Positions 1 to 64,000 of a DNA stretch of 64,000 nucleotides are shown here, in pieces. The position numbers were made by a program, and so were the translations under genes. The stretch's first letter is position 1. Every line of letters begins with the position of its first letter. The stretch is from Odiellus spinosus (taxonomy: Eukaryota > Arthropoda > Arachnida > Opiliones > Phalangiidae). Under the pieces are notes generated by a model. It made no database searches and was not told the origin of the DNA. It saw only the letters and a list, made by a program, of their open reading frames with translations. The stretch spans positions 12,014,190 through 12,078,189 of the forward strand of contig OY987236.1 in assembly GCA_963920705.1 (NCBI GenBank). The letters are read 5' to 3'.

Positions 1-2150
1 CCACGTATTCAATCGATAATTAGATTCTTTGATTGTGGCAAAACTTTGGGCCGAGAATAAGAACAATTTTTACAGCTTAATTACTACACTGTATTTAACA
101 TGTTTGAGAGGTACATACTCAAGAGCAAAATTTAAATAGTAATGATAATCTCAGAACTTGGGTTTTAAGCAGATACAAGGTTTTTGCCTTTACAAGACTG
201 AAAGCGTCGGATGGATTAAAGAAGACGAACTAGACGTTTTTAAGTGGCGATTTTTATACCTTTGGGATGATGACTTTGCAAAATTTATGGTTTTTAGCCT
301 TTTAGGGCTTTGCTTTTAGTTTTCCAATGAATGATAATTAAATGTTTCTGCATGGAGGAAAACGAGGAGTCAAAACTCCGCCTTTAAGCTTTGAAAACTG
401 ATTTTTGAAACGCTACAAAAACTGCCTTCTAATGAACTCACGAAAAAGTTTGGGTTTTTATCTTTCCGAGTCAATTATGTTCACAGAGAGGCTTTACTTA
501 CGACGCTATGTTCTTGTCTGTGTTTCTGTTGTTCTCGGCTTTCGCATCGGACTTCCTTCAACTTGGGAATAATGTAATATATGCAGTGCTACCAATCAGT
601 TTTCTAGAAATCTTCTGAGTTGGCTCTCCTTGTTCTTCCTCCATGGTTTATATTTCTAGCCTACCTTTGACTATATAATTTTAACGTCCTATTCAGGAGA
701 TACAAGGCTATCCTTAAGGAAGATCCCCTAATTGTTGGGAATGATCACCAGAACAAAACCTTGACCAGCGATAAAATGAGCAGATACGAAAGAAGGTGTG
801 CAAAACATTTGAATGTTAAGGTGGCGCAACTAAAGTTATAACATACATTACACCTAGGACTATTAACAATGGATGAAGATGAATACCCAAACCTGGTGTT
901 CATAATTGTCCACTAACGACAAAATTAGTAACAAAACCACGTGCGGGTCGTTCTATTTTTTATTAATAGCACGCACGAGGTTTTGTTTGTTATTACTTTT
1001 GCCGTTAGAGAACGCTAATGAACGCCAGGTCTTGCTATTCACTTATATATTTAGCTAGATTTCCATTGTTAATAGTCCTAGAATACACTTTCTGGTGGTG
1101 CATTATTGCAAATAAAAATAATACTTTAGAACTATATGGAAACATTTTTTTGGATTTGTGAATATACCGGTATATTTCTGAGAAAAAAAAATGGGAAGAT
1201 TTTCGAATATCAGTTAACAAAAATAATTTTTAGAACAAAAAAAAAAAAGTTTCTTGGAATAAAAGTATAGGGACGAGCAAAGTAATTTTAGATAGGTTCC
1301 TAAACCACATCTTTCTGTATATACCCAAAGGTATTAAGAAGAGAAACTAAAACCGTGGAAATAAAATTCAAACAAAACAAAAAACAAAAAAATAAAACCA
1401 ACCAAAAAAATCTATTTCAAACTAGAAAACGTTTTGTTTTGTTAAATGGTCCTGAAAATAACTAGTGCCATCAGAGACAGACCATTTTTTTCTTTAAAAA
1501 ACGATAAAGGATAAGAGATAAAATTGGATACGACTAAAAAATTGGTCTAATATATATTTTTCAGATAAAATTCTAAAAAATAGGTCAAGAATAATACTAG
1601 AAGATGCAAAATTTACATCACTACTCTTATCGTTATTTGAACTCGGAATAAAAAACCCAAATGGTAATTTGAGGCAGTATTTAATTTTAAAAAAGTGGAC
1701 ATTTATAAATGCGCAGGATTTCGATATCTATCGTGTTTAAATTAACAACTGACTTCTCAAGATTTACTTGAACTCTTACTGTTTTCAAATGTAGATTAAC
1801 ACTAAAATTAAGTGAAAACAGTAATTAAATACAAGCAAAAAACTACTCAAAAGAAACTTTGATTAAAAAAACTGTATTTCAATCAGAGCTGTTTTGAGTT
1901 GAGATAATTTATGCTAACTAAATAGTACTTTATCCCAAGTTTCCTTTGAAAACATGAAAGAGTACATTTTTTAATAATGGTAGAAATAAGCTTTCAAATC
2001 CCGAAAAACGTAACAGTAAGATAGAAACCTGTTGTATTTTTGAGCGAGAGTGTTAATTAATTAATGTAAATCTATAAGAAAAAACTAAATCAGGAGGAAT
2101 TGGCAAAATTGATCTGGAAATATAAAGCGTTTCTATACATTACGTTAAAT
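1..2150. other. AT-rich stretch without recognisable gene
   Basis: No conserved coding sequence seen on either strand. The only structure I can support is the foldback element at 891-1030, listed separately. Short open frames here look like chance frames in AT-rich DNA. Confidence 0.5.
891..1030. repeat. Small foldback (palindromic) element
   Basis: The first ~60 bases, beginning ACCTGGTGTTCAT, are an imperfect reverse complement of the last ~60, ending in CCAGGT. Both arms contain the same blocks in order: TAACGACAAAA/TAACGGCAAAA, then GTAACAAAACC or a close variant, then CGTGCG near the centre. This is the structure of a foldback MITE. No transposase and no clear target duplication were seen, so the superfamily is not assigned. 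Confidence 0.6.
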
Positions 2151-2238
2151 TTCATAGTCGTTGCCAACTCCTCTTGAACGTGGTTTTGACAATGAAATCT
2201 ATTCTATCATAGGTAGCATAATCTAGAAACGTGAATAC

Positions 2239-2514
2239 CTGCAATAATACCAGGTGAACTATACAAGAACAGGGCTTAACTAGGCCATTTTTCACGAATG
2301 TGACGTTGGAAAGCATGTGACGCAGTGTGCACGAGTTATTGTTATTCTCGACATCGGCCGCCGACGTAACAGTGGCGTTGCCGACGACCCTTCCGTTCAC
2401 CAGATTTTCGTTGTAATTGGCGCAACAAGGCAAATTATCGCGCCGAATCTCGCGACTCGAATTCTCCCGGCTACTTCGGCCTGATATAATTGCCTTCACT
2501 TTCCAGCCCTGCAT
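2239..2514 (-). CDS. Possible first coding exon of an unidentified gene
   Basis: An open frame starts at an ATG on the minus strand (2514) and reaches a good splice donor (CAG|GTATTC) after 92 codons. About 35-40 bases upstream is a TATATATA block (2549-2556), with a CCAAT box in minus orientation (GATTGG, 2586-2591), and the area is richer in C, G and CpG than its surroundings. The start of the peptide, MQGWKVKAIISGRSSRENSS, matches nothing I recognise. It could be a real first exon whose later exons lie below 2150 or outside the window, or a chance frame in a CpG-rich segment. No downstream exon was found. Confidence 0.25.
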
Positions 2515-2705
2515 AACACGCCAAGAGGTTTACGCGCCGAATATACGCTATATATACACTCCGAAAGATACTTTTGTCGTCTTCCGATTGGTTGTTGGCG
2601 ACAGATGGCCGACGTTTATAATAGAAGAGAAAAGAGAAGAACGGAAAAGGGTGTCCACGCGCGCCAAATTTACGCGCCTTTTCCGCGCGCGCGAAAACAC
2701 GGAAT
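2340..2705. promoter_or_regulatory. CpG-rich segment with TATA and CCAAT motifs
   Basis: CpG dinucleotides are concentrated here (CGCGCGCC, TTACGCGCC, CCGCGCGCGCG) against an AT-rich background. A TATATATA block at 2549-2556 and an ATTGG at 2587-2591 lie in a typical core-promoter arrangement for minus-strand transcription starting near 2520. A promoter is a reasonable reading, but no transcript can be proven. Confidence 0.35.
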
Positions 2706-3600
2706 GAACAGTGTCACGTGACTAAGGGGTTTTAGGGATGAGAGTTACATTTCCCTCGAAGGTAAGGAACTAGTATACTTTACGTCGATGAGAAATTTCC
2801 GCTCGACAACGAGTGTTAAGTCGGGCGCGGAAAACACTTGGATCACCCAACCGGAAGTAGAGTCGCGGAAAAAGGAAACGGAAACAAAATTACAAGTCGG
2901 AAGCTGGAGCATAATCCAAAAAGATGATTCGATAGTTTTTTCGGGCGTTTTCTTTTGATTTGAAATATTTTAGAAAATCGGATTAAGAATTCATCGTTTC
3001 AAATTGAGATTTGTAGCTTTACATCTTTTCCTTAAACAATTGATATAAATATTAAGGATCAAGTTGTTAAGGTTTAAAAAAAAGCTTGGCGTTTAATGTT
3101 TGCAGAAGTAATGATTCAAGCCATTAAAACTCGATCGCTTAAAATTCTACTTCGCGAACGTAACTCTAAATCAAGGTTCAACTTAAATTTAGTTTAAGTA
3201 TTTGAAACATTTTAGCATTTTCCCCGGGTTATTTTGTGGTAAACTTTTGACGGCGAAAAGTTTTCATTAGCTGTAAGCACGATTTGCCGATTACGCGGTC
3301 AGTTTCGCATTTTACGATCTTCGCCGTTTTCCAACTCGAGACTCAAGAAAGAGAGAGAGAGAAAGGGATTCTTAGTTTAATAAATAATGTTTTAAACAGC
3401 CCTACTTTAAGACGAGGCTTAGGTTCATTTATTTTAAATAAAGTATTCCGTCCATTTTAAAACCACCGGGTTGACGGTTTACTACCGCAACTGCAACCAT
3501 ACGTAATTATTCAAAGCAAAGACGGATTTTAGAAGTTACACGTACCAACCACCCAATTTTTAAAGGGATTGTAAAACATTTATATTTAATATTATATTGA
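2706..3600. other. Non-coding stretch, nothing recognised
   Basis: AT-rich with a short GA-rich run near 3347-3365. No gene, RNA or clear repeat structure seen. Confidence 0.4.
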
Positions 3601-3654
3601 TTTTATCGTCACAGCCAAGCGTTCAAAATTCTAAGCCTAAAGTATTTAGATTTC

Positions 3655-3900
3655 TCGGATATGCTAAGCCTAATGTTCCTGAACCAATTATGTTTCTCGG
3701 TTATGCTAAGCCTAAAGTTCCTGAACCAAGTAAGTTTCTCTGATATGCTAAGCCTAAAGTTCCTGAACCAAGTAAGTTTCTCGGATATGATAAGCCTGAA
3801 GTTCATAAAGCAAGTAAGTTTCTCGGATATGATAAGCCTTAAGTTCATAAAGCAAGTAGGTTTCTCGGATATGCTAAGCCTAAAGTTCATAAAGCAATTC
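3655..3900. repeat. 42-bp tandem repeat, about six units
   Basis: The block ATGCTAAGCCTAAAG recurs at 3661, 3703, 3745, 3787, 3829 and 3871, a regular 42-bp period. Because 42 is a multiple of three, both strands carry long open frames encoding a repeating 14-residue peptide (for example SFSDMLSLKF on the plus strand). I read these frames as by-products of the period. A looser ~30-bp tandem built on GAAAACGCTAAGCCTAAAC follows at 3900-4000. Confidence 0.8.
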
Positions 3901-4221
3901 CTTGAAAACGATAAAAGCCTAAACTAAAAAAGATTCATTGAAAACGCTAAGCCTAAACTAAAATTTTTGATTGAAAACGCTCAGCCTAAACTAAAAGTTT
4001 TAAACGTGAGACCTACTTCTTGGAAACGATAAGAAAATTTGGTATTTAACACTGCCCCTTTCCTTTGAAATAACATGAAAAATACTCAATACTTTTTCAG
4101 AGTAACAGAAAATTGCGTTACTTCTACACTAGTGGGGAGGGGAAGAAATAAGGATATTATATATCTATACAGTACAAACACAATGATGTTGATTTAAAGA
4201 AAAAATAAAAAATGCTTTTAA

Positions 4222-4804
4222 AGGGATAATGAAAGGGCGAAACAACCTATTTTTTATCGATTAAGAATGATAAAATAATGAGAAAAACATTAACAAAACT
4301 CACCAAAAAGGTTTCGTTAATTTGTAATCAATTTTCAAAGTCCCAAACTTCAAGCTGCTAAGCCTTGGTCGGTAAATGGGGCGAGCACGACCTGTATTTT
4401 TTTTTAAATGCGCGGAGGCCCAGGATCCAATCACGAGCTAGTACGCTTTTTTTATTGTCAGCCACTCAGAGCGCGCCCTGATTTTCTACTTGATTTTAGT
4501 CTGGTTCGATTGAATTCTCGCCTCTTTTTCAAGTTTACAAACTAAAGTAAGTTGTTTTATCATGTGAATTTTAATTTATTCTATTTTATAAATCAATCTA
4601 AAATATTTACTGATATTGGGTGAAATTTCTAGGGATTATTTAGCAACTACATGAGGTGAAATGATTTAAAAGTCCAAGGCTTACACGCTATGCTATAGTG
4701 GCTATGCTCTATACTCTATAGTCTTCAAACTTCAAAGATTAAAAGTTCAAAACTTGCGATAAGTTTAACTTCTACTTAAACTATTATTCAAGATCGGATT
4801 AGTA
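4222..4804 (+). repeat. Left terminal inverted repeat of the Kolobok element
   Basis: 583 bp, reverse complement of 9743-10318. Differences seen: two transitions near the outer third, a 7-bp insertion (ACTCTAT) near the inner end, and T/C at the AACTTGCG/AACTCGCG site. The repeat is long enough to contain the promoter of the inner gene, whose ATG lies 83 bp past its inner end. Confidence 0.95.
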
Positions 4805-4887
4805 TTATTTTAAATGCTTTCCAAGTCCCAATTACTTAATTTCGACGGCTACGTAGACTGTAGACTCATTAGACTACTCTCTCTGAG

Positions 4888-5688
4888 ATGAGTTCGATCC
4901 AACCTTACAATTTTGAACCTTTGGTAAGGGATCAACCACTATCCCAGCCCCTACTATCAGAATCTGATTCTGAAACCGAAGACAGAAATGAGCAACAACC
5001 AATTAACGCTGAACGTGTGGGAAATATAAACTGGTGCTCGTGCAACAATTGCGAGGTAATGGATACAGAGAGAGAAAGTTTATGCTGTCGCGAGGTGCCA
5101 AAAGTTTTGGAGAAATTGCATTGTCTACCTTGCGTTTTACTTTGGCCACGGTTTATTAAAAACTGTTTAGATTTAGATGTATTGGAGCCTGCGTACGATC
5201 GTTATGTACAAGAAACGAATGACAGAAATGACTACGAGATACATATGTAAGCCCAAGATTTATTATTATATTGACTAAAGTTACATGAGGTTTGGTAATG
5301 GAAAAGTGCGCTCCGCTATAGTAATCTTAGAGCCCTTTTGTAATGGCGCTCATTAAGAATTACTATTAGCGTGCCGCTTTTAGAATTAAAACAAGAGATG
5401 AAAGGGGTCGAGTTTATCAAACGTAAAATGGCTAGCAAATCTAACATTACGCAACTCTTCTTCATTCCTAAGAGAAGTGGGCTTTTAGCAGGCTTTCAAA
5501 CCCATGTTTACAATCTTCTATTTATTTTTAGGAAATATAGATACGTTGCCTACAGGCAGTTTGTTAGCATCATTTACCGGAAATTAGGGAGAAATAGAAG
5601 AGTAATCCTTCCAAGTTGCGTGATTAGCAAAATTAGAGACACTTTTCCAAGCGAAGAATATGCGGGATTTAAATATCCCCGTTACTAA
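4888..5688 (+). CDS. P2X7 C-terminal (ballast) domain-like zinc-binding protein of the Kolobok element
   Basis: Two exons, 4888-5246 and 5532-5688, joined in phase through donor AT|GTAAGC and acceptor TTTTTAG|G, give 171 aa. After an acidic, low-complexity N-terminus (residues 1-45) comes WCSCNNC (49-55), then ESLCC (63-67) and further cysteines C79, C82 and C93. Downstream are KYRYVAYRQFV, ILPSC and FPSEEYAGFKYP at the C-terminus. This order (WCxCxxC, LCC, CAYR/VAYR, ILPSC, FP..YxGFK.P) is the signature of the cytoplasmic zinc-binding domain at the end of vertebrate P2X7 receptors, also known as a stand-alone domain in many animals. The channel part of P2X7 is absent. In this element it converges on the transposase and ends 62 bp from it, with overlapping poly(A) signals. 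Its role in transposition is unknown; DNA/RNA binding or partner binding are possibilities. An alternative unspliced frame from about 5371 exists but lacks the N-terminal zinc motif. Confidence 0.85.
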
Positions 5689-5735
5689 TTTCAAGATTTT
5701 ATATATGTATATAATGATACTTAAGTTCCACACGT

Positions 5736-5755
5736 TTTATTCTAATAAATTTATT
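5736..5755. terminator. Overlapping convergent poly(A) signals
   Basis: AATAAA occurs on the plus strand at 5744-5749, after the P2X7-like gene. On the minus strand it occurs at 5736-5741 and 5750-5755, next to and overlapping the transposase stop codon. The two transcripts must end almost back to back. Confidence 0.6.
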
Positions 5756-8700
5756 TTAAAAATCTCTTTTTTTTCTGTGCAATCACATCACTTTTATTGA
5801 TATTTAAAGAAAGTTTATCTGATAGTTTTTCGACGTGGCAAGCTGGTGCCATTAGAGTGTAACTGGCAGATGCATTTGCAGCATTTTCGTAAGTTTTTTG
5901 CATTAGTAATTCCACATATTCTACAAAAATAAGCGTAATTATCATTACGTGATAAAGTATTGTATTTATCCAAAACAGTTCCTAATTAATCTCCTCTTCC
6001 CAAAATTACTACAGTAAAACCTTGATAAAACAATATTCCAGGGAATAATTTTATGTTCTGATTTTCAGTTAGTGCAGGTAGGGCTTGCAAATTATAAGGC
6101 GGTAAATTTAAAAATATTTGTTCTAAGTAGGGGTGTACGAGTACCCTGTCGCGAGTCCGAGGCGAGTCGGGACTCTCAACCTGTTTCTTCTGGACTCGCG
6201 CGAGTACCCAAGTCCTCCATTAGGGCTAAAACATTACTCGAGAAGGACTCAAAAAGAGGTGTAAATACAAAAGGAGTCCAAATTTTTGGGCTAGTCCATA
6301 TTTTTACAACAGTTTCTATCCTTTTAGTTAACTTACTTAACCTTTAACCACTGTACTACTAAAAAAATTCTTTATCATGGAATATTCCAATACAATAGTA
6401 AATAGTATAGGGTGGTGGACATCATCTTTGTTTTGGCCACAGAAATTTTGGGCTCGTCTTGGACTCGAAACCATTTCTTAAGGACTCGAGGACTCGGCGA
6501 GTCCTGTTTTCAGAGGACTCGGCGAGTCCTGTTTTCAGAGGACTCGGACGAGTCCGGTTTTCCAGGACTCGGGACTCGACTGGAAACCCAAAAAAACAGG
6601 ACTCGCACACCCCTATTAGAAGCAATATTTTGTTTTAACGCGTTCCGTTACGATATATTAGGGAAGAGGTGATTAATTGATATAGGGCAGGAATTAAAGT
6701 ATAGAGTTGTGCAAACCAAATGTACTGTCTTCTAGTAGTTTTTTTGCACTAGCTTCTCCGCCTTTGCCTTTAGGAAATGCCAAAAAGTAAACTTCCTCGC
6801 CATGTTCATCAACGACTTGTTCTTTGTGCCCATTTTCATTAAAATGCAACACTGCCAGAATAACTCTACAACATTACAACGTACCTTTTATTAATTTTTA
6901 TGATAAAAAATATTCTTACGATAGTTTGAAAACTAACCTTGATTTCATAGAATCTGCAAAAAAATGTAACCTTTTCGGACAGAAAGAGTTCAAAACCGAG
7001 TGAAACACTTCCACCGAATAAGTTTGATAATCGTTGGATAAATTTGCGATACCAGAAAGGGTGTAAGGAGAGTTTACTATTTTTGAAATTTTGCAATATA
7101 AATCTGTACCTGTAAAATATATTTAATTATATTAATATATTTTAAATAATATTAATAAAAGAAAAATTGCGCATTACCATGCTCAAGCCAAACTCTTATT
7201 TCGTCTTCGGGGATTTGTCCATGAGCGCAACTAGGAAATAGTTTACTGTGACCTTGATGTATGTTACACATGTGATTTAATATTGATCTCCATTTCTCAA
7301 TTTTTTCTTCTTTTGTTGTTGACGAAGAGGCCAACCAGTATATATGATTAATAATTCCTTTTATCCAAAGTTTCAACTCCCCGCACCCTTTTTGATTAGC
7401 GATGCCATTTAGTTTTGTTTTGACGTCTGTAAATAATAACAAATTAGCTCCGCATTTATTCGCAATTAAATTTGACATTAGAAAGATTCCTAGTTTAGGG
7501 CAAAATTTCATCTAAGATATATTAATTACTGGAAAATCATTGCCAAGCCTCGGCGCAGTAACGTTAATCTTACTTTAAAACTTCAACCCTTTAGATTTAT
7601 CGTTGTTGATAAATACAAATAAAGCGTTCATTTTAACGTATTATATTCTCAACAAATTCATCAAAATTGCCACGTTTAAATTGACGAACATATCAAAAAT
7701 TTAATATAGAATCGCTACTCTTCATCCAAAGGCGCCGAGCAGACTACGTTTAACGCGTAATACTAGTACGGCTTTTATACGATAGATGGCTATGGCTATA
7801 CGCGTATTGGCCAACTTTATTAGAACATTGAGGTTTTGAAATAAAATACATTACTTTTTGAAACGTGCCAGTTATCAAGCTCATGGACAATATCTTCATG
7901 GTTGTCTCGAAGGAACGCCAAGATCGACGGGTGTTTATCCGTGACAACTTTACAAATATTTAATCCAAATGACTTCAAAAAAGTAAGCCCGCGTTTTAGA
8001 CCTTCCAACTCCATCGCGTTAGAACTTGATACCTCCGTTGACTATAATTTTTACGCTATTGTTAGAAATTTTAAAATTTAAATTAAATAAAATAAATTGT
8101 TACTTGAACTAGCTCAATGTGCAATATTTTATGGGACTTGGCTTCCATAAAAGTATACGTTCCGTACTTTGCTGAGTAGCCGGGGCTATCAGCTCTGCCA
8201 TCACCACATATGGTTATTGCCTCTGACAAGGAGGCAGCCAAGAGTTTTTCTTGTTCAGAAGACCACACCTATGAGATAATAATTAAGGCTTAGTCCATAA
8301 TTTCAAAATTTAGCCAATTTTTGACTTACTCTTTCAATAACGGGGTGGAACATTCTTTGATAATTAAAGTACATTCTGACGCTAAACATTTTCATCTTGA
8401 ACTGCTTCAACGCGTTGATACACTTGGTTGGAAAAAGTCCCGAAAAGTAAATTGCTGCGGCCAATAAATAATTCCCCCATGAAGTTGAACCGCCGAATCG
8501 TGGTTGACTGTCCCATTTGAAACAACATCCATTTAAACATTCCGTAATAATGGTCAAACTTGTACCCGAAAACTTTTCTGTTGTTTTTATAACTGGACTT
8601 GTATGGCAAGCGTGGCAAATTTTAAATAGCAGGAGTAAATTAGAGGCAAATACTATGTATTTATCTTCAAGATGAGGTTCCTTTTTTGATGGGAACTCTC

Positions 8701-9735
8701 CCCTGTAAAAAATAAAGATAGTTGAAACCAAAATCTCAAATTTTAAAAGAAAAGTCATACTCATCAGACGCGGAGTCGCTGCTATCCAGTTCCTTTTCGC
8801 ACTGACTTCCTGATGGATCGAAAGAAGAATCAATATTTCCTACTTCGCTTTCAGAAGTCAACGAAAGAGGCTGTGACTGTTGTGATTCTACCATCGGCGA
8901 TGACGATTCATCTAATTGTTGGATATCTGATGACTGCGAGAAACCTGACTGGGCTGAATATGAAAAAGCTAGTGCAGCTGTATAGGAAATAGGCTTTTCA
9001 TTCCATGACTTCTCCTGAGAAAACTCTGGTGATGATGAACTACTATACTGAGTTTCTTGGTCAACTCCTTCAAAAACATAATAATTAAATAGAATTTATA
9101 CTATATCATTAATATACTTACCACGGATAGTTTGAGTACATTTAGTTCTAACAGAAGATATGGTTTGCGTTGAATGTGACTTAGTTTTGATATTCTATAT
9201 TTGAAGAGGAAATTATGCAATCAATATATGTAGATCTTTGAATAAAACTTATTAGACCTAATCTTACAGTGGCTGAATATGTATGGAAAACATTGCTGGG
9301 ATCGCCTACAACTCTATCATATAACTTAGTTTCAATTTCCAAATTTTCTTCAATGTATGATTCATTAGAGGCTTCATTCGCGTTTGAAGTAGTAGGATTC
9401 ATAGTTGCTTCTAACGAGCATGCCGCTTCTGTTACATTTGGTTCAGTTTTTTCATTAGTTCTGGCTATTTTAAAAACCGTAGGATCTACAATACTGGGAA
9501 TCGCTGTTCGCTTAATACGTCGTTTCTGTGCTTTTTTTGTTCGCGGTAAAAAACATTCTGTTGTAAAATGTACTGAGCAAACTTTTATCTTTGTTGATGG
9601 TTTCCAATCTAAAGGTTTTCCTAAAGCTTCAATCCATTTGGTTCTCAGTTCTTCATCAGAGGGAAACTTAAAAAATGAAACTCCTTTGGACAATACAGTG
9701 TTATCGCAGTTGTACACGCCACAACGAACCGACAT
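5751..9735 (-). CDS. THAP-domain Kolobok-type transposase, apparently intact
   Basis: Ten exons on the minus strand join without a frame break: 9735-9268, 9194-9122, 9067-8761, 8702-8330, 8268-8104, 8041-7855, 7426-7178, 7109-6938, 6865-6717, 5920-5751; 770 aa. Residues 1-~80 are a THAP zinc finger (C5, C10, C53, H56, with W34 and HF at 56-57). A Ser/Gln/Glu-rich linker (about 150-285) follows. The catalytic region contains CHACH-type cysteines, FGGSTSWGNYLLAAAI, GDGRADSPGYSAKYG (D430, D434), VVTDKH (D497), DNWHVSK (D518), INHIYW and YSVEVFHS (E641); D430/D434, D497 and E641 are my candidates for the DDE triad. All splice sites are GT-AG. Nine donors are ordinary; the last (G|GTTTGC) is weak but restores the family-like C-terminus EYVELLM...KKKRF. 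Without that splice the frame stops at 6694, giving 721 aa. The ATG lies 8 bp inside the right TIR. THAP binding to the TIRs is inferred from the family. Confidence 0.9.
6128..6615. mobile_element. GACTCG-rich non-autonomous element nested in the transposase intron
   Basis: The ends are inverted copies of TAGGGGTGTRCGAGT. The flanks TTCTAAG on the left and TTAGAAG on the right extend the inverted repeat imperfectly. The interior is dominated by GGACTCG/CGAGTCC words, with a ~29-bp tandem unit (AGGACTCGGCGAGTCCTG plus GTTTTCAG) repeated about three times at 6481-6570. The tips resemble hAT-type MITEs, but I cannot fix an 8-bp target duplication. It lies inside the last intron of the Kolobok transposase, so it can be spliced out. 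Open frames in it are artefacts of the repeats. Confidence 0.65.
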
Positions 9736-9742
9736 GTTATAC

Positions 9743-10318
9743 TACTAATCCGATCTTGAATAATAGTTTAAGTAGAAGTTAAACTTATCGCGAGTTTTGA
9801 ACTTTTAATCTTTGAAGTTTGAAGACTATAGAGCATAGCCACTATAGCATAGCGTGTAAGCCTTGGACTTTTAAATCATTTCACCTCATGTAGTTGCTAA
9901 ATAATCCCTAGAAATTTCACCCAATATCAGTAAATATTTTAGATTGATTTATAAAATAGAATAAATTAAAATTCACATGATAAAACAACTTACTTTAGTT
10001 TGTAAACTTGAAAAAGAGGCGAGAATTCAATCGAACCAGACTAAAATCAAGTAGAAAATCAGGGCGCGCTCTGAGTGGCTGACAATAAAAAAAGCGTACT
10101 AGCTCGTGATTGGATCCTGGGCCTCCGCGCATTTAAAAAAAAATACAGGTCGTGCTCGCCCCATTTACCGACCAAGGCTTAGCAGCTTGAAGTTTGGGAC
10201 TTTGGAAATTGATTACAAATTAACGAAACCTTTTTGGTGAGTTTTGTTAATGTCTTTCTCATTATTTTATCATTCTTAATCGATAAAAAATAGGTTGTTT
10301 CGCCCTTTCATTATCCCT
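9743..10318 (-). repeat. Right terminal inverted repeat of the Kolobok element
   Basis: 576 bp, reverse complement of 4222-4804. The transposase start codon (9733-9735) is 8 bp beyond its inner boundary, so most of the transposase promoter and 5' leader must lie in the TIR itself. Confidence 0.95.
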
Positions 10319-10601
10319 TTAACATAGACTCTAATATATACTCCCACACATAAATGGAAACACGACTGTGGGAGGAAGAGAGGTCCCGGTTACCCCCGTT
10401 TGCCTGCACTGTGTTCCACCTTTAACGTTGTCGTAACGTCTCTGCATGTCAAATTCAAATTAAGACTTGGTAACTCTAAGCTTCCCTTTCGGTAGTATAT
10501 ACATTCACGCGGCCGTCAGCTAGACTCGTCAATAGTTTTCCTTTATCCAATCATAAACAGTTACTATATGTCGCGCATTTACCTTTAAAGGGATACTAGG
10601 C

Positions 10602-10737
10602 TTAAAGGGTAACACGCAGCTAAATCGAAAGAAAATGATATATTTTCTGCTAGAAAGATAGAGTTGAAATAAAATCAACGTAGAAATATATACAGCATAT
10701 AGTTTTACTTAATTTTAAATTAATTTTCTACCCTTAA
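10602..10737. repeat. Possible short TTAA-flanked MITE
   Basis: TTAA followed by AGGGTAACACGC on the left, and CTACCC followed by TTAA on the right, enclose 128 bp. The left tip recurs at 19400. The inverted repeat is very short, so this is tentative. Confidence 0.35.
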
Positions 10738-10739
10738 AA

Positions 10740-13700
10740 TGTCAGTACAGCAATAATACAAATTTTGTGAGGGGGTCTGTTTCAAATTGACCCCCTCAGT
10801 TTCTGTTGGTGAAAAGTCAAAAATTTCTTCGAAACGGATTTAGGCTTAACGAGTTCAGTTAGAAACTTTGATAATTAAACTCGTACTTAGGAGAATCTGA
10901 ATTGTGATTTACGCATATTTTTACAGTAAAATAACTAAAAATCGATCGAAAATAACTTTTTCCAGAGTCTAGTATACCTTCGCACTTTTAGTTTATCGGA
11001 TAAAATATATATATACTTCCATTACTTTAATAAATTGTTTGACATAAATGGTTTATTTATTAACTAATCTGTCGTTAGTTAACATTTTGAATATATATTT
11101 ATTAATATATGATATCCTGATTATTCTTTACCTTTATATTATGTTTGTAAAAATAAAAACACGTCTATAAGTCTATTAAAATAAAAAATTCCAATTTTCT
11201 ATTTTTGAAGGATTAATTTAAAATTCCTGGCTTGTTATAACAACTAATCATTCGTGTTATTACGCCCAGATTAGGCTCTACCTCATCTAGGACGATTGTT
11301 ATTCCATCCACATGATATAGGCCTTTCGATAAAATTGATAAACAATATTAATGATATACAAAAAAATCAATCTCACATGTAAACCATTTATTACGTATAA
11401 AAATCACTAGTTTAAGAGAAAGAAAAAAATGTTATTTCGATCGAGATCTTTCAGAAAGTTTAACAAATATATTTATCGACCCAGATTAATATCTCCTAGA
11501 TAGTAAAAACTATCTTCTTACAAGAATTAGTATCTGTAGAGAGAGAGAGAGAGAGGGAGAGATAGAGAGACAGAGAGAGAAAAATAATAATAAAATATAT
11601 CAATCACTTACAGAATTGATATCGATAAGCGAGTTATAGAAGTACAAATATATCTAAGCTATTATCTATGTCGCAGGGATAAAAGGAAGTTAATAAATTA
11701 TATGATAATATTTAATTTAATTTCAAAGCATATTGTCGGAATTACTATATTTAGACGGTTTTTAGCAAATTCCCATTCCCCACTAGCTTCCCTATAAGTT
11801 TATATAATTTCTAAGCCCCTTAAAAAAAGGTTGCTATAAATTCTTCACTTTCAAATTGTTGGTATTATAAATTAATCTTGGAACCAGCAAAAATATACGT
11901 TAAAAAGTACCTGTTTCTACGGAAGATGTTGCCTTTTTTTCAAGGTTGGGACGAAGTGAAATTTTATAATATTAACTATTCCCTTGACTTTTATAGGTTT
12001 TCCCTGACCATATACATAATTTTTCCCTAAACAAATTTCACGTTGACATTAATAGTATCCATTTCAAAATTGTAAGTGTAAAAATAATGTGTACGGCTGA
12101 GTAAAATAAACCATACACGTCCCTGAATCTACGGCACTAATCAGAAACACCCTGTATATACAACAATTTCCAATATTTAATAGAAATTACAGGAAATTCG
12201 GGAAGTGGGAGAGGCTATTTACTTTGTAACAGTGCTATGTTATACTTATTCAAGTAAAATCAGGAAGTTGAACTAAGTCATCGAGTCAATTCCCATATAT
12301 ATCGAAGCCTGAAGATTTTTAGTTTTGTTTTGTTTATAAATAGCAATATATACCAGTACTGTTACAACACCGAAACACGGTGCCCCTAAATCAATCACAA
12401 TTAAAATACGTTGTAGTCTGAAGCAAACAAGGAGAAAGAAGGGGTGGGGATGTGAGAATAAGAATTTTAAAAGGTCAGAACTATACAAGAGGTTATATTA
12501 GCCGATTTAAATCGAAGTTTATGTTCACTGAGCTTGACTGAATGAGAAACATAAGGTACTCTTTCAATATGCCACATGATTTAGCAGGAAGATTTATCCT
12601 TCGATGCGCCACATTTCTAAATAGAGGTGGCGTCAAAATCCTAAGAATTCTTTCAGTGATTAATTTTAACAAGTATTTGTAAGAATTCTTTCTTTCACCG
12701 AAAGAAATTTAAGTATTTTGACGCGCTTGATTTTAAGGACATAGAAAACTGGGTATTTAAAGGACGCATAGAGTGGGAGCCCTGAATTTCCGGAATTCTG
12801 ATATCTTGATTTAATTGTCTAATTAGGTGATTTCCCCCTTTAATTAAAATTTTTGAAATTTTCAGTCTTGTTCAATAATCTATCATATACATTTTCCTTA
12901 AACTTCCTTTCATTCGCCTTCTTTACTAGAACGAAATAAAGTCGGTGATAAGGTTTGAGAGTAACAGGGATTTTCAATTTGCCTTTATTTACTCGAGCTA
13001 CGAACGTGACACAACAAAAGTTCGATTTTTGCTTCCTCTTCCCGCGCCGGTGCACGAATTAGCGTCATTTATATATTGAACGAGAAATCAGAAAAGCCTT
13101 GAACCCCCCACGAAGGTTGGAAGGGGTCGCGGGGAAAGGGTTTTAGATTCAGATTGATGACTTTCACTTAAGGCATAGAATTAAGGGAAGCTGGAACTTT
13201 TAATAAGATTATTATAGGGTAATTTATTCGATAAGAGTAATAATTACTCTCCCTATTCACTCTTGAACAATGTTTGATGGTAATGCAAGTATACGGAGAA
13301 AGAAGTTATTTATCTTAGTTTAAAAACAGGGCAAACAAAATTAGGGCTTCTAGTGACAGGTAGGTAGCGAATGTTTTAAAGGAATTCAGTATTAAAGTGA
13401 TGGTGTCACTAATTTCTTAAGAAAACCACATGGAATTTGAGTAGTATTTTCGGTTAAATTATAATTGGCGTCATCAATATGGTCACGCGACTTTTATAGA
13501 GAACTTAACAGTTGATTCTCGTGCATCTGGTACGTGAAAGTACTTAATCCAGAAAAATATAAATTTACATATTTTTCAATTTCAATTTTGAAGTTTCTTA
13601 AAAATGCGTCAACTCAAAGCTTGAAAATATTAATATGAAAAAAATATATATGTACATATAGACCTACGAAAAAATTATTTAAATATAAATCAATATGTTA

Positions 13701-13800
13701 AAAGTAACGTATCTAGGGCATTGATTAAAAGTGGGCTATAAAAAAAAGGACATTTATAGCTAGTATATATTACAATGAAAACAGGTGTCAAACCCGGATA
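10740..13800. other. AT-rich non-coding stretch with small repeats
   Basis: Contents: a segment near 10880-10985 related to the MITE family at 49567-50141 and 57195-57722 (shared TTTACGCATATTTT and AAAATAACT); a GA microsatellite near 11540-11580; a degraded repeat containing CAGAAACACCCTGTAT near 12143; and an inverted repeat at 12631-12725 (arms GTCAAAATCCTAAG and its imperfect complement). No gene recognised. Confidence 0.45.
12631..12725. repeat. Inverted repeat, arms about 28 bp
   Basis: CGTCAAAATCCTAAG...TCTTTCAGTG on the left pairs with CACCGAAAGAAATTTAAG...TTTTGACG on the right, with several mismatches and a ~35-bp loop. Confidence 0.55.
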
Positions 13801-13839
13801 CCAAAATAAAAAAAAAAATCCTCAGTCTCAGGTCCGAGA

Positions 13840-14220
13840 CTTTATCGATTCACAGGGCTATCAAAATTGTTAAAGACAAGAACGAAAAGAAAGAAAGAAC
13901 CCCAAGAGAGCTCGAAACTCCGCCTCTACCCTCCCCTCCACCACGTGCTTAGCTAAGCCTCGCTCTTATCCCCATGTATATGAACAAAAACCCCGGTCGG
14001 GCCATACGCTAAAAGGTGAATGTGACCAAAAGAGAGCCACGATTTCCACCTAAGGCTAAACTAATCCTTCGGCCAATCCCCTCCCTGATGGGCCGACCAA
14101 ATCGCCAGACAGACCTACAAGGCAAAGGGGGGCCCTTACTCTACAAGCAATATAACTCGAGCCAGATAGAGGTTTCAACACGTGCAATATTAGAAGTTTC
14201 AACTATCTTCGTGTTTTAAA
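13840..14220. other. GC-richer segment without recognisable gene
   Basis: Base composition is noticeably less AT-rich than the surroundings, with a 67-codon open frame on the plus strand (14016-14219). The peptide (MNVTKREPRFPPKAK...) matches nothing I know and has no splice or start context that convinces me. Confidence 0.3.
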
Positions 14221-14334
14221 GTACAAATGCAACAATTTTTTGTGCAGCCTATTTAAATTACACTTGGGGGGCCAATAATGACCGTTCCCAGAAAGAGCCA
14301 ATTCAGGTCAATTTCTCAGTTACCAAATGATTTA

Positions 14335-14490
14335 TAAGGGAGGCCCTTAATTAAAAATAGCGGGCCCATAATTAAAAATAGAGACCCCATAATTTAAAAT
14401 AGAGGGTACATTCTAAAAATATAGGGGCCCATAATTTTAAATAGGGGGTCCATTGTAAAAATATAGGAGCCCATAATTAAAAATAATATG
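14335..14490. repeat. Tandem repeat of a ~25-bp GGGCCCATAATTAAAAATA unit
   Basis: About six degenerate units built on GGGCCCATAATTAAAAATAG follow one another. Units differ in the number of G and C residues and in AAT/TAA order. Confidence 0.75.
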
Positions 14491-15589
14491 CTCCTGGGCT
14501 GTAAAAAACTCTCTCACACAATTAACAAATAAAGTTTATCAGGCATTAGAATTAAGGCTTAAGTTTAATACCATTCAAGTAGACAAACGCGAGAGAAGTT
14601 TGTTCATATTGATAGATCCAATAAGTTCGCCAAATGATTATAAATGAATACTTAATTATTCACTAAGGGGCAAAAAATGTTTGCTATTAATCTTTGATAA
14701 TTGAAGGCAATCAAAAAAGTAATTTTATTGGTTTCATGTGGACTTCAAGAGCTTAGTGTAGCATTATACGTGCTGAATTCTTGAATTGTTTCAGACTCTG
14801 AACAGGCAGTTGTAAAAGAAAGGAAACTACAAGGTCAGATGACGAGGGAAAAGCCCGGAGGCTACTCTCATTAAGGCCATCCATGTTAGGATTTCCCCAT
14901 CAACCCTAGAACCGCCTAAACCGACTCTACGATGTCTGCCCAAAATTGATGAGAAAGCTCTCGGCCACCGCTAACCATAAAACGTTCGTTTTTCGTGAGA
15001 TGATGAAGCCAAAGGCAAGTTTCGGGTATTTTATCTGCCCACCTTGATAAAATATTGCGGTTTTAAATTGTCGAATGATATTTCGTGAAATACAACGTTC
15101 CCATTCAATATATATGCCTATTTAAGAAACTTTTGACGTGGTTCCCATTTTAAAATTGATTATTCAAAATAATCGTTGTATTTCTTATTCAAACATCAAA
15201 TAGATGATCCCAAGATTTTATTATAGCTAAGTTGACCCTAGGCAAATTGAATTGAAATATCTTCTAAAATTTTTACGAGCATCAAAAAAATAACAAAGAA
15301 CGTAAGAAGAGAAATCCAAATAACTTTGAACCTTTAAGGATTAAAATGTTTAAACTAACAGTAGAACAACAGTTTAAACATAAGCTTATAAACTACTATA
15401 AACTAACAAGTACTGATCCTTCTACGAAGCGCGAACTCATGAACCATAATATATTTTATTCTATTACCCCGGTAAGCAAGAACGCGATTGTCACGAAGTT
15501 GATTTCGTGTACAAAACAATACAACCATAACTATATAGGTCCACTATTCCCATTCAAGGTTTGATAACTATGAACTGTAAATGGTAAAG

Positions 15590-18100
15590 CATTCTTATAT
15601 TGTACCTTCAACCTGAGATAACGTTTATTTACGGGAAAGCCCTAAAGAAGGGCCTATAGCATCAAAACGTTTTTGATTATCGGGTAAACTACGGAATGGC
15701 GGAAGGGTCGTAAGATAAAAGAATCACTGGTTATACATGTGTTCAAGAAAAGTTGACAACTACTTTTTTTCCTACGAGGTTTAATACCGCGTATCAATCC
15801 GCCTTAGTTATATTACTTTTTGTCAACTGTTTATCCTTTCACAATGTTGCCTACGAATTTCATAAGAGAGATACGAGGGTTATGTGGCCTTTGCTAAAGC
15901 TCTTACGCTGGTGTGATTTAGAGATGAAAGTGAAAAAGGAATAGGAGATAATTGAGGGCAGTCACTATACATCGCCTAATACAATTTGAATTGTCACCAC
16001 GAGCAATACTGTTAGCTCTCTTTATCTAGCTTTGAACCCGCTGACAACACAAGCTGGAAAGAGACTATATCCAGAAACAATTTTAATTTTCTTCCATCGC
16101 TCCTTGTTATTAGTTTTATTAGAGGTACTGGGAGCCTATACTATTCAATGTACTGTAAATTATTTTGGATGAAGCTTTACTCTTGCTAAAAAAATTATAT
16201 ATATAGATTTAAGCCTGTTGCTTTTATCCAACGGAAATCAGGAAATCCGTCTAGTCGAACAACAATTACGACGCTGTTACGTGATTATGATTTAGTTAAT
16301 TATCCATGGTTCCCGATTTATTGATTTAAAGCGAGGCTGTCACTAATTAATCTTGAAAACAAAAGAACATAAGGGCATGCCATATCGTCGAGAAATTGTC
16401 AGACTGCTTGACCCCTGTCAAGAGGGAGCTAGTGCGAGACTGGAATAAGAAGGCCGTCCCAACTCCCAAATGAACCGTCTAATATAGTATTTTCAATATG
16501 GCGCCTGTAAAAGTGTTTCAACCGTCGTACTTTGGTGTTCAGGACAGAGCTGGTATTCAGTGATAATAAATATGAGATGCCATTAAAGTTGGAAAAGCTG
16601 AGGCGAAGCAATACACAATTTTAAACATTGCATAAAAAGTATTCAATCTCAACTCCATTTGAAAATGAGTATATATATTTAAGGATATATCATAATTTTT
16701 TTGTTTTAACGTGTAGGGGACACTTCGAGGATGACGAAAACCAAATTACTGGTTGATTCACCAAAGACTTTTTAAATTTAGAATTTAATACATTTGATGA
16801 CGTCATAGCATTGTCTCTTCAAAAATAAACTTTTAAATAAATGCTAAAATATATAAGGTAGATCTAACACTTTTCGACTGTCTTATTATTAACATCGATC
16901 GGTACTTTAAACCTAAAAAGTTCTAAAAAAGTTAGGATGAAACAAAAAAATGCAAATAAAGTATTTTAATTTATTTTCACCTAAAATCTCGTTTACCTAA
17001 ATTTCGAAAACAATTTCAGAGAAATGCCGATTCCAACATATGCTAATTTCAAGCTGCATTCCTACAGACACCCTCTCTCATAATATATATACCTCTGCTA
17101 TAGAGGGGTTATGGTAATGGAAAAAGCTAAGGCGGAATGATCCAAAATTATAGATCTAAGAAAAAGAAACTAGTCCGTGCCAACTCCTCACTCGAATATG
17201 GATTTACAGATTTGCATCTCCTCCAAACACATGCTCTCGCTTAGAAGCTTAAAACTCGAAGATACAACGCAGATGTAAACATGCCGTAACGCTAGAGATA
17301 CAATCGGAATCGGATATGAAACAACACGGATATCCCTTCATGCACTTACACTCATCCTCAAATACCATTCCCATGATTACATTGAGTCTCCCCTATAGCC
17401 TGACTTTGATAAGTCGTCCACAAAAAAAAAAAAAAAAAAAAAAAAAAAATCGAAATGTAACTAAACGCTATACTTCAATTATTTAAAAAAACAGTTCAGA
17501 AGCTTATCATCTCACGAGATTTAGGAACAGTTCAAGCTATAACAATTAACATTCAAGGCTAAAATCAAACCTATTTTTAAATGTAATTATTATTTGTTTC
17601 CTCTAAAAAAAAGGGTGGTAAAGAATTCTTGCACGTGTACGTAGTTTATTTGATTATCCTTTTCGAAGAATTCCATGCAGGAAGTAACTCTTGGTCTATA
17701 CAATATAGGTACGCTAGAACACAACTCATCCTCCACACGCAGCATCCGGGAAAAGTGACCTATCCGGCCTAGCTGTAAACTTAGCCTTCTTGTATTATTT
17801 GTTCGCGATGACCGTTCTTCGAAGCTATTGGACGTTACACTAACTCTGAATTATGGCTTTTACCTGGTTCGGCTTTTTTATTGGTTAGAAGGAGGAATGG
17901 GTGAAATGAGAACAGTATCTGTAGTACCTCTTTTTCTTTTTAATCTATTAAAGGGGTTTGCTTTGAAATACGATTTGAGTTTTCAGAGAGTAAAAAGCTA
18001 CATACGCTAGCCGTTCTATCTCAAAGGCTTGTTTTCTATTTAAAGAGATAATGAAGTCTAACAACTGATTATCTTGATTCATAATATGTAAATGGATAGT
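15590..18100. other. Non-coding stretch with dispersed-repeat fragments
   Basis: Fragments of the dispersed family with GTTTAACATTG and CAATCCGCCTTAG occur near 15775-15815 (+), 16565-16640 (-) and 17095-17200 (-). A run of about 30 A lies at 17421-17449. No gene recognised. Confidence 0.4.
17095..17200 (-). repeat. Copy of dispersed CCGCCTTAGC repeat
   Basis: Read on the minus strand it contains GAGGAGTTGGCACG, ATCATTCCGCCTTAG and TTTTTCCATTACCAT. The same blocks recur at 28885-28945, 34035-34125, 39505-39560 and 39878-39945. Confidence 0.5.
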
Positions 18101-18111
18101 CGACTTGAAAT

Positions 18112-18408
18112 CTACGTTCATACTAGCTAGGCCTTGTAATCGATTTAAACCGTTTCAAAACGTTTCGCTGGAGTCGAGTGAACAAGAAACCGTCTTCTCT
18201 CGAATCGATTTGATTCGATTTCTCGAAACTGATTCGCGAACCAGTTTCGTACCGATTCGCTTTCAACAACCGATAGATGAAGCTACAATAAATCGATTTA
18301 TAACGATAATGTGTGAACACATGACTCTTGAAACGATTCCTGACGATTTGAATATCGGTTTGTTTTTACCGTTTCAAATCGATTAAGAAATGCTAGTGTT
18401 ATAGTAGC
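18112..18408 (+). repeat. CTACGTTCA-tipped MITE, copy 1
   Basis: About 297 bp from CTACGTTCATACTAG to CTAGTGTTATAGTAG, inverted ends. The interior has many near-palindromic words (AATCGATTTGAAACGG, CGATTTGATTCGATTTC). It is about 90% similar by eye to 32660-32953 and to the reverse complement of 21945-22221. Similar tips are common in hAT-type MITEs, but no target duplication could be fixed. Confidence 0.75.
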
Positions 18409-19399
18409 TTTATTGTAACGTTAACGGAATAAAGCGTGCGCTTCCCACATGATTGGCCGGAGCCTGTTTAACGGATAAATATCTCCCCATCAGCCCTTGA
18501 TAAGCATCTTTACTTTATTATTATCCAAGAAAGCTAAAAATTTCTGATTGATAAATTAATCGTGTATATTTTAACAAGAAGGAGATGCGGAGAAAATTGT
18601 CGTATTTCATTCTGACTTTAAAGAAAGAAGGGGTACCCAGTTTTGAACCCCATTTCTCCATGCTTATTACATTCTGAAAACCAGAACTGATATTTTTGCC
18701 TATATGTAGCGAGAGAGAACCGACAGTTCGTGGCCTGTCCTATAATACAATCATTGAATTTTTTATTAATTTTTTTATTTTCCCTCTTTTTCCGTTCTCT
18801 GGCACGGATAAATTTTATGTTTTTTCGATCGGTGTTTTGGATGTTTGTGGAAATTCTTAAGCGATGTTTATTGGGATGGTATTTTGATAGGTTCTAACAG
18901 ACGTTAAGATTAACGAGAGTTATAAAGGAGTTCAAGATCGGTTTGAAATCACTACTTTTAGCCACATATTATCTTTATCATCGCGTATAATTTCGCCTCA
19001 GCTTTCGCTAGTTTTGCCAATTTGTCTTGAACCAAAATTTACGCAGCATTGCGACTAGGAAATTCCATCGAAAATTAACATTCAGATACTATAAGCGTCT
19101 GTTTCTCAATGCCTCTAAAGATAAATCAAACCATTCTCGTATACATTTTCCTCACGACTTAACGCATACAGAGAATGCAATATCATATTAAAGTTTAATG
19201 CTGCGAGTATTTTTTTATTTTGAGCGTTGCTCCTAGAAAGTACCAAATTCATTTAAATTTTCACGAAATCAATTTTTCCGAGGAAAATATAAACTTATAT
19301 AAAGTTTCGGAAAAAAAATTGGGGTTAAACTCCGTGGCCAATCACGTGTTTTGATAATTCATTTCGTGACACGTAGGGATTAATTACTTCGAATATAAG

Positions 19400-20016
19400 T
19401 TAAAGGGTAACACGCAGGGACGCAGCAAAATATATTTTGTACAAACCTATTTAAATGGGTGTAGTATTGTATAATAAGATGGCCAAGTCCATAAGAGAAG
19501 CTACACCCTAAAAGGCCATCATATTTTTGAGATTTTGGGATTTTTTTTTTTTTTTTTTGGAATTTTTTGTGAGACTAGATCTATAAATGGAATAGATCTT
19601 AATTTATTCGAGAATTTTTTCAGAATTTTTAGACACGTTTTTGGTGTTTAAATTAATTTCTAAAGTTTGGTAAAATTTCTGTAAAAGTAAATGTAAATAC
19701 GGACCAGCCTTCAACAGCGCTTGTAATGTCTTAACATTAAAAGAATAGACCAGCGTTTGACGTCTAATACGTTGGCCATCAAACGCCGGCCTATTCCTTT
19801 AATGTTAGAGCTTTACAAGCACTGTTGAAGGCTGAAATAATATGATTGGCCAGAATTTATTTACTTTTATAGCAATTTTCCCAAACTTTAGAAATTAATT
19901 TAAACACCAAAAACGTGTGTAAAATTTCTGAAAAAATTCTAAAATACGTTCTTTGCCATGGTGACTCCGAATATAAATTCAAAATCTGTTACTTTTTAGC
20001 TCCAAGTTTCCCTTAT
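19400..20016. repeat. TTAA/AGGG-tipped element containing a large foldback
   Basis: Starts TTAA-AGGGTAACACGC and ends AGCTCCAAGTTTCCCT followed by TATAA, a degraded TTAA. Its core, 19611-19940, is a palindrome. A second, left-truncated copy of the right half lies at 22228-22561 and ends in the intact form AGTTTCCCT-TTAA, which supports the right boundary. Poly-T/U tracts at 19541-19558 and 20037-20065 flank the core. Confidence 0.55.
19611..19940. repeat. Large palindrome, arms about 160 bp
   Basis: Left arm 19611-19772 and right arm 19778-19940 are inverted copies. Matching blocks include AGAATTTTTTCAGAA, CACGTTTTTGGTGTTTAAAT, TAATTTCTAAAGTTTGG and AGCCTTCAACAG, in order and at the same spacing. 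The centre is near 19775 with almost no loop. Mismatches are roughly one in eight. Confidence 0.85.
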
Positions 20017-20034
20017 AAGTCTTTGGAAATGATT

Positions 20035-20065
<31 letters not shown>

Positions 20066-21841
20066 CCCCGAGACTATATGTTCTAGATTTTGCTCCTAAC
20101 CACGCGATTCTTCTCTTTACTTTCCTCATTCTCTGATTTCACTCAATACTTTCACTCTATAAAGTCTAATTCGCCGTAGAAAAAGGGTGTCTAAAAATAA
20201 CCTCATCCATTGATAAGAGTCTTAACAAGGCCCTCGTTGCAACTTTCCCCATTAATAAAGCCGAGATACAAGAGGCGGGATGACTCTTACATATAACGAT
20301 AGTAAAAACTACACTTTGTAGCCTTTTATATCCCTTTTCTATATACACTGGATCACCTACGGTATCACAAATCTAACATAATTGCCCCTGAGGGCTGGCT
20401 CGAGGAGGAGATTTGACGAGCAACAGCTACCTATATATAATCTCGTGTTTGAGAGAAGTTGGTATAACAACTACTTTAGTACCGTTCTAATTTAACATTG
20501 TGTATCAATCCGCGCTAGCTTAAACAATTTTGTGAACAGCTCTGAAACGTATTTGTATAACTTTTAAACTTGTTAATATACTTAGAACTTGAAATAGTTA
20601 AATTAGTATTCCACGGAGCCGCGTTAAAAGTGGAAATTAAAATCAAAAGAAACCGAAAAGGTGAAAATCAATTCGTACCCAGTCTTAGCAAGAGTTATTT
20701 CATACTGTTTTTGTACTAAACTTAATATTTAGTTTTATTACGTGATAAAATTAAATTAATTTGACCTCCAAATTTTGCACGAACGCGTAAAAATGTTTAC
20801 GCGTCTTTCGTGGCACGATCTGCGCATGAACACGCGGGAAAATTTCGCGGGAAATACAGTTGTGTCGTCTGCTTAAATCGTCATTATAACTTTAAAAACT
20901 TGTAGACGTAATTAACCAAAATTGAAAAGAACTCTTTGTTCTTGAGTTTTAAGTTTAATCGAGAATCGTACTTGTACATATAGGAAGATTGAAAAAAACT
21001 TTCAAAAGTATGACTTCGTGGAACCTGTTTCTATAAGTTCTCGAATCTCATTTATACGACTTTTAGAAAGAAGTAAAGGAGAATTTGGCGGGAAAAATGT
21101 TTACCAGAGCGCGTTATTGACGATGTATGGAACAGTACATTTATAAAATATATTACACCGTTTTCTATCCGACTCACGGGAGTTTCCGGACCAGAGAGCG
21201 AAACGCCTTTTATACGTTCATGTATAGCGAGCATAAAAAAATGTTTGAGTCAATGTTGTACCTAATATATTGAAAGGGTTAGAGACGCGATTGTTTCAGT
21301 AAACTCTAATAACACTTTGAAAACTTTCTTAAGATATTCTAAATCGTTTTTAATCTAAAGTTTCAGAGCTGATACACTGTTTAGAGTTTTTGGATTTTTA
21401 CCTATATCCTAGGGCGAAAGCTTTGATGACAAAACTTTCAGAACCACTTAACTTGAAGCATAATTTAGGTGATAATCCATAGGTATTCGAAAAAAATGGT
21501 GAACGACTCCCTTTAAAAATTATTTAGAATATTCAAAGCTAACAATAGGAGGACTTTAACCCTTGAGAAACCACTACATAAAGCCTTGGTAATGTTTTTT
21601 CTTCCTCCTATTTAAAGAACATTATACAGGACTTTCAATTAAACAACTATACACGCGTCTATTGTTCTTGATTATTTAAGGGGGTCGCACTTTTTCCCCT
21701 AGTCGTTGGGTTTATTGGATTAAGTCGGAATAAACGTATTTAGAGCGGAAAGTATAAAGAGAGATTTCCACGCTATACATGAGTACATGTTAAAGGGAAA
21801 ATATGAGGAATCGACATGCTAAAAAAGGTTTTGTTACAACT

Positions 21842-22221
21842 TAGCTACGAACACATCTAGCATTTCTTAATCGATTTGAAACGGTAAAATGAAACCGATA
21901 TTCAAATCGCTAGGAATCGTTTGAAGCGTCATGTGTTCAAACATTAGCTACGGTCACACAGCATTTCTAAATCGATTTGAAACGGTAAAATCAAACTGAT
22001 ATTCAAATGAATCGTTAAGCGTCACGCGTTCACACATTAATCTTTATAAACCGATTTATTGTAGCTTCATCTATCGGTTGTTGAAACCGAATTGGTATGG
22101 AACTGTTTCCGAAGCAGGTCCAAGAAATCGAATCAAATCGATTCGAGAAAAGACGGTTTCCCATTCACACGACTCCAGCGAAACGTTTTTAATGGATTCC
22201 AAGGCCTAGCACGAACGCAGT
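21842..22221 (-). repeat. CTACGTTCA-tipped MITE, copy 3, with a duplicated end
   Basis: Reverse-orientation relative of 18112-18408. The end sequence TAGCTACG..CACA..TAGCATTTC through CAAATCG and GCGTCATG occurs twice, at 21842-21944 and again from 21945. Only the second copy continues to the other tip (GGCCTAGCACGAACG, ~22221). Either a truncated copy abuts a full one, or one end was tandemly duplicated. Confidence 0.65.
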
Positions 22222-22227
22222 TCTATT

Positions 22228-22561
22228 GTATGGACACGTTTTTGGTGTTTAAATTATTTTCTAAAGTTTAGTTAAATTAGAATTTCAGTATAGTATCAAA
22301 TCGAACCAACTGCATCAGCCTTCCCAACATATTCTGATAGCGTCGACTATTTTTTAGAAACTCAATCGCGATAGCGCTGTTGAAGGCTGATATAATATGA
22401 TTGGCCCGCATTTACTCTGTGCTGATTTCAAAACTTCAAAATTTAAGCATTCAAATGTCGCCTTAAAATTTTGGAAATAATATTTGATTCATAATTTTGC
22501 CCGCTGATTCTGAAAGTAAAATCAAAAGCTGTTCCGTTTTTAGCTCGAAGTTTCCCTTTAA
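22228..22561. repeat. Truncated second copy of the 19400-20016 element
   Basis: Contains GGACACGTTTTTGGTG, AGCGCTGTTGAAGGCTG and AATATGATTGGCC as in the other copy, and ends AGTTTCCCT-TTAA. The left part is missing where the CTACGTTCA-type MITE ends at 22221. Confidence 0.6.
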
Positions 22562-22867
22562 GTATAAAATCAGCCGGGACATACATCAGCCTGCTATTAT
22601 TTTAAACGCAATAACTGTAATTACGGCTGAACAAGTGATTATATAACTGTATAATATGATAAAGGCGTAATTGGGAGTGTTATTGAATTGTAATCTTGAA
22701 ATAAATAATACTTAGTAATTCCATTAATCGTTTCAATGAATACATTTAGTCGGATTAAATCGTCTAATCACAGTTTATTATTGGAAATTGGTATAATCCC
22801 AATCAACTTATCGGTGACGTATAGTGACGAAGGAGCAAAGTCCGCGACTGCGGCTAAGGACATTGTT

Positions 22868-22883
22868 GGGGGGGGGGGGGGGG
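22868..22883 (+). repeat. Run of 16 G
   Basis: Uninterrupted homopolymer; other G/C runs lie at 34227-34237 (C), 42715-42728 (G) and 63882-63894 (C). Lengths are likely to be unreliable in assembly. Confidence 0.8.
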
Positions 22884-22949
22884 TCCCTGATATTTCGCGT
22901 CGTTCCTTCAAGCGTTCAGTAAGATACTGCTTTTGACAATAAACACTTA

Positions 22950-24080
22950 AATCCTTTATCTCCAATAAAACTATCGAAATATATCACTACCATGGAGTCC
23001 AATTCTAGATAATTCAACGTTAATAGATTATGTCTATAGTTATATTCTTCCATATAACTAGGAGTAAAAATAATTATGCTAATGCCGATTCCTTGTACAT
23101 GTACCTAAAAACATATTTGGTCGAATGAGATTTCCATGGGACCTGAAGGTATCGTAGATACAAATGTAAATACTAGTGATAAATATCTTAAAATGACTTG
23201 GAAGCTTTTAATCGAGTTTAAAGATAAACCTGAAACCAATACGTCTTTGATAAAATTTACAAACAAAATTTCGTGAAACAAAGCGATAAAAGCTAAGATA
23301 TACCGAAATTAAAATTAATAATTTTTTAAAAATGTTTTAAATATATTTAAACGTTTTAAATAATAATTTTATTGTGCCACGATCAGGTTAATTATTGTCT
23401 AGTCGTGATTTTATCGGACTAATCGAGGTAAAAAATTTAATTCAATAGCGATTTAATAATTTTAATTTAATTTGACTAATCATACCAAGAATAGTAACGT
23501 TCCTAAGTAAACTGTTGAGCTTAACAGTCTTATACCGCGCCTTTCTCAAGTTCAAATAAGTAAACATCTGACTATCGAGAGCACATTGTGACATCTCTCA
23601 AAAGTTAATGAAAATTAATTTAAATAAAGAGGGTAGTTAGAAGAGTTCGACCGGATAAAACATATTTAATAATATTTAGATTGTCGGTAACCACAGAGGC
23701 GAGACGTATTCGGGGTAATTTCGGGATTTTTTTTATGGAAAATAAAAAACAAATGCATAGTTTTACACCCCCCTTCATAATGTATTTTCCAATAGATTGA
23801 ACCTCACGAAATTTCACGCGAAAACCAATACTTGTTAGATAGTCATCATATGACAGTATCCGTCGCTAACAAAACCCCGCGGGGCGGAATAAGAATTCTG
23901 CAAATCGTCGATATAGTAAAATATGACGAATTTGCAGCGGATCAATATATTAAACGCCAAGCTTTAGGTACTAGTCGAACCTTAAACAACAACAAAACAT
24001 AGGATACATTTTTTGGAAAACAATGGAGCCTATTTCTCCGGTAGAAAAATCCTCAAACGCGCTCAATTTTTACGCCCCAA
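22950..24080. other. AT-rich stretch, nothing recognised
   Basis: No convincing coding, RNA or repeat structure seen. Confidence 0.35.
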
Positions 24081-24089
24081 TTTTTTCAG

Positions 24090-24330
24090 GGAAAACAAGA
24101 TAAAATTTAAAGGCGCGAAGAAGCGGGTGGTCTTCCCAACAACGCGCGTAATGCGAGACCGTCGCGCTGGTGATGGAAGCGCAGACACAACGCGTCACAC
24201 AAGCTATCCGTAGAGAGAGAAGAGATGGAGAAGGCGTTAGAGAAGTTCAAGAGCACAGCGCGCGTGGGAAAAAAAGAAGAGACATCGCGACTAACAGCCG
24301 GCTGTACACAGTTCACTATTAGAAATGAGC
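24090..24330. promoter_or_regulatory. CpG-rich segment, possible promoter
   Basis: GCGCG words cluster here (AAAGGCGCGAAGAAGCGGG, AACGCGCGTAATGCGAGACC, CACAGCGCGCGTGGG) in otherwise AT-rich DNA. Short open frames on both strands (24013-24213, 24225-24425 plus; 24107-24316 minus) follow from the composition. No matching gene was found on either side. Confidence 0.25.
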
Positions 24331-24589
24331 CAAGGAAACTAGAAACGGGAGATCTCCGCTATACATGGCGAATTTTACCTCCCCCATCTAGTTACAATTC
24401 TAGTACCCCCAAGCTAGAGAGCTAATAACAAGGTAAATGGAAGTCTATGCGTCTAAGAGGAGAGAAACTTCGAACGCGATACTGGCATCTACCGACCAAT
24501 ACTGCAGTCGGAATCATTCGGAAAAGTCAGTTAAACTAAAAGAGGGGTAACGAATATTGTAATAGAAGTTTTTACGGCTGAGTACAAGT

Positions 24590-25020
24590 AGCTCGGACTA
24601 AGGGTATTATAGCTATATTCAAAGTGCAAAAGGCTTAATGTGTTACCAAAACCATACTTGAAGTACAAATGGCTCACTGCAACACTACCAAAACCGTACT
24701 CGAAGTATAAATGAGCAATGAACTGGAACACTATCAAGTATAAATGACTCAATGCACTGGAACACTATCAAGTATAAATGGCTCGATGCACTGGAACACT
24801 ATCAAGTACAAATGGCTCGATGCACTGCAACACTATCAAGGCTGTACTTATAATGACTCAATGCACAGCAATACTATCAAATCGGTACTCGAAGTACAAA
24901 TGATTCAATGCACTGCAACATAACCAAAGCTGTACTCAAAGTACAAATGATTCAATGCACTGAAACATAACCAAAGCTGTACTTAAAGTATAAATGGCTC
25001 AATGCACTTTGAACTCAGTG
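24590..25020. repeat. Minisatellite of CAATGCACTGCAACACTATC units
   Basis: About nine degenerate units of 40-60 bp, each with AGTACAAATGGCTCAATGCA followed by CTGCAACACTATCAA. Half of the units also carry AAGCTGTACTCAAAGTAC. The alternation of short (~43 bp) and long (~60 bp) units suggests a higher-order structure. Confidence 0.8.
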
Positions 25021-25059
25021 CAGTAATGAAAATTCTAAAGCTATATTCCTCAACACCGA

Positions 25060-26520
25060 GTAAGCAAGTGGCTTAAACTAAATACTCTACATATGAAAAA
25101 TAATTTTCTAAATCAACTATATATGTCAAAACTGTGTTTTGAGTACAAATATTTCTGCTCAATGCACCGTAAAATGTACGGTTTCTTAACTTTTTTAAAC
25201 TTTTATTATAAACTTATTTTATGGAAATAATAAAGAAGCTAAGTTTTGTACGTGTTGTGTTCTCGGTCTGATTTGGGATCATATTCCCTTTCTTCCTATA
25301 TAAATACTCTCTCCTTCCGCGTTAAATAGGAGTAAACTTCAGTAAGGGAAGAATGGCTCGTTTTATTTTAAATTTAAAAAGCTCCCCAAAAACTCAATGG
25401 AGTGAGATAATTTGGTACTTTCGCGGTGTTGAACAAAATTGGATGGGCTTCTTTTTTAAATAAAAATTGAGAAGTAACGGAATGGAGAGGGGGGTTTGAA
25501 ACGGTTGAAAAGGGGGAGTTGTTTTTAATAAAGTTGGTATAAATGTATGTCCGGCATATTTAATTATAATATTAGTTTTAAGGAAAATAATCTTTTGTTT
25601 AGGAGCAGTTAAAGTGAGGCTGTCAAGTATTTTTAATGTGCTCTAAATGGATTTTGAGATAGCATTTCGGGAAAGATCATTTAAAACGATTCGAATTATA
25701 TTTACGTATGCCATAGGAATAATTACCACAACAGTAAAAAAACAAATTTATAATCAGGCATAAATATTCCCATTAAGAATATTCATTATGCCTCTAATAG
25801 ATGTCTTTCTATGAACATTAAAATTAATTTTCCAAGTTTTGAACATTACTGGAAGAGGCAATTATTTTAAAAAAAAAATTACTATACGTGGAAGCTTGTT
25901 TCTTTTACACTTCTTTTAAAGAAGACTCCAAATAACACAAATTGGTGTAACGCCTTGAATAAATTTATCGAAATTTAAAAAAACTAGACCTGGGTTTCAA
26001 GCCCTTGGGATTAGGGTTAAAAATTAATCTCCAAAAATGAAAAGAAAGGTCTTAAGATAAACAGATAAAATCAAAAAAGAGTGTTAAAAAAATGGCAAGC
26101 CTTAAAAATTACATTTTAAAGCGATGCTAACACCAAATTTTGGAGGTCTTTGAATTATACTTTTCGCTTTTTCAAACCATAAGAAATCTGTATTCCAAAT
26201 TATACTCCAAACTATGGATTAACATATTTTTAAGAAAAGATGTGGATTATAAAATACAATAGGGCTATATCTACTCTTGTGGTAATTTTTAAAGCATATG
26301 TATAAACAGGGTGTTTCAATAATGTTAGTTGAACCGAACTACAGTGGGTTCTATGGGTCATTTTAAGTCGAAAATGTTTTACGAAATTTTGTAGTAAGGA
26401 GTGTTACGAAATTAATATTGTATGGATGACCCCTTAACGTCTGAATATCGTAATTCCCCCGATCATGATTAATTTTAACGATTATATTCGTAATTAACAT
26501 TAAAAACAATTGTTGGCTAC
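25060..26520. other. AT-rich stretch, nothing recognised
   Basis: Apart from CAGGGTGTTTCAATAA at 26308, a sequence resembling the ends of degraded dispersed elements, I see nothing here. Confidence 0.35.
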
Positions 26521-26530
26521 TTAAATCGCG

Positions 26531-26703
26531 AGGTCGGGGTTTGATCAGGATTATTTCTGTTTGTTTTATCTTTATTCATAATTTGAAATTATCCCCTGGA
26601 AGTCTATGATAAAAGCAATTTTATCGCGAATATTTAACTGATTATTGTTAGTAATTAACGGATTAACCAAATATTCATGGAAATCTTGTCCAAACCCCGA
26701 CCT
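26531..26703. repeat. AGGTCGGGG-tipped MITE, copy 1
   Basis: 173 bp with perfect 13-bp terminal inverted repeats, AGGTCGGGGTTTG and CAAACCCCGACCT. The interior (TTTATCTTTATTCATAATTT, GGAAGTCTATGATAAA) is shared with 34353-34524. Confidence 0.85.
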
Positions 26704-26859
26704 CTAGAACGAAAAGAATTGCGTTTATAACTAGTTTTTGAAACTAGTCAAAACAGGCTTAGCGTTTGATTGTAACCGTTTTTTCTCGTTAAAAGCCATT
26801 TAAACGATATAATTATAATTTACGTAACTAATTACGAGGAAAAAAAAACAAGTCAGAAT

Positions 26860-27312
26860 CAAACAAATTCTCCAAATAATTCACTGTCTTCGCCCCATGG
26901 GGATTTAACATGGCGAATAAGGATTTTAAATATTTAATTTTCACAAAACTGATCAACCAATTGGTCTAAACTCGCTTTAATGGAAAAAGGACTTCAAAAG
27001 CAACCGAAATCCACCAAAAAAGGTTCCAGTTTCGAAACTTTATTTTTGACATTTTGGGACCCCTCGAAAAACTAAAAAATTTCATTTTCCCTTTTTTTCG
27101 ATTCTTCAAAAATGTACAAAAATAAAGATTCGAATCTGAAACTTTTTTTGGTGGATTTCGGTTCAATTCTTGGTCATATTTTCATTAAACCGAGTTGAGA
27201 CAAATCCGTTATTCAGTTTTCCAAAATAAAATATTTTAAATCAGATTTCGCCATGTTAAATCTCCACAGGGAGCCATTAAGGTATTATTTGGAGTATTTG
27301 GTTGATTTTACC
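26860..27312. repeat. Very large palindrome, arms about 220 bp
   Basis: Left arm ~26860-27083 and right arm ~27087-27312 are inverted copies. Matching blocks in order from the outside are TCCAAATAAT, GATTTAACATGGCGAA, TTTTAAATATTTAATTTT or close variants, AACTCG.TTTAATG, ACCGAAATCCACCAAAAAA and TTTATTTTTG.ACATTTT. Divergence is about one in six. A 66-codon frame (26966-27166, minus) is a by-product. No tips or duplication were resolved. Confidence 0.8.
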
Positions 27313-27319
27313 CGGGTTT

Positions 27320-28735
27320 TTTCTGGTTGATTTTCCTCGAATTCATCATAGAGTTTTCTAATTTGGTCGCTTTTCCTCGACCAAATATATATTTTAAACG
27401 GTTTTTAGCGATATTTACGAAAATGAATGTTACTCAAATTATTCGAATTGCGTGAAAACCATTGACAGCATCACTTTAAAAACGATCTTTCCCCAAAAAT
27501 AGCAGAATCTTGAATCTTTACTCGTGATCAAGAAGAGCTGGCATGTAATACTTTGAACCCTATGAGGTTTAACATTTTTGTATGAATCCGCTGCAGAGTT
27601 TCTCATTTGGTAAACTCCTCAAAAATAGAAGTCGAAGTACCAAATTAAAATTATTCAGAGCAGAATATTTTCAGGAGGTCTACCCTTTAACTTAACCATA
27701 TACATACCGTATTTACAGACCGACAGAGACTAATTTAATTAAATTCTCTAGGAAAAGTACCTCGTAAAAAACATCCTAAAAATACTAATGGAAAACGCTA
27801 ACATCCGCAATTTAGGCTCGTATATTGCCGTTACATATATTTCCCAAAGGTACTTCCGGTTATTTGCCTCGGTTAAAAAAACCTAAAAGTTCTAATTTAA
27901 AAGTTATGATTCTACAACCAGGTTTTAAGTTGTCCTGAAGGATTTGAAAGTACGAAAACAAAAGTCATAGATTAATTTAAAATTATTGCGGGAAATGCTA
28001 CGCCGTTACGAGTCCCTCGAGAGCTTTGAAACTCAAGTTTATTGGATTGTACCAAAAAAAAAAGTGGTTAGAAAGGGAAGGGGAGGGACAGACATTTATT
28101 GCTATTGTGACAGACCACTCGATTTATTTCGAGGCACCACACTTGAATAATGTCAGCTTGTTTGCAGTTAAAGGGGTAGTACCACGATCTGATGTCGCAT
28201 TCAAACTAGAGACTTTGATTTAAATATTCAAAAAAATTTTCAACTTTTCAAAGGTATAGTAATATCATTTTTGACAAAGGATCTCTACTGTTGACCCCGA
28301 GATTTTAGAATTTGACCTTTCCAAAACGGATAAAAAGTGTTTCAAAGTGTGAACCCGCCTTTAGAAGACGAAGAAACTAAACGGTTGTCCCTCAAATTAT
28401 AATTCCCCTTATATTAACCGCAATGATCTGGAAAACATTGACGACAATACTACGACCTCACGATTTTACGAGTTAAAACTGAAACTTGGCCCATTAAAAT
28501 AAAAAGCAGCATAACGAATATATCTTTTTAAGTCGTCAGTCCGGGCTTAATTAAAAGATACACATAACTAAAACCTCGAAGTTTGAGTTTTCGACGAGTT
28601 ACAATGCTATAACGTCATCAAAAGGGTAAAATTTGCAAATTAGAAAGCTAATTTTTCGCGAAAACCACCGTGATATTTAAAGGCTTACACGTCAAAATAA
28701 AAATACGTGGTCAAAATCACGGGGACGTACTATTA
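27320..28735. other. AT-rich stretch with a dispersed-repeat fragment
   Basis: A fragment of the CCGCCTTAG-type dispersed family lies near 27560-27610 (GAGGTTTAACATT, GAATCCGCTGCAGAG). No gene recognised. Confidence 0.35.
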
Positions 28736-28737
28736 TA

Positions 28738-28867
28738 TTAAGGGGAGATTGCAACCCAACAAAGAGTGATTTTTTATCACTACCAATATTAAGCCTAGAA
28801 ATCAATTTTTAACTTAATCTGAAAGCAGTCTGATATATCTTGTCGTGAGACTTTATTCTCCCTTTAA
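28738..28867. repeat. Short TTAA-flanked MITE (GGGAGATTGCAACC type)
   Basis: TTAA-GGGGAGATTGCAACCC at the left and TTATTCTCCCT-TTAA at the right enclose 122 bp. It looks like an internally deleted or fast-diverged relative of 33576-33961 and 42856-43233. Confidence 0.6.
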
Positions 28868-28884
28868 CAAATCTAATTTATCCC

Positions 28885-28945
28885 CTCTAAGGATAAACTT
28901 TATATATCAATCCGCCTTAGCTTTCGCTAGTTTGCTAACTACTCT
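28885..28945 (+). repeat. Copy of dispersed CCGCCTTAGC repeat
   Basis: Contains TATCAATCCGCCTTAGCTTT, CGCTAGTTTGC and ACTACTCTTGAACC, the best-preserved copy of this dispersed family in the window. Confidence 0.55.
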
Positions 28946-28999
28946 TGAACCCAAAGTCTAGATCTGGATGGATACGGTTCATTGCATTGTTATTCAATT

Positions 29000-31130
29000 C
29001 CGAGGGATGTTCTAAAGAACAAAAAATCTATTAACTCCCGGGCCAGGGCCCAAATGATATCTTAATCTCTTTACGTTCGGTAACTTGTGGTTTTCTCCTC
29101 GTAAGGAGGGTGTAAAGTAAAATCAAGATATATTGAATTAAGAATAATTGGCAACGATTACTTTTGTATCAAAGAGGTTTAACACTTCCTTCAATTATTC
29201 AAGCCCCTTTGGAAGTATACAGTCGCAAAGAAATACAGATTAAGCGTGTTACTTCTAGAAAATATTTCATATTATTCTGAACTGAATTTAATTAAGATAA
29301 AATGAAATCACTTAATTTTCTTTGTGACGCTCCCTTCAAGAGTGACAAAAAATAAATGTTTTTTTTTATGGAAATAGAAATAACACAGAAACCGATTTTT
29401 CTCTGACTATTTTATCTAGTGTAGCGTAAAAAGAAAGGAAGGGGAAAATTAAATTGAGATTTGATTAAAGATTCAATGGGATGATGTAATATAAGTAATG
29501 TTTTTATAATTGAACAGTGTAAATGGCACAATTTTGAAATTGTGGAAATTTGTTCACAGTTAAAATTTTTTAATTTAGCCAATTGGAAAATGTTGGGTAG
29601 TGTTAAAAAACATTGGAAAATACTGGTCATACATTTTTAAAACTAATTTCCGTCATATTTGCAAGTTTTTCCAGTGAATTTTCCACAATATTTAGAGGTA
29701 CAAACCAAATATTTTCAAAAACCCTAATAAAAACCGTGGATAAAGCAAATTGAGGTCTTGCCAACTTAATGCTATTGTCTATATCTAGAAGCTTGATACC
29801 CAATTAACATTTTCGTCCAAACATTATAGAGGGTTTGTACAAAATTTTTTAAGTTAATTTCCCTGATTTTTCCAGGTTTTCCATGGCCCTTTCTAAATTA
29901 TTTTCCTGACCAATTTTAATATTTTACACGACTTGGAAATTCCCACTTTTTATTTGACATAGTTTATCAATCAATGTCGATAGCGTACTCGTAATAGGAG
30001 AAAAAAAATTAAGCCTTTGGCAATTATTTTCAGTTTAAAACAATTACGTTGCAATTAATTGGTCAATTTTTAAATTCAATGATTTTTCCCTAACCTTTTG
30101 GAACAATTTCAAAATTCTCCGACTATTCCAGGTTTTCCAGGTCGTTTAAAAAACTTGCTATATTTGGCATATTCGGGGCAATAAAATAAATGTGCACCCT
30201 TTTTTTTAATGTATGCTAAATATTTATAGTTTTCCTAATATTTCCATAATTTTTTGAGAACATTAAAATTACGTAATATATTCGGTGTTACCAGGTTTGT
30301 ATGAACCCTGAATATATCATATTTATTTTCTCTAAGTACTGGGAAGTAGAAAAATACCTCACAAAATAGGAGAGAAAAAATAAAGAAGAAAAAGGTTGAA
30401 TTATAAAGCTGGAAAACGGTCACAATGTAATTTTCAACAGGAACTCTGGATCATTTTTGATCTTTTAAACGAGAAAGGAAAAAGAGTCGGCCTAATTTGC
30501 ATTTTTATAATTTAGGAAAAAAAAGGTCAGGTTACAAATTGAGCTTAATGATACTTTGGTAACTCAAAAAGTCGGGTATCATAAGGTCCGATAACAATCT
30601 TGTATTAATCTTGCCGAGATTAAAATCTTGCATTACGTGTCAAAATTTAGAGTATAAAAATATCAAACTAGAGTTTCATTAAACCCTTTTAGTATTTACA
30701 GCGCAACGAGTGATACCACGAAAAGGGTATATTCGTTAAAAAAATGAACGACCTGGTTTAATTACTCGGTTAAATTTAAAACTTGAATTCATCAAACAAC
30801 ATATTCGTCATTCAAGGTAAAGGGTTTTCAGTAGCTTTTATAATTTCCTTCTTTTTATTATTAGGACTTGTACATTGAAGTTAGAGAAGTTGGAGTTAGT
30901 TTGAAATTTCAGCAGGTTTAAAGCTATTTCTTAAGTTTTATTTTTTATTTCAAAGAGATACGTTTTAAACGCACTGAAATATAAACCCATTTCTGTTCTA
31001 TGATAAACTCAACGTGGAAGATTCTATATATATTATCAAAAGTAAATCATCCTTCATATTTATAAGACGACATACTGCGGGTGACAATGAAGTGAGTCCG
31101 ATTTTCTCGGTACATGGTTTCTCCCTAAGT
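29000..31130. other. AT-rich stretch with old TTCCCTGACTT-type repeat debris
   Basis: Scattered phrases such as TTTTCCAGGTTTTCC (29870 and 30128) and CCCTGATTTTTCC suggest degraded copies of the CAGGGTT-tipped repeat seen at 36950 and 38772. No gene recognised. Confidence 0.35.
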
Positions 31131-31333
31131 ATTCCGAAATTTGTACATAAAGGCGGCCAGGACCGTATATTCTTTCTAGAGTAAATCAGACTCGAAATCG
31201 CGATGGCCGGGCGAGACACGCTCCTTCGTTTCGCGAGAGAGAGGGGAGATTTGTTTTCCGTCGATACATCCCCCCGTAAACATCTAGACAGTTCGGTGCA
31301 ATATTAGCACCGCCTACCTAGTTCCAATCTCAA

Positions 31334-31349
31334 CCGCTAGAGGGGGCAA
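31334..31349 (+). promoter_or_regulatory. CTCF-like motif
   Basis: CCGCTAGAGGGGGCAA fits the core of the CTCF consensus (CCNNNAGRGGGC). It lies next to a GC-richer patch (31195-31250). A single motif match by eye; binding is not shown. Confidence 0.3.
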
Positions 31350-31379
31350 TTTCTAATTCCGTATCTCGACCGTTTAGAG

Positions 31380-32650
31380 TTTTTGTTGGGGAAAGCTCTG
31401 ACGACGAAACTTTCACAACCACATACGAATCATAATATGCCTTGTTGTAAACTTGAAGTATGATTTACCTGTGATATTATTATAGGACGCAAAATTATTC
31501 AGAGAGAAATGAAATTTTATATTCAAAGTGCAGCCAATGTTTCACCCTGGGTTTCAATTTATTTTGCCTGGCTCTTTCGGAACTCTTATATATAGTTCAT
31601 AGAGATGGGCTTACTCTTGGAGGAATTGTGGGCCAAAATCCCCACGAGAATATCATCATTATCATTAAAGCTAGCGACTCATTTATAAGGGGCAAGCTAA
31701 ACCCCGTGAGAATCAAGGAACAAGGCTTTTCTATAAAGCTGAGGCTCGACGCATCTGCAACATAGACCTGAACTTGTTTATAATGGAGAATATATTTGGA
31801 AAATAAAGTCCGGGTTTATATGGTACATGGGGGGAATGGGAGGAAACCTAGTCAGTCTACAGACGCGGGTCAATTATGTTCATGATTTTAGTAATTAAAA
31901 TTACAGCCTGTATTTGAATGTTGTTGACATGAACATTGATTGATCTCCAAGCTTTCATAGTTCGTATTCAAAAATGCAGCAACTAATCTCTTCCCAAATA
32001 CATTTAGCGCGCGATTCAGGAGAATGTGTCTAACCCCAAAAATGATAGTCTTGAATGACTCTTCCAGAGGAACGTCTCTCATTGGTTAAACACTGTTTTC
32101 TCCGTTTAACAAATGTTAAGCGAGGTTTATTTTATTTTTCTTTCTGAATCTTAAGACAATAATGGCCATGGTACGTCGCATATATCGCATTTTTCAAGGA
32201 CACGGAAAAAATAAGTCTGTTTAATTTATTACGAGATATATTATATCAATTTACGATGTTCAAGCCAATCACATCGCCAGCTCCATAGACCTGGTTCCGC
32301 GGAAAAATATGGGGGACGCTATTTACAGAAGAGGACTGAGACCAAATCCCCGGTCTTAGGAGTTTCCTACCCATATAGTCGGTATCCTTCTATTCTATAG
32401 AAGATTGGTGTGATAAAGGAGCTGAGGAGGGAAATTTCGGGGGAGGACGAGTTGCAATAAAAACCTATTGTCGAGGGAAACATCCTAAAGAATGACATTT
32501 TAAAAACAATCAAATCTTCTCAATATCTCAATGATTCCCCAAAATTAAATGAATCTGCATTATAAGAGGTAGAAACAAATATTTCTCGTAAAAATATATT
32601 TAATATTAACGAGTTTATTTATCTCGTTTCTGAATTGATGCCGGAACCCG
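31380..32650. other. Non-coding stretch with one dispersed repeat
   Basis: GGAAAGCTCTGACGACGAAA (31391) and the following ACTTTCACAACCAC recur in diverged form near 21415. No gene recognised. Confidence 0.35.
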
Positions 32651-32659
32651 GAACATGTT

Positions 32660-32953
32660 AGCTATGTTCATACTAGGCCTTGGAATCGATTTAAACCGTT
32701 TCAAAACGTTTCGCTAGAGTCGTGTGAACAGGAAACCGTATTTTCTCGAATCGATTTGATTTTATTTCTCGGAACTGCTTCGGGAACCAGTTTCATACCG
32801 ATTCGGTTTCAACAACGGATAGATGAAGCTACAATAAATCGATTTATAAAGATAATGCGTGAACGCGTGACGCTTAAAACGATTCCTGGCGATTTGAATA
32901 TCGGTTTGATTTTACCGTTTCAAATCGATTAAGAAATGCTAGTGTGACCGTAA
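32660..32953 (+). repeat. CTACGTTCA-tipped MITE, copy 2
   Basis: From TAGCTATGTTCATACTAG to CTAGTGTGACCGTA. Same orientation as copy 1 at 18112 and closely similar throughout, including ATGAAGCTACAATAAATCG and TTTCAAATCGATTAAGAAAT. Confidence 0.8.
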
Positions 32954-33571
32954 TTGTTGTTTCAAACAGTTGCGAGAACGTTTTATAGCTATCCAATAAA
33001 CATGGGGTGGAAAACGAAGTGAAAGAAAGATAACATCACACCCATGCATATAACACACTATTCTGTGATATATTTTCATGTCTATACACTTGTTACATCG
33101 GTTTCATTGGGCAAAGGCAGCGATAGAGTCGAGACTCGCGTTTCCCAGAAATACTACGAAGTTACCTAGGCCTCTTTATAGGAATAGATTCAGGCATCGT
33201 CGTACGACCATAAAGGGAACCCCTGCCAAGCATAAATCGCTTCTTAAGACACGGATAGCGCATTAAAGACCGACCAAACCTCGAAACCCGAAAAAAATAG
33301 AGAGCGAGAAAAAGGATAGACTTCACTCGATCCCACCAAGGTGTGTCAGCACGCGTGATACTAAGCTCCCGTTATCTCTAAGTAAAAATTAATTGTAATA
33401 ACGTTTAGCCTAACTTTGGAAGCGCTGAATATACTAGTAATAAGAGACAACGGTGGCAGGATACCCGCCGACCATGGACCAAAAAATAATCGACTGCTAC
33501 TATAGTTTATCCACCCGGTAAGAAAGAATAAAATGGAAGGCTTTAGAAGAGGATGGCTTTCTAATCGGAGC

Positions 33572-33965
33572 TTAAAGTGAGAATGCCACCTAACAACAAG
33601 CGATTCATTTCCGTTTAAATATGCCTAATCCAACAATAAAATAATTTACAAACCAATATTAAACTAGAAATAAATTTAAAATTTACCATAAAAATAGGCT
33701 TAGCAGGATTCATGAAGATATCCTGAACTCGCCGACCAATGACATTGATCATGGAAATCCTACATTCCCCATTTGAGAGCCATCAATCAATGCCATTGTT
33801 CGCTAGTCCTTATATGTCGGAGTTAATGTGATCTCCATGAATCCAGCTAAGTTTTAAATTTATCTCTATAGTGTAATATATGTTTTTAATTTTTTTTTTA
33901 CCGGTCGATTAGGCCTATTTAAACGATAAGGAATCGATCGTTTTTAGGTTGCATTCTCCCTTTAA
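33572..33965. repeat. TTAA-flanked MITE, GAATGCAACC family, copy 1
   Basis: TTAA at 33572 and 33962 flank 386 bp. Left end AGTGAGAATGCCACCTAA and right end TTAGGTTGCATTCTCCCT are inverted, and the similarity runs inward through CGATTCCTTATCGTTTAAAT and AGGCCTA for about 70 bp. Sister of 42856-43233. TTAA duplication and AGGGAGAATG tips point to mobilisation by a Kolobok transposase. Confidence 0.85.
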
Positions 33966-34034
33966 AGGAAGGGTGATAACTGTTTTTAAAACTTAATAAC
34001 TTAATTATAGCTCAAAAAAGGCACATATGATCAA

Positions 34035-34125
34035 GAGGAGTTTCCGTAATGGAAAATGATGAGGCGGATTGATATACAATGTTAAACCTCATATAGAAAT
34101 AAGTAGTCGATGTTAACTCACTATT
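34035..34125 (-). repeat. Copy of dispersed CCGCCTTAGC repeat
   Basis: On the minus strand: GAGGTTTAACATTGTATATC, AATCCGCCTCATC, TTTTCCATTACGG. Same order of blocks as in the other copies. Confidence 0.5.
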
Positions 34126-34343
34126 AAACACGAGTATAATATTTTATCAATTAAAAATAAATTCAAAGGTACCCTTTTAAAGTTCCAATATTTCTTTAAT
34201 TTATGGTAGTTATACTATAATAAAATCCCCCCCCCCCTTAAATTAGGTTTTAACATTTAAATTTATTTGTGAACACTAAACCTGGTACGCCTAATTTAAA
34301 CCTTGTAATGTAAATACAAATACACGGAAATAGAAACATAAAT

Positions 34344-34534
34344 CTCGAATAGAGGTCGGAGTTTGGAGAAGATAATTTGTTTCTTTTATCTTTATTCATA
34401 ATTTGAAATCATCCACGGGAAGTCTATGATAAATCCAATCTAATAGCGAATATTTAAATGATTATTATTAATTATTAACTGATTAACCAAATATTTATGG
34501 AGTATCTAGTCTAAACCTCGACATCTAATCTCGA
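34344..34534. repeat. AGGTCGGGG-tipped MITE, copy 2, with 8-bp duplication
   Basis: AATCTCGA occurs directly outside both ends (just before ATAGAGGTCGG and just after GACATCT), an 8-bp target duplication as expected of hAT elements. The element proper is about 34353-34524 and matches 26531-26703. Confidence 0.75.
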
Positions 34535-34559
34535 AAACACTAACCAGTATCTATTGCTC

Positions 34560-36600
34560 TTACTTTATTCTCTGTGGTACTATTCGGGTCAATAAATAAA
34601 GAAAATAATTTACTAAACAATAAATTTGATTTAACTTTTTCCATCCTCCCTTTAGCATCGAATAACATGGCTTTATTCCGGCTTGTTTAGTGCGCAACCT
34701 ATCCTATTCCTTCCTGGATATTCTATCTCTTAGGCAGGCGGGCGGAAAAACTTCTGACAGTTAAAATTAATAACCGAAACAAATAGTTTTGGCAGCAAAA
34801 ATCACGCGGAGAAGCGCTGGGTTTCTTGATAGGGCGTCCCCACTATAAAGCTAAGGATAAATTGACTTCAAGGAAAAAAAAAAAAAAAAAAACCAAGGCT
34901 CGTATAAACCAGGGAATACGTTTTGGACCGTTGGTTCAAACCAGTTTATGGTGTTTTATTTTATTTTTTAAACGGTGTTGAAACGAGAGTTGAAAATTCT
35001 TTGTTATAATTGGCAAATATGGTTCAAAATGATGATATAATGGTAAACATATACTCGCGCACACTCAGTACCGTCCAAGAAACTACACGTTAATATTTCA
35101 CAAAAGATGTTCAGTAAAAACCGTTCATTAATAATAGCAGAGCTCGGAATTTGTAGAACTTTTATTAATTGGATAGATCTTCATAGGCCTATAGACCTTT
35201 GGCGGATATTGTAGACTGGGGGGTCCCCATTACCTCCCAACCAATGGGATAAAGGTGACTTTCGTGACGTTTCTCACCTTTTCTAGCTTTACGCCGTGTA
35301 TAGAATTTTTTATCCCGCGAAAAAAGAGTGGGATGACACGCCCATCCATCCGCAAAAAGTCTATAAGTCTTTTTCGAAACCTTGAAAATTCAATTTTTTT
35401 AAGATTGCCATTCCAATAAAAACGAGGGAAAATATGGGATTTCCGGGTTCTCTGAAGTATCAAGCTCCGTATCACGTTCCCCCAGTAATGAGCCCACGCC
35501 TCCATAACTACCACCGTCCACAAAATCGTATCCTTATCCTTAAAAACATCAAACATGACGCCAAATTTTACGATCCACCATGTGTATTCCCCCGTTCAGA
35601 AAGACTCCTCTTCCCTAATTCAAACTCTTAGAAGTGAAGAGATTCAAAATTCGCGTGTTTTATTGGTGGAGAGCGATTTACCCGTACCAAAATAACGACC
35701 TTGTACATTAAATGTCTTCTGTGTTGTTACTATTTTACTCCCTCTCAATAAATCTATTATTATTATAAGCTCAGTGGTAAGCCAAAAAAAATGTTCAAAT
35801 ATTATTTTCTAATTGAAATAATTGATCAAAGATCGTGAAAAAAATTACATTCTCCCTTTAAGGCTTCATTTGTCAAAACCAATGCCAAATTTTCATTTCA
35901 CTTGGAAACACAAGTTTTCGCCAATATACTAAAAACTATTAAAACGCAAGAAGTTCCTCTTCACTGCTGACAGTTTTTGAGCTGCACAGGTGAAACACTT
36001 CTACAGGGGCTATGGGAATTAGCATTACATTCTCGCGCCTGTAAAAATGTTTTACCTGCCGCGCACTAAGTAAGTTACAACCTACAAATTAACACTTTGA
36101 CTAAAGGTTGAAAGGTATAGATTTTCTAATAGATTACTCTAACTACTCTACAACTAACCGTTAATTGCGTTAAAAATATGATAAATCTAGCATAAACTCT
36201 TTTGAGCTATTTGGTCACGACGACGTAAACTGGGGCAACCAAAAAGATAGTGGGCTGCTATTTAAAGTGGTATAGATAGGGTTAAAATTGAAGGAAGGCA
36301 AAAATCTTCTAAATGTAATAAGGTAATTTTCCGTTTTTATTTAAAACGATATGAAGGATTTATTTTCGACTTTCATTACAAAATGATCGAAAATGGTTAT
36401 TATTTACCGAAACTGAGGTACGATAATTATCTATTAATGAAGTTATATTATTTCACCGCCTTATCAAACGGGAAACTTTTATCTAAACGCCGAACCCTTG
36501 GAAATACTTAGGATATTAGTCCACGACACGTGTTTACAAATCATATATTTTTCATAGATTTCGAGTAATATCGTTAAACCTTGAAATATAAATATTACGT
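34560..36600. other. Non-coding stretch with paired dispersed repeat
   Basis: A ~130-bp sequence at 35190-35370 (CCCAACCAATGGGATAAA, GCCGTGTATAGA, AAAAAGTCTATA) recurs at 42030-42200. A lone MITE end, ACATTCTCCCTTTAA, lies at 35852-35867 with no partner found. The 108-codon minus frame over 35230-35556 lies within the repeat and is not a recognised protein. Confidence 0.4.
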
Positions 36601-36949
36601 ATACCAGAACCTATGGACTCCTTATGAGGTATTTATTTAAAGGGAAGGTAAAAAGGAAATAAAGTAATAATTGATTCTGCGACTAAAAGTAGTGAAACAT
36701 TCAGTAGGCGTCTCTGAATTCTACAAAAAAATCGCAAACCTTTAGATTTCGGCACTCAATAAAAAGAACAACCTACAACCTTCGACTAATCAAAAGGCGA
36801 CCAGCCTTTGACACGTGCTGCGTCAAACTCTTTGAATCGAGATAAATCCCGTTTTTGATTATTTTACCAAAAGCGCGTGTCGCGGATATTTTTTTTAAAG
36901 TTTTAATAGAAGATTTTCGTTTTTTTTTTTACAGTTCAGAGACGATTCC

Positions 36950-37429
36950 CAGGGTTGCCACAGTTTTTTCAGATTCAAATTCCCTGACTTTTCCAGGTTT
37001 TCCCCTGACTTGTTCCAATGATTTTCCCTGACCGTTTCAGCTAATACTATCCAATTATTAGCCTTTTATTTTTTATATAATCGCGTTGCCAAACTTTTAC
37101 AAGCGTATTTTTGTTCTAACCTATACAACTGACACGATCAGCTTCAAATGATCGTAATTTTCTGACTTCTTGAAAGATCTTTAAATTCCCTGACTTCTTA
37201 AAATATCTTAAAATGCCACGACTTTTTTGGCTCATTTTCAAATTCCCTGACTTTTATGGTTCATTTTCAAATTCCCTGACTTTAATGGTTCAATTTCAAA
37301 TTCCATAACTTTTATGGTTCATTTTCAAATTCCCTGACTTTTTTGGTTCATTTTCATATTCCCTGACTTTTTTGTTCATTTTCTAATTCCCTGACTTTTC
37401 CCTGTTTTCCCTGACCTGTGGCAACCCTG
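36950..37429. repeat. CAGGGTT-tipped element with TTCCCTGACTT repeats, copy 1
   Basis: Ends CAGGGTTGCCACAG and CTGTGGCAACCCTG are perfect inverted repeats of 14 bp. The interior is a tandem array of TTCAAATTCCCTGACTT plus TTTTGGTTCATT (about 28 bp, seven or more units). TTCC occurs directly outside both ends. Copy 2 lies at 38772-39141. It may be nested in an older TTAAAGGG-tipped element (about 36635-37491). Confidence 0.8.
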
Positions 37430-38180
37430 TTCCATTATGTTTTAATACAAGAATAAGTTTTATTTTTTTTAATCCTCTTCACCCTCCCTTTAAGAGACAA
37501 TTTACGCAAGAAAATACGTGACTGTTCGAAATCCTGGATTGAATTTCCAGAGTGCGACCAATCAAAAGGTTACTGAAAAGACGCCAAAAAATACTTGTGG
37601 TATAATGCCATCTATTAATTGTCAGCGAACTTGTAAATGACCACGCTATGGAAATTCAAGCCCCGGATTCCGAAGAGTCACGTGGTTTTCGATTTGCTTA
37701 CTATCTTTGGTATACAATACTCTTCTTAGATAAGGAAATAGCTTCCAATCTCGAATCAAAACACGGTTACTGTGTACCAGTACCGTATCGAGTCAAACAA
37801 GTGATAATAAAAATGTAAACGAATTTCATTAGACCGAAAAAAATATCAGAGAGAGAGAAAGGGCAAGAGGTGAATGGGAAAGAAAGCTTAAAAAGCTTTT
37901 ACGTGTTTCTTGAGTACAATGACGCCATAATGGCTATAATACTAAAAGTATATAAATGCCACCTTCATTCTAATTGACTCTACAGTGCAGGTAATAAGAT
38001 TTATATCCGAAAAAAATAAAAAATAAAATACAATGGAACAGGGGTATACGATGATTAAACCCAGAAATAAATCTTAAAGGAATAATGAAAAAGAAAAATA
38101 AGGTTACGTACGCGCGGATACTTCCGGATTCTATAAAGCGTTAAGCTTTTAAGTACGACAATATTTTTAAAATCAGAGGA

Positions 38181-38452
38181 TTAAAGGGAGAATGAAGACG
38201 GATAAAAAGTTACTTTAAAACCACAAGAGGTCCCAATTTCATCTTAATACAATATAATTTGCACCCTCATTGTCTCTATTGGTTAATCGCACGTGCCAGA
38301 GCAGGTATCGCGATGGTTTTATTAGCTAAAATGTGATTGGTCGGAGAGGTTATTGCCTACCACATTTTGGAGATGTTTCTTGAATGTTTTGCTATTCTTC
38401 TTTTTAGAATCGATAAAAATAATTTATTGTTCGCCTTCATTCTAAAAAGATG
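38181..38452. repeat. TTAA/AGGGAGAATGAAG MITE with one degraded end
   Basis: Left TTAA-AGGGAGAATGAAGACG; right GTTCGCCTTCATTCT followed by a sequence that no longer reads CCCTTTAA. The GAATGAAG.CG inner tip is the same type as in the autonomous Kolobok element's AGGGATAATGAAAGGGCG. Confidence 0.55.
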
Positions 38453-38771
38453 GTATATTTACAAATTACCTTGAATTATGATACGTCAAGATTAACTATA
38501 CCAACTACTTTACTGTAGCGTTCTTAAATTTATAAAGCTTTCCTTATCATCTAAAAACATATCACTTTCCCTATACCAAGTTAAATCGCCATTAGCATTA
38601 ATTAACTTTTTACTGAATTCTCTACAAAGGTCAAAACCCAAAGTTCCGAAGATAAATAAAAGACCAATTTTGTAATTCCCAGACCAGATTACACCAATTT
38701 TAAAATTTACCAGACTGACTAGACCAATTTATGAACGGTACTTCCTCAAATAAAATATATCTCAACCAATA

Positions 38772-39141
38772 CAGGGTTTTTCCACAGCTTTTTCAGATTC
38801 AAATTCCCTGACTTTTCCAGGTTTTTCCCCGACCTTTTCCAACGATTTTCCCTGACCGTTTCTGCTAATAATAATTTGTCTGTATTTTCCTCAGCGCTAC
38901 AAATTTTGCACGCGTATCTTTGTTCTAATCTATACAACTGACACAGTCAGCTTCGAATCTTAGAATGAATTTAATTTCCTGGATTCTTGAAACATCTTTA
39001 AATTCCCTGACTTTTCCTGACTTTTTAAAATATCTGAAAATTCCCTGACTTTTTTGGTTCATTTTCAAATTCCCTGACTTTTTTGGTTCATTTTCAAATT
39101 CCCTGACTTTTCCCTGTTTTTGCTGACCTGTGGCAACCCTG
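38772..39141. repeat. CAGGGTT-tipped element with TTCCCTGACTT repeats, copy 2
   Basis: Starts CAGGGTTTTTCCACAG and ends CCTGTGGCAACCCTG. CAATA lies directly outside both ends. It shares AGATTCAAATTCCCTGACTT and CTAATCTATACAACTGACAC with copy 1, but has only about three internal repeat units. The minus-strand frame rich in KVREF and KSGNLK is a translation of this repeat. Confidence 0.8.
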
Positions 39142-39504
39142 CAATATACTCGAATATTTTTTAAAAAGCTCGACTTCCTGGACAAATTTTGAGAGCAAAC
39201 ATTGAATACATTTTAACTACAGATTTATTTAATGATTCGAGGCTGCACATAAGGGCCGGTATACTTAATTATAATTAAATTTAAACGAAAAAATAAAATC
39301 CAAAATATAACTCTAACCTTCAGTAAGTTAAAATCGTGCATCGAAGAGCTTCGCAACTCGCGTCTTTACAGATCAGCAAAACCACAGACACAATGACTGA
39401 ACAAAAAAACAAACAAGCTGAAGCGAAAGGTCAAAGTGTCGTGACGCAAGGCATTTATTTGATTGCTACACATATATATGAGCAATATGTAATGGCCCAC
39501 GAAT

Positions 39505-39560
39505 TACTAACATTGTGTATCATTCCGCCTTAGATTTCGCTATACTTTGCAAAACTGCTC
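39505..39560 (+). repeat. Copy of dispersed CCGCCTTAGC repeat
   Basis: CTAACATTGTGTATCATTCC then GCCTTAGATTTCGC and CTTTGCAAAACTGCTC, collinear with the copy at 28885. Confidence 0.5.
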
Positions 39561-39877
39561 TAACTTCTAAGTGCTCTTGTACAAAAATGAAGTTCTAGGT
39601 TAGTCGAAATTAAAGTGCTCATTCAGACTAAGTAGAGTACAAGAAAAGTAAGACATAAATTAACATCGCCTAATTTCTTAAATGTTAGTATTAAAGTTTT
39701 AGAATGAAATACAATTACTTTTTTTTTCTGTACTCCGATTACGGGATTACGTAACGGATTACAATCACTACGTAAATAACGTAATTGCGTAAATTGCCAG
39801 GAAAAATTACAGATTTAGAACTATAACCCATAGCTATATCTCACTCGTGTTGAAGAGATATTGTCAAACACCTTTTT

Positions 39878-39945
39878 CCCCGATATGGTTTAACATTGCG
39901 TATCACTCCGCTTAGTGTTCCACGCGTTGCCAACTCCTCATCAAA
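39878..39945 (+). repeat. Copy of dispersed CCGCCTTAGC repeat
   Basis: GGTTTAACATTGCGTATCAC, TCCGCTTAG and GTTGCCAACTCCTCATC, collinear with the other copies. Confidence 0.5.
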
Positions 39946-40670
39946 CATAAAATGAGACACTATTAGGCGATAAAGCAGTCTGTAGACGATTTCTAAAGGT
40001 CGAAAAGCTTTCAAAAAGTAAATGATATAATAGTTTGGTATTTATATTGGTTAAAAAAAAGCCACGTGCTTTTTTTATTGTTTTGAAAGGGTTAATGGAT
40101 TTTTGTGATAAACAAATGCTAAGTGCGCTAGTAAGGCGTTTTACGAACAATATATCTGGCTAAAAATAAGTTTTCCTGCCTTGTCGGTGAAGCCGAACTC
40201 CATATGTCAGGTGGGACGAGAAAAAGGCGGCCAAGTAATAGGACCAAATTTAATTTTAATAAGTATATCTGTTCTTTCGCAATTAATATTTATTTATATA
40301 ATAAATAAACACGGCGGTTCATGTCACGCAAAAACCAAATATAATTTTCTTAAAATGTCTAACTAAACCCGGAAATGGAAATTTACTTGGAAAAACCCAA
40401 GTGTTAAACCTTATGCCCTAAAATCGGTACATCGATATAGCGATTACTTAACTGATTACAGCCTTTGGTAATGCGAAATAATACTCAGCTACGTAATCAC
40501 TTTAGTACAGTCAGGCTTATACACCAATTACGTGGAGTAATCAACCCCTCGGGAAACTCAAACCTTACGTCGTTCAAAAATATAAAATTTTAGCCGAAGG
40601 GTTTCGACACTTGGGAACTACTGGGGTGTAGATATTATTCGAACTCTTTATACAAAGGTAAAAGTTAAAG

Positions 40671-40810
40671 TCACGTATATTTATTTTGCTTGTCATCCTC
40701 CGGGGCTTCTCCAGTAATTTGGGCTGCCTGACGACCATGTTTTTTGAGATCTTCTCCAAAACCATGTTCGTTGGTAATCGAAATTAAATGAGAATACCTG
40801 GAGGAAGCAT
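40671..40810 (-). CDS. Possible terminal exon of an unidentified gene
   Basis: A strong acceptor (CTCTCACCCTGTGTAG) opens a 140-nt frame ending in TGA, with AATAAA at 40680-40685. If entered in phase 1 it encodes 45 residues including HGFGEDLKKHGRQAAQITG followed by EAPEDDK, which has the look of a real charged C-terminus. It may belong with the exon at 41205-41357, but that exon ends in phase 0, so a further exon between them would be required and I did not find a convincing one. No family recognised. Confidence 0.3.
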
Positions 40811-41204
40811 CTACACAGGGTGAGAGGCAGAAGAAAACCAAGGTTTTTAAGAGTTATTTTTGGAAAACTCAATAATGCGGAACCTTATTCAATAACTCTA
40901 AAATATTTTGTCGAAATCAAAATAGTTGATTTTGAATCATCATTCACTTTGATTAAGATCAAAATTCTAATACGTATCTTTTATAAAAATCATCACGCAA
41001 CTGAGGAAATAGAGGTCTCTGATTGGTCGATTTGAAAATGATTTTAAAAATTAATTAATAATTAGACACCAATCGTCCATGCCAAAAAAAATCGATATAT
41101 TTTGTTCTTTTTTACATAGAATTAGATTTAGCATCTGAATCAAGAGTCGCACCCTTTTGATTTTATCTTATTAGTTTAAATAAAAGTTATCAAATAGATT
41201 TTAC

Positions 41205-41357
41205 CTGCAAAAAATGATGCAAACACTGCGACCCGTGAGTTTTGAGAATATTCTGCAGGTTTTCGACACCGTATCGGCGATAATCGAGGCCATTATTGGC
41301 ATTAACCATGTTATTATTGACGTTATAGAAAACGTTATTATTTAAATTATCCGCCAT
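41205..41357 (-). CDS. Possible first coding exon of an unidentified gene
   Basis: ATG at 41357 (context CATGGCGG) opens 51 codons ending at a consensus donor CAG|GTAAAA. The peptide begins MADNLNNNVFYNVNNN and goes on to YRRYGVENLQNIL and CLHHFLQ. It sits at the edge of a CpG-richer segment (41400-41640) that could hold its promoter. I do not recognise the protein. Asparagine-rich leaders and exact exon structure favour a real gene, but this is one exon without homology support. Confidence 0.35.
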
Positions 41358-41399
41358 GATCGCGAAAATGATTTTTTGTTTAACAATCAAATCAAATCG

Positions 41400-41640
41400 T
41401 TTAGAAAGTATATGTCATCCATTGGAAAACACGCGAGGAAGTATATAAAAACGTTGAAATTTCTCCTCCGAAACATCGGAGGAGGCGAGATTCTACGTCC
41501 GGTTTTGAGAGAGGAAAGTTTTCCGACTGCTGGCCAGTCAGGGAACGGCCTGTGCCAGTCCCGCTCGGACTCTGGGACCTTTCCCATTTGAAGCTATAGA
41601 GTTTGGAGCTCGAGTCGCCTTTCAAAGACCTCGACTGAGT
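41400..41640. promoter_or_regulatory. CpG-richer segment upstream of a possible minus-strand gene
   Basis: GC content is raised (GAGGAGGCGAGATTCTACG, CCAGTCCCGCTCGGACTC) compared with flanking DNA, and frames open on both strands for that reason. The position just upstream of the ATG at 41357 suits a promoter/5' leader. Confidence 0.3.
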
Positions 41641-41659
41641 CTGCTCTGCCCCGTTTTTT

Positions 41660-42850
41660 TTTAACCCAACTGCATGGGGGTTTAAAGAAACTCTTAGCCT
41701 AAATACACAAAAGCTTTTTCTCTATATAGATTATACTCTCGTTTCCCATAAACGGTATAAACAGAGTAGTATTTTAAGAGGGGGCCTTCACAAGCTCACG
41801 AGAGCCACTCAAAGTGATCCTGTCACCAATTTCTTATGAAAAACAAACTGAATTTTTGAGAACCATTTTCAAAAAGATATTCCTAAGAACTCATTAAGAA
41901 CCTAATATTACAATGCGGCATAAGCCTCTGGTACCATCGAAGCCTAAATTCGTCTGCTATAAGCTCGATTCACACATGATATTTTTACTTTTGAAGTTAT
42001 ACCCACCCAAAGGTATACAATTTTCTACACAGACTTTTTGCAGGCTATTGGCGACTGAAGTCCGCCATTAGCTCCCAACCAATGGGATAAATGTGACGTT
42101 AGTCACCTTTCCTAGCTATACGCCGTGTATAGATAATTACTTCAAACAAAAAAAATTGGGAGTAGTCAGCCCAGCCTCAAAAAGTCTATACATTATATAT
42201 ATTTGGGATGAAAAAGCTAAAAAATAATCCATGGGCCTTGGTCAAAAATGGTAACAAGGGTCACTTGAAACTCCTTGCCATTAGAATTTCTCGTGCGATT
42301 ATCAATGACTTTTATTCTACAGCGAGGAACTAACTCGCAAACTTAGTTACCACCAAATGATTTATACAGGCTAATTTTGGTACTTTCCAAACTGGATATG
42401 TTGATAAAACTGAGTATATTTCGAAAATGTTTTACACCCTATTAAGGATTAGGCGCGATTATTTGTGATATTATGCTAAAATATGCGTTGCTTTCGTGAC
42501 TATTTTGGGTTTTTCTTATTGATTTTCCAGTTATAAAAAGTGCTACACCGTGTATTTACGCGAATGGTTCCACAGATTCCTATCGAGTCTTGGTTATTTA
42601 CATTCGAAAAAAATGGGGGAGGTAAGTGCGTTGTTATATTAATACCGATTTCTAATAAAGAGTTCCACAAAGTTTCTATTCAATCGCCTATATTCCAAAG
42701 GAGCTCGGTATCACGGGGGGGGGGGGGGTGAGGACGGTATATTTTGTTCAAGGGATGAGACTGAATTAAACGGAAGGCTTAATTTGATTTTATATTAAAT
42801 GGATAATTAATACACCGCTTCATTCGGATATAGTTTCGTATATTTCGATA
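41660..42850. other. Non-coding stretch with a paired dispersed repeat
   Basis: 42030-42200 repeats the sequence at 35190-35370 (CCAACCAATGGGATAAATG, TACGCCGTGTATAGAT). A run of 14 G lies at 42715-42728. No gene recognised. Confidence 0.4.
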
Positions 42851-42851
42851 G

Positions 42852-43237
42852 TTAAAGGGCGTATGCAACCTAGTAACAAGTGATTTTTTTATCGATTCCT
42901 TATCGTTTAAATAGGCCTAATCCAACAGTAAAAAAAAATACAAACAAAACAGGCTTAGCTGAGTTCATGGAGATGCTGCATTCCCTATATAAGAAATAGC
43001 GACCAATGTCCTTACATGGATTAATCAACCTCACAAGTGAGGTTGATTAATCCATGGTCCTTATGTGGGGAGTTTAGGTGGATGTCCATGAATCCAACTA
43101 AGCCTATTTTCATGGTAAGTTTTAAATGGATTTCTAGTTTAAAATTAGTTTGTTAAATATTTTTCTAGTGGATTAAGCCTATTTAAACGACAAGGAATCG
43201 ATAAAAAAACACTTATTAGGTTGCATTCTCCCTTTAA
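42852..43237. repeat. TTAA-flanked MITE, GAATGCAACC family, copy 2
   Basis: TTAA at 42852 and 43234 flank 378 bp. Ends AGGGCGTATGCAACCTA and TAGGTTGCATTCTCCCT are inverted. The interior matches 33576-33961 (CGATTCCTTATCGTTTAAAT, ATAGGCCTAATCCAACA, TTCATGGAGAT). It contains a perfect palindrome at 43015-43056. Confidence 0.9.
43015..43056. repeat. Perfect 42-bp palindrome inside a MITE
   Basis: CATGGATTAATCAACCTCAC, then AA, then the exact reverse complement. Twenty paired bases with a 2-base spacer; absent from the sister copy at 33576. Confidence 0.9.
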
Positions 43238-43499
43238 TTTATTTTATTTTCTTATATTAAATAGGGCACGAAACAAAGCTTAAAGAAATGGAGAAAGCCA
43301 GTATATGCTGGATCTAAGATATTCACCTACACTAAAGGGCCTTTCCACCATATGACTTCATTGCTTGGTCATGTACATGGGCAAACACGCGTGTTACACG
43401 CTTCATTTAAATGTCTACGCGAAAAGTGGTATTCTCTTTTGTACCAAGTAAAAAAGACTGCATATTTCGGTTTTTCTTTTTCACTTTCACCTATCTGTA

Positions 43500-43558
43500 T
43501 TTATTATTATTATTTTTTTTTTTATTTTTTATTTTTTTTTTTTTTTTTTTTTTTTTTC
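43500..43558 (+). repeat. Long T-rich low-complexity run
   Basis: TTATTATTATT followed by more than 40 almost uninterrupted T. An A run of about 20 lies at 43685-43705. The phenylalanine-rich frames across it are not genes. Confidence 0.8.
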
Positions 43559-43959
43559 GTTCTAAATTTACTGGGTTAAGTTTTGGGCTATTGGCTTGCC
43601 TTGCATCAATAGGGTCATTATACATAAATGTTTCGAAGGTTCTGACCAGTGACCATATATTTTTACACTATATATTTTAAGTATTAAAAAAAAAAAAAAA
43701 AAAAATGGGGCCGAAGGCTATTCTTGAAAATAGCCCCAATCCGTTTGGTGACGAATTACACTAGTAATTATTCTCACGTCTAAATTGCGTAAAAACCAAT
43801 CTCTGGCTTTATAGTTTTGATTCTAGGCATAGTTCTGGTTGGGAATAAAGGTCTTAGATAAAAATCAAGCCGAGGACGATACGAATGTTAGATTTTCAAA
43901 TTAGCCCCCTCCCCCCAGGCGCAAAATCACTTAATCCGGCCCTGTTCACTGATAGATAA

Positions 43960-44415
43960 AAGTGGCTAGTGTGAAAGTAGCTTAAGTAATCAAATAGGAA
44001 TCGAAATCGGTATGAATCAAACATTTCTCGTTACTCGGTTACGATATTTCAAAAACTCTCAATATTTATATTATTCTTATTTTTCATTGAAGCTAAGGAA
44101 ACGCACGGAATATCATAATAAACCGGAAGAATCTATTTATTCTTATAAACATAGTCTATTATATCAAGTTAAAACACAATCCCGAACATGGTCTAACTCT
44201 ATAAACGCGCAAATGTATCACAGTGACATTTGGCCAAGGGACACAACTAAGTCGCGTTCTCACTTAAAGTTCTTAACCGTTTTGGAATGGTTTAATTGCA
44301 AAATTTTTGGGGTCGATGTAAACATCCTTTGTTAAAATATGAAATTATTAGCTCGAAAAAAACTTAAATAGTTTGAAAATGATTTCAAAGTCTCTAGTGT
44401 GAACGTAGCTACAAA
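43960..44415. other. Segment bounded by two CTAGTGTGAA..GTAGCT sequences
   Basis: GGCTAGTGTGAAAGTAGCTT (43957) and CTAGTGTGAACGTAGCTA (44394) resemble the right tip of the CTACGTTCA-type MITEs but are in the same orientation, so they are not a simple pair of inverted ends. The 107-codon frame at 44012-44335 has no recognised similarity. Confidence 0.3.
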
Positions 44416-44419
44416 GGAT

Positions 44420-45840
44420 TAGGATCTGACGAGAGAAAAAGGTTTTTCGCTACAATACCAATCTATGGGAAAACTCGCAGATGGGACCAAAAGAAGATCC
44501 GATTTCCTGGCAACGACAACCAAAATGTTTCGGGTTTTTCGCTTAAGGATTCTTAAGTAGAGACCGCTAGAGAAGTTACTCAATTTTAAACGCATCCATC
44601 TTTAACCCAATCCTTTCTTTAAATAGAAGTCGAAAGTTCATCTCATCTAGAATGTTCAACACTATCGAAAACTAGAGCCCAACTGTTTCTTCGCCTGATT
44701 TTTATTCATCTTGATCATTAATCGAATCTTGATCCACTTAAAATTCCTCTAACAAATACTCGAACGAACTTCAGAAAAAAGTAAATAAATTTTTAATCTC
44801 CGGAGGGTTCTCGTTGATACGATTAAAATCATGATTTTTCTCTCGTTAATCGTCTAAGGGCGCTAATAATGAATTATTTGACGAATTTGGTCATTTTTAA
44901 TCAAGTGTTACTTTGACATGATTAGTTACTTTAATTAAAATTAAGTTTATCTAAATTTGTTTCCATATTATTACGAAAATTAGGGTGATCATTTCATAAA
45001 ATAGTTACTAGCAACCATATGCTAGCAAGCACCTTACTAATGGGAAAACCCCCTGTGGCGACGTTTTAATTTCCAAAAAAAAAAAAAAATCATATAGTAG
45101 ACGAAAAATAGATCAAACAACTTTCAGAAGGCCTGTTTATATCCCCAATTATTAAACGTCTGGTGCCCGAAGGCAATCTGTGTGGAAGAATCCCATACAA
45201 AAAACTATACTATTCTTTAGGGGTTTCTATTTGGCAGCATTGATAAAAATTGCAGAGCCATCAAAAACACCTGTCAGCTCTAATTGAATCACCTAAGACC
45301 CAAAGTGAGCGAATGAGAGCGAGGGAAGGAAAAATAACCCCCTTTTATTCAGCTTAATCACCCTAAGGATAAAAGAGAAAGTTTTTCAGCGCTGATAAGG
45401 CAATTTTTCTCGCCTCACTGATTTCTTTTCACCACTGCTGATATTGTGCATTAAAGTTAGGATTAAAACGATTCGCGTTAATTGCGTAATGCGCGTTCGA
45501 TATAAAAAAATCGGATGTAAATTGACGTACATAAACAGAAACTACCATAAGCCTTCCAAAAAGTTGGGTTTAAATATTTGGTAAAGGGGATACTCTGGCG
45601 CCATCTAGGCTTATTTAGTTGTATACAGTAATTGAAATTTTTGTTGTTTAGATTTTTTTTCTTTCCTATTTCCTACAGTCTAGTGACCTACCCATTTAAG
45701 GGAAACGAGGAATTTTTCATGATGAGTTAGCGACTTTAACCCAATTTGATTTGAATTATAGGGAGTGTAAAAATATTGTAACACCCACAACATTCCTCAC
45801 ATTTTTTTTATACCAAGTACCTGCCATTTATCCAAAACAA
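44420..45840. other. Non-coding stretch downstream of liprin-alpha exon 1
   Basis: Presumably first-intron DNA of liprin-alpha (minus). A Drosophila-type CTCF core (CCTAGATGGCGCCA on the minus strand) lies at 45596-45609. No further exon recognised. Confidence 0.4.
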
Positions 45841-45922
45841 CTTATAATTTTAAATTTGGCACGCATGCAAAAACATTAAGAACTAAGTGGATTAAAAATA
45901 AGGAAATGTCTTGGTTCATTAC

Positions 45923-46171
45923 CTGAGGTAAATTGGCTTGTAGCTGCCGTTGAAGAGAATCTCGTTCTTTCTCAATGTCGGTTAGCTTCGACTGAGTGTC
46001 GGCTAAAGTTTCTTGCGTTTCGCGTAAAGTATCCATGAGCTTATCTCGCTCATCAAGCATGTTAACCATAAGCTGCTCGAAGTTGGCTTCATCTCCGGAG
46101 AATTGGCCACTACGTTGGCTAATGCTGTCTTCGGAAATTGTTGGCATCACGTCGCACATCATGTTCCACAT
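45923..46171 (-). CDS. Liprin-alpha, first coding exon (partial gene)
   Basis: ATG at 46171, 83 codons, ending at the consensus donor CCTCAG|GTAATG. The peptide opens MWNMMCDVMPTISED, continues with SGDEANFEQLMVNMLDERDK and then a heptad-rich stretch ending KERDSLQRQLQANLPQ. This is the conserved start of liprin-alpha (PPFIA family): a short leader followed by the long N-terminal coiled coil that binds active-zone partners and receptor tyrosine phosphatases of the LAR type. The exon break after NLPQ is also the position I expect in this family. The remaining coiled coils and the SAM domains must lie at lower coordinates or outside the window; I could not find them in the 45 kb downstream, implying a very long first intron or an end beyond the window. 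Head-to-head with ELP4, 967 bp between start codons. Confidence 0.92.
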
Positions 46172-47138
46172 TTTTAATTAATATTCGAGAACCACAAAAA
46201 ATAATATATATATTTATACATAAACCGCGAAACTATTCCAGACTATTTGGCTTCTTGGTCCTAACCACGAATGACTAGCTCTCGAGTCTTAAATATTAAA
46301 AAAATCGTCAGTCAGCTGCTGTTAATCCAATTTTTATCAGGAACTAAACACCGCTTGACGTAACGCAACTCGTATTTACAAATAAAGTTCCGGGGGCCGC
46401 TAAATGGTGGTCCACCCGTATGGAAAAAATAATTCATGATTTTATTATTGCCAATGTTACTTGTGCGGAATTCATCCAAGACTTGACACTATTAAGGGCC
46501 TTGGTGTCAAGTCTAAGACAGACTAAGAGGGAAGAAGCAAATGAAATCTAAAGAGGCCTAGGCTTCACGGATATTAAGCTTGGAGCAAAAATTCTTCGGG
46601 ACGAGGCTTAACTCGGCGCGAACGTTTCACGCCTCTTGACGCGAATCTTGACTCGTGGATTTGTATTTTTTCCATTTCATATGAATGGAAACTTTGTTTT
46701 GCGTGGTTTTTTTCGAAATTATCCCTTGGAGCCGCATTACTTCGGGGGAAAACCGTTTGCCGCCTACTTTAGCGCCTTAAGCCTTGGTTGAATACACGTC
46801 AATAATTTACTGCTTAGTGGCATGTTTAGGTGAATTATAACCGCGCAAATAAAGGCAATAGAACTTAAACTCACGAAATTAATGTAATCCAACCAGTTTG
46901 CGGCTTAATTATAACTCCTAAAACTCAACTTTCACGAAACACATAGCGCTGGAAAAACCCGACGTTCACTTTCTCACCGCCATAGGCCATATTGGATTTT
47001 TGCCTAGCGGAAGTGCTTGAGGTTGCCGGAAGTAGGAAGACGCAACTTTTATTTTCATCAAATCAATCACGATCAATGATAGGCCTGCATTACGTAATAT
47101 TAAATTCAAGTTGGCCGTGCCCACGCGTTCTTCCTTAA
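46172..47138. promoter_or_regulatory. Divergent promoter region between liprin-alpha and ELP4
   Basis: 967 bp between two head-to-head start codons. CpG-richer patches occur at 46600-46660 (GGCTTAACTCGGCGCG, TTGACGCGAATC) and 46720-46790. Each gene's 5' leader must be here; no TATA box at an obvious distance was seen. Confidence 0.5.
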
Positions 47139-49142
47139 ATGGCGTCAAGCTTTCAGAAAGTTTCTAAACAAAAAGAATCAACTATTCCAGGAACAAAAAT
47201 TTCTATTCAAAATGCGCAGCTCCTAACATCAACTGGAATAACTAACCTTGATTATTATTTGGGTAATTTAAATATATCGTTTAACTGATTTACAACGTGA
47301 AAACCCAATTTATAAAACCTTAAGCCTTTGCTCTATGTTATAACTTGAGAAAACTAAATGCCTTCCTTTTAATTAAGCCTTTGACTGTCATTTTACCCCC
47401 TTCCTTTCCCCCATTTTAAACAGGTGGTGGACTACCCATCGGTACCATCCTATTGATAGGTATGTTTAAAAAAATAATAATACTGTACCGCATAAAGTAA
47501 TACAATTATAATTGACAGAAGAAGGAAGCGAAAATGCCTACCCAAACTTAATTTTGAAGTATTTTGTGGCCGAAGGGGTCATCCACAAACACGCTGTATT
47601 TTTAAGTAGTTCCGAAACACCTAGCCAAACTATTCGAAAGAGTTTACCAGGAGTGTCAACCACTGAAATTAAAAAAATCAACTGTGTTGAGTCTGAGCCT
47701 ATGAAAATTGCGTGGAGGTACCAGGATTTACCTGTCAGCAAGGTAGTACTCGAAGGGATCATATGCTCTAGAAAGAGCCCCTTGAAAAGTTTCTTCCTAC
47801 CTGTTTAAACTATCTTGTCTTCCATTGGTTATGAAGAAAATTCAGCACGTAATGTTGTGTGGGTTAGAATCCTTTTAAGGGGCTCTTTTGTAGTTGAAAT
47901 TTTCTTAATTAAAACTTAACCTTCAGGGAAGTACACCACGATTGGGTGATAAACCTCATTCTTTCAATTTGAGTCAAAAAATGGATGAAAAACTGATTGA
48001 AGAAAGCCATATAGTAACTCACGATGTTGGTGGTGCTAATCTACAGAACAATTTCTCTCAATATGATGAGTTATTAAAGCAATTAGTACCCGAAATCACA
48101 AAATTCTCAGTAAACTCTCCTCCAAAGGGTCTTCTTAGAGTCGCAATAAATGGATTAGGAGGTCCACTATGGTATTCCAACAACTCTGACAATGCAAAAA
48201 TGTTACTAAACTTCTTATACAATCTCCGAAGCTTAGCCAGGTTTTCTTACGCTGTTTTTCTAATAACAATTCCAACAATAATCTATCAAGTAAGAATTAA
48301 AAACCAGTTTAGACTTGAAAATACTTGTTAATATTTCAAAAATCTTTACAGGAGCTTGGTTGCGTTAACAAAATTAGATTATTTGTGGATTATGTTATCG
48401 CTCTCGAACCTTTAACAAAAGTTGATGACAAAATCAACCCTGCCTACAAAGACTATCACGGCCTTTTTTACTTTCGCAAAAGAAGCGCAATCAATTCAGT
48501 TACTAATTTTGTAATTGACACATCAGACTTAGTTTTCAAATCAACAAGAAAAGGCTTCGTAATAGAGGTTATTGTTATTAAAGGAAGAATGAAGCCTGAC
48601 AACAAGCTTTCTTTTATCGTTTTAAAGTAGACACGATAACTGACTTAATTTCGGCCTTGTGAAATTGATCTCTCAACAAGCTCACGAATTTCACCTTCAG
48701 AACTGTAGAAAATTGGTTTACCTAATGAGGGAAAAATCTAATTTGGAAAAAATGGCCCAAATTGGAAAATTCCTTCTGAATTCGACCAAATTAAATACCC
48801 TGAATTCAACAAAAGTGGACTAAGGCATTTTAAATTTTGATACGCGAGATCAATTTGAAGAGGCCCGAATCATGTCCAGTTGCGTATCTTGCTTGTTGTT
48901 TCATTTTTTACCAGTGAATAATAGAAAAATTACTCGTTATTAGGCTTCATTTTCCTTTGAATGTGCTGTAAGCTTCTTTTTTTTTTTAAGACTTATTAAT
49001 TTCCTTGTTACAGAAACTTCATTTACCGCCTGATCTAAGTGAAACAGTTAGCCGCTCTAACGCTGACCCCAAAATTACAAAAGAAAGAATTAAAAACTTG
49101 GCTTGCGGAGCCCCAAGTGGACATAACAAACTAGATTTCTAA
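47139..49142 (+). CDS. ELP4: Elongator complex protein 4
   Basis: Six exons, 47139-47262, 47424-47459, 47519-47742, 47927-48289, 48352-48567 and 49014-49142, all GT-AG and in phase; 363 aa. Key stretches: STGITNLDYYL then GGGLPIGTILLI across the first two introns, NLILKYFVAEGVIHKHAVFL, MKIAWRYQDLP, and the C-terminus EKLHLPPDLSETVSRS ... HNKLDF, all characteristic of ELP4 (PAXNEB family). ELP4 has a RecA-like fold without a complete Walker A and forms a hexameric ring with ELP5 and ELP6. That ring docks on ELP1-3 in the complex that makes the 5-carboxymethyl/methoxycarbonylmethyl modification at U34 of tRNAs. Length is slightly below that of vertebrate ELP4 (about 420 aa). AATAAA (49142-49147) overlaps the stop codon. 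Tail-to-tail with NF-YA. Confidence 0.95.
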
Positions 49143-49144
49143 AT

Positions 49145-51367
49145 AAATCTGTTTAAAAAAAAAAGTTTATTTATGTATTTTTATACGCTTTTCTTTTGGG
49201 TTTTTTTTGTACAGGGAAATATAAGATAATTTATAAACACCCTTAAATTGACAAAAAAAAAATTATGACAAAGTTTTTTTTTTTTTTAAATAGTAAAGTG
49301 ATACAGAAAATCAAACGAGCTTTTAAGTCACTCTCACGAAGTTGAAATATAAAATAAATAATATTAAAAGCCAAATGTTGAATATTAGTATACATGTGTT
49401 CCCAAAAAACTAGGATGAAACTTAAGATATATTTGCGTTAACAAAAGGATTTAGTCAAAAGTCTATGGTATAGTAATAATTTGCAAGTATTGAAAAACCA
49501 GATTTTTTTTTATCATTTTCTATGCAAATTACCTCATTGAAAACGATTTCTAATATTGTAATTTAAGGGAGAATGAAGTTCTCTGCTTTTATAAATTAAT
49601 TTTACACTTGGATCTAATGTCCGGATGTTAATTAACGGGATACTAACTGTGGAAACATGTTATTTTAATCGATTTGGACTTTTCACGAAACAGATCTTTT
49701 AACATTAATCTTTTAGTGTATATAAATTATTTTAACAACTTTTTTTTGTTTAATTTTCCTGTAAAAGGAATTTTTGAAAAATTTGCTCCTTTCTAGATCG
49801 ATTCATTAATAGAAAGGATTATAAGATCAAAAAATCTCTTATTAAAACTATAAAAAGCTTCGTAAAGAATGTAGAAAAACTTTATTTGAGCTGAAACATC
49901 AAAGATTAATTTATTTTGTAAAAAATAAAAATAAACTTCGTTTCGTCTTTGAAATGATGCGTGAACAGAGAGGTTTGTTAGAGTCACATCAGCAACTGAC
50001 TTTCCTCGAGAATTTTTACTTTGTTAAATTTCTTTGAAACTAATTCACATTTAGGCTTTGATAACTCGAAAATACCACAAAACCTTTGTTATTAAAATTC
50101 CAAAATCGATTAAAAATAACTTATCATAGTTTAGTCTCCCTTTAATCATGATCACCCTTGATATTAGAGTTTCTCAACCTAGTATGGAGCATTAATTAAT
50201 ATAAAAACAACTTTTCAACAAGAATATTATATTTAATTACAACGAAAATAAAAGGGCATGGCATTAAAACTTAAGAGATTGAGATATTATTCTAAAGAAG
50301 GCTGTTTCACGTACGGACTAGTGTTTCTTTATCTATTAATCCTCCTTATGCCTGAACCATCCAGATCTGGATCTACGTACCATCATAAGGCACACTCAAT
50401 TAGATCACGCTATCTAGCGTGGTTTATTTTAATTTTTAAGCGAGCAAAGTTTTTAATGGTGAGATTATACGAGAGACCTAAGCTTCGGTCAGGACAAGCA
50501 TGCAAGAGGAAAGAATAAGAGTAATTGGGTTCGCCATTACATCAGATTTTGGTGATCTGGAACCAATATAAGAAAGACTGGGTAGTCAACGCTAGAATCT
50601 GGGATTTACACGTTAAAAATGGGTTTGCGAGCTTATTTAAGATCATAGATACAAGCTAATCACGCTATTTGATTGGATGAACCGTACAGATCAGGCATAA
50701 AGAGAAGAATAAAAGTCAAGTTGCCCGTATAAAACTGAAAGACAGTTTCTTTTGACAAGGATTCCACTTCCCATTTCTTAGAATAATAAAATTAGCATTT
50801 TAAACGTGAGCCCGTGATGTTATTTAAAAACCGGGCTGTGCAAATGATTATTTTGAGACATTCAAAAGTGACGATTTAGAAAAATTGGAACTACTGTAGA
50901 ATAATAAACTATATACATGCGGTACAAAGCGCAAGTTGGCACTTAAGGATTTTTTTTAATACACAAGGAGGTGCCAGGTGAAATTGAAATTTTGAATATA
51001 TATATATACTTTATACAAGTTTTATAACCCTCTTTTTTTTCCTCAAAAAATTTGAAGATGGCCATTTATAATTAAGATAACTGCGGCACTGTTTTGAGAG
51101 TCTGATAGTCAAGGTGAATTAAAAATCCAAACACAATTTTTTGCCATTTATTTATATCTCTCTCTCACGCATTCTCAAATTTCAAATTTTCGAGTGACTC
51201 ATTAACATTTAAAACATTTGGCAGGAGTGGTCTAGTTTCTTGTGCGCTTTCGCGGTACATATATATTTTGTGGTCTGTTAGTATACACGCGAAACCAACG
51301 ACAGAGGGGGAACCCGAAGACTAACGCATTAAAGGGGGAAATTAGGTTTTGGGTAATAAAGGCTGTA
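49145..51367. other. Intergenic DNA between ELP4 and NF-YA 3' ends
   Basis: Holds the MITE at 49567-50141. The 86-codon plus frame at 50258-50518 has no recognised similarity. Otherwise nothing seen. Confidence 0.4.
49563..50145. repeat. TTAA-flanked MITE, second AGGGAGA family, copy 1
   Basis: TTAA-GGGAGAATGAAG on the left and TAGTCTCCCT-TTAA on the right enclose 575 bp. The interior shares CATCAGCAACT.ACTTTCCTC, GAGAATTTTT, CTGTGGAAACA and the end phrase ATTAAAAATAACTT with 57195-57722, which establishes a second multi-copy family using the TTAA target. Confidence 0.75.
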
Positions 51368-52585
51368 CTAAGTTTCGTATTTAAAATTTACTTCGGGATG
51401 ATCTACAAGCTGCGCGGCTAATCCATTGCTAGAATGCATTGAATCCGAATCGGAACCAGTTTGAGAATCTCCGCACATTTTTGGTAATCTATTACCCATT
51501 TCGTCGTATTCATCTTTGTTTGATCCAGAGTGAAACCTTCCACCTTCTCCTCGTATCCTGTTCATGGCATGACGGTGACGAGATTCGTGTAGATATTTCT
51601 GAAATCAATAAATAAAATTATGTTGATAACTAGGTTTATTACTTCTTTCCGTAATATTTCCATTTTCATTATTACCCTTCTTTCTTTTGGGATTCGACCT
51701 TCAGCTTCGAGTCTGGCTCTTGCTTGTCTTCTTTTCAAGATCCTGTGATATTGTTTGGCATTGACGTAGAGAGGTTCTTCTTCCAATAGTTCGGCGCCTG
51801 GCAATGGGATTCTTTGCAACCCTTGTAAATTACTAGCAGAGCCTGGAACAACCATGACTATGTTACCTCCCTGCATAGCTGGTACTGCTCCGGGTATTTG
51901 AATGGCTTGAGCCTGTTGATTCTGCGCCGGTGGTGGAGATTGAGGAGGGGCAGACTGCGTTTGAACTATCTGGGGTTGTTGAGCTTGCATAGCGCCGGCT
52001 GGAATTTGAATGATTCCACCTTGAGTTTGCAAGAAATTTGTTCCTTCCATTGCCATCGGTTGATAGATTAGAGTTTGCCCATCCGCAGTTTGAATGATTT
52101 GACCTTGTTGGGGTTGTTGAATGATGATCTGTTGACAAAGCTGTTAGATCTCGAACTTAAATTAAAAAATGGTTGTCCAGAACTATTAAAGGTTAGGCAT
52201 AACAACCAATGAGACTTACTTGTTGAGCCTGTCCTTGTTGACCTTGTAATTGTCCGATGGGAATGACTTGTATCTGTTGGACGGCTTGACCCGGTTGACC
52301 TTGAATTTGTATCGTTTGATTTTGAGGAATTGATTGCAGCATTATTTGCTGACCCCCGCCTGGTTGCGTCACCTGAATCATTTGCAAATTCTGATGCGTC
52401 TGCGGGAAACCATTATTCAGTAATCCCGGCTGGTATCCATTGACCGTAGTAAAGGTCTTATTAACCTGCTGTTGCTGGCCAGCTTGCTGAACCTGAAGAT
52501 TCTGAAGCATTTCCGCCGTCACCCCTGTGGATGTGATAGTAACTGGACTCGTACCCTGAGTTGTTGCCATCTGAAATTGTTCCAT
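51368..52585 (-). CDS. NFYA: Nuclear transcription factor Y subunit alpha
   Basis: Three coding exons, 52585-52220, 52128-51676 and 51598-51368, GT-AG and all phase 0; 349 aa, close to the vertebrate length (about 347). The first ~235 residues are Gln-rich (for example GQQIMLQSIPQNQTIQIQGQ, IIIQQPQQGQIIQTADGQT), the usual activation domain. The conserved core follows. EEPLYVNAKQYHRILKRRQA...EGRIPKERR is the NF-YB/NF-YC-binding helix; KYLHESRHRHAMNRIRGEGG is the helix-plus-GxGGRF element that contacts the CCAAT box minor groove. The exon boundary falls exactly between the two. The tail is Ser/Asp-rich and ends FKYET; a donor-like GTAAAT near the end leaves open an additional 3' exon. A splice acceptor just upstream of the ATG (TTTTTCTAG, ~52600) shows a separate 5' leader exon. 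NF-Y is a heterotrimeric CCAAT-binding activator. Confidence 0.95.
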
Positions 52586-53940
52586 GTCAGGCGCAAGGAA
52601 ACTAGAAAAATATCATATGGCATTCCACTTTGCCTTTTAACAGTTAGTTCAAAGTAAGCCTAATCAAAAATTAAATTTGATTGAATTCGAAAAATACCAT
52701 TTTTGAAGTGGGATATATAAGGGTCTATTTTAGCTGACATTTTCTTAGAACAATAGATGCGAGAGTAGCGAGGCACTCGCGCGGCGCGCCTGTTGGTAAA
52801 GTTTCGAGGAAAATGGCAGCGGGTTTTCCGAGGAATTTTCGTTAGACTCGGTAGTGTCAAATGAGTTAAAAAGATGGTACGCAATCAGAAAGTGTGATGG
52901 GACGTCTTAGGACGATTTTATTACGAACTGGCCCTTTCGGATACGTCCAATAAACTTTAATTTATTGATTCGCTCGACGAACCTATAGTTTAGAGGAACG
53001 GCCCAACGCCCCAATCCAATAAGATTTCTGTCGTGGGCATTGGTCGACTGCCAGCGTATGTTACGAAAGCGCGGCAAAGGGGATTTGGCTTGAAAGAAAA
53101 TCGCCCGCCATTTTCCTCCACGTTTCAAGGCGACCGAAATTTCCCGTTTATAGCCAAAAACTAAACTAAAGAAGGTCTTATTCTGATTGCAAATTAATCA
53201 AATCTAGAATCTACATCAAAACGCTGACCGCGTGAGATAATTCTTTAAGCTTTTTAATAAGAGATAAGGTGAGAAAGAAAAAGAATGCCAAGTAGTGTTT
53301 TTAGGTCATTGTTTTCAAGGTTCTTTGTCGCCATTAGGCAGCTTTGAGGAATTATTCGCATTATTTTCGAAGCGGGGTAGTAAATTTTCTATTTTACCGC
53401 TTAATTAAAACAATTAATTCGAATTGTCCAAATTATTTGTCGGCGGCATGAAATCGAACGTAATTTGCTAACTTACTTTACAAAAGCGTAGCGGCTCTTT
53501 TCCCTGATTGGGGCACCACGGAGAGCGAAGTTTCGCAAGTCCAAGAGAACGAATCACCGTGGCTCTCTATGATAAAAACAAGCGCTTGCCTCGCGTCTAT
53601 TGGAGCCTAATTAATAATCAAAATTATCCAATGAATATCACGCTCGTTTCGGGACAATTTTTTAGTTCAAACTTAACAAGTTAAAATATAATTTCCAATA
53701 AAATAAAAGGCTTTTTGATTGAAAAAAGTCTTTTGGATAATTTTTTGAAGGAACTCGGTGCGGGGATAATAATGTAACAGCCTCGCCTTGAAAATACGTT
53801 AGGCCTAACTTTATCGACTACATTCGTCACTCACGTGAGTAACGTAAACTCTTCGTGGGGGAGGGGCGAAATTTACGCGCGCTATTTCGTTTTCACTGTT
53901 AGCACGTGCTTATGACACCTGCGTTCGTCTTGGAAATTCT
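52586..53940. promoter_or_regulatory. Divergent promoter region between NF-YA and SERGEF
   Basis: 1,355 bp between head-to-head start codons, with CpG-rich stretches at 52760-52850 and 53820-53900. CCAAT boxes occur at 52947-52951, 53011-53015 and 53016-53020 (tandem), 53628-53632, and as ATTGG at 53599-53603, so NF-Y could act on its own promoter. The CpG-rich DNA near 52760-53130 probably contains the NF-YA leader exon. Confidence 0.5.
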
Positions 53941-55570
53941 ATGAACGCTTTATCAAGTAAAAATATTCTCCAAGTATTTTCTTGGGTACGATTTTCTGAG
54001 CAATATGTTGGATATTATGATTAATAATTTAATTCTAATAAAACATTAGGGAGCAAATAGTCATGGTCAACTAGGACAAGGGGACGAATTAGATAGAAGT
54101 CAGCCTAATGAGTGTAAAACTTTACTTTCAACTAATGTTAAATACATAACTGGTGGAGGAAGCCACACAGCTATCTTAGATGGTATTAATTGTACTTTGT
54201 TAACTTTCATGGTGTTAAAGTTTAACCATATTTTGATTTTACCCATTTTAGATCAGGGTAACTTGCAAAGTTGTGGATTGAACAAACAAGGTCAAATTGG
54301 ATACAAATGCTCTGACCACAACAATACCTTTAATCTAGTTTCTGAGATAAGACCCCACGTTGTGAAAGCAGTAGCTTGTGGTTGGGATTTCACATTAGCC
54401 CTGTCAGATTTAGGCCGCGTATTTAGTTGGGGCAGCAATGTATACAGTCAACTTGGAGTAGAAGAAAACATACCAAATTCTGCCAAACCCCTGAAAGTCA
54501 CAAAGTTGGATGGTAAAAATGTAATCAAAATTGCAGCTGGATTGAGGCACGGAGTTGCTATAAGTAAAATTCAAAGTGAAATTTATTTTTTTAATCTTCT
54601 AACCTATTCTCTGAACATTAGGTGAAGAATCAATTTGGGCTTGGGGAGAAAATCGAAAGAGCCAATGCGATGCTCAAACTTTTGATAAAATTATTAAAAC
54701 TCCCTTAAAAATTAAGTTGTCAGTTGCCAAAATTAAATTAAAGTCCGTCAAATGTGGCGGCTTTCATGCTCTTGTTCTTTCAAGTATGTTTTACTCTTTT
54801 AGAAAATTTTATTTTTAATCGCCCTCCTTTCGGCCTATTTTTAGCCTATACAAAATTTAAATCTGCACCAAATTTACAGCCTCAGGTGATTGTTACGGTT
54901 GGGGGAGTAACAATAAAGGTCAACTTACTGCTGACCCACTTATCAACAAGTCTTTAGCCCCATTAAAACTAAGCGTTCCTAAACTAAGCCATGTTTCTTG
55001 CGGATGGACTCATAACACTGGTCTAATAGGTATATTTATTATCCTATAAATCATAATTAGTATAACCATAAGTTTCAGAAGATAAATTATAAACTAATGA
55101 TATTACTCTTATTATTTGTAGAAGAAGAAGGTAGTGTTGTATCTTGGGGTAGAGGTGATTATGGCCAACTTGGAAGACCATGTCCATCATCTGGTTATGA
55201 TTTTATTCCTAAATTAATCGAAATTAAAGATTGTGTTACAAAAGTATTATTAATTTTATTATTTTAAATTTAATTAAAAACCTAAAATGTCCAATTTAAA
55301 GGTATGTTGCGGGTCTGAACATTGTCTAGCATTAACTGAAAGTATGTAATTAATTTTGTGAACCAAAAACTATATAAACTCAGGTTTTAACTATAATTCA
55401 ACATTCCAGAAGGAAAACTTTACTCCTGGGGTTGGAACGAACATGGAATGTGTGGTCAAGGTCATGAAGAAAATGTACTTTCGCCGACAGAAATACCTTA
55501 TTTTCAAAACCAAAATGTGATTAACATTGGATCCGGCGCTGGCCATAGCTTTTGCCTAAGTCATAAGTGA
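53941..55570 (+). CDS. SERGEF: RCC1-repeat protein, SERGEF (DelGEF)-like
   Basis: Eight exons: 53941-53985, 54050-54182, 54252-54563, 54622-54783, 54886-55029, 55122-55243, 55302-55341, 55410-55570; phases consistent, 372 aa. The first exon, ending QVFSW, joins to GANSHGQLGQGDE. RCC1 blades follow: TGGGSHTAIL, LQSCGLNKQGQIG, VACGWDFTLALS, VFSWGSNVYSQLGV, AAGLRHGVAIS, IWAWGENRKSQC, CGGFHALVLS, CYGWGSNNKGQL, CGWTHNTGL, VVSWGRGDYGQLGR, CGSEHCLALT, LYSWGWNEHGMCGQG and GSGAGHSFCL. The CGWDF, WGRGDYGQLGR and SWGWNEHGMCG versions are those of SERGEF, the secretion-regulating GEF that binds the exocyst subunit Sec5; biochemical role is from the family. It lacks the long C-terminal tail of vertebrate SERGEF (458 aa). 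Seven blades fit a closed propeller. Confidence 0.88.
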
Positions 55571-56450
55571 ATTATTCAAATTAATAATTAGGAAAAATAT
55601 CAAATATATTGTTAAAAGCATTAAAATAAGTTTAAAAAAATGAAAAAAAAACTTACTTCAGCACTTTAAACCGGCCGCTTTACAATTTTGATCTTCTTGA
55701 TTGGGTGATTTGTACCATGTGATATAAGAAGGAGAGAGCCTAAAATATTTCAAGGTCGGATAACACACAAGGACTATAGAACATTTTCCCTAAGCAGACT
55801 TGTTTCTTGTAAGAGGGTGTATGGAAATTAGAGCTGCGAGCTTTCATTCTCAAACCATTCGAAACCAGTCCATTTAGAGCAATTGTTCTGCATCGTTCGG
55901 AAAAGTGTCATGTGAAAAAAAATCGACGAAAACGTCATTACGTCACTTGATTTCCGTGGAAAGTATGTGGTGCAATGTCTGTGCTAGATCAGAGCAGTTG
56001 ATTTAGGTTTTAGCATATTTAAGTGTAATTTAATAGTGATTTTAGGATAATTTAGGCTGTGATGACAAATGAACTGTGCAATTACTTCGATTTATGATTG
56101 TTAGAAATTAATAGAAAAAGGTATACGAGATATTTTTATTATTAAATTATAAAGGCCGAATAGGGACCTGGCAAATCCTTGCCTTTGACTGTATTAATTC
56201 GAATAGAGAAATAACATGGTTTGCCGACTCCCTATTATATGCATAAGTACAAGTCCCATTGTTTATCGTTTGGCGTCACACGCCTCACAATGACTTGTGT
56301 TCCGTGAGCCTTGAGGCTTTGTTGTGGGAGGTAGAGAGTAATGACATTGACGATTTAGTGTTTATTCATACGACTATACCATTCAGTTTAACCAACTGAA
56401 ATGAATCTAATTCATAATTAACAGAATTCGCCATATTTAAAGGCAGCGCT
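55571..56450. other. Intergenic DNA between SERGEF and DRAM2
   Basis: 880 bp, AT-rich, must contain the SERGEF 3' end and the DRAM2 promoter/leader. No specific motif beyond a few CpGs. Nothing else recognised. Confidence 0.4.
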
Positions 56451-59289
56451 ATGGCCATGTTGCACCTTCATTTACTGCCACTTGCGGCTTTCGTGATCTT
56501 GCCATCAACATTCCTAATAACGTAAGCTAAATCGAATCAAATATTGGGAGGTTTGAAATATAACTAGAGTCAATCTATTAATTTAGATATATTATTTCAA
56601 TCTTGCTGGGCCATGTGGAGGTAGAATTTCCTTATATCAGCGATACTGGAGCGCTTAATCCTGAATCAAATATTTTTGGTCAGCTATTAAACATTGGATC
56701 GTTTATAGGTTAGAAACTCGAGAGCATATACGGATAATTAAGTTGTTTCTAAATCTTAATTTTGTATTAAGTTGGCACTACCATGTACGTTCGTTACAAA
56801 CAAATCGAGCAGTATTATCGCGATCACCTTTCATCCGAATCTGTAAAAATTTTGAGGCTAAATACCGCCGCATTGTGGATTGGTTGGCTCGCCACATTTG
56901 GCATGTCATTAGTAGCTAATTTTCAGGTATTTTTAGGTCTGTCATAAAGTGTTGTTTTAAAACTGAAATTTACGTGAATCAATAGGAAACAGCCGTACTA
57001 GAAGTGCATTTGATCGGAGCCACGATGCTTTTCCTTTTTGGAAATATATATATATGGCTTCAAACAGTTATGTCTTATTACATGCATCCTTTGTTGAATA
57101 GTTTGAGAATGGCCAGGATACGCTTGATTCTTTCGATACTTGCATCTATTGGATTTGTCTTTAGTATCCTTTAAAATTAAAAATAGAACCTTGAAGGGAG
57201 TATAAAGGAAATGTGACTGCTTAATTTCTATTGGAACTATCTCCAGCTATGATAACTTGCAGTAATTAGATGATATATTCTAAATTTGGATTTTTATACT
57301 CCGTTAAAAAGATACTAGACTCTGGAAACAAGTTGTTTTTAATCATTTTAAACATAATATATGCCTAAAAAAATTATCAATACTCGCAACAAAAGTTTTC
57401 CAGTTAATTTTCAAAGTGGCAAAATTAGGCTTGATGATATTGCCAATGCCATTGGGGGTTTCTTCTTTGACTTGGCGCGTAAATCAAAGAAACAGCATGG
57501 TTCACAAGCCATTTTTATACGATGGCAAATTCATTGGCATCAGCAACTCACTTTTCTCAAGAATTTTTCTAGTCTAGAATTTCTTCTTTACAGATTTAGG
57601 TTTAGGGAGTCTAGTTCGTGACTTTAATAATTAACTCTTAAAACTTTTGATATGATTTTTACGCATATTTTAAGAGTAAAATCATTAAAAATAACTTTTT
57701 AAAGTCTAGTATATATAGTTTATTAAGTAAATTGTAAAATGTAAAGGGATAATGAAATTTAAAATTTTAAGTTTATTCAAATTTGTAGTTAAATTTAAAG
57801 AGACTCAACCTAAATGGTTCAAAACAACAAAAAAAAGTTAACTATTAAAATAGGTAGACTCGAGTATTTCATCGTTCCTTTAATGAAACTAAAAAAAAAA
57901 TGCAAAAAAGGAAAAATATTTTCTTAACAGTATTACTATAGCAACAATATTTGCGGCCATATCTTTGTCACGATTTCACGGTGACAATAAACGAAAATGG
58001 CATCCTACGGATGGTGTAAGTCCCTCATCTATATCTATACGATAAGTTGTTGCAGAATTAGAATAATCTTGGTTTTTAGCAATATTTTTCTAATTCTGCA
58101 ACAATTGCATGTAAATCGTAACCATGATCATTTTATAAAACTGAATGACTTGAAAATAACTTCATTTTAAGGGCTTTGCTGCTCATTTGGTCAGTACGGC
58201 ATCCGAATGGATAACAACTATGGCATTCGACATTTTTTTCCTAACTTTTGTTCGAGAATTTCAAAATTTTGCCATGGAATCTCCTAAAGTATTGACTAGA
58301 CAATTGATTTAATAGTTTGAGAAATTGAACGAAGAATGCCTAGCTAACATAAATAATTTTTATTGCAGCTCCTTAAAAAATATGTCCAAATGAATTGTAA
58401 TAGTACAGCTTTATACGTTCTTCGCGCAATTTTTCTTACAGTTTAAATTTAAAATGACAATGCTGCCCAACAAAGTGATTTTCTATCGATTCTTATAGTT
58501 TAATTCTCTAGTAACATTTACTAAGATTATTAAGCTAGAAGTAGGCTTAACAGTTTGATACCTCCCCATGATAAAAGTGCTCCTTTTTAGCCTATTTTGA
58601 AATGTTTCAATTTCAGAATAGAACATGTTCTGATTCGCCATAGCGTCATTAATGACAAGATATTAAAATCTACATGAATTCTTGCTAAGCCTACTATATC
58701 AAACTCTACCTAAATCCATGTTAAGCCTACTATACCATCAAACTACAAGGATCCTTGTTAATTCTACTTTACTATCAAACCCATATTTCCTTGCTAAGCC
58801 TACTTTTCAAACTAAATGAATCCATGTTAAGCCTACTTTTCAAACTAAATGAATCCATGTTAAGCCTACTTTACAATCAAAATACTTTACTATCAAACAA
58901 TACATGGATCCTTGTTAGGCCTACTTTACTATCGAACAAAGTATACATGGATCCTTGTTAATCCACTTTAAAAATTGTTTTCTCTAGCTTAAACTTGTAG
59001 TGAAGTATTTAAACAAAAAATGAAAAAAATCAATGGAAAATCGCTTATCGGGTTGAATTCTCACTTTAAATAAAGAAAAGTTATTCTTAATTAAACAAAA
59101 AATTATATTTGTGAAAAGGTTCTGTTTTTAACGCCGGAAGAAAACAGTTTACCAACGACGAGTGATTTTTACAATAGCGAAGATCAAGTAGAGATTACTC
59201 ATTCTCACAATTACGGGACGGAACGTTCTCTAGAAGCAGTTGACCCAAAATTAAGGCAAACTATAACTGCGGATGTTCATAATAAATAA
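56451..59289 (+). CDS. DRAM2: DRAM2-like autophagy modulator, multi-pass membrane protein
   Basis: Seven exons: 56451-56521, 56587-56708, 56772-56926, 56986-57163, 57942-58015, 58172-58288, 59119-59289; GT-AG, phases consistent, 295 aa. The N-terminus LLPLAAFVILPSTFLITYII is the first membrane helix. PYISDTGALNPESNIFGQLL and GTTMYVRYKQ are family signatures of the Frag1/DRAM/Sfk1 group, followed by hydrophobic segments (LWIGWLATFGMSLVANFQ, GATMLFLFGNIYIWLQTVMS, IRLILSILASIGFV, EWITTMAFDIFFLTFVREFQ). About six helices in total, as expected. The acidic, polar tail ends ADVHNK. Vertebrate DRAM2 (266 aa) is a lysosomal membrane protein promoting autophagy. DRAM1 is a less likely identity. Introns 4 and 6 carry TTAA-type MITEs. 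AATAAA overlaps the stop codon. Confidence 0.88.
57191..57722. repeat. Second AGGGAGA-family MITE in DRAM2 intron 4
   Basis: Starts TTGA-AGGGAGTATAAAGG (degraded TTAA) and is homologous over its length to 49567-50141 (GATACTAGACTCTGGAAACA, CATCAGCAACTCACTTTTCT, CAAGAATTTTT). The right tip is worn away. The 86-codon frame at 57361-57621 runs through it. Confidence 0.65.
57741..57883. repeat. Short AGGGATAATG MITE in DRAM2 intron 4
   Basis: GTAA-AGGGATAATGAAATTT at the left and AGTATTTCATCGTTCCT-TTAA at the right, 135 bp, immediately after the previous element. Its left tip AGGGATAATGAAA is identical over 13 bases to the autonomous Kolobok tip. Confidence 0.55.
58449..59069. repeat. TTAA-flanked MITE with internal GTTAAGCCTACTTT repeats, DRAM2 intron 6
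   Basis: TTAA at 58449 and 59066. Left AATGACAATGCTGCCC, right GGTTGAATTCTCACT, diverged relatives of the GAGAATGCAACC tip. Between 58630 and 58980 about ten units of TCCATGTTAAGCCTACTTT (20-40 bp spacing) form a tandem array. The same GCTAAGCCTA word makes up the 42-bp array at 3655-3900. Confidence 0.7.
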
Positions 59290-59326
59290 TGCGAATTACC
59301 CATTTTAATTTAATTTACTTAAAAAA

Positions 59327-59327
<1 letters not shown>

Positions 59328-59358
<31 letters not shown>
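59328..59358 (+). repeat. T run of about 30, then A run at 59659-59680
   Basis: Homopolymer tracts just downstream of DRAM2. Nothing else recognised between 59290 and 59838. Confidence 0.7.
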
Positions 59359-59359
<1 letters not shown>

Positions 59360-59838
59360 TACTGGTACAGGAATTTTTTAATTTGAAATTCGCTCTGCGT
59401 TAAACTAGTCAGAGGGATAAAAAATGTTCTATTTGCAAGACACGAGTGAATTGACGTAGAAGGGGTTAAGAAAATAAATGAACTATTATCGTTAAGTCTA
59501 CATTAGATGACCTTATCAATATTTTAGGTTGTATAAATTTTAAATTGCTTATAACTTTTGTTTAAAGTTAAAAGGTGCTTGGTTTGTAATTTTGAAGAGA
59601 TATATTTTTGATTTTTTAAGCGTAATTAGAAGTCTTATTTTAAATTTTTTATGAAATGAAAAAAAAAAAAAAAAAAAAATTTACGTTATTGAGGTGACCA
59701 CGTGAATATAATTAAATTATATTAGAAAGTCAAAATATGTATAAAAGATGCGAAACATGACAAGTAATGTTAAAGAAACTAATTTTGTAATTGCCTGCCT
59801 TAGATAAAAGTTTAAAAAAAAATTTAGTACAGAGAGTT

Positions 59839-60319
59839 TTAAAGGGAGAATGAAGGGTTGAATAAACCTATTTTTTTATGAGCTCAGAATTATTGTAAAA
59901 TAATGAGAAAAACATAAAACTCATTTAAAAATATTTTGTTAATTATTAATTATATGATCCATTTCCAAAGTCACAAACTTTTAAGATTGGTCAGTTAAAA
60001 TTAAACGCGAGATCTACAAGCCAATCAAGAGCCGTTACACGTATTTTATTGTCTCTTCTTGCAAAATGATTTTTAAGAATTTGTTCGTTGGTTGAAGTGC
60101 GAAATTTGACAAGAATTAATTGTATTGAGAAATCGCTATCCGAGTAGTGTATACTCGCTCTTGATTGGCTAGTACATGTAGATCTCTGGCATGTTTTAAG
60201 GCTTAGCTTCTTTAAGTTTGTGACAAAATATTTTTGGTGAGTTTTGTTTTTCTCAATATTTTATAATTTTTAATAATAAAGAAAAAAAAAGGTTGTTTCG
60301 CCTTTCATTCTACCTTCAA
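59839..60319. mobile_element. Non-autonomous relative of the Kolobok element
   Basis: TTAA-AGGGAGAATGAAGGGTTG at the left; right end AAAGGTTGTTTCGCC then TTTCATTCTACCT, followed by TCAA. Similarity to the autonomous element's TIR continues inward: AAAATAATGAGAAAAACAT, AAACTCA...AAAA.ATTTTGTTAAT at the left and GGTGAGTTTTGTT, TCTCAATATTTTAT at the right. At 473 bp with no coding potential, it looks like two TIRs brought together by internal deletion. Confidence 0.8.
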
Positions 60320-60343
60320 AAATAGATAATGCGCCAACTGTGA

Positions 60344-60467
60344 TACCATAAGTTTATAATTTATTTCAAAATTAAGGTACATGTACTCAAAAACTCAATT
60401 CAAAAGATAACTAAACATGTTTGATTTTGGCTTTTAACCGATACTTAAAAGTTATAAACTTATGGTA
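60344..60467. repeat. Inverted repeat with perfect 16-bp arms
   Basis: TACCATAAGTTTATAA at 60344-60359 and its exact complement at 60452-60467, 92 bp apart. TA-flanking could not be established. Confidence 0.75.
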
Positions 60468-60469
60468 CA

Positions 60470-63104
60470 GCCAATTATTATTCAACTTTCTGACTTTTCA
60501 CAAAAATAAATGAATCGTCAACTCTCGATTGATAAATCAGGAATTTGTACCTGTTAGTAATAATATTGTGTCTTATCCATACACTAGCTCAGAATTTTTT
60601 TCACGAAATTTTATTTTCTTCAAATATCTTGCGATAACTGTTTATAAAATGTCTTATGTAATAAAAGGGTGTGGCTAATTGAAATCTGTTATGAGCGTAG
60701 ATCGAAAATTGAACGTTTTGACGCTGAGGTAGCAGAGATGTGTTCCAACCCTAATAAATTAACCATGGGACACGCAACACCCTAATTTTAAGTTAACTTA
60801 TAAAAGTTATAATCCATCTCTGGGGAGATAAATTAATTCTTAGCAACGGGTATAAATTCCTGGGTTAATAACATAATATCATGAATATTATTTGTATGCG
60901 AAGATTGCGAACTTGAATATCTAACTGTATCATTGACCTTTCTAAGAAATCATGTTGTTCGAGAATGGGCAGTATATTTCTAAATCATCAGAACCAAATC
61001 AGCCAATTGGAACAGTTTTGTACAAATTATGAGGTGTCTGAGATTTTATTTCTACTTTAAACTAAGGATTTGTAATTCGCAGATTGTTTTAAAGGAATAC
61101 AAGCTAATACTGCCGTCACAATTTGAAAAACGTCACACGTGAGCGTGACGTCATGTATAATGATGTTCAGAACAAGGTAGCACTCAGTATTGGTCAAAAT
61201 GAGAAACCAAAGAAGTAAACTCAATAAAAGCTCCCCGTGACATTTTTTAAACTGAGTCCGACATCTGAGCTTGTTTAAATTAGGAATTGTTTTCACAAAC
61301 TAGCTTGAATTCCTGTTTATAGTTTGAGATTATCTTCTGTCACCTTTTACCCATATAATTGGGACCAGTCTTATTATTTTTAATAGCACTTGTTTAACTG
61401 TGGAAAGCAAAGAAAACAACAAGGAAACCTCTCCCATCATTAAGAGTTAATATAACTAGTTATATATTCATGTGGAATGAATAAATTCATGATAAGAGTA
61501 ATAAAAATAGCCCTTATATATTATACAACAGCTTTTTCTTAAAATATTCAATTAATCATATATCATAAAAATTGAATACACTTGCTAGATATTAGTGTAG
61601 ATCAAAAATTGTGTTAAAAAAAAAACGCTCCCCAAAACATTTTGTAAAAATATATATGAATCTCGTATTTTGCTCAAGTCACTTACAAAAAGAGTGTTGC
61701 TTGGGAAAACAATTAAAAATAATTGGAAGATAAAACGTGGTGTTTTTCACTTTTTCTTCACTAAACAAGTACATTATAAATGATGATATTATCAAACTTT
61801 ATTTTAGTTATAAAAAATTAACACTACATGTTTTTATCTTCTCGCAGTCTTCTTATTAATGATAGTCACGGTTAGAGGTAATCCTTAACATTAATTTAGA
61901 ATGAAATGAATCCAATTAATTTTAATCTTAAAAGTTTCTATCTAGAGTTCTAGACCTAGTCGTACAAAAATGTATTCAAACGATAATTACAATTCGTATT
62001 TTAGTATATTTATTAAGACCTCAGTTTAAATTATAAATTTAGTTAAAATTAGTTTGAGGGAAAAAAACCATATAAAAAACTGTTTAATGAGTTCTTTGCA
62101 TTGCTTAATGTCCTCTTTCATTCAAAATGGGCAGGCATCGATATCACATTTTAACATTTTATTATTATCGCCTATGAGATTTGAATCTAACAATTCAGAC
62201 TGGTTTAATTGTGAACAAATTATAAGTAATTTGAGATTAGCTACGTTACATATCTATTAAGCTCATCATTGATTGCCTATTTAATCAGTGCACGTTATCT
62301 ATCATTTTGATTGATAGATTTGACCAGACATTTTTCAAATTATATAAGAATTAGGGGTACACATTTTAAACTGAAAAAGTTAAATCACCATCACCTAATT
62401 TTCTAAGTTTTAATAGCATAGAGGTTTGGTTTTTTGTACCAAGTGTGTTAACTAAGTTTAAGCAAACGGCAGGTCTGATAGTGTCCCTAACAAGCATGCT
62501 TCTTGGCTACACTGTAGATTTAGCTTATTAAAGGCAGAAGGGGTGGGGCTTATAAGTTAAAAGCGTATCAGGTCCTATTGGCTCCGGCCTTTGGCAAACT
62601 GTATTTGGCGTACAGTAGGAAGAGACTTTCACAGGGGCACATTGAGGACCTGATAATTGCTTTTAAGGACCAGAGCCGCAGCTCCGTAAAAAATTCTCAG
62701 TGACTCTGACACTAAAACAATACTCTTCCATTATAAAGAATGTGATCATTTTCAAAGCCCCACTGCCAGTCCTTACTCTAGTTTTTTCAACCCCTTAATG
62801 GGTGTTTCTCCGATGAATGTGGGCTTGCAAAAGGCATCCATACTATTTGGTCTAGGAAATATTATATAAACTCATAAAAGATACAAAACAAAAATTTAAA
62901 TGTTATAAGTCATTAGTTATAAAGTTAATACCGGTACAATGAAATCCCTGTAAACTCGCCTCACATTACAGATACCATTAAACGCAGTATTGGCATGATG
63001 TGATTTAATCATACTTAGTATTGTATATCAGTTTTTGTACTATCAGTTATTGCCTTTCACACTGAAAAGGAGGATTTGAGATCTTTCGCACATGCTAGCA
63101 ACAT
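60470..63104. other. Intergenic DNA, nothing recognised
   Basis: AT-rich. A short palindromic stretch ACGTCACACGTGAGCGTGACGT lies near 61130. The 79-codon minus frame at 61057-61296 and the 68-codon plus frame at 62054-62260 have no recognised similarity. Confidence 0.4.
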
Positions 63105-63438
63105 TTAGTGGTCCGAATAGTAACGTTTCTTCAGAGTTCGGTATTTTTTGAGCATATAGAGAGCTTCCAGCTCTTTGATGATATAGTTGCCACGAACCAA
63201 CAACATTTCAAGTTGAGCTGGATCTTTCACATCCTTATTTTTCATGAAAGCTGTTTTTAATCGGTTACGGAAATAATCATATCCTTTAGGGTAGTCCCGC
63301 CCCAAAAACAATAGCTAGAAAAAAAGGTTTATTAGGACTGTAGGTGGGAAACTTTCAAGCGCCTTCATTTTCAAATGTTGTACTTACATTTTTATACAAA
63401 TGAATTACCCTAGTGCGAATGGAAGGAAGACCAGACAT
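63105..63438 (-). CDS. ETFRF1: Electron transfer flavoprotein regulatory factor 1 (LYR-motif protein)
   Basis: Two exons, 63438-63388 and 63314-63105, joined in phase 0 (donor AAT|GTAAGT, acceptor TTCTAG|C), give 86 aa; vertebrate ETFRF1 (LYRM5) is about 90. The N-terminus [20 protein letters not shown] carries the LYK-type variant of the LYR motif, followed by the F..RLK helix ([20 protein letters not shown]) and the C-terminal [19 protein letters not shown]. Complex-1-LYR proteins act in the mitochondrial matrix with the acyl-carrier protein. This member binds electron transfer flavoprotein and displaces its FAD, so restraining electron flow from fatty-acid and amino-acid oxidation. The function is taken from the family. 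The start codon is the first in frame before the LYR motif. Confidence 0.95.
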
Positions 63439-64000
63439 GGTCGAGGATAGTTAATTTAACTACGCTGATTTAACTTCAGTTTTATATAATACTTATCTTT
63501 CCCAAGAAAAACGAAAAAATGCCTAGTGTCTATACTGCTCACGTTGCCCTTCGCGATAATCTTCCAATTGAACTCGAGTATATATATTTTGAACTCTCAC
63601 GCCTATTGCACTTTCACTTCCATAACCAGATGAAATCTTACAATACTTGGTCAAATAGTAACTGCCAATTTTAATGATGTTTATCTTATCGAATCTTAAG
63701 ACCGTGTACGGTGTAATTTTCCCTGTTTTTAATGTTATGTTTACTTTTTAACAAATAAGGTCAAAGACGCAGGAAAACAAGACGATGACTCTGGTATACG
63801 TGACTATAAACACGGGCCGTGTAAGCAGACGAAACGTCTTGCACGTACTACCGTAGAGATTAGAGAAGAGGAGTAGCAGCTCCCCCCCCCCCCCACCCAA
63901 AAGCTTAAATAATGATGTTGCTCCAAAAGATCCAACACTTGAGTTTCCGGTTAGTTGGTATATTCAGAAACGGAAATACCTCGGTTTTGAGCGTATATAT
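63439..64000. promoter_or_regulatory. Upstream region of ETFRF1
   Basis: 562 bp to the end of the window. It must contain the ETFRF1 promoter and leader. A 13-C run (63882-63894) and a moderately CpG-rich patch (63780-63850) are present. A plus-strand frame at 63520 (MPSVYTAHVALRDN) runs about 50 codons but matches nothing known. Confidence 0.4.

Follow-up and report, generated by a model that had tools for sequence, protein, structure and literature searches.

A recently multiplied Kolobok transposon with a P2X7-like second gene, KolX, in Odiellus spinosus

The locus described here raises the question of whether a gene that resembles the C-terminal "ballast" domain of the ion channel P2X7 belongs to the DNA transposon in which it is located, and what its product might do there. 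The locus is part of a stretch of 64,000 nucleotides from the genome of Odiellus spinosus, which we refer to as "the window". A sequence-only reading had proposed that the gene is a resident of an intact Kolobok transposon, that this two-gene arrangement was undescribed, and that such a transposon could have been the source of the P2X7 tail. The claim of novelty has been abandoned: in the available passages of Kojima & Bao 2022 (PMC9587614), a second protein that adopts the ballast fold of P2X7 has already been described from the Kol0 lineage of Kolobok, under the name KolX, and P2X7 is traced back to it. The pairing of Kolobok with KolX is thus known, and what is new is its recently multiplied member in Odiellus spinosus.

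Structure of the element and its two predicted genes

A complete DNA transposon of the Kolobok superfamily occupies the segment between positions 4218 and 10322 of the window: TTAA duplications and terminal inverted repeats (TIRs) enclose two genes that are located face to face (Table 1). The TIRs are about 585 bp long and, when the arms are aligned including TTAA, 580 of 591 alignment columns are identical, with one 7-base gap; the left arm stops 80 bp before the ATG of KolX, while the inner end of the right arm is located 4 bp before the ATG of the transposase. The termini inside the TTAA of the window copy are AGGG...CCCT, i.e. of the 5'-RR...YY-3' form that, according to the available text of PMC9587614, where Kolobok itself is credited to Kapitonov & Jurka, tells Kolobok from piggyBac. 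A 25-bp insertion that is peculiar to the window copy is located within the intergenic segment (from alignment column 3977 onwards, position judged by eye).

Table 1. Features of the transposon in the window; exons correspond to splice models built from sequence and homology.
Feature	Positions	Strand	Basis
Target-site duplication TTAA, left	4218..4221	.	sequence
Left terminal inverted repeat, starts with AGGGATAATG	4222..4808	+	arm alignment
KolX exon 1; N-terminal PYxFEPL motif; 6 of 7 shared ballast cysteines	4888..5246	+	
KolX exon 2 (ILPSC...IRDTFP...GFKYP); stop 5686-5688	5532..5688	+	
Repeat-rich stretch between KolX and transposase, with short inverted ends	6128..6615	.	
Transposase exon 9	6694..6865	-	
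Transposase exon 8; candidate catalytic E in VEVFHSVL (by eye)	6938..7109	-	
Transposase exon 7; Cys/His cluster	7178..7426	-	
Transposase exon 6; candidate second D in VTDKH, C/DxxH as DNWH (by eye)	7855..8041	-	
Transposase exon 5; candidate first D in CGDGRADSPG (by eye)	8104..8268	-	
Transposase exon 4	8330..8702	-	
Transposase exon 3	8761..9067	-	
Transposase exon 2	9122..9194	-	
Transposase exon 1, THAP domain	9268..9735	-	
Right terminal inverted repeat	9739..10318	-	
Target-site duplication TTAA, right	10319..10322	.	sequence

The predicted transposase gene consists of nine exons between 9735 and 6694 on the minus strand, with GT-AG introns, and encodes 721 residues; its N-terminus matches the THAP domain of Pfam (PF05485, E 1.5e-15, residues 5-82), and no piggyBac model is matched. 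An N-terminal THAP domain is typical of Kolobok transposases; the earlier identification of the element as a Kolobok is supported. The segments CGDGRADSPG, VTDKH, DNWH and VEVFHSVL occur in the order that is expected for DDD/E and C/DxxH, and the Cys/His cluster is situated between DNWH and the candidate last E, where the zinc finger of Kolobok is expected; these assignments have been made by eye, with no Pfam model of a catalytic domain matching the transposase. Pfam has also returned no TNP-like GTP-binding domain.

The predicted KolX gene (plus strand, ATG at 4888) has two exons and a GT-AG intron and encodes 171 residues, so that both genes splice to complete predicted frames inside one pair of TIRs and one TTAA duplication, as had been proposed. 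The relation to P2X7 has been confirmed by the domain model: P2RX7_C (PF20478) matches residues 29-167 with 62.9 bits (cut-off 23.5, E 4.8e-17) and is the sole Pfam match at E 0.001 or better, the P2X channel domain being absent. A phmmer search of the PDB matches residues 46-169 to P2X7 (6u9v, E 2.7e-6), and a profile of 10 KolX proteins from the same genome matches the P2X7 chains with a best E of 2.2e-26. The P2X7 cysteines 477, 479, 482, 498, 499, 506 and 572 are all cysteines in the window KolX, while position 573 is V (7 of 8); the domain consensus, as given in the available part of Rump et al. 2020 (PMC7016195), permits C or S at 573, counts "seven/eight conserved C" and contains the motifs WCxCx2C, CC...C and PSC(C/S), with which the window KolX agrees. 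The N-terminal PYxFEPL motif is common to the window KolX and the KolX of loci L060 and L062.

Near-identical copies and the facing layout

The window copy has been compared with 17 other full-length copies retrieved from the same genome. All 18 copies end in TTAA, found as a target-site duplication in the window copy and in each of the other 17, and their flanking bases differ; 17 of the 18 depart from the column majority by only 0-3 substitutions over approximately 6080 bp, and the element has therefore multiplied recently. The KolX frame is intact in 17 and the transposase frame in 16 of the 18 copies; among the 17 young copies (those with 0-3 substitutions), the corresponding numbers are 17 and 16. 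Since the unit recurs at 17 other places, with TTAA ends and differing flanks, its two genes have not come together by chance. The KolX gene is present in all 17 other copies, intact in 16 of them, and is hence a resident of the transposon, as the sequence-only reading had argued; that reading would have been contradicted by copies consistently lacking the second gene, which the copies retain. An interpretation of KolX as a neighbour or a nested gene has been rejected, because the same two-gene interior lies within TTAA ends in the 17 other copies.

The facing layout is common to many KolX groups. In a second family, all 11 KolX places have a facing THAP match at a distance of 3.3 kb, and the one copy that was retrieved has TTAA, identical 14-bp termini and a KolX intron of the same position and phase. 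The genome contains 93 matches to PF20478, counted exon by exon and hence not equivalent to 93 genes; at least 35 of them lie no more than 9 kb from a THAP match (the nearest such match being convergent in 32, divergent in two and tandem in one), compared with about 0.6 of 93 under uniform placement, by our own arithmetic. Partners have been sought among 150 scored THAP candidates out of 638. When two sets of KolX matches are merged into 117 places and eight transposase places are added as possible partners, at least 47 of the 117, among the matches scored, are accompanied at 9 kb or less by a match to the transposase or to THAP, convergent in 46 and only divergent in one. The remaining 70 places, which have no partner within 9 kb among the 150 of 638 candidates scored, may be old, broken copies, and stand-alone KolX genes could also be among them. 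Diverged KolX groups share the domain and the layout, and this has led us to discard the recent insertion of a host gene into one element, which had been named beforehand as a competing outcome.

At locus L058, KolX adjoins a P-like transposase. The related loci L029-L031 have only about 2 kb around KolX in common with L058, and the P-like frames do not recur at the other loci examined (3.4 kb each); we have therefore not retained a capture of KolX by a P-element-like transposon, and at loci of only 3.4 kb a mere neighbour is likely, if not proven. A cysteine-rich block, putatively spliced to KolX, recurs upstream of some KolX genes; we had taken it to be CXC-like, but it has no match in the PDB or Pfam, and the reading as a CXC-like exon has been dropped. 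Pattern scans have confirmed no viral or prokaryotic relatives.

Selection on KolX and its possible roles

Two informative comparisons, with dN/dS values of 0.155 (bootstrap 0.078-0.259) and 0.135 (0.080-0.210), show purifying selection on the coding sequence of KolX; the rows of this test are imperfect, with L062 short by four residues and L027 without cysteine 477. Three further pairs give 0.41, 0.56 and 0.10, from few changes, and three more are saturated. The planned yardstick, i.e. the THAP exon compared with that of L061, gives 1.20 (0.70-2.13). Within the 6.5 kb examined, L061 lacks KolX, and of its transposase just the first part is present; it is probably a dead copy, so that this comparison does not show the transposase to be conserved by the measure applied to KolX.

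The intact young copies, the recurrent facing layout and the purifying selection indicate that KolX is being maintained as part of the transposon, most likely in the role of an accessory factor, judging from sequence. We consider it probable that the element is autonomous, moves by cut and paste and belongs to the KolX-bearing (Kol0) group of Kolobok, that it has multiplied very recently and may still be active, and that KolX is its accessory protein. The transposase would bind the long TIRs, presumably via its THAP domain, and insert the element at TTAA; KolX would be a small zinc-stabilised fold, probably nuclear, that aids the transposase or its complex, and would be retained because copies that lack it spread less efficiently. 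As near-identical TIRs are located just upstream of both start codons, both genes are probably driven by the same promoter and would be made together.

Selection on KolX and its company with the transposase in young copies would also be expected if KolX took no part in the transposition reaction, but countered the host, by blocking silencing, the DNA-damage response or the immune response, and so kept the transposon expressed. Other transposons carry anti-silencing genes, and the domain was later re-used in a receptor linked to inflammation; we nevertheless regard this role as rather unlikely, as no host target is known and the conservation of KolX from an arthropod genome to P2X7 suggests a conserved fold and partner and not a fast-changing, arms-race protein. 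A passenger without a role in the transposon, captured once and then carried along, would fit the decayed L061, with transposase pieces and no KolX, and the 70 places that have no partner within 9 kb; given dN/dS near 0.15 in two comparisons, the facing layout at 46 of the 47 partnered places and the intact frame in every young copy, we find it very hard to sustain.

Improbable, too, is a role of KolX as a guanine-nucleotide-binding regulator that replaces the GTP-binding insertion domain built into the related P-element transposase; equally improbable is its stronger form, in which KolX, as a guanine-nucleotide-binding zinc protein, would act in trans as a gate on the assembly of the Kolobok transposase. 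The P-element transposase uses GTP, and the window transposase lacks a Pfam match to a TNP-like GTP-binding domain, a silence that weighs little because Pfam missed its catalytic domain too. The ballast of rat P2X7 holds a guanosine-nucleotide site (PMC7016195, available part), and the equivalents of R546 (10 of 12 KolX), Y550 (12 of 12) and R578 (12 of 12) are kept; against this, the GDP contacts H547 (3 of 12), R574 (0 of 12) and K583 (0 of 12) are mostly missing, and the window KolX keeps only R546 and R578 of the rat GDP-contact set. If such a gate did exist, the nucleotide-binding tail of vertebrate P2X7 would be a re-used transposition switch.

A limited search of the open-access literature has found no paper on the function of KolX. 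The 17 near-identical full-length copies (KolX open in 17, transposase open in 16), together with the second family of the same layout, are good material for asking whether transposition needs KolX and whether KolX binds guanine nucleotides; its role would also bear on what the ion channel gained from capturing the ballast domain.

Comparison with known systems

PIF/Harbinger and Mutator are also two-gene transposons, with a transposase and a small conserved second protein; to our knowledge, the folds of those second proteins are unrelated to KolX. Within Kolobok, KolobokP resembles the window element in having its second protein downstream and on the strand opposite to the transposase, but KolobokP has a His-Me finger nuclease in place of KolX and, at its ends, long direct repeats instead of inverted ones (PMC9587614, available passages); a piggyBac that carries a KolX-like part is known from the same source. 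Kol0, represented there by Kolobok-1_XT, shares with the window element TTAA, RR...YY ends, a transposase and a second protein with the ballast fold, a predicted fold in the case of the window KolX, whose similarity to the P2X7 ballast is shown by both PF20478 and phmmer; by these features, the element is putatively placed in Kol0. The Kol0/KolX hosts given in the available text are vertebrates, annelids, cnidarians and sponges, whereas the window element has an arthropod host; its TIRs that almost reach both start codons, its introns in both genes and its many near-identical copies stand beside passages on Kol0 that give no orientation, copy age or TIR length. In the available text of the Xenopus Kolobok paper (PMC6004289), we have found no mention of a second ORF or protein, P2X or KolX.

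The ZCD / Nanor-like proteins (PMC7016195, in part) are short, like KolX, and have the same cysteine domain at their C-terminus, but occur as one or few (<10) genes per species, in contrast to the 93 exon-wise PF20478 matches found here, many of which adjoin a Kolobok transposase; the string "transpos" is absent from the main text of that paper. The C-terminal ballast of P2X7 (PF20478; PDB 6u9v) is homologous to the window KolX, which retains the seven cysteines, R546, Y550 and R578, but is a stand-alone protein with no channel part and lacks C573, H547, R574 and K583. A transposon as the source of the P2X7 tail is plausible, given the published origin from KolX (PMC9587614, as above); the clade of the window KolX is not the nearest to P2X7 in a tree of KolX and P2X7, and the tail of vertebrate P2X7 would stem from another KolX lineage, as published.

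Architecture of the two-gene element

The Kolobok element is bounded by one dominant pair of inverted repeats, found by an inverted-repeat search and a reading of window positions 3600-10900; after gapped alignment extends the pair, 580 of 591 columns of the arms are identical. The outermost four bases are TTAA at both ends, followed inward by AGGGATAATG. Two oppositely oriented genes, KolX, for the second, P2X7 "ballast"-type protein, and the transposase gene, are modelled from sequence and homology, and the element is a complete mobile unit with both genes as residents.

Coordinates of the features, in the window or in the host genome (G000)
Feature	Position	Strand	Remarks
Inverted-repeat arms	4218-4744 / 9796-10322		terminal inverted repeats (TIRs)
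KolX	exons 4888-5246, 5532-5688	+	GT-AG intron; 171 aa
Transposase	9 exons, 9735 to 6694	-	GT-AG introns; 721 aa
Tandem repeats	3651-3897, 58670-58883		periods 42 and 33/102
PAXNEB exon	47909-48331	+	host gene
NF-YA exon	51562-52143	-	host gene
RCC1-repeat protein exon	54050-54625	+	host gene
L025	C1:15084423-15092565		TIRs of 2085 bp, 99.86% identity
L061	C2:32881800-32888300		left end and first transposase part
L058	C118:152200-162199		KolX beside P-element-like transposase
Short TIR-end pairs	C45:548290-548724, C45:1008112-1008546, C2:30996870-30997354		inverted

The N-terminus of the transposase is a THAP domain, and the candidate catalytic motifs that we have placed by eye (GDGRADSPG, VTDKH, DNWH, VEVFHSVL) follow the Kolobok order given in the accessible text of PMC9587614. 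Elsewhere in the window, exons of three host genes occur, and two tandem repeats, located far apart, share TAAGCCTA in their units.

Identity and possible role of KolX

Each of the two exon-bearing frames matches the Pfam family P2RX7_C (PF20478; E 4e-6 and 1.9e-7), and the spliced protein scores 62.9 bits against it. Its PDB match is the P2X7 chain 6u9v, which we take to be rat, as its residue numbers agree with those that papers give for rat; a profile built from 10 KolX proteins of the same genome recovers P2X7 with a best E of 2.2e-26. When 12 KolX proteins are aligned with 6u9v, cysteines 479, 482, 498, 506 and 572 (P2X7 numbering) are present in all 12, cysteines 477 and 499 in 11 and cysteine 573 in six, the last being the only one of these eight that the window protein lacks. 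Y550 and R578 are each found in 12 of the 12 proteins, R546 in 10, H547 in three, and R574 and K583 in none. The ballast-domain consensus appears in the accessible part of PMC7016195 as PxWCxCx2C, LCCRx3GxCITT and PSC(C/S), with "seven/eight conserved C".

Several KolX groups (L026-L034, L049, L055, L058 and L059) carry, upstream of the ballast exon, a cysteine-rich block resembling MPCxCxxNCLSxKxRNACxCR...CTxxC; it has no match in Pfam or PDB, and could belong to a longer KolX, as an exon that binds DNA.

Regarding the role of KolX, we rank first an accessory factor in transposition: because one of the near-identical TIR arms ends within 80 bp of the KolX start codon and the other within 4 bp of that of the transposase, both genes would be driven by a shared promoter, and KolX may act in the nucleus, helping the transposase. 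Action against the host is ranked second, while the boldest reading, a guanine-nucleotide switch, is weakened because the window protein lacks three of the five residues that contact GDP in rat P2X7. Among the papers listed in our search of the open literature, none is a functional study of KolX.

Recent multiplication and selection

The host assembly, of 443 Mb, contains at least 45 TIR matches; since 40 of 1348 candidates were scored, copy counts are lower bounds. We have compared the window copy with 17 other long copies, all 17 of which end in TTAA, with outside bases (8 per side compared) that vary among copies. Leaving L025 aside, the 17 copies, window included, each differ from the column majority by 0-3 substitutions; the window copy has three and a 25-bp insertion, L010 has one extra base, and L023 and L024 have seven gap columns apiece. 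KolX is intact in 17 of the 18 copies and the transposase in 16, L012 having a stop at transposase codon 706. The element has thus multiplied recently. L025, a relative with 42 substitutions, an altered transposase frame and, by eye, no KolX splice donor, is a case of TIR extension, the first transposase exons being duplicated in its left arm. Three shorter places with inverted TIR ends only are likely non-autonomous derivatives.

Arrays of TTAGG, the arthropod telomere repeat, are also abundant in this genome, with 8096 matches in forward and 3600 in reverse orientation, where the reversed control gives 1 and 0; this suggests an arthropod host. Among the matches listed, they lie at many internal places of C1 as well as at its end.

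Selection acts on KolX in two comparisons: window against L062 (dN/dS 0.155, bootstrap 0.078-0.259, 162 codons) and L028 against L027 (0.135, 0.080-0.210, 193 codons). The remaining pairs are too close, short or saturated: 0.41 (46 codons), 0.56 (3 changes), 0.10 (4 changes); in three more, the synonymous sites are saturated. The comparison meant as a standard, between the THAP exons of the window and of the diverged relative L061, gives 1.20 (0.70-2.13), L061 being probably dead, because neither KolX nor the rest of the transposase was found in the 6.5 kb examined.

The facing layout and the relation to P2X7

The host genome contains at least 93 P2RX7_C matches, 18 of them in the window family (150 of 159 candidates scored), which are not 93 genes, since matching is exon by exon, and at least 150 THAP matches (150 of 638 scored). 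A THAP match lies within 9 kb, between midpoints, of 35 of the 93; the closest one is in convergent orientation at 32 of these, divergent at two and tandem at one, L025 with its duplicated arm, where a convergent THAP is also present. Merging the 93 with 68 additional protein-search rows gives 117 KolX places, which were compared with all 150 listed THAP matches and 8 transposase places. A convergent partner occurs at 46 (18 in the window family, 11 in a second family, and 17 in about ten others by our own grouping), two of which have a second partner in a different orientation; with 150 of 638 THAP candidates scored, one place, on C118, has a divergent partner alone and 70 have none.

The facing layout is common to several KolX families. 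In the second family the pair is present in 11 of 11 members, with identical match scores; its one fetched copy (L060) has TTAA, identical 14-bp termini, an N-terminal PYxFEPL motif and a KolX intron of the same position and phase as in the window. L059 holds KolX and transposase pieces inside TTAA, and its two 14-bp termini differ by 1 mismatch; L056 and L057 hold the facing pair, and a search for termini there found none. At L058, the transposase that adjoins KolX is P-element-like, has RNase H and GTP-binding insertion domains, and is probably a neighbour.

The sequence-only reading had proposed such a transposon as a source of the P2X7 domain. In a tree of 15 rows and 136 columns, the window KolX, L062 and L060 form one group (99/97), and P2X7 lies on a long branch among the remaining KolX groups, its exact position not resolved; the window clade is therefore not nearest to P2X7 in this tree, and one genome with three PDB P2X7 chains is too little to settle the donor.

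The ballast domain had earlier been found across animals by Rump et al. 2020 (PMC7016195), according to its accessible text, including an Ixodes protein with a "TAHP" domain ahead of it; "transpos" is absent from the main text. The two-gene arrangement, of which the sequence-only reading knew no description, has its counterpart in Kojima & Bao 2022 (PMC9587614), where, in the part accessible, Kol0 encodes two proteins and KolX has the ballast fold, P2X7 originates from fusion of a P2X4-like gene with KolX, Nanor is a likely domesticated KolX, and some piggyBac families carry a KolX-like C-part.
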